DNA of 61,644 nt. Origin: Lachnospiraceae bacterium. Its GTDB lineage: Bacteria > Bacillota > Clostridia > Lachnospirales > Lachnospiraceae. A program made the translations under genes and the position numbers. Positions 1 through 61,644 of this stretch are shown one piece after another. The number at the start of each line of letters is the position of its first letter. Position 1 is the stretch's first letter. The notes beneath the pieces were generated by a model. That model did no database searches. It saw only the letters and a list, made by a program, of their open reading frames with translations, and was not told the origin of the DNA. The stretch is from NCBI GenBank assembly GCA_015057325.1, contig SVEQ01000015.1:1-61644 (forward strand), in the 5' to 3' direction.

Positions 1-60
1 TAAAAGAATTTCAGGGTTGTTTTGTTGTTTAATTATCATTCAATTTTGTAAGGTTCATTT

Positions 61-148
61 GCTTATAAATCGATGTCCTAAAATTACGCAAAAGCTATAT
101 TTTATAAGCGTTTGCGGTTATTCTCTGAAGTGTTCTTCAGCACCGCAA
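61..148. other. Two adjacent inverted repeats
   Basis: GCTTATAAA (61-69) is the exact reverse complement of TTTATAAGC (101-109), with a 31-nt loop. Immediately after it, TTGCGGT (112-118) pairs with ACCGCAA (142-148) and encloses a second perfect stem, CTGAAG (125-130) with CTTCAG (135-140). This could be a structured untranslated region of a gene outside the window, or an accidental AT-rich fold. The strand cannot be decided. Confidence 0.35.
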
Positions 149-266
149 CGAAACATATATTACCACAGCCAAATACCAAAGTCAACACTTTTTTTCATTT
201 TTTTCTAAAATATTTTTTTGCTTGATTTTTTTCGATTATAAATCCCCAAAAAACAACGTATTTTCA

Positions 267-301
267 GCAAAAAACAGCCACGAGAATTTCTCTCGTGGCT
301 G
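267..301 (-). terminator. Rho-independent terminator of the MCP gene
   Basis: A perfect 11-bp stem, CAGCCACGAGA (275-285) with TCTCGTGGCTG (291-301), has a 5-nt loop. Read on the minus strand it is followed by TTTTTT (269-274). It lies 25 nt past the stop of the chemotaxis reading frame. Confidence 0.85.
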
Positions 302-326
302 TGAAAATATTCTTATTATATTATTT

Positions 327-2027
327 TTACTTAAAATGAGATACTGAATCTTCAAGGTTATGAGAAAGTTTATTCATGTTTGCCATTCTTTCAACGATAT
401 CGTTCATACTCTGTGCGATATTCTCTACAGAAGCATTAACTTCCTCATTATTAGCAGCATTCTCTTCACTAATTGCAGAAAGATCAGTGATATGGCTAAT
501 CAACACTTCCTTAATTGAATTAAGGTCTGTTGTCTTTTCGCTGATTACACCAATTTCAGCTACACTCTCATTAATTGCTTCATTTAACTGATCAAAACGT
601 TCCTGAGTTTCCTTAATTACGTTCTGTTCATCTTCAATTGTATGCTTAATCTTATCCGCAAGTTCAACAGATGCACTTGAGTTTCTAAGAATCTCAGCAG
701 CGATATCCCTGATAGCAGCTGCGCTCTCATTACTCTGCTCTGAAAGATTTGAAATATTATCAGCAACGACAGCGAATCCACGACCTGCCTCACCGGCTCT
801 TGCAGCTTCGATTGTTGCATTAAGTGCAAGCAAATTGGTCTAACTTGCAATCTCTATAATAAGATCGATAGCATTATTAATCTTACCTATTGAATCATTT
901 GTAAGGAGTATCTGCTGGTTAATCTTATCAACAGCAGCAACTGTACTCTCACTACTCTTCATAACTTCTGCCATATGGTTGGCAGCATCAAGACTTACCT
1001 GATTCATTCTGTCAGCATTACTATTGAGACCTTCGACATTCTCTTCAATCTCAGTAACCTTATCACCCATCTCAGTCATCTGTTCGTTGATGTCATTAAC
1101 ATTCTCAGCCATGCTTGTTGCACCCATTGAAAGTTCACCAACAGCTGATGTAATCTGATTGGTAGAATCTGCGCTTTGCTCTGACATCTTCTCAACATAC
1201 TCAACATCACCTAAAATGTTGTCGGCTTCGCTACGAATATCACCAACCATGACACCAAGATTATCCTGCATGCTCTTAAGGCTTGCAATCATATTAATAT
1301 TCTCGGTAATAATACTCTTTGCAGTTATTTCTGAAGATAAATCTCCACCTGCAACTACAGCTAATGCATCAGCAAGTTCTACCAACGGTTTCTTAACAAC
1401 ACCGGCTACAACAGAAATGATAGTTGCAAATATAACCACAAATACCAGGCAAACTACAATCATAGCAGTAACTGCACTTGAACTTGCTTTCTTAACATTC
1501 GCATCGGACTCTCCGGCAAATGTCATACCTACGATATTACCATCCGGATCTTTGAGCGGTAAGTAATCAACATAATATGGAATGCCATTAATCTCCACAC
1601 CATCATTCTGGAAATGCTGTCCACCCTTAAGACATGAACTAATAACACCTTCAGAAGCCTGAGTCCCCTCAATTCTCTTACCCGACTTATCTTTGAGTGA
1701 AGTAAGAGCACGAGTATCTCCAATAAATATTGTAAACTCTACATGATTCTCTTTAAAACTATCAACAAACGAATAATCCTTATTCTCGCCTGTAAATGCT
1801 TCCTCGCCTTCCTCTGCATACCAATCTGTCACGTACGCATTAAATGACTTATTAGCAACCGCCAGTTTTCCAACTGTATCTTCAGAAACCGACCCCCTAA
1901 TCTTAGATCCGGCAATTATAACCAATAATATGCTGGTTACCACAAGCGGAATCATTCCAAACAAGATAAGCATTTTCATCATGGTGAAGCCTCCACGCTT
2001 CGCACCCTGTGTATTCATTTCTCCCAT
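327..2027 (-). pseudogene. Methyl-accepting chemotaxis protein interrupted by an in-frame TAG
   Basis: Membrane chemoreceptor that would signal to CheA/CheW. From the ATG at 2027 (GGAGGG seven bases upstream) the frame gives a short cytoplasmic start, a membrane segment, a single Cache-like extracellular sensor domain, a second membrane segment (about residue 190), a HAMP linker, and the coiled-coil signalling domain. At codon 396 (840-842) the frame meets TAG, exactly where the family has Gln in the conserved IASQTNLLALN hairpin tip. The same frame then continues for 170 codons through [16 protein letters not shown]-type sequence to a proper stop at 327. A single CAG-to-TAG change explains this. 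No ribosome binding site restarts the distal part. The truncated product lacks the CheA/CheW-binding tip, so it should not signal. A sequencing error or nonsense suppression cannot be excluded; TAG is used as an ordinary stop elsewhere in the window. Confidence 0.85.
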
Positions 2028-2091
2028 AATATATTTCCCTCCTGCAAAAAAAATAAGTGTTGTACGCATTTCTGTGCATCACACTGCATAC

Positions 2092-2120
2092 AGTATAACT
2101 AAATTCTCGTAAAAAAACAA
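2092..2120 (-). promoter_or_regulatory. Predicted sigma-A promoter of the MCP gene
   Basis: On the minus strand TTGTTT (2115-2120) and TATACT (2092-2097) are separated by 17 bp, about 65 bp upstream of the chosen ATG. No sigma-28 (TAAA...GCCGATAA) motif was seen. Confidence 0.4.
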
Positions 2121-2190
2121 GAGAAAAATAGGATTTTGTATATTTTTCTGCTCTTTTTTCGTCATTTTGCACAATCAGAATTGTGAAATA

Positions 2191-3546
2191 TTAAATCAAA
2201 TATTTTATTGCCTCATTAACATTGGCTACGCCTAATAAATTCATGCCTTTCGGAGCATCTATTCCTTCAATATTGGACTTTGGCATAATACATGTTTTAA
2301 AGCCCATTTTGGAAGCCTCTTTAACACGTTGTGCGGCCATTGATACTCCCCTTACCTCTCCGGATAATCCGACTTCGCCAAAAATTATTGTATGAGGATC
2401 GATAGGAATATTTTTAAAGCTGGAAACTATGGCCATAACAATACCTAAATCAATTGCAGGCTCGTTTAGCTTGATTCCACCGGCAAGATTGACATATGCA
2501 TCACTTCCCGAAAGCATAAGTCCTGCTCTCTTTTCAAGAACCGCCATGAGCATGTTAACACGGTTATAATCAATTCCGACAGAAGTTCTTCTTGGAAGAT
2601 TAAAACTTGTTCCTGATACAAGTGCCTGAATCTCAATGAGTATAGGTCTTGTTCCTTCCATTGAGCAAACAACTACCGAACCTGACGCATCTAACGGTCT
2701 TCCTGAAAGCATTACTTCAGAAGGATTGTCAACCTCATAAAGTCCTGTGTCTTTCATTTCAAAAACACCGATTTCGTTAGTCGAACCAAAACGATTCTTC
2801 ACGCCACGAAGTATTCGAAATTGTGCGTTCTTATCACCTTCAAAGTACAGCACGGTATCAACCATATGCTCTAACGTTCTAGGACCTGCTACAGTTCCTT
2901 CCTTAGTGACGTGACCAACTATGAAAATAGCAATGTTCATTTGCTTGGCAACTCTCATAAGTTGTCCCGTCACTTCACGAACCTGTGAAACACTTCCAGC
3001 AGTACTTCCAACACTGTCGACAAACATAGTTTGAATCGAATCGATAATAACAATTTCAGGATTCGTCTTTGAAATTGCTTCCACAACCAAATCAAGATCT
3101 GTTTCAGACAAAACCAGCATATCTTTTTCAAATCCGCCAAGTCTATCCGCGCGAAGCTTTATCTGATTAAGCGACTCCTCACCCGAAACATATAAAGTCT
3201 TCACTCCTTCTGCAGTTAGATTTCTGCAAACTTGAAGAAGAATCGTGGATTTTCCTATTCCGGGATCACCGCCAACCAGTGTGAGCGATCCACGGACTAT
3301 TCCTCCACCCATTACCCTGTCTAATTCTTTCATACCTGTACCAATTCGTGCGTCATCCGTGGCAGTTACTGCTAAAATACTTGTAGGCGCCTTAGCTTCC
3401 TTCTTACTCGAAGAACGCTGAGCGCCTACAACTACTTTTTCTTCCACGAAAGAATTCCAACTCTTGCAACCCGGACACTGTCCAAGCCACTTAGCTGATT
3501 CATGACCACACTCCTGGCAAAAAAATATCTGCTTTGCTTTTGCCAT
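2191..3546 (-). CDS. radA: DNA repair protein RadA
   Basis: RadA is a RecA-related ATPase that drives branch migration and processes recombination intermediates in the cytoplasm. The 451-residue product has every family hallmark: an N-terminal C4 zinc finger (Cys 10, 13, 24, 27), Walker A GGDPGIGKST (residues 92-101), the RadA signature KNRFG in GVKNRFGSTNEIGVF, and a C-terminal Lon-protease-like domain ending with a conserved GLSGEVRGV stretch. Length is normal for the family. It starts 17 nt after the stop of the small upstream gene and the two are probably co-transcribed. In many Firmicutes radA lies close to clpC, as here, although the usual ctsR-mcsA-mcsB genes are missing from this locus. 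Confidence 0.97.
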   Translation of the reverse strand: MAKAKQIFFCQECGHESAKWLGQCPGCKSWNSFVEEKVVVGAQRSSSKKEAKAPTSILAVTATDDARIGTGMKELDRVMGGGIVRGSLTLVGGDPGIGKSTILLQVCRNLTAEGVKTLYVSGEESLNQIKLRADRLGGFEKDMLVLSETDLDLVVEAISKTNPEIVIIDSIQTMFVDSVGSTAGSVSQVREVTGQLMRVAKQMNIAIFIVGHVTKEGTVAGPRTLEHMVDTVLYFEGDKNAQFRILRGVKNRFGSTNEIGVFEMKDTGLYEVDNPSEVMLSGRPLDASGSVVVCSMEGTRPILIEIQALVSGTSFNLPRRTSVGIDYNRVNMLMAVLEKRAGLMLSGSDAYVNLAGGIKLNEPAIDLGIVMAIVSSFKNIPIDPHTIIFGEVGLSGEVRGVSMAAQRVKEASKMGFKTCIMPKSNIEGIDAPKGMNLLGVANVNEAIKYLI

Positions 3547-3563
3547 AAATGTTTCCTTTCGAA

Positions 3564-3974
3564 TTATAATTTCTCAACTTTTATTTCAGATACCTGACCC
3601 GGATTAAGCTCAACACTAAGATTAAGCTTACCACCGAGATTAGTTTTAACAGATCCTGCACTGTTTCCGTCTATTACCGTAACATACTCCTGTCCGGCTT
3701 CTAACTCAAGTGTAATCTGTGAATCCTCAAGTCCTTCAACCTTGAACTCAACTTTGCTGTCATCAGCCTTAAAATCATGTACGGCTGTTCCAGGAACTGA
3801 CTCATAAACGAAAGAACCGTTACGCTCTAACTTGGTAATCTCTTTGAATGTCTTAATCTTATACTTATCACCTTTGTAATCGAATCCGTCCATTTTGGTC
3901 TTCGAATCCAATTCAAAATTACCAAAACAAAGTGCCCCATTCTCCTCTTTTATCAGTTCGCTTACTACTGCCAT
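3564..3974 (-). CDS. Conserved 136-residue protein of unknown function
   Basis: Small, acidic, predicted cytoplasmic protein with no signal peptide or membrane segment. The sequence is rich in beta-prone strands and Lys/Glu. It resembles a Lachnospiraceae family that automatic pipelines sometimes label endosialidase; I see nothing in the sequence that supports an enzyme activity. The start is backed by a GGGAGG eight bases upstream of ATG. It lies between clpC and radA, with only 17 nt to radA, so a shared transcript is likely. The function is unknown. Confidence 0.8.
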   Translation of the reverse strand: MAVVSELIKEENGALCFGNFELDSKTKMDGFDYKGDKYKIKTFKEITKLERNGSFVYESVPGTAVHDFKADDSKVEFKVEGLEDSQITLELEAGQEYVTVIDGNSAGSVKTNLGGKLNLSVELNPGQVSEIKVEKL

Positions 3975-4116
3975 CTTATTATCCTCCCGTAATTGTTCTT
4001 ATTGCACCGGTAAACCACAGTCTTACATAAACATTCTTCTTATGAGACTGTAATAAATTATACATTCAGTATACAATATCACCGATGATATTTCCAGTTA
4101 ATTTTTTGTGAATAAA

Positions 4117-6570
4117 TTATTCCAACACCTTAAACTTCGCACCCGATTTGACAACGGATATGCGTACCTTATCGCCCGCTTTGATTCTTCCCGAAAGAAT
4201 CTCTTCCGCCATCTTATCTTCTATTTCATTCTGTATCGCACGCTTCAATGGTCTTGCACCGTACTTCTTATCATAACCTTTTTCAAAAATGTATTTCTTC
4301 AAAGGTTCGCCATATCGAAGTTCGATATCCATTTGCTTTTTAACTCTATCAGAGAATTGTGCAAGCAAAAGATTAGCAATCTGTTTAACCTCATCTTCAG
4401 TAAGTGCATGGAATACTATTGTATCATCGATTCTGTTAAGGAATTCAGGCTTAAAGAGACGTTTAACCTCATCCATAACACCACTCTTCATTGTCTCATG
4501 CTCTTTTTCTTCAGATGTGTCTGTTGCAAAACCTAGAGTCTTCGGTTCTATAATCCTTGATGCTCCGGCATTACTTGTCATTATAATAATGGTATTTTTA
4601 AAATCTACCTTGCGCCCCTGTGCATCGGTTATATGTCCGTCATCCAACACCTGCAATAGTACATTAAATATGTCCGCGTGTGCCTTCTCTATTTCATCAA
4701 AGAGAATAACCGAATATGGATTCTTTCTAACCTGCTCACTTAACTGTCCGCCTTCTTCAAAACCAACATATCCCGGAGGCGAGCCAATCATTTTTGACAC
4801 ACTGTGCTGCTCCATATACTCAGACATATCCACTCGGATAAGATTCTTCTCATCTCCAAACACTGCTTCAGCCAAAGCCTTGGAAAGCTCTGTCTTACCG
4901 ACACCGGTAGGCCCTAAGAACAAAAATGAACCAATTGGACGTTTTGGATCCTTAAGTCCTACTCGGCCTCGCTTAATAGCCTTGGCAACTGCTTCTACCG
5001 CCTCATTCTGTCCGATTACACGTTTGTGCAATTCATCCTCAAGTCGGAGTAGTCTCTTGCTTTCCTCTTCTTTGAGTCTGCTTACAGGAATCTTAGTCCA
5101 TTCAGAAACTACCAACGCTATATCCTCGTCATTTAATACTAAATCAGATTGGCGAAGAGAACTCTCATGTTTCTTCTTAAGTTTTTCCTGCTTCTCTTCC
5201 ATAAGTTTGATTGCAAGTTTTGTCGAATGCGCAGTCTCTAAATCATTTGACATAAACGCCTGGTCAAGCTCGTCATTTAATATTGCGAGCTGTTGCGAAA
5301 CTTCTTTCATCTGCGGTGATATTCCGTACACCGAAAGCCTCTTCTTAGCAGAAGCTTCGTCCATAAGGTCTATCGCCTTATCAGGAAGAAATCTGTCATT
5401 AAGATATCGGGTTGATAACTCAACACACGCCTTAAGCGCATCATCACCTATACTTATTCCATGATGATACTCATATCTGGGTCTTAAGCCTTTTAATATA
5501 TCAAGTGCTTCCTCAGCAGTCGGTTCATGTACCTTGACCGGCTGGAATCGACGTTCTAAGGCTGCATCTTTTTCTACATATTTTCTGTACTCGGCGGTTG
5601 TTGTCGCACCTATCATTTGAATCTCGCCGCGAGAAAGTGCGGGTTTTAGAATATTAGAAGCATCTATTGCCCCCTCTGCACCACCTGCGCCTATAATTGT
5701 ATGAAGCTCGTCAACAAATAGTATTACATTGCCGGCCTGAGTAACTTCTGCAATAAGTTTTTTGATACGCTCCTCAAACTCACCACGATACTTTGAGCCC
5801 GCAACCATTCCAGACATATCAAGTGAAAGAAGTCTTTTCTCCTTGACCGTTTCAGGCACATCACCTTCAATAATCAATTGTGCAAGTCCCTCAACTATAG
5901 CAGTCTTACCTACTCCGGGTTCTCCCACCAAGCAAGGATTATTCTTCATTCTTCTGCTTAATATCTGAATAACTCGTGCTATTTCATCAGTCCTGCCAAC
6001 AACAGGATCAAGTTTGCCTTCTTTTGCAAGTTTGGTAAAATCTCTCGAATACTGGTCAAGTGTAGGTGTTGATGACTTACCCTTTTTTTCTTTTGATTTG
6101 AGTTTGTTAAGTTCTGTCTTGGCAATCGAAGGAGAAATTCCCATTGCTTCAAGGATATCTCCGTAAAGTTTCGTAACCGATATATTCATTGCCGTTAGCA
6201 ATCTAAATGCAATGCTGTCCGGATGTTTAATAATAGCTGTCAAAAGATGCTCTGTTCCCACCTCGTCAGCTTTGTATTTTTTCGCCTCCAAAGAAGCAAC
6301 ATCCAATATATCCTGACATCTTTTGGAAAATTCAGCTCTGCTTGCAACTGCAACGTTGGTGTGTTCCATCATAAGTTGGCTTGTAAGAGACTCAAGTCGG
6401 CCCTCATCTACGCCATTCTTAATAAGAACCGCATATGCAATTCCAGTCCTTTCTTTAACCAGACCAAGAAGCAGATGTTCACTGCCAACATATTCCTGTT
6501 TCATCTGTAGTGCAATTTTTTTTGCAAATTTTAAAGCACTCTTGGCACTCTTGGTATAATTCTGACTCAT
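4117..6570 (-). CDS. clpC: ATP-dependent Clp protease ATP-binding subunit ClpC
   Basis: AAA+ unfoldase that feeds substrates to the ClpP peptidase. The 817-residue protein has the double Clp_N repeat (1-145), a first ATPase domain with GEPGVGKT and FVDELH, a middle region with a short UVR-like coiled coil (around [15 protein letters not shown]), and a second ATPase domain with GPTGVGKT, the IGSPPGYVG pore-loop region and LNRIDD. These features separate ClpC from ClpB, which has a longer middle domain, and from ClpA. In Bacillus clpC sits with ctsR, mcsA and mcsB; here it follows purD by 37 nt and none of those partners is present, so regulation may differ. No strong terminator is visible after the stop. 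Confidence 0.96.
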
Positions 6571-6607
6571 TTCATTCTCCGTTTCGTCTTAAAATATGTC
6601 ACTAATA

Positions 6608-7879
6608 CTATGCCTCATCAATAGCCTTACCAATGTCATTTCTCATATACTTGTTATCAAAATCAATCCACTTGGTAGCTTCATACGCATTGGCTCTTGC
6701 CTCTTTCAAATCTGCGCCCTTAGCTGTTACACCAAGTACACGTCCGCCGTTAGTGACTGTTTTCTGGTCGGCAAACTTAGTTCCGGCATGGAATACATAG
6801 TATCCTTCCTTATCTTCAAATGTTTCCAAGCCCTTAATTTCAAATCCCTTCTCGTAAGATACAGGATATCCATCAGAAGCAAGAACAACACATACTGCTG
6901 CATTATCCTCGAACTGAAGATCTATCTCATCAAGTCTTCCGTCAACGCAAGCTTCCATAACATCAATAATATCATTCTTCATTCTCGGAAGTACTACCTG
7001 TGCTTCAGGATCTCCAAATCTTGCATTAAACTCAAGAACCTTTGGACCTTTATCTGTAAGCATAAGTCCTGTAAAAAGAACACCTACAAAATCTCTGCCT
7101 TCTGCCTTCATTGCTGCCATTGTTTTCTCATAAACTTCCTTCTGACAGAACTTAGCAATTTCTTCTGTATAGAAAGGACTTGGAGAAAATGTTCCCATTC
7201 CACCTGTGTTAAGTCCCTGATCACCATCTTTTGCACGCTTGTGATCCTGTGCTGATGTCATAGTCTTAATTGTTGTACCATCACAAAATGCAAGTACGGA
7301 AACCTCACGTCCTGTCATAAACTCCTCAATTACCATACGATTTCCGGCATCACCAAAATGCTTATCAAGCATTATCTCTTTAACGCCCGCTTTGGCTTCT
7401 TCCAAATCCTTACATATAAGAACTCCCTTACCCAAAGCAAGTCCATCTGCTTTAAGAACAATTGGGAAACTGGCTTTTTCAAGATACGCAAGAGCATCTT
7501 CTGCATTATCAAAATTCTCATAAGCAGCTGTAGGAATATCATACTTCTTCATAAGATCCTTTGAAAAGGCCTTTGAGCCTTCTATAATTGCTGCATTAGC
7601 ACGAGGTCCAAACACTTTGATTCCCGCTGCTTCGAAAGCATCTACACAACCGGCAACCAAAGGATCATCAGGTCCAACTATAACAAAATCCACATCATTG
7701 TTTTTGGCAAAGTCCACCTGCATATCAAAATCCATAACAGGAATATTAACGCACTCTGCTAGATCAGCAATTCCGGCATTACCCGGCGCACAATAAATCT
7801 TATCTACTCTCTTACTCTTTGCTACACATGTTGCAATTGCGTGCTCTCTTCCGCCACTTCCTATTATAAGTACATTCAT
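6608..7879 (-). CDS. purD: Phosphoribosylamine-glycine ligase (GAR synthetase)
   Basis: Catalyses the ATP-dependent joining of phosphoribosylamine and glycine, the second step of de novo purine synthesis. The 423-residue product is full length for PurD. It starts with MNVLIIGSGGREHAI, typical of the N-terminal domain, and carries an ATP-grasp core (KADGLALGKGV, EEFMTGREVSVLAFCDG) and the conserved NTGGMG and EFNARFGDPE segments. An AGGAGG lies ahead of the start. It follows purN by 25 nt in the purM-purN-purD order and is followed 37 nt later by clpC. Confidence 0.97.
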   Translation of the reverse strand: MNVLIIGSGGREHAIATCVAKSKRVDKIYCAPGNAGIADLAECVNIPVMDFDMQVDFAKNNDVDFVIVGPDDPLVAGCVDAFEAAGIKVFGPRANAAIIEGSKAFSKDLMKKYDIPTAAYENFDNAEDALAYLEKASFPIVLKADGLALGKGVLICKDLEEAKAGVKEIMLDKHFGDAGNRMVIEEFMTGREVSVLAFCDGTTIKTMTSAQDHKRAKDGDQGLNTGGMGTFSPSPFYTEEIAKFCQKEVYEKTMAAMKAEGRDFVGVLFTGLMLTDKGPKVLEFNARFGDPEAQVVLPRMKNDIIDVMEACVDGRLDEIDLQFEDNAAVCVVLASDGYPVSYEKGFEIKGLETFEDKEGYYVFHAGTKFADQKTVTNGGRVLGVTAKGADLKEARANAYEATKWIDFDNKYMRNDIGKAIDEA

Positions 7880-7904
7880 GTTTGTATATCCTCCTTAAAA
7901 TTCA

Positions 7905-8531
7905 CTAATCGGTAATTATAGTACGTCCATCCCGTACAGAAACCTTTCCGTTTGCAATAAGATCAATCGCTTCCGGAAGTAACTTCCATTCAGCCTGCTC
8001 CATAACTCGACGCTGCAAAATCTCCGGTGTGTCACCATTTTCTACAGCAACCGCTTTCTGTAAAATGATTGGTCCCGTATCGGTTCCTTTGTCAACAAAA
8101 TGAACCGTCGCACCAACAACCTTAACTCCTCTGGCAAGTGCTGCTTCATGAACTTTAAGTCCATAAAAGCCCGTACCGCAAAATGAAGGTATAAGCGACG
8201 GGTGTATATTGATTATTCTGTTTTCGTATTTGTCGATAAGTTCAGGTGGAATCACTACCAGATAACCTGCAAGAACTATAAGATCAACATTTAATGAATC
8301 AAGTGTATCAATTAAAGCCTTGTGAAAATCTTCTCTCTTATCAAAATCCTTAGGCGATACAACAATATCCTTAATTCCGGCTTTCTTTGCACGTTCCAAT
8401 GCATACACACCGTAGTTGTTACTTATTACAGCAACCAATTCAGTATTTGAGATTTTTCCTTCCGCAACCGAATCAATGATTGCCTGAAGATTTGTACCAC
8501 CGCCTGATACCAAAACCGCAACTCTTAACAT
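7905..8531 (-). CDS. purN: Phosphoribosylglycinamide formyltransferase
   Basis: Transfers a formyl group from 10-formyltetrahydrofolate to GAR, the third purine step. The 208-residue protein has the PurN N-terminal signature VLVSGGGTNLQAIID and the catalytic region with Asn-His-Asp: INIHPSLIPSF followed by GATVHFVDKGTDTGPII. Length is normal. It sits between purM (24 nt upstream) and purD (25 nt downstream) and is surely co-transcribed with them. Its ribosome binding site is weaker than those of its neighbours (GAGAAAGGC region). Confidence 0.96.
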   Translation of the reverse strand: MLRVAVLVSGGGTNLQAIIDSVAEGKISNTELVAVISNNYGVYALERAKKAGIKDIVVSPKDFDKREDFHKALIDTLDSLNVDLIVLAGYLVVIPPELIDKYENRIINIHPSLIPSFCGTGFYGLKVHEAALARGVKVVGATVHFVDKGTDTGPIILQKAVAVENGDTPEILQRRVMEQAEWKLLPEAIDLIANGKVSVRDGRTIITD

Positions 8532-8555
8532 AACTCTTGCCTTTCTCTATTGCCT

Positions 8556-9584
8556 TTATACTATCTTAACGCCCTTTTCTCCTGCTTCAACCGTTCCAAG
8601 CTTCCAAGCCTTATCACCGGCAGCGTTAATTGCATCGATTGTCTTGTCTGCATCTGCAGAATCTATAGCAAGAACCATACCAACACCCATATTGTAAGTG
8701 TTGTACATCATCTGCTCATCAATATCACCTGTTTTGGCAAGAAGCTTAAAAATAGCAGGGACTTCATAAGAGTTCTTCTCTACTACTGCGCATACTCCAT
8801 CAGGAAGCATTCTCGGAATATTCTCATAGAATCCTCCACCCGTGATATGTGAGCAGCCCTTTACTTTGATTCCGGCATTCTTAACACTCTTTAATGCCTT
8901 AACGTATATTCTTGTCGGAGTAATAAGTGACTCACCAAGTGTCATACCAAGTTCATCATAATAAGTCTCAAGGGACTCCTTTGTCATTTCAAATACCTTT
9001 CTAACAAGAGAAAAGCCATTCGAATGAACACCTGAAGACGCAATACCTATAAGGGTATCACCTGGCTTGATATTCTCTCCGGTAATAAGATCTTTTCTGT
9101 CACAAACTCCTACTGCAAATCCTGCAAGGTCATACTCGTCAACAGGCATAAGATCAGGATGCTCTGCTGTCTCGCCACCGATAAGTGCTGCGTCTGACTG
9201 CTTACAACCCTCTGCTACACCTTTGACAATAGTAGCAATTTTTTCAGGATAATTCTTTCCGCATGCAATATAGTCAAGGAAGAATAATGGTTCACCTCCG
9301 GCACATGCAATATCATTGACACACATTGCAACTGCATCAATACCTATTGTGTCATGCTTGTCCATAATAAACGCAAGCTTAACCTTGGTACCACATCCGT
9401 CTGTTCCCGAAAGCAGAACAGGATCTTCCATCTCCTTAATTTTCTTAAGGGAAAATGCTCCCGAAAATCCGCCAAGTCCTCCAAGCACCTCAGGACGCAT
9501 TGTCTCTTTAACGTATCCTTTCATAAGCTCAACTGACTTGTAGCCTGCCTCAATATCAACTCCGGCTTTCTTGTAATCCATCAT
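8556..9584 (-). CDS. purM: Phosphoribosylformylglycinamidine cyclo-ligase (AIR synthetase)
   Basis: Closes the imidazole ring of AIR using ATP, the fifth purine step. The 342-residue product opens with the YKKAGVDIEAG motif of PurM, followed by the glycine-rich GGFSGAF segment, LLSGTDGCGTKVKLAF and DCRKDLI-like AIRS-fold elements, and a C-terminal ITGGGFYENIPRMLP motif. Length is typical. The start has GGAGG five bases upstream; two ATGs are adjacent. The gene follows the GGDEF/EAL gene by only 16 nt, so purine synthesis and that c-di-GMP enzyme may share a transcript. No purine riboswitch was seen upstream. Confidence 0.97.
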   Translation of the reverse strand: MMDYKKAGVDIEAGYKSVELMKGYVKETMRPEVLGGLGGFSGAFSLKKIKEMEDPVLLSGTDGCGTKVKLAFIMDKHDTIGIDAVAMCVNDIACAGGEPLFFLDYIACGKNYPEKIATIVKGVAEGCKQSDAALIGGETAEHPDLMPVDEYDLAGFAVGVCDRKDLITGENIKPGDTLIGIASSGVHSNGFSLVRKVFEMTKESLETYYDELGMTLGESLITPTRIYVKALKSVKNAGIKVKGCSHITGGGFYENIPRMLPDGVCAVVEKNSYEVPAIFKLLAKTGDIDEQMMYNTYNMGVGMVLAIDSADADKTIDAINAAGDKAWKLGTVEAGEKGVKIV

Positions 9585-9600
9585 TTTTTCCTCCTAGTTA

Positions 9601-11286
9601 TTAATAATCTTTGATGTTTTTCTTGTCATACTTCTTCATTTTTAAGCGTTCCGTAAAGTCCGCATAAGGCATCGGTTTGTCAAACAGATATCCCTGAATA
9701 AGTTTACATCCAATCTGTCTTAGGAATATAACCTGTTTCCATCTCTCAACACCTTCGGTTATAACCTCAAGGTTAAGTTCATTTGCCATCTTAACTATAT
9801 TGGAAATGACTATCGCATCATTGTCACCGACAAACTCACTGTCAATGAACGATTTGTCAACCTTAAGCACATCTACAGGGAAACTTCGAAGTATTGCAAA
9901 TGACGATACTCCTGTTCCAAAGTCATCAATTGCTGTCTTAATTCCCTGTTCTCTCATCTTTGTCATAAATGTATTAAGCAGTCCCTGCTCCTCATCACTG
10001 GCAGTTTCTGTAAGCTCTATCTCAATATACTTATGATCTATACCAAACTCATCAATCATTCCGATAATCTGATCCGGAAAGTCAGGATTTGCAAGATGTT
10101 TTCTCGACATATTAACTGACGTTCTTACCGGTTCTACGCCTTCCGAAAGCCAAATTCTTATATCATTACAAACCTGCGCAAGCATATATAAATCAAGTTC
10201 ACATACCGAACCATCTGCTTCAATTAACGGAATGAACTTACCCGGCGAAATAACTTCCCCGTCACGTACCCAACGAACAAGGGCCTCTGCGCCGACAATT
10301 CTATATTCGTCGGTTTCAACCTTCGGCTGATAGTATACCTTAAACTCACCATTCTGCAACGCCTCTTTAAAGTGGCTTCTTATTTCCTTATCCTGAATAG
10401 CTTTCTTATTCATCTCCTCCGTGACAAACATATACGGCTTCTTTGTAATATTCTTCGCAGTATTTAACGCGATACTACACTGGCTTATAATGTCACCCAA
10501 ATCTTGGAGAGATTCGCCAATCTCAAACACACCCGTATATGCCGGAATCTCAACTCTTTGTTTGTGCTCATTAATATCTATATGAACGATAACCTGTTCA
10601 ATAAAACTCAAAAACTCTCTGGTTCTTTCCTTATGAACAAGGGCAACAAAATTATCACCACCAAGTCTTGCTACCATTTCATCTTCTAACAGGAATTTTT
10701 TAACCTTCGTTGTGTACTTCTTAAGTATCTCATCAGCATTAGGTTTACCATATTTGAGGTTGACAAGTCCAAATCCCTTTAGATTGAAATAGAACGAATT
10801 AAATGATACCAAAGTGTTCGTCTTATCAAGTTGCTCCGCATAATCAAGAAATCCGTTTGTATTTGGCAGTTTAGTCATATAATCGGTTGTAGCACTCATC
10901 TCAACAAGATTAATCAATCTGTATCTTGCAATATGCCACATATAAACCGTCAACATCATTTCAAGGTCTGCCTTCTCATCATCAGTCCACTGTCTCGCAC
11001 CCTTAAGTCCAACAACAGTAAAGCGCATTAAGCCATCTTCCCCTGTTGTCCTTTCCATAACGTAGGTCATTTTCTCATCTATAGCACCGATTTCAAGATG
11101 GAATTTCACCTCATGCTCGACACGCTCCTCTTGGTACTTAGGACGCTCGACACAATAATAAATTCTCACCTCACCGAATCTGTAAGTACCTGCAAGACAG
11201 AGAAATGCCCGTTTTGATATTTCAAATGTATCATCTTTTTCTGAAAGTTTTGCAACAAAATCTGCAAATTGTTTGTTAGTTCTCAT
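9601..11286 (-). CDS. Degenerate-GGDEF / EAL domain protein, probable c-di-GMP phosphodiesterase
   Basis: 561-residue cytoplasmic protein. Residues 1-130 form an unrecognised, possibly sensory, domain. Residues ~135-290 are a GGDEF domain in which the active-site motif is GGDNF (209-213), so cyclase activity is unlikely and GTP binding may be regulatory. Residues ~305-550 are an EAL domain with the key motifs intact: EALVRW (334-339), SVNMSRKHL (Asn), ELTETA (Glu), IDDFGTG, LKVDKSF, ITEGVE and QGYLFDKP. This predicts hydrolysis of cyclic di-GMP. No membrane segment is present. The gene lies between the HscC-like Hsp70 (33 nt upstream) and purM (16 nt downstream). Confidence 0.93.
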   Translation of the reverse strand: MRTNKQFADFVAKLSEKDDTFEISKRAFLCLAGTYRFGEVRIYYCVERPKYQEERVEHEVKFHLEIGAIDEKMTYVMERTTGEDGLMRFTVVGLKGARQWTDDEKADLEMMLTVYMWHIARYRLINLVEMSATTDYMTKLPNTNGFLDYAEQLDKTNTLVSFNSFYFNLKGFGLVNLKYGKPNADEILKKYTTKVKKFLLEDEMVARLGGDNFVALVHKERTREFLSFIEQVIVHIDINEHKQRVEIPAYTGVFEIGESLQDLGDIISQCSIALNTAKNITKKPYMFVTEEMNKKAIQDKEIRSHFKEALQNGEFKVYYQPKVETDEYRIVGAEALVRWVRDGEVISPGKFIPLIEADGSVCELDLYMLAQVCNDIRIWLSEGVEPVRTSVNMSRKHLANPDFPDQIIGMIDEFGIDHKYIEIELTETASDEEQGLLNTFMTKMREQGIKTAIDDFGTGVSSFAILRSFPVDVLKVDKSFIDSEFVGDNDAIVISNIVKMANELNLEVITEGVERWKQVIFLRQIGCKLIQGYLFDKPMPYADFTERLKMKKYDKKNIKDY

Positions 11287-11319
11287 ATTATTGTCTCCCT
11301 AACTTAATTGTCTTGCTAA

Positions 11320-13005
11320 TCAAATAAAGTCTTCAATAAACTCTTTAAAATCGCGTCGTGCCCCTTCAATAACACTGTCATCTCTGGTATCAAGTGCTTT
11401 CTCAAACTGGCGAAGAGCATATTCAATCTCTTGCCTTGTCATACCAATACTCTCTTCATAAAGACGCTCACCCTTAAGCAATAGAAGTTTATTCTCTTCC
11501 TTATCTCTTGGATGAATCTTAAGATATGAAAGAGTTTCCATTCTTGCCTGAATCTCCTCCTCTGTCATATCTGTTGCATTAGTCTTAATTATCTGCTTTG
11601 TTATAACACCGGTCGAAACAACCTTAATTTCGACCTCTAATATAGAATTAACATCATAAGTATAAGTTACATCAACTGCTTCCTTTCCGGCCTCAGCCTT
11701 AGGAACCTGTATTCTGATTTCTCCAAGCATTACGTTATTCGAGGCAAATCTACTTTCACCCTGAAGTACCTTACACCTAATCTGTGTCTGATTGTCATTA
11801 ACTGTGTATAATCTTTCGGTTCGGCTAGCCGGAATCGTTGTGTTTCTCTCAATGATCGGGCAAAAATGACCTTCCTCAAATCTGCCGTTCTCCTTTTCAA
11901 GAACAACTTCCGTTCCTAATGTAAACGGGCAAACATCTGTAAGAATAACCTCTTTAATGCTATCCTTTCTTTCCTTCATCGCACCCTGTACCGCTGCACC
12001 AAGAGCAACCGCTTCATCAGGATTAATCGAAGTATCCGGAAGATTATGGAATAATTTTCCGACAAACTTACGAATAAATGATAACTTGGTAGCGCCACCT
12101 ACAAGCACTACCCTATCGATATCCTTAAGTCTGATATTAGCATCTGAAAGACTTCTTTTGATAGGTTGTCTAATCTTATCCAACAACTCATCACACGATG
12201 CCTCATACTCATCTATCGAAAGTTTCATCTCGTATGTCTTGTCATTGATAACGCAAGTCATAGTTGATACTCTATCATCGCCAAAACCAATCTTGCATTT
12301 TTCAGCCTGTTTTGTGATGTGTTTTCTTTCTTTTGAAGACAGTTCATATTCTTTTATATCAGGGTTCTTTTCAAAGAATAGTTTCTCTATTATCCCTGTG
12401 AAATCTTCGCCACCAAGATAGTTGTCTCCTGCTACAGCCCTTACTTCTATTATAGAGTCATATAATTCCAGGATTGATACATCAAATGTACCGCCTCCCA
12501 GATCAAAAACAAGAAACTTACCATTGGTGCGATTCTCATACAATCCATATGCAATTGCTGCAGCTGTAGGCTCGCTAATTATTCGTTCAACCTTAAGTCC
12601 CGCAATCTCTCCGGCACGTTTGGTCGCTTTTCTTCTTTCATCATTAAAGTACGCCGGTACACTTATAACCGCTTCGGTCACTTCTTCTTTAAGATAAACC
12701 TCCGCGTCCTCCTTAAGTGCCTTAAGTATCAATGCCGATAATTCTTCGGGAAGAAAACGCTTACCGGACAACTCATAAATCTTAGAACTTCCCATGCTCC
12801 TTTTAAAAACAGACGCAGCTGTGTCCGGATAAAGAAGCATTCTTTCCTTTGCAGTCTCACCTATATATACTTGTCCTTCCTCATCCACACTTACTACGGA
12901 AGGAGTCAGATTGTTACCAAGTCTATTGGGGATAATCTTCGGGCCTTCATCCGTATAATATGAAACGAGGCTGTTGGTTGTACCCAAATCAATTCCTATT
13001 ATCAT
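11320..13005 (-). CDS. hscC: Hsp70-family chaperone, HscC type
   Basis: A 561-residue Hsp70, shorter than DnaK. The nucleotide-binding domain is clear: IGIDLGTTNSLVSYY at the start, VPAYFNDERRKATKRAGEIAG, EPTAAAIAYGL, FDLGGGTFDVSIL and VVLVGGATKL. A substrate-binding beta domain follows (DVCPFTLGTEVV onward), but the alpha-helical lid is reduced, as in E. coli HscC. The gene is downstream of a very large TPR protein with a J-like N-terminus, a pairing that recalls HscC and its dedicated co-chaperones. A terminator-like hairpin (13073-13098) separates them, and a perfect 12-bp palindrome (GGCATATATGCC, 13035-13046) lies 30-41 bp ahead of the start, so independent regulation is possible. A specialised client role is inferred. 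Confidence 0.9.
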   Translation of the reverse strand: MIIGIDLGTTNSLVSYYTDEGPKIIPNRLGNNLTPSVVSVDEEGQVYIGETAKERMLLYPDTAASVFKRSMGSSKIYELSGKRFLPEELSALILKALKEDAEVYLKEEVTEAVISVPAYFNDERRKATKRAGEIAGLKVERIISEPTAAAIAYGLYENRTNGKFLVFDLGGGTFDVSILELYDSIIEVRAVAGDNYLGGEDFTGIIEKLFFEKNPDIKEYELSSKERKHITKQAEKCKIGFGDDRVSTMTCVINDKTYEMKLSIDEYEASCDELLDKIRQPIKRSLSDANIRLKDIDRVVLVGGATKLSFIRKFVGKLFHNLPDTSINPDEAVALGAAVQGAMKERKDSIKEVILTDVCPFTLGTEVVLEKENGRFEEGHFCPIIERNTTIPASRTERLYTVNDNQTQIRCKVLQGESRFASNNVMLGEIRIQVPKAEAGKEAVDVTYTYDVNSILEVEIKVVSTGVITKQIIKTNATDMTEEEIQARMETLSYLKIHPRDKEENKLLLLKGERLYEESIGMTRQEIEYALRQFEKALDTRDDSVIEGARRDFKEFIEDFI

Positions 13006-13066
13006 AATATTTCCTCAATATTTTATTTCAAAAAGGCATATATGCCCATAATCGCCTATATGATAA

Positions 13067-13098
13067 CACAAAAACACAGGAAATACAAATCCTGTGTT
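13067..13098 (-). terminator. Terminator-like hairpin after the TPR/J-like gene
   Basis: AACACAGGA (13073-13081) pairs perfectly with TCCTGTGTT (13090-13098), with an 8-nt loop. The minus-strand 3' side runs into a short T stretch. It lies 42 nt past the stop of the TPR protein gene and upstream of hscC, so it may end or attenuate that transcript. Confidence 0.55.
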
Positions 13099-13140
13099 AA
13101 TGTTTTTTCATATAGTATGTAATTTGCGTTAAATATCATC

Positions 13141-16100
13141 TTATTTCTTTATTGAACGTAAATGTCTGGATGCTTCCGGATAAAATCCCTTTAATTCGAT
13201 TGCTTTTTCATACAATGCGACAGCCTCTTCATTTTTGCCCAGCGCCTCATATATAAGACCTTTTCCATAATGATACTCGAAACAATCCGTACATTCGCAC
13301 ACAACGCACAAATGACATTCCTTAATTCTCTCTACATAATTTAATGCTTCTTTTGGCTCTCCACTTGCAAGTTTCATCATTGCAAGGTTGTACAGATAAA
13401 TCGGATTGTATCTCTTATCCCTAAGGACACCATTTATTCCACCGTTCTTGTCCTTAAGATGTCTTACATAAGCCTGTGCGGCAATCTTGGCTCTTGCGGT
13501 ATTACCTATTTCGTAGTATACAAGTGCAGTCTTATACTCCAAACTTTCAAGCAAATCCTTATCCTTTTGGGATATCTTGGTTCTTATATAATCGACAAGT
13601 TTTTTTGCCTTATCCATATATCCTTCTTCGTAATAATAATCCACAAGTTCAAGCATAGGTTTTGCAGAAAGCGAAGGTTTGAAAACACTTTTCCATCGCT
13701 TCTCAATTTTGCCAAAATACTTCTCTGCACTATCTTTATCTCCTGCTTTTCTATACACATTGGCAAGATCCGCATACAACTTAAGCAGTTTATTTTCAGA
13801 CTTGATGCGTTCCGGATTACCGCTTGTAATATTTCCTAAAAGTTTCGCACCACTCACATCTTCTTTGGCATCTTTAATATGAGCCTCGTAAAGTGCTATC
13901 GCCTTATCAAATGCCTTTTGATTACAATGCATTTTGGCAACTTCTCTCCATAAACCACTCTGCCTTGGAAACTTTTGCATAATTGTGTTATAAGTCTTTA
14001 TCGCCTCATCATATTCCCCCAAAACAGCATAGCATTCTGCCATATTAAGATATGGTAAATGTTCCCTGTCCGGATCAATTTCAATCGCCTTTTTAAGATA
14101 AGGAATTGCTTCCTCCATTCTTCTTAATTTAAGAAGCGCACATCCCAAATTATTGTATGCATAATAGGCAGTTTCATCAAGTTCTATAGCCTTTCTGCAA
14201 TCTTCTACCGCTTCGTCTAATCTATACACATCGATATCAAGATTACCGCGTTCCACGTATCCTTCCGCAGCTCCTGTAAGTTCAATATACTCCGTAGCAA
14301 ATCTTATTCCCTTTTCAACGAGATCAAGATCGTTATTTCTGTTAGATAAGAAACTGTACAAAAACATCAAGCGTCGTACCACTATATGATACTTACTATC
14401 TGCCTCATATGCCGCCTCATAATTATTTAAAGCCTCATCATACTGTCCCATTCTTTCATAACAAAAGCCAAGACGCGTTTGAGAAAAAGGTGATGGTTCT
14501 AATTTATAGATACGCTTACATATTTGCAATGCATCCGCACATCTGTCTCCACCTTTCGCACTTCCTCTGTTAAGAATATCTACCTTCAAATTAAGAAGTG
14601 ATATGTTGTCATTTTCCTTTTTGAGATATTCATCTATAACCTTAAGTGCTTTTGCTTCCTCATTCATATCCCAAAGGATAATTGCATGTTCCCTAACCAA
14701 ATCTTCATATTTTTCAATGTCAGAAGGCTCCTCATCTGTACGCTCATTTATAGTCTTTTTAAGACTTATTATTTCATCAAGAACAGCACCTAACTTATTT
14801 CTGTCAAAGTCCTTATAATGATTGACTCTGATTTCATAGAGTTTTAATGAGTCGCTTTCTATCCCTACTTCTTTTGCATTCTCAATAACATGTTCAACAT
14901 CATCATACTGTTCAAAAGCATAGAAAACCTCCGCAGCATAAATGTAGGGCTGTGCGTACTCCGGATAAATGTCCATACACGCAAAATAATCATCTATGAC
15001 CTCTTTGGCATTCCGTAATTTGTAATTAGCCTTCTGTCTATGTACGTACGCAGGGAAGAATCCAGAGTCTATCTCCATAATCTCACTGCATTTATCAATA
15101 CATTTTTCGTAGTTTTCGTCTTCTAAATAGAAACGTGCAAGTTGTTCCATATATGAAAGCGCAACTAATCTGTTGTGTTCTTCCTCAATAGAGGTTTCTA
15201 TATAAGAAACAGCTTCTTCACGATACTTATTAAAATCGCCGCCTTCTTCCTTGCTCTTGGCATACTTAATCTCCCATATACAAACACCAAGTGAAAAATG
15301 AGCAAGCGACAGACGGTTTTTCCTTTTCTTCATCTCTTTAGATCCGTCATCAACACTTTCTTCTATCATCGCAAGCCACTTGTATGCCCATGGAAGAGCA
15401 AGTTCGTACTTCTCTGCAGCAAGATACAACCTGCAGCGAAGATTGATATAGTCATACATATCTTCTTCGTTATACGAATCCATAAGACCGATTCCTTCAT
15501 CAAACTTGCGTTGCTGATAATAGCACCAGCCAAGTTTGATGGCAATTTCCACATTATTGTCTTCTTCAAGCCTCTTGGTATAGTTTTTAACAAGGGTATC
15601 ATTTACAACATCAAGAAGGGCTAAACTATCAACGTCCTGAACACGTTCTTCAAGAATGTCCTCAAGAACCTCTTTGGCATTTTCATAGTCACCCTCTACG
15701 ATTTCGCATTTTGCAAGACCTAACATCGCACTGTAGTTACTCTCGTCATTTTCCACCAGTTCACTATACACTTCTCGAGCATTATCAGTCTTACCGTTAG
15801 CCAACAACGCCTCAGCATATAATCTGTGTATGTACAAATTGGAAGAATATTCCATATCCAAATCTTCCATTATCGATAACGCTTTGTGGCGATATTTCTT
15901 TTTTTCTTCATCAGATATATCATCGTCTTCTTCTTTTATTGTCAGTACATCAAGTTCACCGGCATGAAGCAGATTAATATATGCTTTCTCAACTTCCACA
16001 TACGGATGAGTAAGCGAATAATCTTCAAGTTCTGATAATGCCTTGTCTATCGCAGTAAAGTTTCTATCCTCCTCAAGCGACTTAAGTTCGTACAACTTAT

Positions 16101-16659
16101 TGATAAACTCATCAACATTATCCGTTGTATCCCCGTCAAACAAATCATAGTCTATAAATGATAAATGTTTAGCCTGCCATAAAACATAGTTTAAGAAGTT
16201 TTCCGGAAAACGCTCTTTTAACTGTTCGTAACAACCCGAGTAGTCAAATCTTTTATCTATAAGTTGCCATATCTTCTGTGGAAGATTTGAATGTGACATC
16301 AAAAAGACAAGAAGTTTTTCTCCGGCCTCCAATTCGGTATCTAAATCGTCACACAAAGAGGATTTGAAAACAGCTTCCCATTTACTCTCATCTCTTCTAA
16401 ATGCAACATCATTATAAATCTTTTCTATTTCATCTATCCATTTATCGACATCGCTTTTCTTCTCATCAGAACTATCTTCTTCTTTGTCCCCCTCATCCGG
16501 GTTTGCAGCATAAGCCAAAGCCTCCTCATAAGCACGTCGAAGCTTCATAAATCCTTCCTGATCATCTTCAGGGTTGACACTTTTTAATTTCTCATGATAA
16601 GCGTTTCTTATTAATTCCTCATTATCTGTTTTTTCTATTCCCAAAGTCTTCCAAATCAT
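13141..16659 (-). CDS. Large TPR protein with degenerate J-like N-terminus
   Basis: 1172-residue soluble protein. I place the start at the ATG at 16659 because GGAGG lies seven bases upstream; a 12-codon upstream extension has no such site. Residues 1-50 (MIWKTLGIEKTDNEELIRNAY onward, then VNPEDDQEGFMKLRRAYEEAL) look like a J domain, but the HPD tripeptide that stimulates Hsp70 is absent, replaced around the NPEDD segment. Such J-like starts are known for the HscC partners DjlB/DjlC type. The rest is many tetratricopeptide repeats in two blocks (~230-560 and ~600-1170), with a Cys/His cluster near the C-terminus (CHLCVVCECTDCFEYH) that could bind zinc. Directly downstream is an HscC-type Hsp70, so it is probably a substrate-recruiting co-chaperone. 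That role is inference. Confidence 0.85.
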   Translation of the reverse strand: MIWKTLGIEKTDNEELIRNAYHEKLKSVNPEDDQEGFMKLRRAYEEALAYAANPDEGDKEEDSSDEKKSDVDKWIDEIEKIYNDVAFRRDESKWEAVFKSSLCDDLDTELEAGEKLLVFLMSHSNLPQKIWQLIDKRFDYSGCYEQLKERFPENFLNYVLWQAKHLSFIDYDLFDGDTTDNVDEFINKLYELKSLEEDRNFTAIDKALSELEDYSLTHPYVEVEKAYINLLHAGELDVLTIKEEDDDISDEEKKKYRHKALSIMEDLDMEYSSNLYIHRLYAEALLANGKTDNAREVYSELVENDESNYSAMLGLAKCEIVEGDYENAKEVLEDILEERVQDVDSLALLDVVNDTLVKNYTKRLEEDNNVEIAIKLGWCYYQQRKFDEGIGLMDSYNEEDMYDYINLRCRLYLAAEKYELALPWAYKWLAMIEESVDDGSKEMKKRKNRLSLAHFSLGVCIWEIKYAKSKEEGGDFNKYREEAVSYIETSIEEEHNRLVALSYMEQLARFYLEDENYEKCIDKCSEIMEIDSGFFPAYVHRQKANYKLRNAKEVIDDYFACMDIYPEYAQPYIYAAEVFYAFEQYDDVEHVIENAKEVGIESDSLKLYEIRVNHYKDFDRNKLGAVLDEIISLKKTINERTDEEPSDIEKYEDLVREHAIILWDMNEEAKALKVIDEYLKKENDNISLLNLKVDILNRGSAKGGDRCADALQICKRIYKLEPSPFSQTRLGFCYERMGQYDEALNNYEAAYEADSKYHIVVRRLMFLYSFLSNRNNDLDLVEKGIRFATEYIELTGAAEGYVERGNLDIDVYRLDEAVEDCRKAIELDETAYYAYNNLGCALLKLRRMEEAIPYLKKAIEIDPDREHLPYLNMAECYAVLGEYDEAIKTYNTIMQKFPRQSGLWREVAKMHCNQKAFDKAIALYEAHIKDAKEDVSGAKLLGNITSGNPERIKSENKLLKLYADLANVYRKAGDKDSAEKYFGKIEKRWKSVFKPSLSAKPMLELVDYYYEEGYMDKAKKLVDYIRTKISQKDKDLLESLEYKTALVYYEIGNTARAKIAAQAYVRHLKDKNGGINGVLRDKRYNPIYLYNLAMMKLASGEPKEALNYVERIKECHLCVVCECTDCFEYHYGKGLIYEALGKNEEAVALYEKAIELKGFYPEASRHLRSIKK

Positions 16660-16683
16660 AGTATATCCTCCATAACATGTAAG

Positions 16684-16713
16684 ATTATAACACAAAACTA
16701 AAATTAATGTGGA
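16684..16713 (-). promoter_or_regulatory. Predicted promoter of the TPR/J-like gene
   Basis: On the minus strand a perfect TATAAT (16684-16689) has TCCACA (16708-16713) 18 bp upstream. It lies 25 bp before the chosen ATG and diverges from the purC promoter. Confidence 0.4.
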
Positions 16714-16720
16714 AAAAGAC

Positions 16721-16749
16721 TTGATTTTTACATAAAAATCATCTATCCT
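16721..16749 (+). promoter_or_regulatory. Predicted purC promoter
   Basis: TTGATT (16721-16726) and TATCCT (16744-16749) are separated by 17 bp, 29 bp upstream of the purC ATG, and followed by AAGGAGGT. The leader is too short to hold a purine riboswitch. Confidence 0.55.
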
Positions 16750-16778
16750 TATCGTGTTTCTTAAGGAGGTAAATAACT

Positions 16779-17663
16779 ATGAATTCTAATGAAATGAAAC
16801 CAATTAAAGAAGGAAAAGTTCGCGAGATTTATGATAACGGTGACAGCCTTATCATGGTTGCGACAGACAGAATCAGTTGTTTTGATGTAATCTTAAAAAA
16901 CACTATTCACAAGAAAGGAACCGTTCTTACAAAAATGTCAAAGTTCTGGTTCGAGATGACAGAGGATATTCTTCCTAACCACATGATATCCGCTGATGTT
17001 AAAGATATGCCTGAGTTCTTCAGACAAGAACGTTTTGACGGAAACAGTATGATGTGCAGAAAACTTAACATGCTTCCTATCGAGTGTATCGTACGAGGAT
17101 ATATTACAGGAAGTGGTTGGGCAAGTTACAAAGAAAACGGAACAGTATGCGGCATTAAACTTCCGGAAGGTCTTAAGGAATCTGACAAGCTTCCCGAACC
17201 TATATACACTCCTTCAACTAAGGCAGAAATTGGTGATCATGATGAAAATATATCTTATGAGCAGAGTATCGAGCATTTAGAGAAGTTCTTCCCCGGCAAA
17301 GGTAAAGAATATGCCGAGAAGCTTAAGGACTACACTATTGCTCTTTACAAGAAATGTGCAGACTATGCTCTTACAAAAGGAATTATTATAGCAGATACCA
17401 AGTTTGAGTTCGGACTTGATGAGGACGGCAATATCGTACTTGGTGACGAAATGCTTACACCTGACAGTTCTCGTTTCTGGCCTGCAGACGTATACGAACC
17501 GGGACATGGTCAGCCATCATTTGACAAGCAGTTTGCAAGAGACTGGTTAAAGGCTAACGAGGGCAAACATGATTGGGAACTTCCTGAAGATGTTGCTCAG
17601 AAGACTATTGATATTTACCTTGAGGGTTACGAGAAATTAACTGGAAAGAAAATAGACGAATAA
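16779..17663 (+). CDS. purC: Phosphoribosylaminoimidazole-succinocarboxamide synthase (SAICAR synthetase)
   Basis: Joins CAIR and aspartate using ATP in purine synthesis. The 294-residue product matches the longer SAICAR synthetase type: EGKVREIYDNGDSLIMVATDRISCFDV at the start, IECIVRGYITGSGWASY in the middle, IADTKFEFGLDEDGNIVLGDE with the conserved metal/substrate residues, and a C-terminal LTPDSSRFWPADVY. AAGGAGGT lies upstream of the ATG. It is the only purine gene on the plus strand here and ends at a terminator shared with the convergent purE, the enzyme acting one step earlier. Confidence 0.97.
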   Translation: MNSNEMKPIKEGKVREIYDNGDSLIMVATDRISCFDVILKNTIHKKGTVLTKMSKFWFEMTEDILPNHMISADVKDMPEFFRQERFDGNSMMCRKLNMLPIECIVRGYITGSGWASYKENGTVCGIKLPEGLKESDKLPEPIYTPSTKAEIGDHDENISYEQSIEHLEKFFPGKGKEYAEKLKDYTIALYKKCADYALTKGIIIADTKFEFGLDEDGNIVLGDEMLTPDSSRFWPADVYEPGHGQPSFDKQFARDWLKANEGKHDWELPEDVAQKTIDIYLEGYEKLTGKKIDE

Positions 17664-17670
17664 AACAACA

Positions 17671-17701
17671 GGCAGATGTCTTTGACATCTGCCTTATTTT
17701 T
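17671..17701 (+). terminator. Terminator between convergent purC and purE
   Basis: GGCAGATGTC (17671-17680) pairs with GACATCTGCC (17684-17693), a 10-bp stem with a 3-nt loop, followed by TTATTTTTA on the plus strand. The T run overlaps the purE stop codon. The minus-strand tail (TGTTGTTTTA) is weaker, so it acts mainly for purC. Confidence 0.85.
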
Positions 17702-18188
17702 ATGAGAATCTTGCGACTACTTCTTCGTTTGCTTTCATTGCTGCTTCTTCCATGGCTTTTCTATCATTAAGAAGTGCATTTCTGATTTCTTCATGTTTAA
17801 TTCCTAATATCTGTAATGCAAGGTATGCCGCATTCTTACTTCCGTTGATTGCTACTGTTGCAACCGGTATTCCTGAAGGCATCTGAACTATCGACATGAG
17901 TGCATCCATTCCATCAAGAACCGAACCCGAAAGAGGAACTCCTATTACAGGAAGAACTGTCTGAGAAGCAACCACTCCCGGAAGTGCTGCCGCCATTCCT
18001 GCTGCAGTAATAACTACTTCTGTTCCATCCTCGTTAATTTCCTTCATGAAGTCCGAAAGTCCTGCATGTGCTCTATGAGCAGAAAGACATCTAACCTCGA
18101 CTTTAACACCATAATTTTTGAGAATCTCTACTGCCGGTTCAACCTTGGTTAAATCACTTGTCGAACCCATTATAATTGCAACCTTCAT
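17700..18188 (-). CDS. purE: N5-carboxyaminoimidazole ribonucleotide mutase
   Basis: Class I PurE converts N5-CAIR to CAIR. The 162-residue protein contains the start IIMGSTSDLTKVEPA, the active-site loop RCLSAHRAHAGLSDFM with the essential His, and VVITAAGMAAALPGVVASQTVLPVIGVP. These are diagnostic of PurE. No purK gene is in the window. It converges with purC and has its own promoter in the divergent region to the right. Confidence 0.96.
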   Translation of the reverse strand: MKVAIIMGSTSDLTKVEPAVEILKNYGVKVEVRCLSAHRAHAGLSDFMKEINEDGTEVVITAAGMAAALPGVVASQTVLPVIGVPLSGSVLDGMDALMSIVQMPSGIPVATVAINGSKNAAYLALQILGIKHEEIRNALLNDRKAMEEAAMKANEEVVARFS

Positions 18189-18235
18189 AACGTCTCCTTT
18201 TCCTTATGTAAGATTATACTTATATTAACAGGTAG

Positions 18236-18244
18236 AGTATATCA
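18236..18244 (-). promoter_or_regulatory. Extended -10 promoter of purE
   Basis: On the minus strand TGATATACT (18236-18244) is a TGn-extended -10 element; the -35 region is a T run without a good match. It lies about 48 bp upstream of the purE start. Confidence 0.4.
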
Positions 18245-18281
18245 CACTCATTTACAAAAAAACAGATAGAACTTACTTAAT

Positions 18282-18310
18282 TTTACAAATATTTTACCTG
18301 GTGATATAAT
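18282..18310 (+). promoter_or_regulatory. Strong predicted promoter of the secreted NlpC/P60 gene
   Basis: TTTACA (18282-18287), a 17-bp spacer and a perfect TATAAT (18305-18310) preceded by TGa (extended -10). It lies 35 bp before the ATG, which has CAGGAGGA upstream. It overlaps no visible operator. Confidence 0.75.
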
Positions 18311-18344
18311 CATTCTTATAATAATAAACACAGGAGGACTTACC

Positions 18345-19709
18345 ATGGGGTTATCAATATACAAAAAGACTCTTCTTGCATTTAGTTTTGTGTTGTTTTT
18401 TAGTCTTACATTTTTTATGAATTCAAAAGCTGCAACAATAGATTTCAATCCGAACAACCAAGATTATATTCCGGCTACAATTAATGTAGGCGACACAGGA
18501 ACAATTAAACCGAATCTTTCTTTCATACAGGATAGTCAGTCGTTACAATCATACTCATATTCATTTTCATCTTCTGATAATTCAATTTTAACCGTAGATA
18601 ATAACGGTGTTTATCAGGCATTAAATAACGGTATAGCTTCAGTAACAATAAATGTATATTCCGGTTACGATTACTATTGGGGCAATTATCAGAACTTGAT
18701 ATTTAGTGCCACCATCCAGTTTACTGTAAACATCGACATGACCAATGTCTCATTAAGTACTGACAATGTGCATGTATATATGCTTCCTCAGTATTATTAC
18801 AAAAGCAAAACATACTACGACACAACTTCTGCAACCATTACCATAAACAGTGAAACAATACTTAACCAAGACTACAACAATTCTTTTACTTATACTTGCA
18901 GTAATCCAATGTTTGATATTCATGCAGAACTTTACAACAACACAATAACCATATCGCAAGGTTCCGATATGGAAGGAAGTGCAAATATAACCTTTAATAT
19001 ATACGGAAAAGAATTCGTTGTGCTTTACCAAGCATCAAAGGTGGGTATATCAGAACAATCATATCTGCTTGTAAAGGGCAAGAAACTCAAACTTAAAGTA
19101 ACCGGCTATACAGATCCAATTATCTGGACATCAACTAACCCCGACATCGCAACCGTCGATGCTAACGGTGTTGTTAATGGAAAGAAAATAGGTAACGTAA
19201 TTATTAAGGCAAAAATTGGCGAACATTATCTTGGTTGTGCTGTTTCTGTAACAAAAGCAAAAATCAAAAAGGTAACCGAACGGGCAACGTATATCGGAAC
19301 CCATTGGAAATACAGTATGGAAAAGCGAACACAAAAAGGATATTACGATTGCAGTGCCCTTGTATGGAAAGCCTACAAAGAAAAAGCAGGTATAACATTT
19401 GGCTCTCCATGGTATCCCGGCGTTGCTCTTACCGAAGCAAAATGGTGCAAAGCACATGGAAAAATGATAAGCGGAGGAATGACTTATAAAAAAGTATTGA
19501 AGATGAAGGTTAATCCCGGCGATTTACTTTTTAAGTCATCAGATATGAAAAAGAAATACAAAGACATCTATCACGTTGAAATGTTTACGGGATACTTCTG
19601 TCACTACGTTAGCGATGATGGGACTCCTGCATTTAGTCCTATGTGGGCAGCAAGAGGAACTTATTACAGTTGGGTTAACGGTTCTCTTCTTGGAAGACCA
19701 ATGAAATAA
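18345..19709 (+). CDS. Secreted protein with Big_2 domain and C-terminal NlpC/P60-like peptidase
   Basis: 454 residues. A signal peptide is clear (positively charged start, then LLAFSFVLFFSLTFFMN, ending around SKAA at residue 30). Residues ~35-230 are beta-rich, Ser/Tyr/Asn-rich bacterial-Ig-like sequence; ~235-310 is a recognisable Big_2 domain (ILTVDNNG-like and IATVDANGVVNGKKIGNVIIKA). Residues ~310-454 look like an NlpC/P60 cysteine peptidase: YDCSALVWKAY carries the nucleophile Cys and YHVEMFTGYF the His. Such enzymes cut peptidoglycan stem peptides. The promoter is strong and the gene stands alone, closed by a terminator shared with aroB. Cell-wall remodelling or surface attachment is inferred. 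Confidence 0.87.
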   Translation: MGLSIYKKTLLAFSFVLFFSLTFFMNSKAATIDFNPNNQDYIPATINVGDTGTIKPNLSFIQDSQSLQSYSYSFSSSDNSILTVDNNGVYQALNNGIASVTINVYSGYDYYWGNYQNLIFSATIQFTVNIDMTNVSLSTDNVHVYMLPQYYYKSKTYYDTTSATITINSETILNQDYNNSFTYTCSNPMFDIHAELYNNTITISQGSDMEGSANITFNIYGKEFVVLYQASKVGISEQSYLLVKGKKLKLKVTGYTDPIIWTSTNPDIATVDANGVVNGKKIGNVIIKAKIGEHYLGCAVSVTKAKIKKVTERATYIGTHWKYSMEKRTQKGYYDCSALVWKAYKEKAGITFGSPWYPGVALTEAKWCKAHGKMISGGMTYKKVLKMKVNPGDLLFKSSDMKKKYKDIYHVEMFTGYFCHYVSDDGTPAFSPMWAARGTYYSWVNGSLLGRPMK

Positions 19710-19718
19710 AACAGCAAA

Positions 19719-19752
19719 AAACCATCATACCTAATTGGAATGATGGTTTTTT
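19719..19752. terminator. Bidirectional terminator between the NlpC/P60 gene and aroB
   Basis: AAAAAACCATCAT (up to 19729) pairs with ATGATGGTTTTTTT (from 19741); CC/GG (19731-19732 with 19738-19739) extends the stem inside one mismatch. A and T runs on both sides make it usable on both strands. Confidence 0.8.
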
Positions 19753-19754
19753 TG

Positions 19755-20867
19755 TTAAATACTCATTACAATCTCTCTTGCTTGTTCTTCCGAAATAGGC
19801 TTTGCAAAAACTCCGGGCTCAAACTCTACAACATCACCTATACCCTTTTGCAGAACAAATCTAAGTTTGCCATCTCTTACCTTCTTGTCAGTATACAGTT
19901 TCTTAACAAGAACTTCTCTGTCTATATAATCCGGTATTGTAATTGGAAGTCCTGCTTTATCAAGAAGTTTTATAACAGCATCCTTTTCTTCATCACTTAC
20001 ATACGAAAGTTTATTTGCAAGTAAAACTTCAGCAACAAGTCCGATTGAAACAGCCTCACCATGAAGCAGTTTATAATCACTTACTGTCTCTATAGCTCTT
20101 CCTACTGTGTGACCGAGATTAAGTACCTCTCTAAGTCCTGATTCTCTCTCATCTTTCATTACCACTTCATACTTTACCTTACAATTAACCTCTGCAATAT
20201 GCTCACACGCATTCTTATCCATAGCTAAAATTGCGTCAATATTGTCATTTAAATAATCAAAGAAATCTCTGTCAGCAATACATGCATGTTTGATTGTCTC
20301 TGCAAGTCCACTTATTACCTGACGTTTAGGAAGTGTCTCCCATGTGGCAATATCAATATATACTTTATTCGGCTGGTTAAACAATCCAATAAGATTGGTT
20401 GCAAGCGGTGTATCTATAGCTGTCTTTCCGCCAACAGATGCGTCCGCAGCCGCAAGCAATGTAGTAGCATAATTGATAAACGGAACACCTCTTCCGTATG
20501 TTCCTGCAACAAATCCGGCAAGATCGGTAACAACACCACCACCAACTGCTATTATACAGCAATCTCTTCTGTATCCTTTTGCAAGCATCGCATCTTCAAT
20601 CATTGCTTTGGTTTGTCGTGTTTTACTTTTTTCGCCCTCTTCAAAAACAAAAATATCCGCATCATATCCTGCTGCAATCAACTTTTCCAATATATTCTTG
20701 CCATATAATCCCTCAACTATACTATCAGTTATAACAGCAAACTTGTGAATATTCCCTGCAAGACCGTTCTTGATATCGTCAATAAGTTTGTCCGAGAGTT
20801 TATAGCCTATTTCTATATCATAACTATCATCAACAACTTTTTTTAATTCTACACGTAGTGTTCCCAT
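19755..20867 (-). CDS. aroB: 3-dehydroquinate synthase
   Basis: Converts DAHP to 3-dehydroquinate in the shikimate pathway, using NAD and a divalent metal. The 370-residue protein has the NAD-binding GGGVVTDLAGFVAGTYGRG segment, the PTTLLA-like INYATTLLAAADASVGGKTAID stretch, and the metal ligands: Glu in GLAETIKHA and His in LNLGHTVGRAIE and LLHGEAVSIG. Length is normal. It lies 72 nt downstream of sigF and shares its direction, an uncommon neighbour for a sporulation operon. The gap contains an inverted repeat, so it may have its own promoter. Confidence 0.96.
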   Translation of the reverse strand: MGTLRVELKKVVDDSYDIEIGYKLSDKLIDDIKNGLAGNIHKFAVITDSIVEGLYGKNILEKLIAAGYDADIFVFEEGEKSKTRQTKAMIEDAMLAKGYRRDCCIIAVGGGVVTDLAGFVAGTYGRGVPFINYATTLLAAADASVGGKTAIDTPLATNLIGLFNQPNKVYIDIATWETLPKRQVISGLAETIKHACIADRDFFDYLNDNIDAILAMDKNACEHIAEVNCKVKYEVVMKDERESGLREVLNLGHTVGRAIETVSDYKLLHGEAVSIGLVAEVLLANKLSYVSDEEKDAVIKLLDKAGLPITIPDYIDREVLVKKLYTDKKVRDGKLRFVLQKGIGDVVEFEPGVFAKPISEEQAREIVMSI

Positions 20868-20878
20868 AATGTTCTCCT

Positions 20879-20917
20879 ATCGTAATCATATTAAAATAAT
20901 ATGTATTCTATCACGAT
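20879..20917. repeat. Inverted repeat between sigF and aroB
   Basis: ATCGT (20879-20883) pairs with ACGAT (20913-20917), enclosing CATATT (20887-20892) with AATATG (20898-20903). AT-rich and without a T run, so it is not a typical terminator. It may be an operator or mRNA structure ahead of aroB. Confidence 0.35.
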
Positions 20918-20939
20918 TTAACGCATTAAACAAGATATG

Positions 20940-21659
20940 TTATGCACAGTAATCTTCTCTTAATTTAAGCAGTGTTTTTTTCTCTATTCGACTAACCTGC
21001 ACTTGGGATATATTAAGTTCTTTTGCAACTTCCGTCTGTGTTTTATTTTCAAAGTATCTTCTCTTTATAATAGTCTGCTCTGACTCATTTAGTTTTGATA
21101 ATAGATTATCCAGCAGCAGACTATTTATAATTTCATCTTGTTCATTTTTCTTACTCGGAAGTTTGTCCATCAGACAGATCTCATTGCCATCGCTATTATA
21201 AATTGTCTTTTGCATGGATTCAACTTCCGCATTTGCCTCCAAGGATTCCACAATATCCTCAACACTTATATTAAGTCTTTTTGCCAATTCTTCTATAGCA
21301 GGCTCTTCTCCCGTTTCGTTTGTAATTTCTTCTCTAAGTTTTGCCACTTTATAAGCTGTCTCCCTAAGACTTCTGCTCACCTTGATAAGCCCATCATCTC
21401 GTAAGAAACGTTTAATCTCACCCGCAATTAACGGCACTGCATACGTTGACAACTTAACACCATAATTAATATCAAAGTTATCTATGCACTTTATCAAACC
21501 AATACAACCTATCTGATATAAATCGTCCGCTTCATACCCTCTACCTATGTATCTTTTAGCAACCGCCCAAACCAAGCCAAGATTTTCTTGAATCAACTGA
21601 TCTTTTGCGTCCTTGTCACCTTCTTTTGCAAGTTTTAACAACTCAAAAGTTCTGTCCAT
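20940..21659 (-). CDS. sigF: Sporulation sigma factor SigF
   Basis: Forespore-specific RNA polymerase sigma factor. The 239-residue protein has sigma region 2 (ENLGLVWAVAKRYIGRGYEADDLYQIGCIGLIKCIDNFD), region 3 (SRSLRETAYKVAKLREE) and a region 4 helix-turn-helix (KTQTEVAKELNISQVQVSRIEKKTL). Its place directly after spoIIAA and spoIIAB identifies it as sigma-F rather than sigma-B or sigma-G. It starts 10 nt after the spoIIAB stop. Its presence points to a genome that can, or recently could, sporulate. Confidence 0.96.
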   Translation of the reverse strand: MDRTFELLKLAKEGDKDAKDQLIQENLGLVWAVAKRYIGRGYEADDLYQIGCIGLIKCIDNFDINYGVKLSTYAVPLIAGEIKRFLRDDGLIKVSRSLRETAYKVAKLREEITNETGEEPAIEELAKRLNISVEDIVESLEANAEVESMQKTIYNSDGNEICLMDKLPSKKNEQDEIINSLLLDNLLSKLNESEQTIIKRRYFENKTQTEVAKELNISQVQVSRIEKKTLLKLREDYCA

Positions 21660-21669
21660 GACGCCTCCA

Positions 21670-22128
21670 TTATTTTATTTTGTCATTCCACTTATCTTCA
21701 CCTTTCCCAATAACTTTACGCATTGTAACAACAGTTCCCTGACCAACTTTTGATTCAACAAAAAGTTCGTCCATAAATGCCTCCATAAATGCAAATCCCA
21801 TTCCGGACCTTTCAAGTTCCGGCTTCGAAGTATACATTGGTTCCATCGCCTTATTAACATCCTCTATTCCAACTCCTCTGTCGGTAACAATTACTGATAT
21901 AGTGTCCTCAACTATACAGGCTTCAATACGTATAGTTCCTTTTTCATCTTCATAACCGTGTATCACCGAATTGGTAACCGCCTCCGATACCGCAGTTTTA
22001 ATATCTGCAATCTCCTCCAGTGTCGGATTTAACCTTGCCGCAAAAGCAGCAACAACTACTCTTGCGAAACTCTCATTTCTGGAAACACTATCAAACTCAA
22101 CTGCCATGTGATCATTAAACTTGTTCAT
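21670..22128 (-). CDS. spoIIAB: Anti-sigma F factor / serine kinase SpoIIAB
   Basis: Binds and inactivates sigma-F and phosphorylates SpoIIAA. The 152-residue product has the GHKL ATPase fold: AVSEAVTNSVIHGYE (N box), VIVTDRGVGIED (G1 box), and RSGMGFAFMEAFMDEL (G2 region). It opens with FDSVSRNESFARVVVAAFAA, the SpoIIAB N-terminus. It lies between spoIIAA (27 nt upstream) and sigF (10 nt downstream) in the standard order. Confidence 0.96.
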   Translation of the reverse strand: MNKFNDHMAVEFDSVSRNESFARVVVAAFAARLNPTLEEIADIKTAVSEAVTNSVIHGYEDEKGTIRIEACIVEDTISVIVTDRGVGIEDVNKAMEPMYTSKPELERSGMGFAFMEAFMDELFVESKVGQGTVVTMRKVIGKGEDKWNDKIK

Positions 22129-22155
22129 TTATTTTTCCCCTTCTATCTTTTTTAT

Positions 22156-22515
22156 TCATACTTTTGCCATTTCAACAATCTCTTCAAGTGCCGAATGCAC
22201 ATCATCCGTTCTTTTTGCCACCTTATACAATCCGGATATTTCAATTACTCGTTTCATTTTGGGATTTATATTTACAAGGTAAATGTTACCCTTTAAGTAT
22301 CTCACTTCTCTATACCTTCCCATAACCAATCCAATTCCCGAACTATCCATAAAAGATGTTTTCTCATAATTAAATATTACATTTCTGATTCTCTTTGATA
22401 TAAAAAGATAATCCGTCTGTTGCCTTAACTTTTGCGCCACATGATGATCTAACTCCTCTGGCAAATTAATAATTAATGTTTCACCGCTTAATTCATACAA
22501 CCTGTTCTCTACCAT
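22156..22515 (-). CDS. spoIIAA: Anti-anti-sigma factor SpoIIAA
   Basis: STAS-domain protein that releases sigma-F from SpoIIAB when dephosphorylated. I choose the ATG at 22515 (119 residues), preceded by AGAAGGA with eight bases of spacing; a TTG two codons earlier is less likely. The phosphorylation motif is MDSSGIGLV, with Ser58 at the same position as in Bacillus. First gene of the three-gene operon; a terminator of the upstream TPR gene lies immediately before it. I could not find a convincing sigma-H promoter in the short gap. Confidence 0.95.
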   Translation of the reverse strand: MVENRLYELSGETLIINLPEELDHHVAQKLRQQTDYLFISKRIRNVIFNYEKTSFMDSSGIGLVMGRYREVRYLKGNIYLVNINPKMKRVIEISGLYKVAKRTDDVHSALEEIVEMAKV

Positions 22516-22542
22516 CTTCAATTCCTTCTCTTTCTATATAAT

Positions 22543-22580
22543 CAAAAAGAAACAGTCTGTTACATATAACAAACTGTTTC
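22543..22580 (-). terminator. Terminator of the zinc-ribbon TPR gene
   Basis: GAAACAGT (22549-22556) pairs with ACTGTTTC (22573-22580), extended by TGTT/AACA inside a mismatch. On the minus strand it is followed by TTTTTGAT. It separates the TPR gene from the spoIIA operon. Confidence 0.8.
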
Positions 22581-22634
22581 CTCATTAGTATTTTTATAAA
22601 ATTATCTGCGGATAAATTTAACTCCAGTTAAATA

Positions 22635-23948
22635 TTACTCTGCCATGTATTCATTTACTTCTTCTATATGACTACTTTCAGGATAACTTTCCTTAAGTCT
22701 TGTAAATGTAGCCTTGGCATTCTCTTCATCATGATTATTATGGTATGCCATACCAAGATAATAGTAAGCCTCTTCACCTTCGTGAATCTCTATTGCAACA
22801 TTACAAAGAGTTATTGTTTTCTGGTAATCGGAAGCCTCCAAAGCCTTAGCAGCTTCAGCAACCAAAGAGTCATACGTAGAATTAGGAACATAATTCCTTA
22901 TAACATCAAAAGATTTCTCCTGCTTCTTCTCAGCTGCCTTTTTATCTTCTGCAACTTTATTGTCAGCTTCTATTTGTTTGTTAAGGTCAGCAATCTGTGA
23001 CTTAAGATCTTCTATTTCAACATTTTTTGAAGATATCTGCTCACTGTAATCCAGCTTGACTTCTCTACTCTTCTGATTAACAGAATCAAGCTTTGTAGGA
23101 AGTATAAGCAACCAGAACACCAGCATTCCAACGATTATTCCAACAGTAACATACACAAGATTAAACTTGTTATGATTAACCTCCTTAAACGGAACCATCG
23201 ATTCATCAGGATCGTCTAATTCATCTATGCCATGTTCAACGAAAGCTTGCAAATCCGACTTGAACTGATCTTCATCAACATATGAAGACTCTATATCAAT
23301 TCGTTTGCTACTTTCTTTCATCTCCATAATCTCTCTTGGTGCAACACCCATATCAGAGAGATACTTAACCGCCAACGTGTTATTTTTATCTATTCTCAAA
23401 ACACGTTTGAGCGCTTTCTTTGCCTTATCATTGTTACCATTATCCATGTAAAGCAACGCCAACAACAAATATCCTTTGACAAAATGAGGATAACTCGAAA
23501 GCAATCTTCTAAGTTGTATAAAAGCAAGATCCTTTGTCCCCTGTTTGGCATGCGTTAATGCCTGATTGAACTGTTTTGCAAGCAGATTAGCCTGTTCAAT
23601 CTTCATCGGGTCTGATTGTATCTCCTTCAGATACTTATTAGCAACATTACCTTCAGGAAGATAACTGCTGCTTATAACCCATTGAGTAAGACCTAAAACT
23701 GTCTCTCCCATTTCGTAATATACCAAGCCCAAAAGATTTCTTGCATTGATATTCTGTTTATTATATTTGAGCGCCAAATTAAGCGCATCAATCGCACCGG
23801 TAAGATCCCTGACACTTGCTCTATCAAGTCCTATATTATAGTAATAGTTAGATGTATTAAACGCCTTTGCCAACAACTTATAGCTCATATGACATTGACT
23901 GCAGTGTCCGTTCTCTAATACGGGTGCTCCACAATTCAAACACTCCAT
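22635..23948 (-). CDS. Zinc-ribbon, TPR and coiled-coil membrane protein
   Basis: 437 residues. An N-terminal zinc ribbon (CLNCGAPVLENGHCSQCH, residues 4-21) is followed by TPR-like repeats to about residue 210, a single membrane segment near residues 270-292 (VYVTVGIIVGMLVFWLLIL), a Lys/Glu-rich coiled coil (~300-345), and two more TPRs at the C-terminus. No signal peptide is seen, so the N-terminal half is probably cytoplasmic and the C-terminal half outside. I do not recognise a named gene. It sits 14 nt after a 49-codon gene downstream of folC, and ends at its own terminator. A scaffold or assembly role is only a guess. Confidence 0.85.
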   Translation of the reverse strand: MECLNCGAPVLENGHCSQCHMSYKLLAKAFNTSNYYYNIGLDRASVRDLTGAIDALNLALKYNKQNINARNLLGLVYYEMGETVLGLTQWVISSSYLPEGNVANKYLKEIQSDPMKIEQANLLAKQFNQALTHAKQGTKDLAFIQLRRLLSSYPHFVKGYLLLALLYMDNGNNDKAKKALKRVLRIDKNNTLAVKYLSDMGVAPREIMEMKESSKRIDIESSYVDEDQFKSDLQAFVEHGIDELDDPDESMVPFKEVNHNKFNLVYVTVGIIVGMLVFWLLILPTKLDSVNQKSREVKLDYSEQISSKNVEIEDLKSQIADLNKQIEADNKVAEDKKAAEKKQEKSFDVIRNYVPNSTYDSLVAEAAKALEASDYQKTITLCNVAIEIHEGEEAYYYLGMAYHNNHDEENAKATFTRLKESYPESSHIEEVNEYMAE

Positions 23949-23962
23949 ATTATTTCACCGCC

Positions 23963-24112
23963 TTAATTGTCATTTCTTCCCATAACCTGTTGTAACATTT
24001 CTTCTAATACATCCGTAATATCCTTAACGTCGTTATTATATATAGCATCCTCAGCCTCGTTAACTTCAAGACTTGGCTTAAACTTTCTAACTTCTTCTTC
24101 GAAATTAATCAT
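23963..24112 (-). CDS. Small 49-residue acidic protein between folC and the TPR gene
   Basis: ATG at 24112, TAA at 23963-23965. The product begins MINFEEEVRKFKPSLEV and ends in VLEEMLQQVMGRNDN; it is acidic and predicted to be helical at the C-terminal half. AGGAG lies eight bases upstream of the ATG and overlaps the last codons of folC, whose TGA is four bases ahead, suggesting translational coupling. Its stop is 14 nt before the next gene, whose GGCGGTG lies in that gap. Tight spacing and a good ribosome binding site make it a real gene. The function is unknown. Confidence 0.75.
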   Translation of the reverse strand: MINFEEEVRKFKPSLEVNEAEDAIYNNDVKDITDVLEEMLQQVMGRNDN

Positions 24113-24115
24113 GAT

Positions 24116-25411
24116 TCATACTCCTATATTGAGCAGATCACCGACCAAATATAAAGAGCCTACACAAAACAAAACTTTATTCTCAATATGGGCCTTCCCG
24201 TATTCATAGCCCTCTTTTATATCATCAAAGGTGGTAATCTTACTACCCGAAAACTGTCTAAATGTTTCTTCAACTGCATCTAATTCCGCCGAACGTTCAT
24301 TACTGTATCGAACGATTATTATCTCATCAAATGAGATACGGCCCAAACACTTTATCATATTCCTGTAATCTTTATCCTTAGATACAGCAAACAGCAAAAC
24401 CTTGTTGCTGTCGGAAAACAACACTTCAAGTGTGTCGCAAAAAGCTTCTATCGCTTCCACATTGTGTGCACCATCAACATATACGTGCTCATCGATCTGT
24501 TCCATTCTTCCATGCCAGATCATATTCTTTAACCCGGTTCTTATTGCAGTCTCTTCCGCATGACCATCTACGGTTAAATAGTTATTTTCCATTAGTAGCT
24601 CATATGCCCTTATGGCAAGTGCCGCATTCTCTATCTGATATAGCGCGGTTTTTCTTATCTGTAAGCTACCATACATATAATATACACTATCAAAGGAAAA
24701 ATCAATGCTTTTTTTTGTAAAATTCAATAATTTGCATTGATTTTTTTCTATTGTGTGTAATGTTGCATCCTCATCCTTACATTTTTCTACAATAATATCT
24801 GTTGCAGCATCTTTTCTGTCAAAATAAACTACCGGTATTTTAGGCTTGATTATTCCCGCTTTTTCTCTTGCAATTTCTTCGATTGTATTACCAAGATACT
24901 GCATATGATCAAGCCCTACCGAAGTTATAACACAAACCGCAGGAACAACAACATTGGTTGCGTCCAAACGTCCTCCCATTCCTGCCTCAAAAATAACAAA
25001 ATCAACTTGTTGTTTTTTGAAATATAATGCAGCCATCAAAAAGACAAATTCGAAAAAAGAAGGGTGTTCGATTCCCTGTTCCTTAGCCTTATCAACATAA
25101 GTCATAACCTCTTGAAATACATCTGCAAAATCATCATCGGATATTATCTCATCATCAATTCTTATACGCTCATTTATTTTCATCAAATGCGGCGAAGTAA
25201 ATATACCAACACGCTTATTATTCGCCTTTAAAATAGACGCCAAAAATAAGCAGGTCGAACCCTTTCCATTCGTGCCTGCTATATGAATGACGGGACAATT
25301 CCTATCAGGATGTCCCATCATTTCAAGTATTTTACTAAGGTTATCTGTTCCCAATTTCTTTGCAAAAAGCGGGATAGACAAAACATATTTACTACACTCT
25401 TCGTACGTCAT
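24116..25411 (-). CDS. folC: Folylpolyglutamate synthase / dihydrofolate synthase
   Basis: Adds glutamate to folates (and often makes dihydrofolate). The 431-residue protein is a Mur-ligase-family enzyme: P-loop IHIAGTNGKGSTCLFLASIL near residue 45, FTSPHLMKINERIRID, EAGMGGRLDATNVV, ITSVGLDHMQYLGNTIEEIAREKAGIIK, and WHGRMEQIDEHVYVDGAHN. Length is normal. It is 36 nt downstream of addA and is coupled to a 49-codon gene at its 3' end. Confidence 0.95.
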   Translation of the reverse strand: MTYEECSKYVLSIPLFAKKLGTDNLSKILEMMGHPDRNCPVIHIAGTNGKGSTCLFLASILKANNKRVGIFTSPHLMKINERIRIDDEIISDDDFADVFQEVMTYVDKAKEQGIEHPSFFEFVFLMAALYFKKQQVDFVIFEAGMGGRLDATNVVVPAVCVITSVGLDHMQYLGNTIEEIAREKAGIIKPKIPVVYFDRKDAATDIIVEKCKDEDATLHTIEKNQCKLLNFTKKSIDFSFDSVYYMYGSLQIRKTALYQIENAALAIRAYELLMENNYLTVDGHAEETAIRTGLKNMIWHGRMEQIDEHVYVDGAHNVEAIEAFCDTLEVLFSDSNKVLLFAVSKDKDYRNMIKCLGRISFDEIIIVRYSNERSAELDAVEETFRQFSGSKITTFDDIKEGYEYGKAHIENKVLFCVGSLYLVGDLLNIGV

Positions 25412-25447
25412 TTCAATTACCTTTTTAAATATAGAATATCAATCATT

Positions 25448-28400
25448 CTATAATAGTTTTATTGGTTTATCAAGAGCAAAGGAATATAGATAAATTTCTT
25501 TAACCTTAATTCCTGTTAATTGACTTAATGTGCGGCTATAATAATCCATCTGCATTTTATATCTTTGTGTGAGAACTTCTTCATTGCCTTCATCAACTTT
25601 GTCCGTCTTGTAATCAACCAAAACAATTCCGTCATCCTCTTCAAAATACGCATCGACAATTCCCTGTACCACCACAGTATCTTCAGTAGTCGCATCCGTC
25701 ATCTCATTAGCATTTCCCTGTGCAAAATCTGCTGACACACCAATTACAAACTTACGCTCTTTGTAGAGTTTTCCATTTAGGTCCGCTTGTCTCATCCTTA
25801 TACCTATTGACGAGTTTGCAAAGCTCCACAATTTATCCGCAGTTAAAATTGTTTTAAGTTCAGATGGAATTCTTCCTTCGTCATATACTTTTTCTGTCAC
25901 TTCGCAAGCCTTTCCCTTACTGTCAATATATGAATTATCAATAACCTCCATAAACTTATGAAACCATGTACCACGTTCTGCAGGAGTCATAGGTAGTTTA
26001 CCTGAAGCAAAGAGCGGAACTGCCGCTTTGTAGTTATCCACGCTGTATTCCGGAACCTCTTCAGATTTTTGAGCAGTACTCTCCTTCTGCTCATAAAGTC
26101 TCTGAATTTCCGTAACCGCCATCTTACTCTTTTGAGTGGTATATACTTCATTTGCATACACTTTACTCAACTTTATATTAATTAATTCTTCATTGCCGCC
26201 TTTACTATCAATGAAATCTGACAGTTTGTCATTTCTTTCGCTATCACGGTCTACAGAAGTTGTAATTTGCGACACCAACATCGAATCATAATCAAAAGTC
26301 CTTATAACAAATCTTGTTTGTCCAATATCCAAAGGCTTACCAAGTTCGTATGATGCAGATACAATATTGCCATCTTTGTCATATCTTTTCCTCACACCAT
26401 TCATGGCTAAATTAAAAGTCTTGTTGCGAATAAGTGACAAAACAATCCAATCAAGGTAACTTGCTGAATTGAGTATCTTTCCATAAGGGAGAGAAACGCT
26501 GCTTTTTCCTGCGTCAGAACTATAATTTTTGATAAGTTTAGGTAAATCTTTAACAACACCTGTCATTATAAGTTTTTCCTTGGCTCTTGTAAGTGCAACA
26601 TACAAAACTCTCAATTCTTCCGCAATATTATCTTCTCTGATTAACGAAGCAAACGCACTACGAGAGAACGTGTTTTTCCCTCTTCTGTTTTTTACATCTA
26701 CATACTTTGCACTGATGCAGTAATCCGGATGAAATACTATTGCATTCTGTGAATCCATAAGATTAAAATTCTTTGCAAGTCCCGCCAAAATCACGACAGG
26801 AAACTCCAAGCCTTTACTCTTATGAATACTCATAATTCTGACTATATCATCACTTGTTTCTATTGTCGGGTCACCACCCAACGAAACATCTTTATCCGCA
26901 AGTTTTTTCATAAATCGTATAAAATCAAACAGTGTACGATAGCTATTCTTTTCATACTTGATTGTCTGATCCAAAAACAATTCAAGGTTCCTACATCTTA
27001 CACTCCCCTCCGGCATGGCCAACACATAGTAATAGTATCTGTCTTCATATAAGATTTCCCTAATTATTTCGCTTGCACTTTTAATTAATTTTTCCTTCTC
27101 ATAGTATTCAATCTTCTCTACAACAGCCTTACATTTTCTCTTAATCTGCAGCCAGTCAACCTCGCATATATCCGGTAAATAACTGTCATCACATACGTAA
27201 TCTCTCACATACTCATACAATGCAATATTAGCACCCTGTTTTTTGCAAACCGCCCTTTTATCAAGCATCATACATGACAGTTCATCTGTATCTACCATTC
27301 CGTAATAACCTCGCAAAGATGCGACAAGTTCCAAGTCATTATAAGGGTTATCCAGAACATTTAGAAAGCTCATGATACCACGAATCTCCGTCGAATCAAA
27401 ATAACCGTTTTCATTTTGAGTTCTTACAGGGATTCCACGTCTCATAAGCACTTCACAAAATACCGGCTGATAAGATTTGGGTGACCTAAAAAGCAACACA
27501 ATATCACTGTATGCAACAGGTCTTAATTCTCCGGTTTTATCATCAACTACCTGATAATTATCCTCAAAGAGTTTCTTAATCCTGTCTGCGACCATACATG
27601 CTTCAAGTTCCAAAGAACTTACATCTATATATTCATCATTTAAATGTTCCTCATCAGACGACGCATTATCCGCATCTAAATAATCCACTTCCTTGCTTTC
27701 ACCTATCAAGAGTTCTACTTCATCTCCCTGACTTTCGATGTAATCTCTTCCGGGAACTAATGCTACATCCTCATCGTAATCAATACCACCAATATCCTTC
27801 ATCATTATTCTGTAGAATATATAATTAATACACTCAAGTACATTGGCTCTGCTTCGAAAGTTTTTCTTTAACAATATTCGTCTTTCCGGGGCAGTTTTTT
27901 CTTCCGAATATCTCATGTATTTATCAAGGAATAAATCCGGTCTGGCCATACGAAAACCGTATATGCTCTGTTTAACATCACCAACCATAAACATATTGTT
28001 ATCACCTTCGTACATGGCGGAAACACATCTTAATATATCTTCCTGAAGGAAGTTACTATCCTGATATTCATCAATCATCACCTCAGTAAATCTTTTTGAT
28101 AATTCCTTACCAATTTTACTTGGTATTACATTCCCCTCATCATCTTTTCCATCAGAAAGAATTGATAAGGCAAAATGTTCGACATCTGAAAATCCCAACA
28201 ATCCGGCTTCCAGTTTTGCGTCCATAAAACGACGTGAAAACTCTTCTACCGAATCAATATATGCATTCATCATGGCCTTTTGTTCAGAAATTTCTCCAAG
28301 CACTTCTTCTATCGGCGCAGCAAAATTATCAAGAATTGAATTAATCCTTTTTTTGTATCCGTCTCTTGTTTTCTTTACTTGCAACACAAGTTCATCATCA

Positions 28401-29260
28401 ATCACCGCATCTTTGGCTGCTCTGCCTAAAGTTGCAAACTTCTCATCTTTGAGCGAGTGGAATTGAGTGTACGTTTTGGCAGAAATAATACCATCAACAA
28501 GCAAAATATCACTACGAAGTGCTTCTTCGTAATGAATAGGCCCCATAGGCGATTTACAAATATTTATCAAATCAAAAATAGTTTCCTTAATATCTGCGAC
28601 CTGTTGTCTAACCTGTCTGTAGTATTCTTTAACAAATATGAACTTTTCAAAGTCCTCTTTAGTAGTAGCGGCAAAGTTTTCTCTAGCCTTATCAAGCCAT
28701 ACAGACGGTTGAGGATAACTTTGTGAAAGTTCATACAAATCAAGTATGTACTCCTCGATATTTTTATCATTTTTATCCTCCGCAAAAGCCTCCGAGAAGT
28801 CAACAAAATCAGGGTTTTCTTTATAGAAATCCTCCATTACCCGGTCAATAACTTCCTGCCTTATTGATACTAATTCCGTCTCTTCAGCCACCTTAATCTT
28901 TGGATCAAGTCCAACTGCATTAAAATATTCTTTAACAATTTTATAACAAAAACTATCTATGGTTAAAATATTGGCTTGTGAGACAAGATTCAACTGTTTG
29001 ATATAATGATCATTATCCGGTTGTTCAGAGATTTTTTCCTCTATTGCAGCAGTAATCTTGTCTTTCATTTGAGACGCCGCAGCCTTGGTAAATGTAACAA
29101 CAAGAAGTTGATCTACATCTATCGGATTACTTGTATCAAACACCTTCTGTATAATTCTTTCCACCAAAACAGCAGTCTTTCCGGAGCCTGCAGCAGCAGA
29201 CACTAAAAGGTTACAATCTCTTGCTTTTATTACACTTTCCTGTTCTTCTGTCCAATCCAT
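25448..29260 (-). CDS. addA: Helicase-nuclease subunit AddA
   Basis: Large subunit of the AddAB (RexAB) double-strand-break resection enzyme. I choose the ATG at 29260 (GGAG seven bases upstream), giving 1270 residues, normal for the family. It has a UvrD-like helicase: Q motif WTEEQESVIKA, Walker A AAAGSGKTAVLVERI (residues 23-37), DEYQDSNFLQEDIL, VGDVKQSIYGFR, SIHKSKGLEFPVVILAG and LYVALTRAKEKL. The C-terminal RecB-type nuclease motif is IVLVDYKTDKV, with the GTWFHKFME segment earlier. It starts 15 nt after the addB stop. Confidence 0.97.
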   Translation of the reverse strand: MDWTEEQESVIKARDCNLLVSAAAGSGKTAVLVERIIQKVFDTSNPIDVDQLLVVTFTKAAASQMKDKITAAIEEKISEQPDNDHYIKQLNLVSQANILTIDSFCYKIVKEYFNAVGLDPKIKVAEETELVSIRQEVIDRVMEDFYKENPDFVDFSEAFAEDKNDKNIEEYILDLYELSQSYPQPSVWLDKARENFAATTKEDFEKFIFVKEYYRQVRQQVADIKETIFDLINICKSPMGPIHYEEALRSDILLVDGIISAKTYTQFHSLKDEKFATLGRAAKDAVIDDELVLQVKKTRDGYKKRINSILDNFAAPIEEVLGEISEQKAMMNAYIDSVEEFSRRFMDAKLEAGLLGFSDVEHFALSILSDGKDDEGNVIPSKIGKELSKRFTEVMIDEYQDSNFLQEDILRCVSAMYEGDNNMFMVGDVKQSIYGFRMARPDLFLDKYMRYSEEKTAPERRILLKKNFRSRANVLECINYIFYRIMMKDIGGIDYDEDVALVPGRDYIESQGDEVELLIGESKEVDYLDADNASSDEEHLNDEYIDVSSLELEACMVADRIKKLFEDNYQVVDDKTGELRPVAYSDIVLLFRSPKSYQPVFCEVLMRRGIPVRTQNENGYFDSTEIRGIMSFLNVLDNPYNDLELVASLRGYYGMVDTDELSCMMLDKRAVCKKQGANIALYEYVRDYVCDDSYLPDICEVDWLQIKRKCKAVVEKIEYYEKEKLIKSASEIIREILYEDRYYYYVLAMPEGSVRCRNLELFLDQTIKYEKNSYRTLFDFIRFMKKLADKDVSLGGDPTIETSDDIVRIMSIHKSKGLEFPVVILAGLAKNFNLMDSQNAIVFHPDYCISAKYVDVKNRRGKNTFSRSAFASLIREDNIAEELRVLYVALTRAKEKLIMTGVVKDLPKLIKNYSSDAGKSSVSLPYGKILNSASYLDWIVLSLIRNKTFNLAMNGVRKRYDKDGNIVSASYELGKPLDIGQTRFVIRTFDYDSMLVSQITTSVDRDSERNDKLSDFIDSKGGNEELINIKLSKVYANEVYTTQKSKMAVTEIQRLYEQKESTAQKSEEVPEYSVDNYKAAVPLFASGKLPMTPAERGTWFHKFMEVIDNSYIDSKGKACEVTEKVYDEGRIPSELKTILTADKLWSFANSSIGIRMRQADLNGKLYKERKFVIGVSADFAQGNANEMTDATTEDTVVVQGIVDAYFEEDDGIVLVDYKTDKVDEGNEEVLTQRYKMQMDYYSRTLSQLTGIKVKEIYLYSFALDKPIKLL

Positions 29261-29275
29261 ATCTTTTCTCCACAA

Positions 29276-32200
29276 TCATTCATTATTATCATTATCGTAT
29301 CCGCAAACCTCTTTTTTTGCTTCTTCTTTGGTCATTTGCGTTCCATAACCATAAGCATTACCGCCAAGTCCGGCCTCAAATCTACATATACTCTTGTAAT
29401 CACAATAATTACATGGCGACGATTTTTCTCCTTTTTGAGGGTTCATATCAATTTGACCGCAGATAATATTGCGACCTATTTCTATCATTTTATCACGTGT
29501 AAACTTTGATAGTGCTTCAAGTTCTTTTGTTGAAACAACATGTGCATTTTTCGGATTTAATTCTCCTGATTTTTTAAATAATACAGGATTAACTTCTCCG
29601 GTCTTACCATCCATGAGTTCAAGACAATTTTCATCGTCATTGGCAAGCCCTGTCATTCTGCTCTGTTTAATCCTATTCTTCTCAACTTCTTCCTCGGTAT
29701 TACCATCAACAATTCTATCCGCAAGACGGTAATAATACATTCCGGTAGGAATTATCGCCTTGTCTGGATGTTGCTTTTGTAGTAGTTCAAGCATAACATT
29801 CATATAAACAGCAAGTTGAAGTTGTTTGCCATCATATATTTTTGTAAAATCAATATCCTTATCTCCTGACTTGTAATCTATTATTTTCACATAGACTGCA
29901 TCTTCTGTTTCTTTAATATCAACCCTGTCGATTTTACCGTTAAGTTCCATTTTGATGCCATCCATAACAGCCATAGATATATATGAAATATTGTCTTCCG
30001 GCGTGAACTTCTTTTCAATTTCTACAGGTTGCATGTCACCACGTTCCAAATGCCTGCACAAATTATTCACACTTCTTACCGCAATACGCTTAATTACATC
30101 TAACTGATGAGACATTCTGTTGTTTTGTAAAAAAATATTTTCATCAATTTTTGCTGCACACTCATCTGTTATTTCTTCTACTTTTGCACGTAATTGTTTT
30201 TCCGGCATTGGCAAAGTTATTTCTTTACTCTTAACCTCACCAAAAAACTTTTCCAAAACTTCATGAAGAATCGATCCTATATGACTGGCATCTACCTTAT
30301 ATTCTTCTCTCTTTTCTATTCCAAGTCCATATCTTATAAAGAAGGAGAATCGGCAAGAAGAATAGTTTTCGAGTCTGGATACGCTATGCAACATGCTTGT
30401 TCCATACAACCTTTTAGCAATTGCATCATTTAACTGTCCGGGCTGATTCATATAGCAATATCCTCTGATTATGTCCGCAAGTTTTTCCGGACACTGCTGT
30501 TTTAACACTTGATATTCCGAAGAATCCTTGTACTCCTCTTTTGCAAGTTCTTCTGAAAACATGACTAACAGGTCATCAAGCGTCATTGCCCCCTTCTCTT
30601 TTATATAAGTCATTGCATTAACATGTACTGCATCCGGCATCATCTTTTCAAGTTGTTTTACGAAAAACGATTTGCTTATATCGCCTCCCATATCATCCGA
30701 ATTATGATAAGAAATGACTAACTTGTCTGACGCCTTCGTCATCTGTAAATATAAATAATATTGGTTTATAAAAATCTGCTCCTTGTTACCCGGTGCGAGA
30801 ACTATATTATGCTCAAGAAGTGCCTCTCTGTCCCTTTCGGAAAACATCACATCTTCTTTACTTTTTCCCGGAAGGATTCCTTCGTTAGCACACGCCATAA
30901 AAACAACTTTGACATTGTTAATGCGGGTTCTTTCCATGTCACCGATTACAACCTGATCAAGGGTGGTCGGAATAATGCCAAGTTTCATATCCGACATTCC
31001 CGTGATTATAATATCCTTAAAATCCTTTCTCGAAACAACCTGTTCTCCAAGAATATCCATTGTCTTGTCAATAACCTCAATAAACCTCTCATAAGCACCG
31101 TCATAAGCTTTGGCCTGTCTTAAATCACCTTTTTTTTCGAACTCGCAAGCTATCTCGTGAAGTTTTTTTCCGAGTTTATTTTCACTCACAAATTCATACA
31201 AAGACCTGATATAATCCCCAACTAAACCTTTGCCATTTGAATAAACCTCTCTAATACTTGCAAGATGTTTAATGACTTGTTTTCTGGTATCATTTATTTT
31301 AGAAAGATTATCGCTCTTCTTTCGAAATGCCTTATTCCATGACGAATAACCCCTGATTCCATATTTCAATACATAGTTATCAAGCAAATAAATGTCATCC
31401 ATAGGAATAGGCAAAAAGCCGGTTTTTAGGAAAGAAAAAATGCTGTCGTACGAAAAATCCTTTTCAAAAACATCTATAATAAGACTTACCGTCTCAACAA
31501 CCGGATTATGCAAAAGCGGCTCGTTAACATCCGGAAAATACGGTATGTTTAACTGTTTCATATATCGCTTCCAAAGAAACAGATTATTTTCCAAATCACC
31601 GGTTATTACCGCTATATCGCGATATCTGTAGCCCTCTTCCATAACTAAATATTTTATCATATGTGCTATTGCATTAATCTCTTCTTTCGTATTATCCGCT
31701 TCGATAAATGTTATATCTTCACCATAAGAACCTTCATACGACTTGACCGGATATCTGAAAATGTTTTGCTCAACATGCATAAGTTCATCACTGTTTTTAA
31801 GCCTGAAGTTTTCAGAAAGAGTAACTTTAGGAAGAATTGTTATCTGTTCATCTGCTGCTATCATAGATAATTTATCCATACATTCTTTACAAAAAGTAAA
31901 CAAACCATACTTACTGTATGCGTTATCATCTGCAATATTATAATCCATCGAAAAAGTAAAATATAGATTATCGCATACTCTCATTAATTTTTTGATAACC
32001 TCATACTGAATAGGCGTAAATCCTGTAAAACCGTCAAAATAAATGCTGGCACCCTTAAGTAGTTTTGTATCCTCAACATTTTGAGCAAGCAAGGTCATCA
32101 ACTGTTCTGCCACCATATAAGTGTTACCCATTGCCTCTTCAAAGGCTTTGCGGATGATTATTATATCATTTAATTTGTTATATAGACTTACATCTGGTGA

Positions 32201-32632
32201 AATACTTTTAATGACATTCTCCATCACTTCATCCGTTACATTATATTGGATAAGTTCAGAGAGAAGAGATTTCACCTCATCAACAAACCCACTTTTCCCG
32301 ACCATAGTACTGTAATAAGTAAGTTCTTTTTGCTTGTCCTTGAGAACCTTCATGATAAGCATACTTTTGCCGTAATCATCAAGAACATCCTTCGTATAAA
32401 TGTTCTCCTTATCGAAAATATAATAAGCAAGTCTCGAAAAACTAAGTATTGAAATATCCATAGTTCCGCCAAGCGGATTGTACCTTATCATATCCTGTTC
32501 AGCACCCATATTAGCCTGTTCTGGCAGCAACAAAATAACAGGATGATCTTTCTTTTCCTCCTGTATCATTCGCTCGTATATATACTTTGTCTTACCTGTG
32601 CCGGATGCCCCGACAATGAATTGTATTGCCAT
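29276..32632 (-). CDS. addB: Helicase-nuclease subunit AddB
   Basis: Partner of AddA, with an inactivated helicase scaffold and a second nuclease. The 1118-residue product opens with FIVGASGTGKTKYIYERM (Walker A, residues 8-15). Near the C-terminus it has the nuclease motif KIIDYKSGDKDIDF and four cysteines that would hold an iron-sulfur cluster: one in SSCRFSFFIRYGLG and three in SPCNYCDYKSICRF. This is the normal AddB layout. GGAGG precedes the start by nine bases. The leader between the predicted promoter and the start contains a terminator-like hairpin (32656-32689). Confidence 0.96.
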   Translation of the reverse strand: MAIQFIVGASGTGKTKYIYERMIQEEKKDHPVILLLPEQANMGAEQDMIRYNPLGGTMDISILSFSRLAYYIFDKENIYTKDVLDDYGKSMLIMKVLKDKQKELTYYSTMVGKSGFVDEVKSLLSELIQYNVTDEVMENVIKSISPDVSLYNKLNDIIIIRKAFEEAMGNTYMVAEQLMTLLAQNVEDTKLLKGASIYFDGFTGFTPIQYEVIKKLMRVCDNLYFTFSMDYNIADDNAYSKYGLFTFCKECMDKLSMIAADEQITILPKVTLSENFRLKNSDELMHVEQNIFRYPVKSYEGSYGEDITFIEADNTKEEINAIAHMIKYLVMEEGYRYRDIAVITGDLENNLFLWKRYMKQLNIPYFPDVNEPLLHNPVVETVSLIIDVFEKDFSYDSIFSFLKTGFLPIPMDDIYLLDNYVLKYGIRGYSSWNKAFRKKSDNLSKINDTRKQVIKHLASIREVYSNGKGLVGDYIRSLYEFVSENKLGKKLHEIACEFEKKGDLRQAKAYDGAYERFIEVIDKTMDILGEQVVSRKDFKDIIITGMSDMKLGIIPTTLDQVVIGDMERTRINNVKVVFMACANEGILPGKSKEDVMFSERDREALLEHNIVLAPGNKEQIFINQYYLYLQMTKASDKLVISYHNSDDMGGDISKSFFVKQLEKMMPDAVHVNAMTYIKEKGAMTLDDLLVMFSEELAKEEYKDSSEYQVLKQQCPEKLADIIRGYCYMNQPGQLNDAIAKRLYGTSMLHSVSRLENYSSCRFSFFIRYGLGIEKREEYKVDASHIGSILHEVLEKFFGEVKSKEITLPMPEKQLRAKVEEITDECAAKIDENIFLQNNRMSHQLDVIKRIAVRSVNNLCRHLERGDMQPVEIEKKFTPEDNISYISMAVMDGIKMELNGKIDRVDIKETEDAVYVKIIDYKSGDKDIDFTKIYDGKQLQLAVYMNVMLELLQKQHPDKAIIPTGMYYYRLADRIVDGNTEEEVEKNRIKQSRMTGLANDDENCLELMDGKTGEVNPVLFKKSGELNPKNAHVVSTKELEALSKFTRDKMIEIGRNIICGQIDMNPQKGEKSSPCNYCDYKSICRFEAGLGGNAYGYGTQMTKEEAKKEVCGYDNDNNE

Positions 32633-32655
32633 ATAATCACGCCTCCGAATATAAA

Positions 32656-32689
32656 CTAAAAAATACCTATATCAGACTATAAAGGTATT
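32656..32689 (-). promoter_or_regulatory. Terminator-like hairpin in the addB leader
   Basis: AATACCT (32662-32668) pairs with AGGTATT (32683-32689). On the minus strand the stem is followed by TTTTT (32657-32661), and it lies between the predicted promoter and the addB ribosome binding site. It could be a weak attenuator. The stem is short and AT-rich. Confidence 0.35.
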
Positions 32690-32706
32690 ACTCTCACTAA
32701 TTCTAT

Positions 32707-32715
32707 ATTATATCA
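32707..32715 (-). promoter_or_regulatory. Extended -10 promoter of addB
   Basis: On the minus strand TGATATAAT (32707-32715) is a perfect TATAAT with a TGn extension. The -35 region is weak. It lies about 75 bp upstream of addB. Confidence 0.45.
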
Positions 32716-32812
32716 CAACCAATCTCGATTTCAGACAATTATTCTAAAATAGTTCTAAAAATAATTAATAAAGCATATCATTAATAATAACTATCATCAG
32801 GAGGAGTTTATA

Positions 32813-33247
32813 ATGGGTACACAGACACGAATCGTTGTAGTCAAGGGCAAAGAAATAATTTACACAGGTATTTTTTTGCTAATGGGAATATTATTGATTA
32901 TTGTGTTAGTTAATATGTTTGGCAGCAAAAAAGAACCAGCAAAAGAAACTTTAGGAAAATACAATCCCGGAGTATACTCATCAACTATCACATTGGGAGA
33001 AAATACTTTAAATGTTTCCGTAGCCGTCGATAAAGATGCAATAACAGGTGTCACAATAGAAAATCTAAATGAAACTGTAACAACCATGTATCCTCTTCTT
33101 AAACCTGCACTTAATGAAATAAATAATCAGATATCTTTGGTTGATAATGTAGATGAGATAACTTACTCAAAAGAAAACCAATACACTTACATAATACTCA
33201 ACCAGGCAATTAAAAATGCGTTAAAGCAAGCCGTTATCGAGCAATAA
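32813..33247 (+). CDS. Membrane-anchored, FMN_bind-like domain protein
   Basis: 144 residues. One N-terminal membrane segment (about residues 16-36, IIYTGIFLLMGILLIIVLVN) anchors an outside domain. Residues ~45-140 follow the FMN_bind pattern: a PGVYSSTITLGENTLNVSVAVD strand pair, an ITGVTIENLNET segment, then a helix and an NQAIKNALKQA C-terminal helix. The flavin-attachment motif S-G-A-T-x-S/T is missing; the corresponding stretch reads VDEITYSKENQYTY, so covalent FMN is unlikely. AGGAGGAG precedes the ATG. It stands alone between divergent addB and a convergent gene, ending at a strong shared terminator. The function is unknown. Confidence 0.75.
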   Translation: MGTQTRIVVVKGKEIIYTGIFLLMGILLIIVLVNMFGSKKEPAKETLGKYNPGVYSSTITLGENTLNVSVAVDKDAITGVTIENLNETVTTMYPLLKPALNEINNQISLVDNVDEITYSKENQYTYIILNQAIKNALKQAVIEQ

Positions 33248-33299
33248 AAAAAGCCGTGCTTAAAGTTTATAGTAAACTAAAAAGCACGGCACTTTTTTT
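33247..33299. terminator. Bidirectional terminator
   Basis: GCCGTGCTT (33253-33261) pairs with AAGCACGGC (33282-33290), with a further AGTTTA/TAAACT pair inside. A run (33246-33252) and T run (33293-33299) flank the stem, so it serves the plus-strand gene and the convergent minus-strand one. Confidence 0.88.
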
Positions 33300-33969
33300 A
33301 TGCGTTTTTCGGTACAATATCACCCTTTGCTTTGTATATTGAATGTGGTGGGACAACTCCTCTTACCATACTTACAGGATATACATTGGAATCATTGCAT
33401 ATTACAGAACCCGGATTTAATACCGAATTACAACCTATTTCTACATGATCTCCCAACATTGCTCCAAACTTTTTAAGACCTGTATCAATATCAAAATCTT
33501 CTCCTTTAACATGCACAAGCGTCTTATCTGCCTTAACATTGGATGTTATTGAACCAGCACCCATATGTGAATAAAACCCAAGCACCGAATCCCCTACATA
33601 GTTATAATGAGGAACCTGTACATGATTAAAAAGAATAACATTTTTTAGTTCTGTTGAATTACCAACCACGCAATCATTTCCAACAAGAGCATTGCCACGA
33701 ATAAATGCACCGGGTCTTACTTCAGTTCTCTCACCGATTATACATGGCCCTGCTATGTAATTGTTAGGGTATATCTTCGCAGAACGGGCAATCCATACAT
33801 TCTCTCCGCGTTCCTCATAAATATCCTTTGGAAGTTCTTTTATAAGCTCTAAAATGAAATCTCCTATGTGCGGAAGTACATCCCACGGATATGTATATTT
33901 CTCCAATAACGGTTTTGCAAGTGTCTCATCAACACTGTATAATTCCTTAATTGTAACTTGTTCTTTCAT
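33298..33969 (-). CDS. Left-handed beta-helix protein, GlmU-C-terminal-like
   Basis: 223 residues. A helical N-terminus (1-55) leads into hexapeptide repeats (about 58-210): NVWIARSAKIYPNNYIAGP, GPCIIGERTEVRPGAFIRGNALVG, and ELKNVILFNHVQVPHYNYVGDSVLG. The last piece, followed by HMGAGSITSNVKADK, resembles the GlmU acetyltransferase active-site region, but the pyrophosphorylase domain of GlmU is absent. Automatic pipelines tend to call this type UDP-N-acetylglucosamine pyrophosphorylase, which I do not support. It is more likely a nucleotide-sugar or glucosamine-phosphate acyltransferase. It lies 24 nt after topB. Confidence 0.82.
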   Translation of the reverse strand: MKEQVTIKELYSVDETLAKPLLEKYTYPWDVLPHIGDFILELIKELPKDIYEERGENVWIARSAKIYPNNYIAGPCIIGERTEVRPGAFIRGNALVGNDCVVGNSTELKNVILFNHVQVPHYNYVGDSVLGFYSHMGAGSITSNVKADKTLVHVKGEDFDIDTGLKKFGAMLGDHVEIGCNSVLNPGSVICNDSNVYPVSMVRGVVPPHSIYKAKGDIVPKNA

Positions 33970-33993
33970 TTCATCCCTCCTATTTGGAAATAA

Positions 33994-36042
33994 TTAATTA
34001 TCATTTTCTTTCTTTGTTGATTTCTTAGTACCTTTTGTTGTTGCCTTCTTTGACGGTTTGTAAAATTGTGCCGCATAATCAAAATAAGTTCTTAACTGAT
34101 ACTGATTATTTAATCCCCTTACCGCATCTGTTCTTTTTTGTATGTAGTCCTCAAGTTTTTTCATGTATTCTGCCTCTGATATACTGCCCTCGGCAACATA
34201 AGAAAGGCCTCTTTCCCAACTCGCGGTAAGTTCAGGATTTAATAATGACTTAATTGAAAATGCTACAACATCATGAATCATTTCGCCCATCAGCGTAGGT
34301 GTAATTATCTGTGTTTTCTTGTTAAGGTCAAGATATTTGTTGGCAACAAGCTTCTTGATAATCTCAGCTCTTGTTGCAGATGTTCCTATTCCACTTCCCT
34401 TAATCTGTGCCCTAAGTTCCTCATCTTCTATAAGTTGTCCTGCATTTTCCATTGCAAGAATAAGTGTACCTGAACTGTATCTTTTTGGTGGCGAAGTCTC
34501 ACCTTCCTTAACTTCGAATTTATCCAAGGTTAAATTCATACCTTTTTTAAGCTGCATGGCAGCATCAACCATTTCCTTTGAATACTTCTCGTCATCATCT
34601 TTTTGCTTTCCAAAAGAATAAACCGTAATAGGAAGATACCCGGGGTCTGCTAACACCTTAAAATTAGCAAACAATCTCTCATTCTTACAATTAAGAGTAA
34701 GTGCTAATTTATTATATACAGCAGCCGGATAGAAAATGCTTAAAAAACGTCTCACAATAATCTCATACACTTTCTTTGATGTATCATGAAGGCTTCCAAA
34801 CGCATTAATGCCCTGACCTGTAGGAATAATTGCATAATGGTCAGTTATCTGCTTATCATTTACATATCGAGTCTTTGCTATATTCTTATAACTTCCACTG
34901 TCAAGTATAGTCTGTGCAAAGTCTTTAACTGCAGGAATATTTCTAAGTCCCGAAATATTCTTATATATCTCTTTACTTACCGCAGTAGAAAGCACTCTGG
35001 CGTCGGTTCTTGGGTATGTAACCATCTTCTTCTCATATAATTCCTGAACTATTTGAAGAGTCTGATCAGGACTTATTTTAAACAGTCTTGAACAGTCATT
35101 CTGTAATTCAGCAAGGTTGTAAAGAAGCGGTGGATTCTTACTCTCCTTCTTTTTTTCTACCTTTTCTATCAAAAGTGAACAAGGATTATTTTCACTTGTA
35201 CCCTCAAGTAGAAAATCTATTAAAGCCTTTGCATCTTCTTCCTTGTTAAAACCGTTTTCTTTGTATAAAAGCGGCGAATTGTAATACTTACTTCCTTCGA
35301 CCGCCTTCCATTCAGCTTCAAAGGTACCATCCGCAAGCTTAACATTGCCAACCACTCTGTAAAATGATGATTTGACAAATTGCCTTATCTCTCGTTCCCG
35401 TCTTACAATCATACCAAGGACACATGTCATAACACGTCCAACGGAAATGACACATTTATCCTTACCAAGATAATTCTTAACGGCATAGCTGTATTTCAAT
35501 GAAAGAAGTCTCGAGAAATTAATTCCCATAAGATAGTCTTCTTTTGCACGCAAATATGCGGATGCGCATAGATTATCATACTCTGAAAGATCTTTAGCTT
35601 CTTTGATTCCGCGAAGAATCTCCTCTTCTGTCTGTGAATCAATCCAGACACGTTTCTTATTCTTAGTGTCAGGGACTTCTGCCATACGGTCAACAAGTCT
35701 ATATATATATTCTCCCTCTCGTCCCGAATCGGTACATACATATATACATCCGACATCTTCTCTGTTAAGAAGACCTTTGACAATATTAAACTGCTTTGCC
35801 ACGCCGTCTAAAACCTCGTATTTGTATTCCTCCGGCATAAACGGAAGCGTATCCAAACTCCATTTTTTCAAAGCCGGATCATACACTTCCGGATAACTCA
35901 TTGTAACAAGATGTCCAACACACCAAGTCACTATCGAATCATTTGACTCGATATATCCGTCCTTGCTTCCGCCGCTTATTTTAAGAGCTTTTGCAAACTC
36001 TCTCGCAACACTCGGCTTCTCGGCTATATATAAATTTTTCAA
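33994..36042 (-). CDS. topB: DNA topoisomerase III
   Basis: Type IA topoisomerase that decatenates DNA. The 682-residue protein opens with the Toprim motif LYIAEKPSVAREFAKAL, has the Toprim acidic motif around CTDSGREGEYIYRL, and the active-site Tyr in KKMVTYPRTDARVLS, with ITDHYAIIPTG following. No zinc fingers follow; instead there is a short Lys/Thr-rich tail (KKATTKGTKKSTKK). TopB rather than TopA is supported by length and missing zinc ribbons. It has a good promoter at 36109-36137 and is followed closely by the beta-helix gene. The foldback element starts 55 bp beyond that promoter. Confidence 0.94.
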   Translation of the reverse strand: MKNLYIAEKPSVAREFAKALKISGGSKDGYIESNDSIVTWCVGHLVTMSYPEVYDPALKKWSLDTLPFMPEEYKYEVLDGVAKQFNIVKGLLNREDVGCIYVCTDSGREGEYIYRLVDRMAEVPDTKNKKRVWIDSQTEEEILRGIKEAKDLSEYDNLCASAYLRAKEDYLMGINFSRLLSLKYSYAVKNYLGKDKCVISVGRVMTCVLGMIVRREREIRQFVKSSFYRVVGNVKLADGTFEAEWKAVEGSKYYNSPLLYKENGFNKEEDAKALIDFLLEGTSENNPCSLLIEKVEKKKESKNPPLLYNLAELQNDCSRLFKISPDQTLQIVQELYEKKMVTYPRTDARVLSTAVSKEIYKNISGLRNIPAVKDFAQTILDSGSYKNIAKTRYVNDKQITDHYAIIPTGQGINAFGSLHDTSKKVYEIIVRRFLSIFYPAAVYNKLALTLNCKNERLFANFKVLADPGYLPITVYSFGKQKDDDEKYSKEMVDAAMQLKKGMNLTLDKFEVKEGETSPPKRYSSGTLILAMENAGQLIEDEELRAQIKGSGIGTSATRAEIIKKLVANKYLDLNKKTQIITPTLMGEMIHDVVAFSIKSLLNPELTASWERGLSYVAEGSISEAEYMKKLEDYIQKRTDAVRGLNNQYQLRTYFDYAAQFYKPSKKATTKGTKKSTKKENDN

Positions 36043-36108
36043 AATATTACCAACTTTCCATTTTATTCACGTCGCATCATGCTCCGTGCTCTCATATGCA
36101 CCGACACC

Positions 36109-36137
36109 ATTTTACCCTCAAATCGAATTTTTGTAAA
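36109..36137 (-). promoter_or_regulatory. Predicted topB promoter
   Basis: On the minus strand TTTACA (36132-36137), a 17-bp spacer and TAAAAT (36109-36114), 67 bp upstream of topB. It lies outside the foldback element, so topB keeps its own promoter. Confidence 0.6.
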
Positions 36138-36191
36138 CTATTACTATTCACACGTACTCCTTCTTATGTTATCATGACACCAAATGAAAAC

Positions 36192-36929
36192 ATTGCTGTT
36201 TAATGCACTTTTATATATGACGGACGCGTACAGATTATCAGATGTATGCATATCCTGTGTCAGAATGAACTGTTATATACATTTTCAAAACGGACGCATA
36301 ACAAATTGTCGATATATTACATTCTGCGTGACGAGACATACGGACATAAGAGTTTCTAGGTATCTCGGTGACATTATGATATTGTACGCGGCACTGTTCC
36401 TATTCGACATCCTGTCTCAACGGAACATTCCGAACATCCATGTTCGGCAGCCGCTGTTTACTCATCGATATACCAAGAAACTCTAATATCCTCCTGAATG
36501 TCACACAGAATGTAATACACAACAATTCTTTATGCTGTCGTTCGTTTAGTAATGTATATAGCAATCTTTACGACACAGGATATTGCACACACAGATAATC
36601 TCACGCTGTTTCGTCATGTAAGAAAGTGCATCAAATCAGCTAATATGTATCGTTCGCGATGATGCGAGCCGCTTGCGGCGAGTCGCGTCTAGCGTCCGTT
36701 TAGGGACATTTTCTTGCGAAACTTCATAGCGTATATCATGCGTCGAATTATGTTGCAGTATCCATAAGCAGGTCCTTTTTGACCGCCGGTACTTAATGAG
36801 CATGAAATGCGAGTTTAGTACCGTTGCGCTCAAAACGGGCGGAAGCGTGCCTGCGTTGGAACTGCAATCATATGAGACGCATTGGAAAATATTAAAAGTT
36901 TCGGTCTTAAAATGTAACTAAACAGCAAT
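36192..36929. mobile_element. Foldback / MITE-like non-coding element, copy 1
   Basis: About 738 bp without a credible gene. The ends are a perfect 11-bp inverted repeat: ATTGCTGTTTA (36192-36202) and TAAACAGCAAT (36919-36929). The left boundary is exact because sequence identity with copy 2 (61291 on) starts at this base. Positions 36192-36332 are about three-quarters reverse-complementary to 36500-36641. Inside, 36350-36371 pairs with 36462-36484, and the centre forms a three-way junction (GCGGC 36388-36392 with GCCGC 36450-36454, enclosing TGTTCC/GGAACA and CCGAACAT/ATGTTCGG). Positions 36642-36929 are more GC-rich and hold further small hairpins. No transposase and no clear target duplication were seen. 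It could be a non-autonomous mobile element, a large structured RNA, or both. Confidence 0.65.
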
Positions 36930-36951
36930 ATCAATATAATGAGGTGACATC

Positions 36952-38886
36952 ATGGCATATGAAGATTATATGAAAGCCCAGAAAATGGGACTTAAAGCAT
37001 ACAAAAGTGCAACATCAAAGGGACAATATCCATATCTTCCGGTTTTGGATGATATTCTTTCGCACTCAGAAATCGAATGCGAGGTGCGTCTTGGTGTATC
37101 CAACATTCCTTTATATCAGGTTGTAGGCACAAGTACTGCCGGAAGAACTCAGGCATTTGCCAACAATTTCATGCCTTTGCTTGACTACGGTTCAGAGTTC
37201 TCCGCAAAATGGTCCCACTTGGTGGATGCGCAGATAGAAGAAGGAATACATGATGCTGTCAAAGTATATGAATACATGAACCGCTACTATGTTGTTGAAG
37301 GAAACAAACGTGTCAGTGTATTAAAATACTTTGATTCCCCATCAATCCTTGCAGATGTAACACGTAAGGTACCAAAAAAGACTGATGATGAAGAGGTTTT
37401 AATTTACTATGAGTTCATGGACTTTTACGACCTTACAAAAATCAACTATCTCGCATTTTCCAAACTTGGAAGTTATCCAAAGTTAATTGAGACTATAGGA
37501 AAGAAACCCGGTGAAAAATGGTCAGATGACGACTTATTGGATTTCTCTTCTTTCCATACAGCATTTTATAATGCCTACAAGGAAAAAGGCGGACGTAAAC
37601 TTTCCAATATAACCTGTGATGATATAATGCTCTACTACCTGTCATTGTATCCATATTCTGAAGCAATGAACATGCCAAGTGCAGAAATCAAGAAAAACCT
37701 TGATAAAATCTGGCCTGAAATCGTTCTTCTTCAGGATGATGACTCCGTTGAGCTTTTGATGAATCCAAACGAGGAGACTCACGCAGTCAAAACCGTACTT
37801 AATAAAATCAAAACCTTAAAAAAGAGAAAGGTTGCATTTGTCTACGACAAAGAACCTTCTTCTTCCGATTGGGTGTACGGTCATGAATTAGGAAGACTTC
37901 ACCTTGAAGAAAACTTAGGTGAAATAATAGAAACCAAAGTCTACATTACCAATGGCGTTGACGATAATGCAGAAAACATTCTTGAAGCGGTATGCAGTGA
38001 CGGCAACGAAATTATATTTGCCACAACCCCAAAACTTATCAAGGCTTGTGTTAAGGTCGCAGCAAATCATCCGGATGTTAAGATTCTTAATTGTTCTCTT
38101 AACTCCTCTCATGCAACGGTAAGAACTTATTATACAAGAATGTATGAAGCCAAGTTCCTTACCGGAATTATAGCAGGTGCACTATGCTCTAACGACAAAA
38201 TCGGTTATGTAGATGATTATCCAATCTTTGGCGAGGCAGCCAACATCAATGCATTCGCACTTGGTGCAAAAATGGTTAATCCACGTGCTACTGTTTATCT
38301 TGCATGGTCAACCATGAAGGATTTTGATGTAAACGGCTTTTTCAAAGAAAGAGGCATCAGCTATATTTCTTCTCAAGACTCATTAACTCCGGAAAACGGC
38401 CAGAGAAGATTTGGATTGTACGCTGAGAAAAATGACGAAAAGAAAAATATTGCCGTACCTATCTATCACTGGGGTGCATTATACGAAGAACTCATCAACA
38501 GCATTTTCAAAGGCGCATGGAAAGACGACGAGTCAGACAAAGCAATCAATTACTGGTGGGGACTTTCTGCCGGTGTTATTGATATCATTTATTCAAATAA
38601 TCTGCCGGTTGGCGTTAGCAAATTAGTTGAACTCATGAAAAAATCAATATCATCAGGAATATATCATCCTTTTTCCGGACCGCTCACTGATCAAAACGGA
38701 TTATTAAAATGCGATGAGTACAGTGTACTTCGTCCCGAAGAGATAATGACTATGGATTGGCTTAACGAGAATGTTATCGGTTCAATACCTAATATCGATG
38801 ACCTTATCGATTCAGCAAAAGAAGTTGTATCACTTCGTGGTCTTGATGCAGCAACTCCTGACAAAGGAGGTGCTTCCTTGCTATGA
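36952..38886 (+). CDS. ParB/sulfiredoxin-like N-terminus fused to a BMP-family ligand-binding domain, no signal peptide
   Basis: 644 residues. The first residues are charged and hydrophilic, so the protein is predicted cytoplasmic. Residues ~80-145 contain YYVVEGNKRVSVLKYF (113-128), which resembles the ParB/Srx GxxR motif region where ParB binds CTP. Residues ~150-290 are helical. Residues ~291-600 match the BMP/Med/PnrA purine-nucleoside-binding fold: KVAFVYDKEPSSSDWVYGHELG, a CSDGNEIIFATTPKL segment, TYYTRMYEAKFLTGIIAGAL and GYVDDYPIFGEAANINAFALGAKM. BMP proteins are normally lipid-anchored ABC transporter receptors. This one lacks a lipobox and no ABC genes are near, so an intracellular nucleoside sensor is more plausible. 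It overlaps the next gene by four bases (ATGA), so they are one unit. ParB-like similarity is my inference. Confidence 0.78.
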   Translation: MAYEDYMKAQKMGLKAYKSATSKGQYPYLPVLDDILSHSEIECEVRLGVSNIPLYQVVGTSTAGRTQAFANNFMPLLDYGSEFSAKWSHLVDAQIEEGIHDAVKVYEYMNRYYVVEGNKRVSVLKYFDSPSILADVTRKVPKKTDDEEVLIYYEFMDFYDLTKINYLAFSKLGSYPKLIETIGKKPGEKWSDDDLLDFSSFHTAFYNAYKEKGGRKLSNITCDDIMLYYLSLYPYSEAMNMPSAEIKKNLDKIWPEIVLLQDDDSVELLMNPNEETHAVKTVLNKIKTLKKRKVAFVYDKEPSSSDWVYGHELGRLHLEENLGEIIETKVYITNGVDDNAENILEAVCSDGNEIIFATTPKLIKACVKVAANHPDVKILNCSLNSSHATVRTYYTRMYEAKFLTGIIAGALCSNDKIGYVDDYPIFGEAANINAFALGAKMVNPRATVYLAWSTMKDFDVNGFFKERGISYISSQDSLTPENGQRRFGLYAEKNDEKKNIAVPIYHWGALYEELINSIFKGAWKDDESDKAINYWWGLSAGVIDIIYSNNLPVGVSKLVELMKKSISSGIYHPFSGPLTDQNGLLKCDEYSVLRPEEIMTMDWLNENVIGSIPNIDDLIDSAKEVVSLRGLDAATPDKGGASLL

Positions 38887-39491
38887 GAATACTTGCACTT
38901 TCCGATGAAGAATCAAAATACTTGTGGGATTATTTTGAGAAAAGTAAAATTGCGGACATAGACCTTATCATTTCCTGCGGGGATCTTAAAGCAGAATACC
39001 TTTCCTTCCTTGCGACCTTTGCCAAAGTACCTATACTATATGTACACGGCAATCACGATGGCGGATACGAAGAGAAACCACCCGAGGGTTGCATATGTAT
39101 TGACGACGATATATATGTGTATAAAGGTGTGCGTATTGTCGGACTTGGTGGTTCTATGCGCTACAACAATTCAAGCAAGTTCCAGTACACCGAGAGCGAA
39201 ATGAAAACACGTGCGAGCAAACTGTGGCTAAAAATCAAGCTTCATCGTGGCTTCGACATACTTGTAACTCACGCTCCCGCTGCCGGAATAAATGATGGCG
39301 ATGACCTTCCACACAAAGGATTTAAGGTTTTTACATCGATGCTTGACAAATACAAGCCAAAGTACTTCATTCACGGACATGTGCATCTTAATTATAGCTG
39401 GAATCATCAGCGCGAATACAAATACAACGAGCATACAACAATAATCAATGCTTTTGAGAAGCATGTATTTGATTACGATATACATGAGTAG
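38883..39491 (+). CDS. Metallophosphoesterase with altered first motif
   Basis: 202-residue calcineurin-like phosphoesterase. The motifs GDLK (33-36), GNHD (56-59), TH (129-130) and GHVH (165-168) are intact. The first metal motif, normally D-x-H, reads SDEE (residues 7-10): Asp8 remains but the His is replaced by Glu. The two-metal centre may be changed or use Glu as ligand. It overlaps the BMP-fusion gene by four bases, suggesting coupled translation and a functional link, possibly hydrolysis of a nucleotide sensed by the partner. The transcript ends at the hairpin at 39501-39534. Confidence 0.86.
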   Translation: MRILALSDEESKYLWDYFEKSKIADIDLIISCGDLKAEYLSFLATFAKVPILYVHGNHDGGYEEKPPEGCICIDDDIYVYKGVRIVGLGGSMRYNNSSKFQYTESEMKTRASKLWLKIKLHRGFDILVTHAPAAGINDGDDLPHKGFKVFTSMLDKYKPKYFIHGHVHLNYSWNHQREYKYNEHTTIINAFEKHVFDYDIHE

Positions 39492-39500
39492 CAACATTTA

Positions 39501-39536
39501 AAAAGAGTTCTCTTATTAACAAGAGAACTCTTTTCT
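39501..39536. terminator. Terminator after the phosphoesterase gene
   Basis: AAAAGAGTTCTCTT (39501-39514) pairs perfectly with AAGAGAACTCTTTT (39521-39534), a 14-bp stem with a 6-nt loop. It can work in both directions and also lies downstream of the leftward antiporter gene. Confidence 0.88.
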
Positions 39537-39619
39537 TCTTTGACCATTTCATTATCCATATAACAACACGCCATTATTCAACGATTCTACATTACGCCAG
39601 CGTGTTTTTCTAATTCTAT

Positions 39620-40555
39620 CTATTTTAACATAATAAGATATGCCAAATATCCGGCATATCCAAGCAACATCAAACTTCCTCCAAGACGTCCAAGTTTCTT
39701 GTTCTTGAATACACATACCCACAGAAGTACTCCTGCCGCTATTGCTACTATCATATCCACAACGAAATTAGATGCAAACGGAACAGGTGTAATAAGTGCG
39801 GTTGTACCTACAACAAACATTATGTTGAACATATTACTTCCAACAATATTACCGATTGCAATATCAGCCTTGCCCTTCTTTGCAGCCGTTACAGATGTAA
39901 CAAGCTCCGGCAATGAAGTTCCCAATGCCACAATAGTAAGTCCGATGAATCTCTCACTAAGATGAGCTGCAATTGCAATCTTTGTAGCCGCATCAACTGC
40001 AACATCACTACCTTTAACAATAAGCACAACACCGATTATAACAAGAATTATAAGAAGCCATATCGGCTTTTTCTTCTCATCAGATGTTTCCTCTTTATTG
40101 TTCTTTGCCATTATAAAGAGATATACGAGATACACGATAAACGCTACCCATAAAGCAACACCCTCTATAAAACTTATATTGCCACCTGTATAACCAAATA
40201 CTAGCAATAATACAGAAACAAAGAGCATATATGGAATCTCGTATTTTACGGTAGATTGTCCGACTGCTATAGCAACGATTACCGATGTAAGACCAAGTAT
40301 AACAAGTATATTCATAATATTACTTCCGACAACATTACCGATTGTTATGTCAGCATTGCCATGAAGCGCTGCAGTAATACTTACCGCCGCCTCAGGTGCA
40401 GATGTTCCCATCGCAACAATCGTAAGTCCGATAACAAGCTGTGGAATACCGAACTTCTCGGCTATTCCCGCTGCACCGTCCACGAACCAATCAGCGCCTT
40501 TAACAAGCATTACAAAACCGAGTATCAACAACAAAAACTGAATCACTAATTCCAT
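39620..40555 (-). CDS. Sodium/calcium-exchanger-family cation antiporter
   Basis: 311-residue integral membrane protein with about ten membrane segments in two inverted halves. Both alpha repeats are plain: GLTIVAMGTSAPEAAVSITAALHGNADITIGNVVGSNIMN in the first half and GLTIVALGTSLPELVTSVTAA followed by IAIGNIVGSNMFN in the second, with the acidic residues that bind the cation (Glu in SAPE and SLPE). It belongs to the YrbG/CaCA type; the exact ion is not evident. It is the last gene of the leftward run beginning at typA. Confidence 0.93.
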   Translation of the reverse strand: MELVIQFLLLILGFVMLVKGADWFVDGAAGIAEKFGIPQLVIGLTIVAMGTSAPEAAVSITAALHGNADITIGNVVGSNIMNILVILGLTSVIVAIAVGQSTVKYEIPYMLFVSVLLLVFGYTGGNISFIEGVALWVAFIVYLVYLFIMAKNNKEETSDEKKKPIWLLIILVIIGVVLIVKGSDVAVDAATKIAIAAHLSERFIGLTIVALGTSLPELVTSVTAAKKGKADIAIGNIVGSNMFNIMFVVGTTALITPVPFASNFVVDMIVAIAAGVLLWVCVFKNKKLGRLGGSLMLLGYAGYLAYLIMLK

Positions 40556-40589
40556 ATAGCATTTTCCTCCAAATCACTTATAAAATATC

Positions 40590-42662
40590 TTATGCCTTCT
40601 TAAAAGGCTCATTTAACATATCGCAACCTTCAAGTACAAATCGCCCATTACGTATTATGTCAACCTCTGTACCATCCGCATGAACACTTGTTATCGCCTT
40701 CAATTCATCGTAAGGTATTGTTATATCCGTATGGCAGTTAAAATAAGCATTATCCTCATCGGTATCTCGCAAGAGCGAACACTCATTATCTTTTGCCACA
40801 ATCTCCTTGCCATCAGGATTATACAATCTTATCTCTTCACTTCTCGAATAGCAAGTATCTCCAACTGCAAAATGCGGTCCCATTTTCTCTGCAATCAGTA
40901 TTGGCAACTTATATACAATATCAAACTCATTCGCAAGAACATAAGCCGTTGTATTGGTTCCTATCGCAAACTCGCCAATCGGCAATGTCTCTCTGTTAAA
41001 CATAACATTTTCTTTGATGTATGCTCTGTTTTCTTCTTCTGTCTCAAAATTATCACACGTATATTCGGCTATTTTTCCATCCTTAAATGTTATCTTTAAG
41101 TTCTTGTATTTCAACTCGTTAAGATATACCTCTGACACATTAAGAACACCGCATGTTCCCGTAAGTTTCGGTGAAGTGAACACCTCTCCCACCGGAATAT
41201 TAACGTCTGCCGTGCAGTTCTCAAAGTTTGTCTCCTTCAAAGGATTTTCAAGGTCATGCATCATAACCGTCATATCCGTACAATTATCTCCGCAGCCAAC
41301 CACCTTTACCGATACTGCCTTATCAAGCTCATCTATGATAATCTGTTGCACTTTCTTGTAGGCCTCATTATCAAGAGTATTTATCTTGACAACAGCATCA
41401 AATATCTCTTTGAAGTTGTCTCCGATTTCCGGCAACGGATACGCGATTATCGTGAAACTGTACTCACTTTGAGGAATATAAATGTTAATAAGCTTCGACA
41501 ATTCAGAAGTCATATATACAGATAATTTCTGCTGCTTTTCACTAAGCCTCATATTCTCATCATTATTAACCGGTTCAAAAGGCTTCTCTCCAAACACTTC
41601 TATTACAGCAGGTCCGGCATACTCCTTCGCGAGCTGTTTTCTGCTCTCATATGCATTTCTTGTTGCATCTATCTTACGTTCTACAAACGCTTTATCAATA
41701 AATAATGCATCATCCATGCGATGATCATAATCATATTGTTTATTGACAGATGTTGAACAGTAGCCGGATCTTATAGTCAGCTTTCTGTTAACTCTCTCAA
41801 TAGCCGCACGGTAAATAACAGGTTTTAATCCCATTTTTTCAAACTGATTTACAGCCGCTTTTACAATTCTTTCCTGTCCGACAGAATATCTTATGTTAAC
41901 CGATTTCTTTTTTGTAAGATCAATTCCCGCTACCTTAAATCCTTCTTCATAACCATGTGTGTAGGTATATGCCATACTCTCTATGGCTTCATCACTCATG
42001 TCACCAAGAAATCTTGCAAGTTCTATCTCATTATCACTTATATACTCTCCGTAACGATACAAATATCTTATATCAGAAAGATCACTCTCCATTACAATAT
42101 CCGTTGCAAAAGAAAGCTTTGGATCTAATATCTCTGCAACTCTGTAATCAACAAAGTCCGTCACATAGTCGCTTACAAAATAATACAGAGTTTCCTTAAG
42201 TTCATTGACTGTCGGCACTTCATCTTCAAACATGCAAAGCACCTGAACAAACAATTCACCATAAAGTGTTAATTCTTTAAGTCTCTTTTCCGTTGCGTAT
42301 ACAATACCGCTTCTAAGCTCTGTGTAAAGGAAACATAACAACGGTCCGTACTCACTGCCGAAAACCTTTGTGGCATATACGGGATTGGCGAAACTTGTCT
42401 TATAATTATCAGGCTTGACATCCTCATATAATTTATCATTCCACTTGGCGAGTTCATCAACATCTAAAGACTCAAAATAATCTTCATCAAACTCGTACCA
42501 CTTTGAAAGCAACATATAAAAGTCTGCCATCTTATGAAAATAATCGGAATACTCCGACGTATCATTCTCATTGTTAAGGTATTCATTTATACGCTCAATA
42601 ACAAGCTCATAACGTTCTGATACCTCTTCATTAGAAGTCTTAAACAACTCACTATACTTCAA
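40590..42662 (-). CDS. M29-family aminopeptidase with long N-terminal extension
   Basis: 690 residues; known M29 enzymes (PepS, AmpS) have about 370-410. The C-terminal half carries the M29 metal-ligand segments: VNIPVGEVFTSPKLTGT (Glu), LPIGEFAIGTNTTAYV (Glu), and PILIAEKMGPHFAVGDTCYSR (Glu and His). Residues 1-290 are helical, acidic sequence without a known fold to me. The enzyme is predicted cytoplasmic and would trim N-terminal residues from peptides. It lies 11 nt past the small membrane-protein gene and 34 nt before the antiporter gene. Confidence 0.82.
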   Translation of the reverse strand: MKYSELFKTSNEEVSERYELVIERINEYLNNENDTSEYSDYFHKMADFYMLLSKWYEFDEDYFESLDVDELAKWNDKLYEDVKPDNYKTSFANPVYATKVFGSEYGPLLCFLYTELRSGIVYATEKRLKELTLYGELFVQVLCMFEDEVPTVNELKETLYYFVSDYVTDFVDYRVAEILDPKLSFATDIVMESDLSDIRYLYRYGEYISDNEIELARFLGDMSDEAIESMAYTYTHGYEEGFKVAGIDLTKKKSVNIRYSVGQERIVKAAVNQFEKMGLKPVIYRAAIERVNRKLTIRSGYCSTSVNKQYDYDHRMDDALFIDKAFVERKIDATRNAYESRKQLAKEYAGPAVIEVFGEKPFEPVNNDENMRLSEKQQKLSVYMTSELSKLINIYIPQSEYSFTIIAYPLPEIGDNFKEIFDAVVKINTLDNEAYKKVQQIIIDELDKAVSVKVVGCGDNCTDMTVMMHDLENPLKETNFENCTADVNIPVGEVFTSPKLTGTCGVLNVSEVYLNELKYKNLKITFKDGKIAEYTCDNFETEEENRAYIKENVMFNRETLPIGEFAIGTNTTAYVLANEFDIVYKLPILIAEKMGPHFAVGDTCYSRSEEIRLYNPDGKEIVAKDNECSLLRDTDEDNAYFNCHTDITIPYDELKAITSVHADGTEVDIIRNGRFVLEGCDMLNEPFKKA

Positions 42663-42672
42663 TCGCTACTAC

Positions 42673-42987
42673 CTAACCTTTCAATCCGACAATAAAAAAC
42701 AAAACCGTAATCAGTATCATAACCGCATTAGCTGCGCCGGATATTCTTTTCATAAATATTCCCCCATCGGGAGATTTCCATGCACTTCTGCAAAAAACCA
42801 TGCCTGTTACAGCAAATAAAAGTGCGGCAATTCCCAAAAGGCCTACCGCCTTCGGTCCTCTGCCGCTATTAACATACGAAATAATAAATGCCGTAAACTG
42901 ACAAATAAAAGAAACTCCTGCAAGCACGCACGAAATAACGGCATCAACACATATACTCTTTACACTATATACATTCTTACCTACCAT
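42673..42987 (-). CDS. Small membrane protein, three transmembrane segments
   Basis: 104 residues, with hydrophobic stretches at about 12-37, 46-66 and 82-102, and charged short loops between. I do not recognise a motif; similar small proteins may occur in Lachnospiraceae genomes under DUF names. It overlaps the VanZ-family gene by 11 nt, pointing to translational coupling, and is followed 11 nt later by the M29 peptidase. A role in the envelope is inferred from context only. Confidence 0.72.
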   Translation of the reverse strand: MVGKNVYSVKSICVDAVISCVLAGVSFICQFTAFIISYVNSGRGPKAVGLLGIAALLFAVTGMVFCRSAWKSPDGGIFMKRISGAANAVMILITVLFFIVGLKG

Positions 42988-43435
42988 TTTCCTCGCTCCT
43001 TCTATTTATCAGCAACAATATATAATATACAAAAAATCCCAACAAGCCGCCGGTTGTATTGAGAATAATATCATCAACATCAAACACACCGACCATCATT
43101 ATTCGCTGACATATTTCTATCATAAGACTGAATAATAACGTATATAATCCGGCCTCATACCATCTCACCCTCTTATTCAGCACCCATCTTATCAATGCTC
43201 CAAAAGGCATAAATGCTACCACATTGCCAAGAAGATTAATGCTGGCATAGTAAAATCCTATCTGATTCCAATACACAACAAATCGTTGTATTTCTCGAAA
43301 CGGTACAAGATTATATGTGTCTTTTCCCGAATGCCTTCCAAATCCATCGGAAAGAAACAGAAAATACACCAGAAAAATCATGTATATAACAAATAGTATT
43401 CTGCTTATAATTCTGATTATAGTTCGTTTTTTCAT
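42977..43435 (-). CDS. VanZ-family membrane protein
   Basis: 152 residues. VanZ proteins are small polytopic membrane proteins of unknown mechanism; the founding member confers low-level teicoplanin resistance. Four membrane segments are visible: near the N-terminus (IISRILFVIYMIFLVYFLFL), NLLGNVVAFMPFGALIRW, AGLYTLLFSLMIEICQ, and the C-terminal LLGFFVYYILLLI. The family motifs NLxGNVxxFxPFG and EicQ are present. It lies between the LtaS-like gene (18 nt upstream) and the small membrane gene it overlaps. Confidence 0.9.
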   Translation of the reverse strand: MKKRTIIRIISRILFVIYMIFLVYFLFLSDGFGRHSGKDTYNLVPFREIQRFVVYWNQIGFYYASINLLGNVVAFMPFGALIRWVLNKRVRWYEAGLYTLLFSLMIEICQRIMMVGVFDVDDIILNTTGGLLGFFVYYILLLINRRSEENGR

Positions 43436-43452
43436 TCAAGCCCACCTATAAA

Positions 43453-45741
43453 TCATTGTGCCTCATTTTCTGCAGGAACAGAATCATTTTCTGTCGTTTC
43501 TTCTGTACTTTCCCGTTCAATCTTATAAGGCTTTGACGTTGACAATGCAATGTGATCATCACCAACCTGAGATACTGTGATCTCTTTTGCATCATCAAGA
43601 CTTCCAACCGGAATCATTAACGTCTGGTAATTGTAGTATTTGGTATCTACTTCTTTGCCATCAACATTGACGATTGAAAACTCGTTAAAGCCTTTTCCCT
43701 TAATTGAAATGTATTTAATTCCATCCTCATAACCTTCGACAACAATATCTCTAAGTCCCATTGTCATATTGGTTTTCGGGAACGGATTAACACCATCAAA
43801 CGCATAATCCTCACCGTATAATGTATCATATTCAAGCATCTCTAATTTATTCAGATAATCCTCATGGTCTGCACTATCCATATATTCATTATGGAAATGC
43901 TGCATAAGTCCACCATCGAGATTCAATCTGTTAAATATATAAGTACTTGCCTGATAAGCAGTAATGTCCTTGTGATCAACCTTAAGACCTATATTATCCC
44001 AAAGAATCCATTCTGTCTGATAAAGATTGATTGTTCTAAGATCAGTATCTTTAAGACTCAAACTTGGCAAATGATCGCCATACATAAATACAACTGTAGG
44101 CTCATCAAAATCTTCAAGTTCCTTAATCAAGTCTCTTACCATATCATCAGTCTCACGACACATATTGATATAGTATTCCCATGCTGCTTCCTTCTCGGTA
44201 TCGCCTTCATACTCGCCTGTAAAATAACATGTGTTATGATACAACGTCTCTGTATGCTTCTTAGGATATCTTCCGTGTGCCTGTACCGAAATAGTAGTGA
44301 TATAGTCTCTACCCTCTGTCTGTTTCATACGCTCAATCATAAGATTGTCGAGTATGTTATCCTTAGTCCATCCTCTCGGAGTCTTCTGTAAGAAATACAT
44401 ATGCTCCATAGCCGTAAATACATCAAAACCAAGGTTAGAGTAATCAATATATCTCTCATAAAAAGTTGCATCGTTATTATGGAATCCCGCAGTGGCATAA
44501 CCGTATCTCTTAAGATCATATGCCATGCTGTCACAAGACTGACGCTTCATAATCGTCTTAAACGGATATTCTCCGGCTCCGAAGAACTGGGTACTCATTC
44601 CCGTCTGAACCTCAAACTCCGTATTAGCAGTTCCGGCTCCGACAGCAGGCACAGTGAAAAGTCCTGAAGAATACTGAGTCTTTAACTTCGAAAACGTTGG
44701 CATTACACGCTCTTTGACGTGTAAGTCTTTCATATACTTAACATCAAATATTGACTCTAGCTGAATCACAATTATGTTAGGATTCTTAACAGTAGCTTTT
44801 TCGTTTGTATAATATTTAACCTTTTGTTCCTGCTCGGTTGTTGTTTCCGTTGTTGTTTCCGTTGTTGTTTCCGTTGTTGTTTCTTTATCCTTGGAATCCT
44901 TTGCTTCCGTTGTTACTTCAGTAGTTGCTGCTTCCTCGCTTGTCAAGAACTGAACCTCATCCTTATTGTAATGAAGTTTTGAGGTTATCTCCTCCACGGT
45001 AGCCTGACTGTAATTCTTAGGCTTGCTGATACCTACATCAATAATACTGTTAGAGAAACAATACGCAAATCCGTAATCATTATAAGCGTATGCAAGATTA
45101 CCAAAGTTATCAGATACCGTCTGAGTTTTAACTGCAACTTTCGTAAGTGTGTAAATCAAAATCGCACACATACACACATACGCTGCAGCACGGAAAGGTC
45201 TTCTCTTGCTCTTGGATTTCGGCAATCTGATATAAAGATAAACAAGCAACAAAACAACCAATATAGCCCCAATAAGACTAAGAACAAGTTGCCATTTGGT
45301 CATATACTTATCAAGCATTGTCATAACGTTACGCATCATAAGAATGTCAATAGCCGAGAACGGTGTTGTTCTAAAGCATAAAACAATCCAGTTTGCAAAC
45401 GCAGAGATAATCCACATCGCACATACGAATACCGTAGCAAAAATTTTTCTCTTTGCAAAAAGCACCAAAGACAATGTAACAAATATTATGATTGCATTAT
45501 AAACGAAAACCAACGGAGATTTTCCTATAAATACAAATGCCTTGATAAGTGAATGTCTGCTAAGTGTCTCAAGCAAAATGTTAAGGATAAATGCAAGAAA
45601 CAGATACATTATAAACGGGTGTATTTTGTATTTCTTACCCTCAACAAGCTCTTCTTCCTGCTGATTTTCTACACTCTTTACTTCTTCTTTCACTTCTTCA
45701 TTAATGTTTTTATCTTTTGTTCTCTTCTTAAAAAACTTCAT
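43453..45741 (-). CDS. LTA-synthase-like membrane sulfatase-fold enzyme
   Basis: 762 residues. A cytoplasmic acidic start is followed by five membrane segments (about 45-220) and a large extracellular domain. That domain contains NIIVIQLESIF, GAGTANTEFEV with the Thr expected to be the nucleophile of LtaS enzymes, AGFHNNDATFYERY, and VFMYGDHLPS with metal-binding Asp and His. These suggest a phosphoglycerol transferase for lipoteichoic acid or a related polymer. The linker between membrane and enzyme holds a perfect TTTE repeat (about residues 285-302), coded by 12-nt tandem repeats. An extra beta domain and a Glu/Thr-rich tail follow the enzyme core. The gene starts four bases after the esterase gene. 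Confidence 0.9.
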   Translation of the reverse strand: MKFFKKRTKDKNINEEVKEEVKSVENQQEEELVEGKKYKIHPFIMYLFLAFILNILLETLSRHSLIKAFVFIGKSPLVFVYNAIIIFVTLSLVLFAKRKIFATVFVCAMWIISAFANWIVLCFRTTPFSAIDILMMRNVMTMLDKYMTKWQLVLSLIGAILVVLLLVYLYIRLPKSKSKRRPFRAAAYVCMCAILIYTLTKVAVKTQTVSDNFGNLAYAYNDYGFAYCFSNSIIDVGISKPKNYSQATVEEITSKLHYNKDEVQFLTSEEAATTEVTTEAKDSKDKETTTETTTETTTETTTEQEQKVKYYTNEKATVKNPNIIVIQLESIFDVKYMKDLHVKERVMPTFSKLKTQYSSGLFTVPAVGAGTANTEFEVQTGMSTQFFGAGEYPFKTIMKRQSCDSMAYDLKRYGYATAGFHNNDATFYERYIDYSNLGFDVFTAMEHMYFLQKTPRGWTKDNILDNLMIERMKQTEGRDYITTISVQAHGRYPKKHTETLYHNTCYFTGEYEGDTEKEAAWEYYINMCRETDDMVRDLIKELEDFDEPTVVFMYGDHLPSLSLKDTDLRTINLYQTEWILWDNIGLKVDHKDITAYQASTYIFNRLNLDGGLMQHFHNEYMDSADHEDYLNKLEMLEYDTLYGEDYAFDGVNPFPKTNMTMGLRDIVVEGYEDGIKYISIKGKGFNEFSIVNVDGKEVDTKYYNYQTLMIPVGSLDDAKEITVSQVGDDHIALSTSKPYKIERESTEETTENDSVPAENEAQ
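44837..44883 (-). repeat. 12-nt tandem repeat inside the LtaS-like gene
   Basis: Four copies (the last partial) of GTTGTTGTTTCC on the plus strand. It codes for TTTE repeats on the minus strand. The unit is a multiple of three, so slippage would change linker length without breaking the frame. Confidence 0.9.
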
Positions 45742-45745
45742 ATCC

Positions 45746-46741
45746 TCACTCTTTCTTCACTTTCCTAATGAATCTTCCTATTTCAACCCAAGCCTCTTTT
45801 GACTCGGGAATTCTTGTCAGTCCCATTTGAAAAACATGAAACATTCCCGGATATACATGCTCCTTAACAGTAACTCCTACTTGTTTTGCTTTCTCTGCAA
45901 CCGTTAATGTATCACTAAGTAACATCTCGTATTCACCAACCTGCAAAAGCATAGGTGGAAATCCAGTATAATCTCCGTTAATCGGTGAAATATATGGGTC
46001 ATTTGGATCACTGTCTTTAAAATAACCCTCTTTATAAACCAATGTATGGGTTGAACCTCCAAACATCGGGTCTATGTCAAAGTTTTCCTGATATGACTCC
46101 CCGCTTTTTGTAAGATCTGTCCATGCCGACATCGTAACTATTCCTGCAGGCATTGTTATTCCTTTATCTCTAAGATACAAACAAAGCGCAAGTGTAAGTC
46201 CTCCGCCTGCCGAATCTCCAACAACAAAAATCCTGCCACTCGGATAGTCATTATCAAGTATCCATTTATAAGCCTCTACTGCATCCTGAAGTGCAGCGGG
46301 ATACGGATCTTTGGGTGCTACCCTGTAGTCAACAGACAAAACGTCAAATCCTTTGCTCACTTCATTATAAAGCGCTGCCATATCTCGATATGTATTGTGC
46401 AGTCTTCCGTAATATCCTCCACCATGAAGTTGAAGAATAATACCTTTCTTTTTTTCCTGCTCTTTATTATGAATCAACTCCATATTGAAGTTGGTCATTT
46501 CAATATCTTTTTTTTCCAAATGCTCGGGACAAACCCATATTTTCTCTCTTTCAGAAAGCCTTGCACGAAGTTCACCATTTTGAGCTTTATTGCCAAGAAC
46601 CGGGAAATGATTCGCTACCTTGACCATCTTTCTCGCAGTCCTGCCACGAATGCTTATTCGCTGCTGTTCATTTTCATCCGATGTTGTTTCCTGCTTTTTT
46701 GAAAGTTCAGAAATTATACCATGCATTTTGCCAATTTCCAA
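45746..46741 (-). CDS. Alpha/beta-hydrolase, HSL-type esterase
   Basis: 331 residues, no signal peptide. The hormone-sensitive-lipase family signature is complete: LQLHGGGYYGRLH (oxyanion HGGG), VVGDSAGGGLTLAL (nucleophile Ser), LQVGEYEMLLSDT (Asp region) and PGMFHVFQ (catalytic His). It would hydrolyse small acyl or aryl esters in the cytoplasm. The start is uncertain: a TTG at 46741 preceded by AGGGA, or an ATG five codons later (46726). It lies between the zinc-ribbon membrane protein and the LtaS-like gene, with only four bases to the latter. Confidence 0.88.
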   Translation of the reverse strand: MEIGKMHGIISELSKKQETTSDENEQQRISIRGRTARKMVKVANHFPVLGNKAQNGELRARLSEREKIWVCPEHLEKKDIEMTNFNMELIHNKEQEKKKGIILQLHGGGYYGRLHNTYRDMAALYNEVSKGFDVLSVDYRVAPKDPYPAALQDAVEAYKWILDNDYPSGRIFVVGDSAGGGLTLALCLYLRDKGITMPAGIVTMSAWTDLTKSGESYQENFDIDPMFGGSTHTLVYKEGYFKDSDPNDPYISPINGDYTGFPPMLLQVGEYEMLLSDTLTVAEKAKQVGVTVKEHVYPGMFHVFQMGLTRIPESKEAWVEIGRFIRKVKKE

Positions 46742-46770
46742 TGTAAGTCCCTACTTTCTGCAAAATCTAC

Positions 46771-47466
46771 TCATACATGAAACCGTCTTTTCAGTTCTCT
46801 TGTAAACTCTCTATCACCAAATATTATTGTCCCCAAAAGATATACGTCCGTAACAGCCACACATGTAACCGGAAGAACGACATTGGTAATTCTCTTTGTA
46901 AGGAACAAGAATAAAATCGCAACGCTGCACAATCCAATAAAGAGAAGCAGCAATGTATAACTGTACCAATGCTGTCTGTTAAGCATCATAAGGAAGAATA
47001 CAAGAGCATCTCCCAAAAGTATAACACCCGGTATTGCATATTTGATTGACCAACCTATCATTCCGGTAAAATAATCAATAGCAAACAGTAACGCGACCGT
47101 CAAGAATAACTGAAGTCCAATCTTTGTCGCAAATCCGGAATCATGTCTAATCCAATATACAAGCGAAAGATACGTATATACCATAGCAACCCCGCTTATA
47201 CCCGACCACCAAAAACCAGGTGTGACTGCTTTGTTAACAATTATAAGTGTTGCTTCAGTTACGATAAAAAGAAACAGAATAAGTCTCATAACAAATCCCA
47301 GTGTCTTTTCTCGTTTTCGAACATCAGGATAATCAGAGCCTCCACGAATTACAGATACTCCAATCTTTTTCTCGTCCTCAGTCATTTCATCCAAAACACT
47401 ATGACATAACGGACACACATCTATGTCATCATTTATCTTGATATTGCAATTTCTACATACATTCAT
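46771..47466 (-). CDS. Zinc-ribbon membrane protein (DUF6320-like)
   Basis: 231 residues. The N-terminus carries a zinc ribbon, CxxC at 4-7 and CPLC at 18-21, followed by a charged linker and then six closely packed membrane segments (about 58-210), ending in a basic tail. I associate this layout with DUF6320 proteins that accompany condensation-fold acyltransferases in clostridia. A GGAG lies upstream of the ATG. It is 40 nt after the acyltransferase gene and 29 nt before the esterase gene, so all three are probably one functional group. Its function is unknown. Confidence 0.78.
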   Translation of the reverse strand: MNVCRNCNIKINDDIDVCPLCHSVLDEMTEDEKKIGVSVIRGGSDYPDVRKREKTLGFVMRLILFLFIVTEATLIIVNKAVTPGFWWSGISGVAMVYTYLSLVYWIRHDSGFATKIGLQLFLTVALLFAIDYFTGMIGWSIKYAIPGVILLGDALVFFLMMLNRQHWYSYTLLLLFIGLCSVAILFLFLTKRITNVVLPVTCVAVTDVYLLGTIIFGDREFTRELKRRFHV

Positions 47467-47506
47467 ATCAAATCTCCATCATAAAAAACAACCTGTTTAC
47501 ATTTGA

Positions 47507-48877
47507 CTAATCGTAGTAAGCTCCGTTTGTCTCTATTCCAACATTTACACCATCTTTTGAAAGCGTTTGGAAAAATCTCTTCTGCACGGCAGTGCTAACA
47601 AGATTCGAAGTACATGTAAATGTCAACACCCCGTTATAGGATGCTATACCGACCTTCATATTCTGTCCTTTTGACATTGAAAGCATTGCATAAAAATGTT
47701 CAATATACTGACGGTACGGTTCAGCTATCTCTATATTGCCAATGTTGGTTATTGTTGCTGATGTTCCCTTTGCCGAAGCGTCATATATCTGTTTGATAAA
47801 AAAGTTCTTAACAACAAGTGGTACTGCACGAAGAATCATGTTCTGCTCGTTTGAAACATTGTAGGACATTATGTTGTTAAGATTCTCAGGTGTAATCTGT
47901 TCCTTCAAACTGTCAGCAACTATCTTAATGACTTCTTCTAATGTGTAATTATCCTTTGTAGGTCTAAACAACGCTGATACCATAGCAAAGAAATTCTTCA
48001 TCGTATGTGAATCATAATACGGTCTTAAATTAACAGGAACACATACCGAAATCGGAACTTTTGATGGTTGTCCTTTAAGCACTTCCTTGTACACACTATA
48101 TACAAACACGCCAACCAGATATTGATTGATTGTTACGCCATATTCTTTGGCCACCTTCTTAAGCTCATCAACAGGCATATAACCATGTATTACACCTATT
48201 TCACCCTTTGGTATCTTCTCACCCTTTAACTCAAGCGCTCGTTCAGAATTATATACTTTGGCATGTCCCTTCTTAAAGTTCTTAACATAGCTGTCTTCCT
48301 GATCGAGGAATATTCCAGACGATATCTTATCCTTAACAACATTGAGCAAATCAGGATATTTCAATCTCAAATACTGATATACAAGTTCTCGTAAGAATAC
48401 GATTCCGCCGTAACCATCCGTTAACGCGTGAAATACCTCAAGGTTAATTCTGCATTTGTAATATGTCACACGAAACATATAATGATTATTCTTACTCTTG
48501 TTGATATAAGCTCCCGGATATGAATATTCTTCTCTTACAATCGGCGCCGGTCTTCTGTTTTCCTCAAAATAATACCAGAAGAAGCCCATTTTAAGTCTCA
48601 TTCTAAAAACCATAAACTGCGGAAGTATAATATCAAGTGCTTCCTGAAGCAGTATTCTGTCAACCTCCTCGGTAAGCGTAACGGAAATACGATAAACATT
48701 AGACATATCTTCCGTTGCAATAACCGGGAAAAGAAGTGCTGTGTTGTCAAGCTTATCCCATGCCAACTGATCATTTCTCAAGCTTTTCTTTATCGACTGT
48801 TTCTCCGGCTTATTAACTTTGGTTAAATTCTCTTTTTCTGTATCCATATTAACTTCTGTTGTTTTATCTTTACCCAT
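47507..48877 (-). CDS. Condensation-fold acyltransferase (alcohol acetyltransferase-like)
   Basis: 456 residues from the ATG at 48877 (GGGAG seven bases upstream). The protein belongs to the BAHD/condensation/PapA superfamily: the active-site motif is HALTDGYGG (His150, Asp154), the HxxxDG version. FRMRLKMGFFWYYFEENRRP and a later VPISVCVPVNLRPYY segment (DFG/RPVN-like latch region) fit the family. A 30-residue charged N-terminal tail precedes the fold. No carrier protein or other peptide-synthetase domain is nearby, so it is a free-standing enzyme that moves an acyl group between a thioester and an alcohol or amine. Substrate unknown. It is followed by a zinc-ribbon membrane protein, an esterase, and an LtaS-like enzyme, which suggests an envelope lipid or polymer as target. 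Confidence 0.83.
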   Translation of the reverse strand: MGKDKTTEVNMDTEKENLTKVNKPEKQSIKKSLRNDQLAWDKLDNTALLFPVIATEDMSNVYRISVTLTEEVDRILLQEALDIILPQFMVFRMRLKMGFFWYYFEENRRPAPIVREEYSYPGAYINKSKNNHYMFRVTYYKCRINLEVFHALTDGYGGIVFLRELVYQYLRLKYPDLLNVVKDKISSGIFLDQEDSYVKNFKKGHAKVYNSERALELKGEKIPKGEIGVIHGYMPVDELKKVAKEYGVTINQYLVGVFVYSVYKEVLKGQPSKVPISVCVPVNLRPYYDSHTMKNFFAMVSALFRPTKDNYTLEEVIKIVADSLKEQITPENLNNIMSYNVSNEQNMILRAVPLVVKNFFIKQIYDASAKGTSATITNIGNIEIAEPYRQYIEHFYAMLSMSKGQNMKVGIASYNGVLTFTCTSNLVSTAVQKRFFQTLSKDGVNVGIETNGAYYD

Positions 48878-48912
48878 ATACAATCTCCCGATACAACAAC
48901 CAAAACCATTTA

Positions 48913-50745
48913 TTATTGTCTGTTAATCTTAGCTCTCTTTCTAAGTGTAGGATCAAGAATCTTTTTACGGATTCTGATATTCTCAGGTGTAATCTCCAAA
49001 AGTTCATCAGTATCAATAAACTCAAGTGCCTGCTCAAGACTTAATACTCTTGGTGGTGTAAGCTTTAATGCCTCATCTGAACCTGAAGCACGTGTATTGG
49101 TAAGGTGCTTTGCCTTACAAACGTTAAGTTCGATATCTTCTGCCTTACCTGTCTGACCGATTACCATTCCGGCATATACCTGTTCACCCGGTCCGATGAA
49201 AAGTGTTCCACGGTCCTGTGCATTGAACAAACCGTAAGTAATTGATGTACCAGTCTCGAATGCGATAAGAGATCCCTGATTACGATACATCATATCGCCC
49301 TTATATGGACCATATCCGTCGAATATTGTATTAATTATACCTGTACCCTTTGTAGAAGTCATGAAATCGCCTCTAAAGCCTATAAGGCCACGTGCAGGTA
49401 TCTTAAACTCAAGTCTTACTGTTCCGTCATGAGCAGGATTCATTGCCTGAAGTTCACCCTTACGCTCATTTAACATACTGATAATTGTACCCGAAAACTC
49501 CTCAGGTACATCGATATATGCAGTCTCCATCGGTTCAAGTTTCTTGCCGTTCTCGTCTTCTTTGTAGATAACCTCAGCCTTACTTACAGCAAACTCGTAA
49601 CCTTCACGTCTCATATTCTCAATAAGAACCGATAAATGAAGTTCTCCACGTCCTGATACTTTGTATGTGTCTGTTCCTTCAGTCTCCTCAACACGAAGCG
49701 ATACGTCTGTATTAAGTTCGCGGAATAATCTGTCTCTTAAATGTCTTGAGGTTACAAACTTACCTTCCTTACCTGCAAGAGGGGAATCATTTACCATAAA
49801 GTTCATGGAAATTGTAGGCTCCGAAATCTTCTGGAAAGGAATTGGATTAGGATTATCAACAGAGCAAAGTGTATCTCCGATATGAATATCAGCTATTCCT
49901 GATATAGCAACAATTGAACCAACACCGGCCTCGTTAACCTCAACCTTATCAAGTCCTTCAAACTCATAAAGCTTACCAATCTTAACCTTCTTGCATTTGC
50001 TCTCATCATGGGCATTAACAAGTAATACCTCCTGATTAAGCTTCAATGTTCCGTTATCAACCTTACCAACACCGATTCTTCCTACATACTCGTTGTAGTC
50101 GATTGTAGAAATAAGAATCTGTGTATCAGCATCAGGATCACCTGTAGGTGCCGGTATATAGTCTACGATTGTCTCAAAAAGAGGTGCCATATCTACAGCC
50201 TCGTCATCAAGGTTTTTCTTGGCAACTCCATCTTTAGCTGAAGCATATACGAAAGGACAATCAAGCTGCTCATCAGTTGCCTCAAGATCAAGTAAAAGTT
50301 CAAGAACCTCTTCCTCTACCTCTTCGACTCTGGCCTCAGGTCTGTCAATCTTATTAACGCAAACGATAACATGAAGATTAAGCTCTAATGCTTTCTTAAG
50401 AACAAACTTTGTCTGAGGCATTGCGCCCTCAAACGCATCTACAACAAGTACTACACCGTTAACCATCTTAAGTACACGCTCTACCTCTCCACCGAAATCT
50501 GCATGTCCCGGAGTATCGATAATATTAATCTTTGTACCCTTATAATGAACTGCTGTATTCTTAGAAAGAATAGTAATTCCTCTTTCTCTCTCTATGTCAT
50601 TCGAGTCCATAACACGTTCTGCAACTTCCTGATTCTCACGAAAAACTCCACTCTGTTTCAAAAGCTCATCAACCAAGGTAGTCTTACCATGATCTACGTG
50701 GGCTATAATTGCTATGTTACGAACATCTTCTCTTGAAATCTGCAT
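48913..50745 (-). CDS. typA: Ribosome-associated GTPase TypA/BipA
   Basis: 610-residue translational GTPase involved in stress adaptation and ribosome assembly. G motifs are intact: [16 protein letters not shown] (G1), [11 protein letters not shown] (G2), [15 protein letters not shown] (G3) and [10 protein letters not shown] (G4). EF-G-like domains III and V and the BipA-specific C-terminal domain follow ([17 protein letters not shown]-like region, then [17 protein letters not shown]). Length is normal. AAGGAAGG precedes the start. It opens the long leftward run, with the acyltransferase starting 35 nt after its stop. Confidence 0.97.
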
Positions 50746-50855
50746 TTTGTTTCCTTCCTTTCACCGGAAAAAGTACGTTTTACATCCGGCTTATTCATCT
50801 CTTTTTTCGTTATCACGCACAGAATCAAGTTTATCATAAAGAAATCGAGCTTTCA

Positions 50856-50908
50856 AGAAAATGAAAAGCGAAAAAATGCTGATATTTACTGACATTTTTT
50901 CGCTTTTC
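50856..50908 (-). terminator. Terminator of glgB
   Basis: GAAAAGCGAAAAAATG (50863-50878) pairs with CATTTTTTCGCTTTTC (50893-50908), a 16-bp stem with a 14-nt loop, followed on the minus strand by a T-rich stretch. It separates glgB from typA. Confidence 0.85.
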
Positions 50909-50940
50909 TTGTGAAATTGCACATGGAATGCAATTATATA

Positions 50941-53463
50941 TTATTTCTTGTCATCTGAAGACTTCTTTGCCTGCGTTGTTCTCTTCGTAGTCGTTGACTT
51001 CTTGGCGGGTGTTGTCTTCTTCGCTGTTGTAGCCTTCTTAGCAGGCGCTGCTTTCTTCGCCGTTGTTGTCTTCTTGGTAGAAGTTGAACTCTTCGTTGCC
51101 GTTGTCTTTTTAGCTGTTGCTGTTTTCTTTGTTGTAGCAGTCTTCTTAGCAGGTGTCGCCTTCTTAGTTGTTGTTGTCTTCTTTGCTACCGGTTTTTTCT
51201 CAATAATCTTAACCTCCGGATGCTCAGGATCAACATAATCATACTTAAATACAACAACTGAAAGTGGTGGAAGATGTAATGAAATAGAGTGCTTTCTACC
51301 ATCCCATGGTTCCTCAACTGCCTTAATAGGCTTGTCATTTATACGATTAAGTCCTGCGAACTCCTCTGCATCTGAATTAAGGATTTCCGTATATTCACCC
51401 GGACAAGGAACACCTACTATGAAGCCATCTCTGTCCATCGGTGTAAAGTTACATACATAAAGTAACTGGTCTCTTGCAGTTGAGCCTCTTCTTATAAACG
51501 AAATTATACTACTCTGCGGGTCATCACAGTTAATCCACTCAAATCCCATCTGATCCTGGTCATTGTAGTAGAGTGCATCATAGTCGTGATATAACTTATT
51601 AAGAGCCTTCACGTAATTCTGCATACCCTTGTGGTACTTGGCATCCTGCCCCTCTAACTCAAACCAGTCAAGGCTTCGCGTTTCACTCCACTCACGTGGT
51701 TGAGCAAACTCCTGACCCATGAAAAGAAGCTTCTTTCCGGGATGACCATACATGAAACCATATGCTGTACGAAGGTTAGCAAACTTGTCATCATGAAGTC
51801 CCGGCATCTTATTAATCATTGAGCACTTCAAATGAACTACCTCATCATGTGATATAACGAGTATGAAGTTCTCTGAGTATGCGTACATAAGACTAAATGT
51901 TAACCTGTTGTGGTTAAACTGTCTAAAGTATGGATCCAATTTCATGTACTCAAGGAAGTCATTCATCCAGCCCATATTCCATTTAAAGAGGAATCCAAGT
52001 CCATCCATAGATGTTGGTGCTGTAACACCTGCCCATGAAGTTGACTCCTCTGCAATAACGAATACACCCGGCTCCTGCTCCTCAATCGTCTTATTAAGCT
52101 TCATGAGAAGATTGATTGCATCGTAATTCTCATTACCACCATCTTCGTTAGGTAGCCAGTTGCCGTCCTGCTTACCATAGTCAAGGTATAACATCGAAGC
52201 AACCGCATCAACCCTCAATGCGTCAATGTGATATTCCTTTGCCCAGAATAACGCATTGGCAACAAGGAAGTTAGATACTTCATTTCTTCCAAAATCAAAA
52301 ATATATGTTCCCCAATCCGGATGCTCGCCTCGTCTTGAATCCGGATGCTCATAAAGAGGCATTCCATCAAACTTACCAAGTCCATGCGCATCTCTCGGGA
52401 AATGAGCCGGTACCCAGTCAAGAATTACGCTTATGCCATTCTTGTGCATATAATCAACAAAATACATGAAGTCCTCAGGATCTCCGTATCTTCTTGTAGG
52501 CGCATAATAATTGGTTACCTGATATCCCCACGAACCATCAAAAGGATACTCTGCAATACCCATGAGCTCAATGTGAGTGTAACCCATATCCTTAACATAC
52601 TCTGCAACCATCGGTGCCAATTCTCTATATGTGTAGAATCCGTTATCATCATCTTCAACACGTTTCTTCCATGAGCCAAGATGCATCTCATAGATTGCCA
52701 TAGGGTTTCTCATTGCATCATTTCTTGATACATTCTTACGCTTGTCCATCCATGTCTTATCGCCCCAACGATACTTTGTAATGTCTTTGACAACGTTGGC
52801 ATTATCCGGTCTAAACTGTGCACAGTTACCGTACGGATCGGCTTTGTATATCTCTTCACCGAATCTGGTTAATATATTGAACTTATATACAGCATCCTCT
52901 CCTACATCAGGGATAAACAACTCGTATATACCGGAACTGCCCATCATATTCATCGGATGAAGTGCGCCATCCCACATATTAAAGCTTCCTACAACTGAAA
53001 CTCTTCTTGCATGTGGTGCCCATACTGCAAAATATGTTCCTGATACACCGTCTATCTTCATCGGATGTGCACCAAGCTTCTTGTATATCTCCCAATGATT
53101 ACCTTCAGAGAAAAGATATACATCCATATCACCAATCTGACTATCGAAGCTATAAGGATCTGCACTCACAACTGTCGAACCATCCTGATACGTTGTTGCG
53201 ATACGATACTTGTTACCATTAAACTTCTTCTTTGGAAGATACAATGCATAGAAACCTCTGTCATCAATACGTTCCATATCGTACTCACTCTTACCTGACG
53301 GTGCAATAACCTTACAGCTTGCAGAATGAGGCTTATACGCTGTAATCATCTGACCCTCTCCGTAGTCATGATTACCTAGTATCTGCTTAGGTGCATTTAT
53401 CTTACCTTCCATAAGTTCATCAAATAGTATCCAGTTCATCCATTGCTGAATCTTAACGTTCAT
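50941..53463 (-). CDS. glgB: 1,4-alpha-glucan branching enzyme with histone-H1-like tail
   Basis: Makes alpha-1,6 branches in glycogen. The 840-residue protein has a CBM48-type N-terminus (YFAVWAPHARRVSVVGSFNMWDG), a GH13 barrel with DWVPAHFPRDAHGL, nucleophile region IDALRVDAVASMLYLDYG, acid/base VIAEEST, and ISHDEVVHLKCSM. After the normal C-terminal beta domain (ending near residue 755) comes an ~80-residue tail built from KKTTTAKK/PAKK-type units, ending SSDDKK. Such Lys/Ala/Thr repeats are typical of histone H1 and bacterial Hc1-like proteins, not of GlgB. The tail should be disordered and strongly basic, and may bind polyanions. A good promoter lies upstream and a terminator downstream; no other glg gene is present. 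Confidence 0.95.
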   Translation of the reverse strand: MNVKIQQWMNWILFDELMEGKINAPKQILGNHDYGEGQMITAYKPHSASCKVIAPSGKSEYDMERIDDRGFYALYLPKKKFNGNKYRIATTYQDGSTVVSADPYSFDSQIGDMDVYLFSEGNHWEIYKKLGAHPMKIDGVSGTYFAVWAPHARRVSVVGSFNMWDGALHPMNMMGSSGIYELFIPDVGEDAVYKFNILTRFGEEIYKADPYGNCAQFRPDNANVVKDITKYRWGDKTWMDKRKNVSRNDAMRNPMAIYEMHLGSWKKRVEDDDNGFYTYRELAPMVAEYVKDMGYTHIELMGIAEYPFDGSWGYQVTNYYAPTRRYGDPEDFMYFVDYMHKNGISVILDWVPAHFPRDAHGLGKFDGMPLYEHPDSRRGEHPDWGTYIFDFGRNEVSNFLVANALFWAKEYHIDALRVDAVASMLYLDYGKQDGNWLPNEDGGNENYDAINLLMKLNKTIEEQEPGVFVIAEESTSWAGVTAPTSMDGLGFLFKWNMGWMNDFLEYMKLDPYFRQFNHNRLTFSLMYAYSENFILVISHDEVVHLKCSMINKMPGLHDDKFANLRTAYGFMYGHPGKKLLFMGQEFAQPREWSETRSLDWFELEGQDAKYHKGMQNYVKALNKLYHDYDALYYNDQDQMGFEWINCDDPQSSIISFIRRGSTARDQLLYVCNFTPMDRDGFIVGVPCPGEYTEILNSDAEEFAGLNRINDKPIKAVEEPWDGRKHSISLHLPPLSVVVFKYDYVDPEHPEVKIIEKKPVAKKTTTTKKATPAKKTATTKKTATAKKTTATKSSTSTKKTTTAKKAAPAKKATTAKKTTPAKKSTTTKRTTQAKKSSDDKK
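50944..51200 (-). repeat. Degenerate Lys/Thr/Ala repeat region in glgB
   Basis: The last ~85 codons of glgB are short degenerate repeats (plus strand: TTCTTNGNNGTTGTTG-type units) coding for KK-rich tracts separated by TTA/PA. They resemble slippage-prone sequence, but the units are imperfect. Confidence 0.85.
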
Positions 53464-53509
53464 ATATTCCCTCCCATTGCTTAATTATTCAAACATTTTC
53501 ATACGCAAT

Positions 53510-53538
53510 ATGATACCACTTTTTGCCTTTTCTGTAAA
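53510..53538 (-). promoter_or_regulatory. Predicted glgB promoter
   Basis: On the minus strand TTTACA (53533-53538), a 17-bp spacer and TATCAT (53510-53515). It lies 47 bp before the ATG, which has GGGAGGG upstream. Confidence 0.65.
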
Positions 53539-53544
53539 GAATAT

Positions 53545-53580
53545 AAAACTCCCGAAAACCGTCAAGTTTTCGGGAGTTTT
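53545..53580. terminator. Strong bidirectional terminator upstream of glgB
   Basis: AAAACTCCCGAAAAC (53545-53559) pairs perfectly with GTTTTCGGGAGTTTT (53566-53580), a 15-bp stem with a 6-nt loop. It insulates glgB from transcription arriving from the right. Confidence 0.9.
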
Positions 53581-53772
53581 GTTCACTTATTATTACTTAT
53601 TAATCTTTGCTTTTTTACCTTTTGAATACGGACCCATTCCAATTCCCTGTTTATTATTGTAAGAACATGCTTTCACAACAATTTTCTAACCAACCGCATT
53701 GCCGAAGCATGAGCATTAACTGCTTGCTCAATTCTTTTTTCTCATTACTTAATACTTCTTTTTCACAAAAAA
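53581..53772. other. Intergenic region with possible gene remnant
   Basis: No gene can be supported. On the minus strand an open stretch reads KELSKQLMLMLRQCGWLENCC before a stop. In another frame a short GTG-initiated frame ends in GMGPYSKGKKAKINK. Neither has a ribosome binding site. Both lie between two strong terminators (53545-53580 and 53773-53796), so a small decayed gene is possible. Confidence 0.3.
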
Positions 53773-53812
53773 TCCCGAAGGCATACGCCCTCGGGAATCG
53801 ATTCTTTTTTTT
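53767..53812. terminator. Bidirectional terminator of the secreted Fn3-type gene
   Basis: TCCCGA-A-GGC (53773-53782) pairs with GCC-C-TCGGGA (53787-53796), with loop ATAC. TTTTTT follows on the minus strand (53767-53772) and a T run on the plus strand (53804-53811). Confidence 0.85.
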
Positions 53813-53851
53813 GTGATTTTCAACTTATTCTTTGTCACGTCCTTTACAATA

Positions 53852-55615
53852 TCATTTAATTTTAACTTTCTTAACCTTACCCCAATCACCATATGCCATG
53901 AAATAACTATTTATCTTTTTCTGAACACGACATCTAAGTTTAAGTGTCTTTTTAACGGATGACCTCTTCTCACCACCCTTAATAAGCCTTAAATTAGCGG
54001 TTGTTTTAGATGTGTAATTAGGACAACTTGTTCCGATGAGATTATATTCATAATATGTTGCACCTTTTACCTTCTTAACTGTTATCTTTCCACTTGCAGC
54101 ATAGTAGGTATAATAGGTTCTATACTCATTTATTTTACCGGAATTATGAATCAATGTTCCTTTATTCTTTGTTACTTTAATTTTCTTAACGCTCTTGATT
54201 ACCGGCTTTGTGGCAGGTGCTGTACCAATTGTAAACTCCGGACTCATTGCACTCTCACTATCTGTAGCAGCATCATAATTAGTAAGTTTAATGTTGTAAT
54301 TTTTGCCTGCCTTCAAACCATTAATAGTAAAGAGTTTGTCAACACTATCTTTTGCAGAAGAATAAGTTTTATACAATTGATATCCATTTCCTGAATTAAG
54401 ATAAATTCTTACCGAATCTGCATTTGAGTACGAATCTGTACTGTAAAAATGTACTGAAGCACTATTTGACGAACCTGTACCCGATATACTCTTAACAGTT
54501 CCCGGCGTATTAGTAACATTATAGCTCGCAACAGCCTGACCTCTTTCATCAACAAACTTTACAGCCGTCTTTCCAAACTTACCTGTAAACTCAAGTCCTG
54601 TTAACGCAGAACCTAAACTTGTTGATTCTCTTTTGAAATATGTTTTATCATAGTCCAAAGAAACTATATGACCGTCGCAATCTTCAGGTAATAATCCTAC
54701 AATGTTATTAACAAGCGACTTGTTTGCGTTTGCTTCAACTACAGATATGTTCTTTGGATCCGCGTAATCTCCGGATTTTAATATAACATCTGTAATTGGT
54801 TTATAAGGTCTTAACAAGAAACTCTTAAATCCTTTTTCTGTATTTTTCTTGTTAATGTTATCAAAGATTATATAATATGTTCCCGGATCATAAAATGTAA
54901 CTTTCGCTGTTCCATCAGCAACCGGACTATCCGATGTATTAGTCGGAACAAAAACATTTTTATCCAGTGTAGTAAATTTGAAACGTCCACTTGAACCTGC
55001 ATCTAATTTAATATCACTCGAATCGTAAAAGTTACGTTCTGTTAAAGCATTTTTACCATCTGCAGTCTGGAATGTAAAATAATCATTTTCGTCTGCTTTA
55101 AATACAATTGTTGACGCCTGGGTAATAGTAAGCTTATACCACATATCATTAGTTCTATTGACACCTGCAGGTATTGTAACAGGTTGTTCAGTAGTAACTG
55201 CTGAAAGATCATATGCATCTTCCTTAGTACTATACTTAGTTGGTGCCTTGTAATCAATGGTTAATGTAAATGATGAATTAGTTCCAGCCGCTCTTAATAT
55301 TACAGATTCATTAGCTGTAACAGCATTTGAACTTTCAAATTGAGAAGAACCCGTCCCTTTATATGCATAGCCAGAATCAAGGCTATAAGATGCATTTCCT
55401 TCCTTTGCATAACTTATGCTGAAATACTTTGCCGTTCCTCCTGAAGACGCAACAGAATATGTACCGTAGTCAGAAATTTTTAACACATACGGATTTGATG
55501 ATATACCCGTTCCACTTGTAGGTGATATGTTTGTCGTCTCCGCTTTTACACTAAGCGGGAATGCTATGAACATCACAGCAAAAAGCATAACTTTGAAAAT
55601 ATTCTTTGTTTTCAT
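53852..55615 (-). CDS. Secreted beta-rich protein with fibronectin-III-like domain
   Basis: 587 residues. A signal peptide is evident (MKTKNIFKVMLFAVMFIAFPL, cleavage near VKA-ET at residues 25-26). Residues 30-290 are two beta-rich, Ser/Thr-rich domains; the second (ITQASTIVFKADENDYFTF ... TYYIIFDN) resembles pre-peptidase C-terminal domains. Residues ~375-460 look like an Fn3 domain (SASVHFYSTDSYSNADSVRIYLNSG ... LKAGKNYNIKLTNYD). A basic C-terminus (KTLKLRCRVQKKINSYFMAYGDWGKVKKVKIK) is typical of clostridial surface proteins. No catalytic residues are recognised. GGAGGG precedes the start. A surface or matrix role is inferred. Confidence 0.8.
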   Translation of the reverse strand: MKTKNIFKVMLFAVMFIAFPLSVKAETTNISPTSGTGISSNPYVLKISDYGTYSVASSGGTAKYFSISYAKEGNASYSLDSGYAYKGTGSSQFESSNAVTANESVILRAAGTNSSFTLTIDYKAPTKYSTKEDAYDLSAVTTEQPVTIPAGVNRTNDMWYKLTITQASTIVFKADENDYFTFQTADGKNALTERNFYDSSDIKLDAGSSGRFKFTTLDKNVFVPTNTSDSPVADGTAKVTFYDPGTYYIIFDNINKKNTEKGFKSFLLRPYKPITDVILKSGDYADPKNISVVEANANKSLVNNIVGLLPEDCDGHIVSLDYDKTYFKRESTSLGSALTGLEFTGKFGKTAVKFVDERGQAVASYNVTNTPGTVKSISGTGSSNSASVHFYSTDSYSNADSVRIYLNSGNGYQLYKTYSSAKDSVDKLFTINGLKAGKNYNIKLTNYDAATDSESAMSPEFTIGTAPATKPVIKSVKKIKVTKNKGTLIHNSGKINEYRTYYTYYAASGKITVKKVKGATYYEYNLIGTSCPNYTSKTTANLRLIKGGEKRSSVKKTLKLRCRVQKKINSYFMAYGDWGKVKKVKIK

Positions 55616-55649
55616 AAAATCCCTCCATTGTATTTATTTAATATATGTA

Positions 55650-55678
55650 ATTATATATTGAACCATTAATAATGGTAA
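55650..55678 (-). promoter_or_regulatory. Promoter with embedded palindrome ahead of the Fn3-type gene
   Basis: On the minus strand TTACCA (55673-55678), a 17-bp spacer and TATAAT (55650-55655). ACCATTAATAATGGT (55662-55676) is a palindrome overlapping the -35 and spacer, a good position for a repressor. Confidence 0.45.
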
Positions 55679-55684
55679 TATATC

Positions 55685-56458
55685 TTATTTAACCGGTCCG
55701 CCACAATACTCACAAGTACCTGCCGGTGTCGGTATTGTTGTTGCTCCACAAAGCGGACAAACAACCGGTGTCTTTGGTGCAGCTGCAGCCTCTCTGTCAT
55801 GCCTTGCATCCTGTCTTGCTACAGTAAGAATATTCTTAATCTCATTTCCCATCTTCTCATACTGAATAAACTCGCGGTTCTGACGCTCATTTGGCTTCTG
55901 GTTGATTGGAAGCGGATTATCTTCATTGATTTGTACACTTGACGGATTAAGCTGGAAGCTTATCGTGTCAAAATACGGATTGTTAACTCTTATCGTAATA
56001 TGAAAATCATACTCGAATATGTACTTCGGTGGATTATAACTTACTTTGTTACCATCCTTATCCTCTTTTTTCTCCTCCGACTTATCCTCGTCGATTTTAA
56101 ACTCAACTCCGGTAACATCAGAAAAACTGATAACATCAGGATTAGCCTCTTCAAGATTTCTTGCACGTGTTACCATGAACTTCTTGGCATCCTCATCAAT
56201 CATAAGCTTTGTGTTCTCTCCAAGAGTTCTTGTTGTGTGGAATGCCTTAACCGCATCCTTATTAGCCTCACGATAATCAAGCTGTTCCTTAATCTCAGCA
56301 ACAGTGCTGCTTCTTCTATCAGAAAAGAATGGAGACAACTTAGCAGCACACGACTTACACATGTTGCCGTCCTCTAACTTTCTGTTTCCGAGAAGTCCGA
56401 TTTCGCCGCCACAAATAGAGCACTCTTTCTTCTCAAATACTTTTCCAAACAAACCCAT
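55685..56458 (-). CDS. Double zinc-ribbon cytoplasmic protein (DUF4428-like N-terminus)
   Basis: 257 residues, no membrane segment. The N-terminus holds a treble-clef or zinc-ribbon motif (CSICGGEIGLLGNRKLEDGNMCKSCAAKLSPFF) of the DUF4428 type. The middle (about 60-190) is a beta-rich, PH-like region in which VTGVEFKIDEDKSEEK is interrupted by a Lys/Glu loop. The C-terminus is a second zinc ribbon (CPLCGATTIPTPAGTCEYCGG). GGAGGAGG lies upstream of the ATG and a good promoter at 56511-56539. The function is unknown. Confidence 0.82.
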   Translation of the reverse strand: MGLFGKVFEKKECSICGGEIGLLGNRKLEDGNMCKSCAAKLSPFFSDRRSSTVAEIKEQLDYREANKDAVKAFHTTRTLGENTKLMIDEDAKKFMVTRARNLEEANPDVISFSDVTGVEFKIDEDKSEEKKEDKDGNKVSYNPPKYIFEYDFHITIRVNNPYFDTISFQLNPSSVQINEDNPLPINQKPNERQNREFIQYEKMGNEIKNILTVARQDARHDREAAAAPKTPVVCPLCGATTIPTPAGTCEYCGGPVK

Positions 56459-56510
56459 TTCTCATCCTCCTCCATTTTATTCATGCTATTTCGGGTAAAA
56501 TAATACATTT

Positions 56511-56539
56511 ATTATATTAGAATTTTCCTATTCGCACAA
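56511..56539 (-). promoter_or_regulatory. Predicted promoter of the double zinc-ribbon gene
   Basis: On the minus strand TTGTGC (56534-56539), a 17-bp spacer and a perfect TATAAT (56511-56516), 53 bp upstream of the ATG. Confidence 0.45.
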
Positions 56540-56670
56540 CAAAACACAGTATTTTTTTATACAGTATTTTTCACAAAGCACTTTGTTAAAATTACACAGT
56601 TGACATAACATAACAAGGTTTATTTCATTATTTTCCTACTGTACTTAAAAATCTGCATTCGTATCAATAA

Positions 56671-56704
56671 TAACAAAACCCTCAGATTTCTCGATCCGAG
56701 GGTT
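56671..56704 (-). terminator. Terminator of the two-component operon
   Basis: AACCCTCaGAT (56677-56687) pairs with ATCcGAGGGTT (56694-56704) with one mismatch and a 6-nt loop. On the minus strand it continues into TTTTGTTATT. It is 27 nt past the histidine kinase stop. Confidence 0.82.
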
Positions 56705-56730
56705 CTACTTCAATCATTTTAATTTCCCAA

Positions 56731-58725
56731 TTACTTTTTTACCGGAAATGTAAGCACTACCTTGAACAAATCGCCATCAATCATGATATCAAATGTTCCG
56801 CCCTGAAGCTCTGTAAGACTTCTTGCTATTGAAAGTCCAAGGCCGTTACCTTCCGTATTTCTCGACTCATCACCGCGAACAAATCTCTCCATTAACTCAT
56901 CAGGTGACATATCAAGTTCCGTTCTTGATGTATTCTTAAATGTTATAACAACATTTGAATCTACATCCAATGACAAATACACTCTTGAGTTTTCAAGCGC
57001 ATACTTGCAAATATTGTTCATCAGGTTATCAAACACTCTAAGCATTCTTCTTCCGTCAGCCATAATCTTTGTACCGTCGGAACCTGAATTAATCTTAGTT
57101 ACAAGTGTAAGTCCTGCTGCATTAAGTTTCTCCTCGTATTCACCGGCTATCTGTGTTATAAACATTGACGCCTCACAAGGTGCAAGTTCAACCTCAAGAT
57201 TACCTGTACTTGCCTTTGATGCCTCAACAAGATCTTCTATTAATCTTTTTAATCTTTCAGACTGGCGAAGGAGAACTTCTGTGTATTCTTTAATCTTTTC
57301 GTTATCTGTTTCTTCTTTGCCAATCAAGTCTGTGTAGTTGATAATAGAAGTAAGCGGTGTCTTAATATCATGTGATACGTTAGTAATAAGCTCTGTCTTC
57401 ATGCGTTCGCTCTTCATTTTCTCTTCAACAGCCGTAACCATTCCTTCCGAGATATGATTAAGATTTTCGCCATGCTCTTTGAAATCTCCGCGAAGCTTAC
57501 TTGTGTCAATCTTATGCTCAAAGTCACCGGATGCAAGTGCTCTTCCTCCTGCCTGAAGTCCACGAAGACCAAGTGCAAATTTGCAAATGACAACAAATAA
57601 TACAACGTGGAGTACAAACCAAAACAAGAGATAATTGTCCATTTCATACCAAGTAGCTGCAATCACAATAAGTTCCAAAAGTGATAATCCGCAAAATACT
57701 GCAACCGTCTTCCAGATAAGTGGAAACTTTTTAAAAACTTCGCCAAAGAAACGGAAGAAACCTACAAACTTATTCCAACACCACTTAATTATTTTCCAAA
57801 ACAGTTTCCAACACCAGCTGCACACTATAAATGTAAGTGTGTTTTTCAAAAGTGTTCCCTGCTTGATTCTGGCTGCTGCACTCATAGACAAACCATTGAA
57901 GAAAAGTATTGCAAAAACCGTTGCAACACATGCAACTACAATTGCTACATCGTCAGGAGACTCTGTCAATATAGCTCCAAAGATTCCACCCATACATAAT
58001 GCTGCAAACAACATAATATCAAAGGGAACCTTATTAAAGTATCCCGGATGAACTTCCTCCGAATTAGGTCTTCTTGCCGATACGCAAAGCATCGTAATGT
58101 AGAATACAAATGCCACAATTACAGATGCTACAGCAGTTGGTATTGCATCATTTTTATATTTATTTAACAAGTTATATATTATAACCCTGTTGTTTAAGTA
58201 ATCTAAGTCGGGTCTTTCATCATTACCCTCGTAGTATCCGTAAATGGTTACATATTTCTCATTTGATTTTTCCTTTTTTCCTGAAATCACAATGCTCTTA
58301 TTGTCATTACGTCTTGCAAGATAAAATGTGTATTGAACCTTTGACATGTCAAAATCATCCGACTCCATTACACATTTATCTTTTGTGTCAGTTACCTTGT
58401 AAACGAAATTATTAGGAATACTCACGTTCCACTCATACTCGTCATAAGCAACATCTTCCTGTGTCAAGAGTTCATCTTCTAAAAATCTGCCATCGTCATC
58501 AAGCTTTTTTAGTACATCGTTTAGAATGATATTCGCATTCTCATACGCATCATTCTTTGTATCACTTGCTATAAGTTCATCAGGCGTATTATTATAAAGA
58601 TCAAACTCATAACAACCTATAGCTGCACCGGCAAAAATCAGTCCTGATATCATAGCCGCACAAGTTGCCAAATATATTATAATCTTTGCCGGCATTGTTC
58701 TTATTATATTTTTCATTATTATCAT
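56731..58725 (-). CDS. Multi-pass sensor histidine kinase
   Basis: 664 residues. One N-terminal membrane segment (16-38), an extracellular domain (40-190), then six more membrane segments (195-386), a HAMP-like linker (390-430), the dimerisation helix with phospho-acceptor His452 in ITNVSHDIKTPLTSIINY, and a C-terminal ATPase domain with RVFDNLMNNICKYA (N box) and GNGLGLSIARSLTELQGG (G2 box). The DxGxG G1 box is replaced by FKNTSRTEL, as in some Firmicute kinases of this type. Its ATG overlaps the stop of the response regulator (ATGA), so the two are coupled. Ligand unknown. Confidence 0.93.
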   Translation of the reverse strand: MIIMKNIIRTMPAKIIIYLATCAAMISGLIFAGAAIGCYEFDLYNNTPDELIASDTKNDAYENANIILNDVLKKLDDDGRFLEDELLTQEDVAYDEYEWNVSIPNNFVYKVTDTKDKCVMESDDFDMSKVQYTFYLARRNDNKSIVISGKKEKSNEKYVTIYGYYEGNDERPDLDYLNNRVIIYNLLNKYKNDAIPTAVASVIVAFVFYITMLCVSARRPNSEEVHPGYFNKVPFDIMLFAALCMGGIFGAILTESPDDVAIVVACVATVFAILFFNGLSMSAAARIKQGTLLKNTLTFIVCSWCWKLFWKIIKWCWNKFVGFFRFFGEVFKKFPLIWKTVAVFCGLSLLELIVIAATWYEMDNYLLFWFVLHVVLFVVICKFALGLRGLQAGGRALASGDFEHKIDTSKLRGDFKEHGENLNHISEGMVTAVEEKMKSERMKTELITNVSHDIKTPLTSIINYTDLIGKEETDNEKIKEYTEVLLRQSERLKRLIEDLVEASKASTGNLEVELAPCEASMFITQIAGEYEEKLNAAGLTLVTKINSGSDGTKIMADGRRMLRVFDNLMNNICKYALENSRVYLSLDVDSNVVITFKNTSRTELDMSPDELMERFVRGDESRNTEGNGLGLSIARSLTELQGGTFDIMIDGDLFKVVLTFPVKK

Positions 58726-59411
58726 CCCTTCATTATATATCCCTGCCCAAACACTACCTTCAAATATCTGGGATCAGCAGAATCATATTCTATTTTCTCT
58801 CTTAAATGTCTTATATGTACGGCTACCGTATTGGTTTCATTTCCAATCGGTTTTTCCTGCCATACATGCTCGTATATTTCAGCGGGCGAATACACCCGAT
58901 TAGGATTTCGCATAAAGAGTTTTAGTATTTCAAACTCCTTAGGAGTAAGTGAAATCTCGTCACCGTCTAATGTTACCTTCTTGCTGGAATCATTTAATTC
59001 AATTCCACCTATAACTACAACATCCGACTTAATCTCACCACCGCCAAGCTGCAAGTAACGTCTAAGCTGTGATTTAACTCTTGCCGCAACCTCTACAGGA
59101 TTGAAAGGCTTGGTTATATAATCGTCGGCGCCGACGTTTAACCCGAGTACCTTATCTGTATCCTCACTCTTTGCGGTAAGAAGGATAATTGGCACATTAC
59201 TCTTTTCTCTTATCTTTGCCATTGCCTCAATGCCGTCCATGACCGGCATCATTATATCCATTAAGATTAAATGAATATCCTCCGACGCAACAACTGAAAG
59301 TGCCTCCTTGCCGTTATATGCCTCAAACATCTTATAATCCGGATTTGTAAGATAGATCTTAAGTGCATTAACGATATCCTTCTCATCATCACATATTAAA
59401 ATATTATACAT
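58722..59411 (-). CDS. OmpR/PhoB-family response regulator
   Basis: 229 residues. The receiver domain (1-118) has acidic pocket DDE (8-10), phospho-acceptor Asp52 in ILMDIMMPVMDG, Thr/Lys in ILLTAKSE and YITKPF. The C-terminal winged helix (130-229) shows LTPKEFEILKLFMRNPNRVYSPAEIYEHVW and TNTVAVHIRHLREKI. It is paired with the downstream kinase through a four-base overlap. The promoter region carries repeated CTTAAAGAG-like half-sites (59484-59526), so autoregulation is likely. Confidence 0.95.
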   Translation of the reverse strand: MYNILICDDEKDIVNALKIYLTNPDYKMFEAYNGKEALSVVASEDIHLILMDIMMPVMDGIEAMAKIREKSNVPIILLTAKSEDTDKVLGLNVGADDYITKPFNPVEVAARVKSQLRRYLQLGGGEIKSDVVVIGGIELNDSSKKVTLDGDEISLTPKEFEILKLFMRNPNRVYSPAEIYEHVWQEKPIGNETNTVAVHIRHLREKIEYDSADPRYLKVVFGQGYIMKG

Positions 59412-59469
59412 CTCGTTCTCCTTATCATCTTGGCTACTAAAACCTGCAAGTCTTTTTTAATACATTCAC

Positions 59470-59526
59470 ATTGTATCACGTTTCTCTTTAAGAAAAAACA
59501 TGATAACTCTTTAAGATTTCATTAAG
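59470..59526 (-). promoter_or_regulatory. Promoter with tandem half-sites ahead of the response regulator
   Basis: On the minus strand TGATACAAT (59470-59478) is an extended -10. CTTAAAGAG occurs exactly at 59484-59492 and 59507-59515, with a related CTTAATGAA at 59518-59526. Start spacings are 23 and 11 bp, i.e. whole helical turns, as expected for OmpR-family direct repeats. One site lies in the promoter spacer. Confidence 0.5.
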
Positions 59527-59559
59527 AAAAAAAAAGAACTCCCACAAAGGAAGTTCTTT
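59524..59559 (-). terminator. Terminator of pyrK-pyrD
   Basis: AAAGAACT (59533-59540) pairs with AGTTCTTT (59552-59559), with CC/GG extending it inside a mismatch. The minus strand then has a T run of about nine (59526-59534). Confidence 0.88.
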
Positions 59560-59567
59560 CAAACACT

Positions 59568-60506
59568 TTACTTAACACAGCCGATAATCTCTTTGATATC
59601 GGTAATGCCGTGTTCATCCATGTATTTCTTCATACCCTCTATTATCTCAAGCGTTACAAACGGATTATGGAAATTTGCAGTTCCAACAGAAACAACAGTT
59701 GCTCCTGCCATCATGAACTCTATTGCATCCTCGTAATTCATGATACCGCCCATGCCGATAATCGGAAGTTTGACCGCATTGGCAACCTGATATACCATGC
59801 GTACTGCAACCGGCTTAATTGCAGGTCCTGAAAGCCCGCCTGTTTTGTTGGCTATAGCAAATTGTCTACGGTTAATATCTATCTTCATACCTGTAAGTGT
59901 ATTGATAAGCGATAACGCATCTGCACCGCCTGCCTCAGCCGCCTTAGCCATTGCAGTAATGTCTGTAACATTAGGACTTAATTTCATAATAATAGGCTGT
60001 TTTGCCTTTGCCTTAACTGCTTTTGTAATACTCTCTAACGCCTTAGGGTCCTGACCAAATGCAATACCGCCTTCTTTGACATTTGGACAAGATACATTAA
60101 TCTCTAAAAGATCAACCTTCTCGTCGGCAAGTCTCTCAACAACTTCAACATAGTCAGCCTCACTCTTACCACAAACATTTACAATAATGTTCGTATCGTA
60201 TTCCTGCAAAAATGGAATATCTCTTTTGCAAAAAACATCTATTCCCGGATTCTGTAAGCCTACAGCATTCATCATTCCACCGTAAGTTTCTGCAATTCTT
60301 GGTGTTGGGTTGCCTGCCCATGGGATATTGGCAACACCCTTTGTTGTAACAGCACCAAGCTTATTCAAATCAACAAAATCGCCATACTCCGCACCTGATC
60401 CAAAAGTACCCGATGCAACTGTAACAGGATTTTTGAACTTGACACCGCAAAGGTCAACTTCAAGACCTGACATGTCCATTTTCGTTGTTCTAATTCTATC
60501 TGACAT
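59568..60506 (-). CDS. pyrD: Dihydroorotate dehydrogenase, class 1B catalytic subunit
   Basis: Oxidises dihydroorotate to orotate in pyrimidine synthesis. The 312-residue protein contains the FMN-barrel start VKFKNPVTVASGTFGSGAEY, the active-site loop NVSCPNVKEGGIAFG with the class 1 Cys, IIMKLSPNVTDI, and the C-terminal GMGGIMNYEDAIEFMMAGATVVSVGTANF phosphate-binding region. The paired PyrK subunit, whose stop overlaps this start (TAATG), makes it the NAD-dependent class 1B type. Confidence 0.97.
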   Translation of the reverse strand: MSDRIRTTKMDMSGLEVDLCGVKFKNPVTVASGTFGSGAEYGDFVDLNKLGAVTTKGVANIPWAGNPTPRIAETYGGMMNAVGLQNPGIDVFCKRDIPFLQEYDTNIIVNVCGKSEADYVEVVERLADEKVDLLEINVSCPNVKEGGIAFGQDPKALESITKAVKAKAKQPIIMKLSPNVTDITAMAKAAEAGGADALSLINTLTGMKIDINRRQFAIANKTGGLSGPAIKPVAVRMVYQVANAVKLPIIGMGGIMNYEDAIEFMMAGATVVSVGTANFHNPFVTLEIIEGMKKYMDEHGITDIKEIIGCVK

Positions 60507-61270
60507 TACAACTCCACCTCCCCTGCATCGAATACCGGACCATCTTTACAGATTCTCTTATTCTTAACATGACTGTGATCATCAACCTCTGTTGAATTAC
60601 AAACACACGCAAGACATGCGCCGATTCCACATGCCATCTTCTCTTCAAGCGAAAGCTGCGCTTCCATGTGATGAGCAAAAGCAAATTCTTTAACCGCTTT
60701 AAGCATCGGCGTAGGTCCGCAAGCATAAATGATATCGCCTCGAATACCATATCCTTCCAAAGCGTCTATAACCGTTCCCTTTACACCTGTCTTGCCATCT
60801 TCGCTTGCCATGTATATTTCACCCAAGCCATCGAAATCATCAAGAAGAAACGTCTCATCACGATAACCAAGTACTATATTCTTTTCGCAATTCAATTCTT
60901 TTGCAAGTTCAAGCATAGGCGGAATACCTATACCACCACCGATAAGGATTGCAACCTTATCTTTTTTTGAAAATCCATTACCCAACGGACCCATAATATC
61001 AACGTAATCACCGGATTCAAGATGAGAAAACTCCTTAGTTCCTTTGCCGACTACACGATACACAAGACGAATTGTTCCTTTATCCTTATCTATCTCACAG
61101 ATACTTATAGGTCTTGGAAGAAGATTGCTTCCGTCCTTGCTATACAATGATACAAACTGTCCGGCCTGTGCATTAACTGCTACCGCACCTGCCTCAAGTA
61201 CCATATCATAAATACCCGTTGCAATTCTCTCTTGACTTACAATTTTAGCTGTAACTTTTGTAGCTCCCAT
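60506..61270 (-). CDS. pyrK: Dihydroorotate dehydrogenase electron transfer subunit
   Basis: Iron-sulfur flavoprotein that passes electrons from PyrD to NAD. The 254-residue protein has an FAD-binding beta barrel (LLPRPISICEIDKDKGTIRLVYRVVGKGT), a nucleotide-binding stretch (VAILIGGGIGIPPMLELAKEL), and near the C-terminus four cysteines for the 2Fe-2S cluster (CGIGACLACVC and CKDGPVF). It overlaps pyrD by one base. AGGAGG lies at 61279-61284, and only six bases beyond it the second foldback element begins, so the promoter must lie inside or beyond the element. No pyrF or pyrR is visible before the window ends. Confidence 0.96.
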   Translation of the reverse strand: MGATKVTAKIVSQERIATGIYDMVLEAGAVAVNAQAGQFVSLYSKDGSNLLPRPISICEIDKDKGTIRLVYRVVGKGTKEFSHLESGDYVDIMGPLGNGFSKKDKVAILIGGGIGIPPMLELAKELNCEKNIVLGYRDETFLLDDFDGLGEIYMASEDGKTGVKGTVIDALEGYGIRGDIIYACGPTPMLKAVKEFAFAHHMEAQLSLEEKMACGIGACLACVCNSTEVDDHSHVKNKRICKDGPVFDAGEVEL

Positions 61271-61290
61271 ATTTCAATCCTCCTTATCAT

Positions 61291-61644
61291 ATTGCTGTTT
61301 AATGCACTTTTATATATGACGGACGCGTATAGATTATCAGATGTATGCATATCCTGTGTCTAATTAACTGTTATATACATTTTCAAAACGGACGCATAAC
61401 AAATTGTCGATATATTACATTCTGTGTGACGAGACATACGGACATAAGAGTTTCTAGGTATCTCGGTGACATTATTATATTATACGCGGCACTGTTCCAA
61501 TTCGACATCCTGTCTCAATGGAACATGCCGAACATCCATGTTCGGCAGCCGCTATTTACTCATCGATATACCAAGAAACTCTAATATCCTCCTGAATGTC
61601 ACACAGAATGTAATACACAACAATTCTTTATGCTGTCGTTCGTT
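61291..61644. mobile_element. Foldback / MITE-like element, copy 2 (truncated by window end)
   Basis: 354 bp that match 36192-36546 with about twelve differences and one single-base gap (around 96-97% identity). The match begins exactly at ATTGCTGTTTA (61291) and runs off the window. The left arm, inner stem and central junction are all present; the right part is not visible. Compared with copy 1, changes at the central hairpins extend the stems (TGTTCCA/TGGAACA and TGCCGAACAT/ATGTTCGGCA), and a T in TTCTGTGTGAC restores perfect pairing with GTCACACAGAA. Confidence 0.7.

Follow-up and report, generated by a model that had tools for sequence, protein, structure and literature searches.

What kind of feature is the 738-bp, self-complementary sequence at 36192-36929 of a Lachnospiraceae bacterium contig, and how did it get there? 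The window, meaning the whole stretch of DNA that was analyzed (61,644 nucleotides), is contig 18 of an assembly (G000) of 3.05 Mb in 24 contigs that is 99.3% complete. The original prediction, made from the letters of the window, proposed an undescribed foldback element or large structured RNA that matched no known mobile element or RNA family. Its interpretation as a foldback-type mobile element with a structured RNA was supported, but the absence of an RNA-family match was not. Two outcomes that it had named as refuting, a lack of further copies and a lack of covariation, did not occur. In our view, the sequence is likely a single copy of a non-coding element that occurs dispersed in the genome, is bounded by terminal inverted repeats (TIRs), spread by DNA-level integration, and carries the TwoAYGGAY RNA as a retained module. 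The features of the locus are collected in Table 1.

Table 1. Coordinates of the element, its parts and its surroundings in the window
Feature	Position	Strand	Remark
Promoter-like site TTCACA-17-TATCAT, just upstream of element	36147..36175	+	consensus match only
Complete element, 738 bp	36192..36929	.	two hairpins back to back between terminal inverted repeats
Left terminal inverted repeat ATTGCTGTTTA	36192..36202	+	perfect 11 bp
Hairpin 1 outer arm, 3' arm of minus-strand fold	36192..36334	-	
TwoAYGGAY RNA (RF01731), three-way junction and two loop hairpins	36335..36498	-	Rfam 88.0 bits, gathering 43
Loop 2 core CAGGAUG, 1 base short of CANGGANG	36408..36414	-	
Loop 1 core CAUGGAUG, fits CANGGANG	36435..36442	-	
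Hairpin 1 outer arm, 5' arm of minus-strand fold	36499..36641	-	
Short G+C-rich hairpin separating the two large hairpins	36660..36688	.	
Hairpin 2 with tip X (core 36761-36874)	36686..36905	+	elsewhere in genus a separate high-copy MITE
Right terminal inverted repeat, reads TAAACAGCAAT on +	36919..36929	-	perfect 11 bp
Downstream gene, Bmp/PnrA-like substrate-binding domain (PF02608)	36952..38886	+	Pfam
Second element copy, cut off by window and contig end	61291..61644	.	
TwoAYGGAY RNA of second copy	61433..61596	-	Rfam 91.9 bits

The basic architecture agreed with what had been predicted. The two 11-bp terminal repeats matched each other perfectly, and taken as 22-nt arms the ends were 77% complementary. 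A near-palindrome of about 450 nt was recovered, with 36195-36640 being 69% identical to its own reverse complement and the sub-stems I1, I2, I4, I5, and I7 within it matching at 83-94%. Its boundary lies near 36641, and 36642-36929 forms a second hairpin with a different tip. The element is also gene-less as claimed, its longest internal ORF (100 aa) having no Pfam match. Minimum free energies of the element were -305 kcal/mol (minus strand) and -294 kcal/mol (plus strand), corresponding to folding z values of -22 and -15, respectively, against 20 shuffles per strand.

The core of hairpin 1 belongs to a known RNA family. It matched all 168 positions of the TwoAYGGAY model (RF01731, model positions 1-168), including both loop hairpins, with 88.0 bits against a 43-bit threshold (E 8e-14); the statement that no RNA family is matched was therefore wrong. 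The predicted central three-way junction is likewise part of the alignment to the Rfam model and lies on the minus strand. Outside this core, an Rfam scan of the element up to E 1 found nothing; the only additional match, weak and sub-threshold, lay on the opposite strand of the core. This match, to Bacillaceae-1 (RF01690), scored 19.4 bits (E 0.91) at 36384-36446 on the plus strand, opposite TwoAYGGAY, and CsrA binding has been proposed for the reverse complement of that family too (PMC4333381).

Both loop cores of this RNA are usually kept. Loop 1 of the window copy reads AUGGAU, and loop 2 reads AGGAU, one base short of AYGGAY; the alignment column missing there is a gap in 39 of 80 unique copies, i.e., a common variant. 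These 80 copies exclude 19 of the 99 unique RNA matches, which were partial. Across them, there is almost no variation at the loop columns C-A-(N)-G-G-A-N-G (C 80, A 80, G 77, G 80, A 79, and G 80 for loop 1; C 79, A 74, G 74, G 80, A 80, and G 80 for loop 2), whereas both N positions and the stem bases vary. With the motif sought anywhere in a copy, two full cores of CANGGANG, the consensus site of CsrA/RsmE, were found in 68 of 80 copies and at least one in 77.

The TwoAYGGAY structure is preserved through compensatory change. Covariance had been proposed as a check on the fold, and among 33 diverse copies changes on both sides occurred in 21 of the 25 predicted pairs, compared to a shuffled mean of 17.1 (21 was reached in 4 of 500 shuffles). 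The covariation score, computed with a structure derived from the same alignment, was 0.638 versus 0.183 for shuffled alignments and at most 0.124 when slid, with 92.7% of cells paired. For 24 of the 33 copies, the annotated strand gave the lower single-sequence folding energy, and 30 non-redundant stems (those scoring under 30 being excluded) held 86 G-U against 59 A-C combinations, G-U making up 4% of standard pairs. Consensus folding energy was equal on both strands (-30.6 and -30.3). This strand evidence points only weakly to constraint at the RNA level.

Copies in the window's genome are numerous, end at TIRs with unrelated flanks, and have empty sites in relatives. A search for further copies, suggested by the original prediction, returned 105 BLAST pieces and 25 RF01731 copies over threshold. 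The 22-base end pattern with up to three mismatches occurred 62 times, a few of these matches looking internal or due to chance, and the reversed control once. The window element is 94% identical over 737 bp to C12:6029-6762. Seventeen elements with both ends were used for the tests below; E8 (C7:276881, with decayed ends), C2:19920, and copies at contig ends were left out. They are 387-831 bp long, and 15 of them carry an RF01731 match, the exceptions being E6 and E7; five carry two, back to back and facing outward. Identity to the best partner ranged from 79.5 to 98.4%, reaching at least 90% over 321-737 bp for 14 of the 17, with lower values for E6 (86.4%) and for E9 and E12 (79.5%). The flanks (up to 1.5 kb) showed no mutual match at E 1e-5.

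For empty sites, joined flanks of 15 elements were compared with four relatives, and five junction-spanning matches were aligned; a further one, for C24:36873 in G012, was left out. The element at C9:164391 is missing from G003 and G012, with only small gaps near the junction. The element at C9:310222 is missing from G012, where the junction includes 14 bp that the window's genome lacks; a few bases may thus have been deleted during or after insertion. The alignments for C23:40490 (G013) and C12:186458 (G012) contained more gaps. The window copy itself is old, since the same insertion occupies the identical place in the close relative G004, with the element 68-82% alike in pieces and the flanks 86 and 89% alike. 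Spacers of six other genomes lack this insertion, and their divergence precludes an exact join.

Beyond this genome, the distribution of RF01731 is patchy and usually multicopy. It was found in 13 of 60 genomes, the window's own included, and in 11 of 26 within the genus, with 1 to 25 copies per carrier among the matches listed. Among 295 genomes sampled in the order, 22 had a match (18 over threshold) and 15 of 16 same-family carriers had at least two copies, these counts being lower bounds because only nine candidates per genome were scored. No RF01731 was detected in 14 control genomes.

The ends are informative about how these elements may integrate. In the 17 elements, the bases at the ends are A+T-rich and symmetric (TAAA left, TTT right). 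There is no target-site duplication: none of the 17 had a direct-repeat score of at least 9 (mismatched pairings as controls, 0 of 272). The result was the same in G029, in which 14 of 16 fetched loci were used and two of them had no recognizable ends (0 of 12 elements; controls 3 of 132). The usual mark of DDE transposition is therefore absent from the 17 and the 12 elements. Outer ends vary by genome, being TTGCTGTTTA in G000, ACTTCC/GGAAGT in G029, and GGCWTCGGGTGTGGCGA together with AGGGA in G007 and its kin. G007, G010, and G018 hold TwoAYGGAY single hairpins with asymmetric ends, GGCWTCGGGTGTGGCGA or similar on one side and AGGGA on the other; these are another element type. The exact 22-base end occurred in only one stretch of the genome_contigs collection, meaning that these particular ends have a narrow range.

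The search for a mobilizing enzyme gave no candidate in G000. Neither the 10-base nor the 22-base pattern placed a pair of element ends around a long ORF in G000, whose assembly breaks at copies; the search for an autonomous partner yielded only a 36-bp mini-palindrome with these ends. The whole element had no match at E 1e-5 in plasmid and phage collections, and an exact-pattern search of viral contigs also gave none. Y1 is the best-known hairpin-recognizing transposase class. Mobilization of the Y1/REP kind was rejected for G000, which has no PF01797 match at 99.3% completeness; across the 60 genomes, Y1 occurs in 7 of 13 carriers and 22 of 47 non-carriers. REP/BIME elements are paired intergenic hairpins, but those of the present element are much longer. 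The missing duplications, partner ORF, Y1 transposase, and phage, plasmid, or viral match, together with the old window copy and the narrow range of its end, count against the reading as a dispersed mobile element. In its favor stand the Rfam match, the copy number, the unrelated flanks, the empty sites, the patchy and multicopy distribution, the covariation, and the near-invariant loop columns.

In outline, each element consists of one or two long imperfect hairpins; in the window copy, hairpin 1 is capped by TwoAYGGAY on the minus strand and hairpin 2 by tip X. Copies probably spread through a DNA-level integration reaction, with a putative enzyme supplied in trans, and entered A+T-rich targets, with TAA / TTA bordering the ends. 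An inserted copy would then be carried passively in neighboring transcripts, in the window presumably in the leader of the PF02608 gene, and the TwoAYGGAY tip would be the retained module.

Overall, this is a MITE-like repeat built of two hairpins, without target-site duplication (TSD), and its RNA module is a known one. Bacterial MITEs (PMC10969869) are described as short, non-coding, bounded by TIRs, inserted into A+T-rich targets, and able to form a stable stem-loop, and the element resembles them in these respects; its dispersed copies and empty sites agree with the class as well. It differs in lacking target-site duplication (0 of 17), in its two-hairpin build, and in that no parent IS was found, in an assembly that breaks at copies. 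MITEs of Coxiella have likewise been connected with small RNAs and their evolution (PMC5896051; QMITE1 is named in PMC10969869); the host is a different one, and the likeness is by description rather than sequence. TwoAYGGAY has been catalogued since 2010 (PMC2864571), where the table marks it as RNA ("y") and not cis-regulatory ("n"), and its function is only predicted in the accessible literature. Its accessible parts mention neither TIRs nor copy number nor mobility. What seems new here is that TwoAYGGAY travels on TSD-less, MITE-like inverted-repeat elements. Residence inside dispersed, TIR-bounded elements would explain the patchy, multicopy distribution of the family, and it warns against treating every copy as a regulatory gene.

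The second hairpin has a history of its own. Tip X is part of the window's element and an independent MITE elsewhere in the genus. It is a structured hairpin measuring about 195 bp and bounded by TTGCGAAAC/GTTTCGCAA, and Rfam contained nothing similar at E values of up to 1. Compensatory changes were found in 18 of 35 pairs of the predicted fold (13 sequences). In 11 of 12 sequences (one of the 13 rows was left out for gaps), the given strand had the lower single-sequence energy, and its consensus energy was lower as well (-42.1 versus -39.2). Direct repeats with a score of at least 9 flanked 13 of 17 tip X elements (controls, 6 of 272; 3 of 20 loci were excluded for lack of recognizable ends). 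These target-site duplications, at loci from G015, G003, and G005, were 9-18 bp long, most often 12. In G015, 113 tip X end matches were counted versus 3 in the control, corresponding to roughly 55 copies.

The most plausible role of the TwoAYGGAY tip is that of an RNA which binds a protein through its two GGA loops, and CsrA is its published candidate ligand. Binding of the family by CsrA, without a mobile element, was proposed in 2014 (PMC4333381), in a study that could only predict Csr-binding RNAs in this bacterial group. TwoAYGGAY and CsrB fall into the same Rfam clan, CL00106 (the E. coli csrB locus was scanned), and share paired hairpins with GGA in the loop; loops of the ANGGA type are present in the window, loop 2 being one base short. 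In contrast to CsrB/RsmY-type RNAs, TwoAYGGAY has two sites rather than many, rides on dispersed repeats, and occurs in carriers of which 4 of 13 have no detected csrA. A possible but less likely reading is that a transcribed TwoAYGGAY holds one CsrA dimer with its two GGA loops, the repeats acting as dispersed Csr decoys. In favor of this possibility are the common clan, the published prediction, the near-invariant loop columns with their variable N positions, the frequency of CANGGANG cores, the presence of csrA in 9 of 13 carriers, and, weakly, the lower folds of the annotated strand and the G-U excess.

Several results weigh against such decoys. The gene csrA exceeded the cut-off in 42 of 60 genomes and is equally common in carriers (9 of 13) and non-carriers (33 of 47), so co-distribution fails as support. 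Neither csrA nor fliW was found in carriers G002, G006, G007, and G010, an absence that is not certain because these assemblies are 70-91% complete, yet both loop cores are kept in 11 of 12 unique copies from these carriers versus 57 of 68 elsewhere. The consensus energies are alike on both strands, and promoter-like sites did not exceed chance (5 found, 3.9 expected). Orientation relative to flanking genes is mixed. Among 74 placements based on crude ORF calls, 21 were convergent, 15 divergent, 14 antisense, and 8 sense; a further 15 were excluded because an ORF overlapped them, and 1 was incomplete.

Rather unlikely, in our view, is that the three-way junction and loops form a recognition structure for the mobilizing enzyme, as folded single-stranded DNA or RNA, instead of being cargo. 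The retention of the loops across elements with differing outer ends (G000, G029, G007 and kin) and in genomes where csrA was not found would fit such a role, as would the low share of G-U pairs. However, the junction is central and not at the ends, E6 and E7 belong to the same family with no RF01731 match, and Y1 is absent from G000 and spread alike over carriers and non-carriers.

A broader idea, which we regard as doubtful, is that mobile inverted-repeat elements of Lachnospiraceae-type bacteria disperse a paired CsrA-site RNA to at least 25 places per genome, a selfish repeat thereby setting the level of free CsrA or using CsrA to control its own spread. In that case, TwoAYGGAY would be no gene family; it would be a module that unrelated kinds of TSD-less elements exchange, and tip X would be at least one more structured RNA module, hitherto undescribed, that accompanies it. 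In any case, two conserved hairpin tips on mobile repeats, one with CsrA-type loops, provide a concrete test system.

A role of the element as a cis-regulatory leader for the PF02608 gene that follows it is very improbable. The promoter-like site would place the element in the 5' leader of this gene, an arrangement that is kept in G004, and in G023 and G019 the orthologous gene is preceded by a tip X hairpin. Against this, the same sequence occurs at many unrelated loci in every orientation, the insertion is missing from the spacers of six other aligned genomes, and the TwoAYGGAY RNA is encoded opposite to the gene. Given the dispersal of the element and the mixed strands of its copies, this reading was set aside. 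An ordinary decayed inverted repeat or an assembly artifact has a negligible chance of being correct and was refuted: at least 27 of the 48 contig ends in the G000 assembly fall inside an element copy by our tally, but independent copies exist in other assemblies (at the same site in G004, and in the MAG RUI386) and covariation is strong.

Two minor observations concern single loci. The MAG Lachnospiraceae bacterium RUI386, the one named match to the element end, has an element at 7270-7561 that closely follows a gene with a GDGINDAP-like motif, which we take to encode a P-type ATPase; this position seems to correspond to the site of element C9:164391 in the window's genome. At G000:C12:25056-25091, beside a terminator-like hairpin, lies a 36-bp mini-palindrome made of the element ends TTGCTGTTTAAT/ATTAAACAGCAA with 12 bases between them, possibly a deletion derivative or a minimal element.
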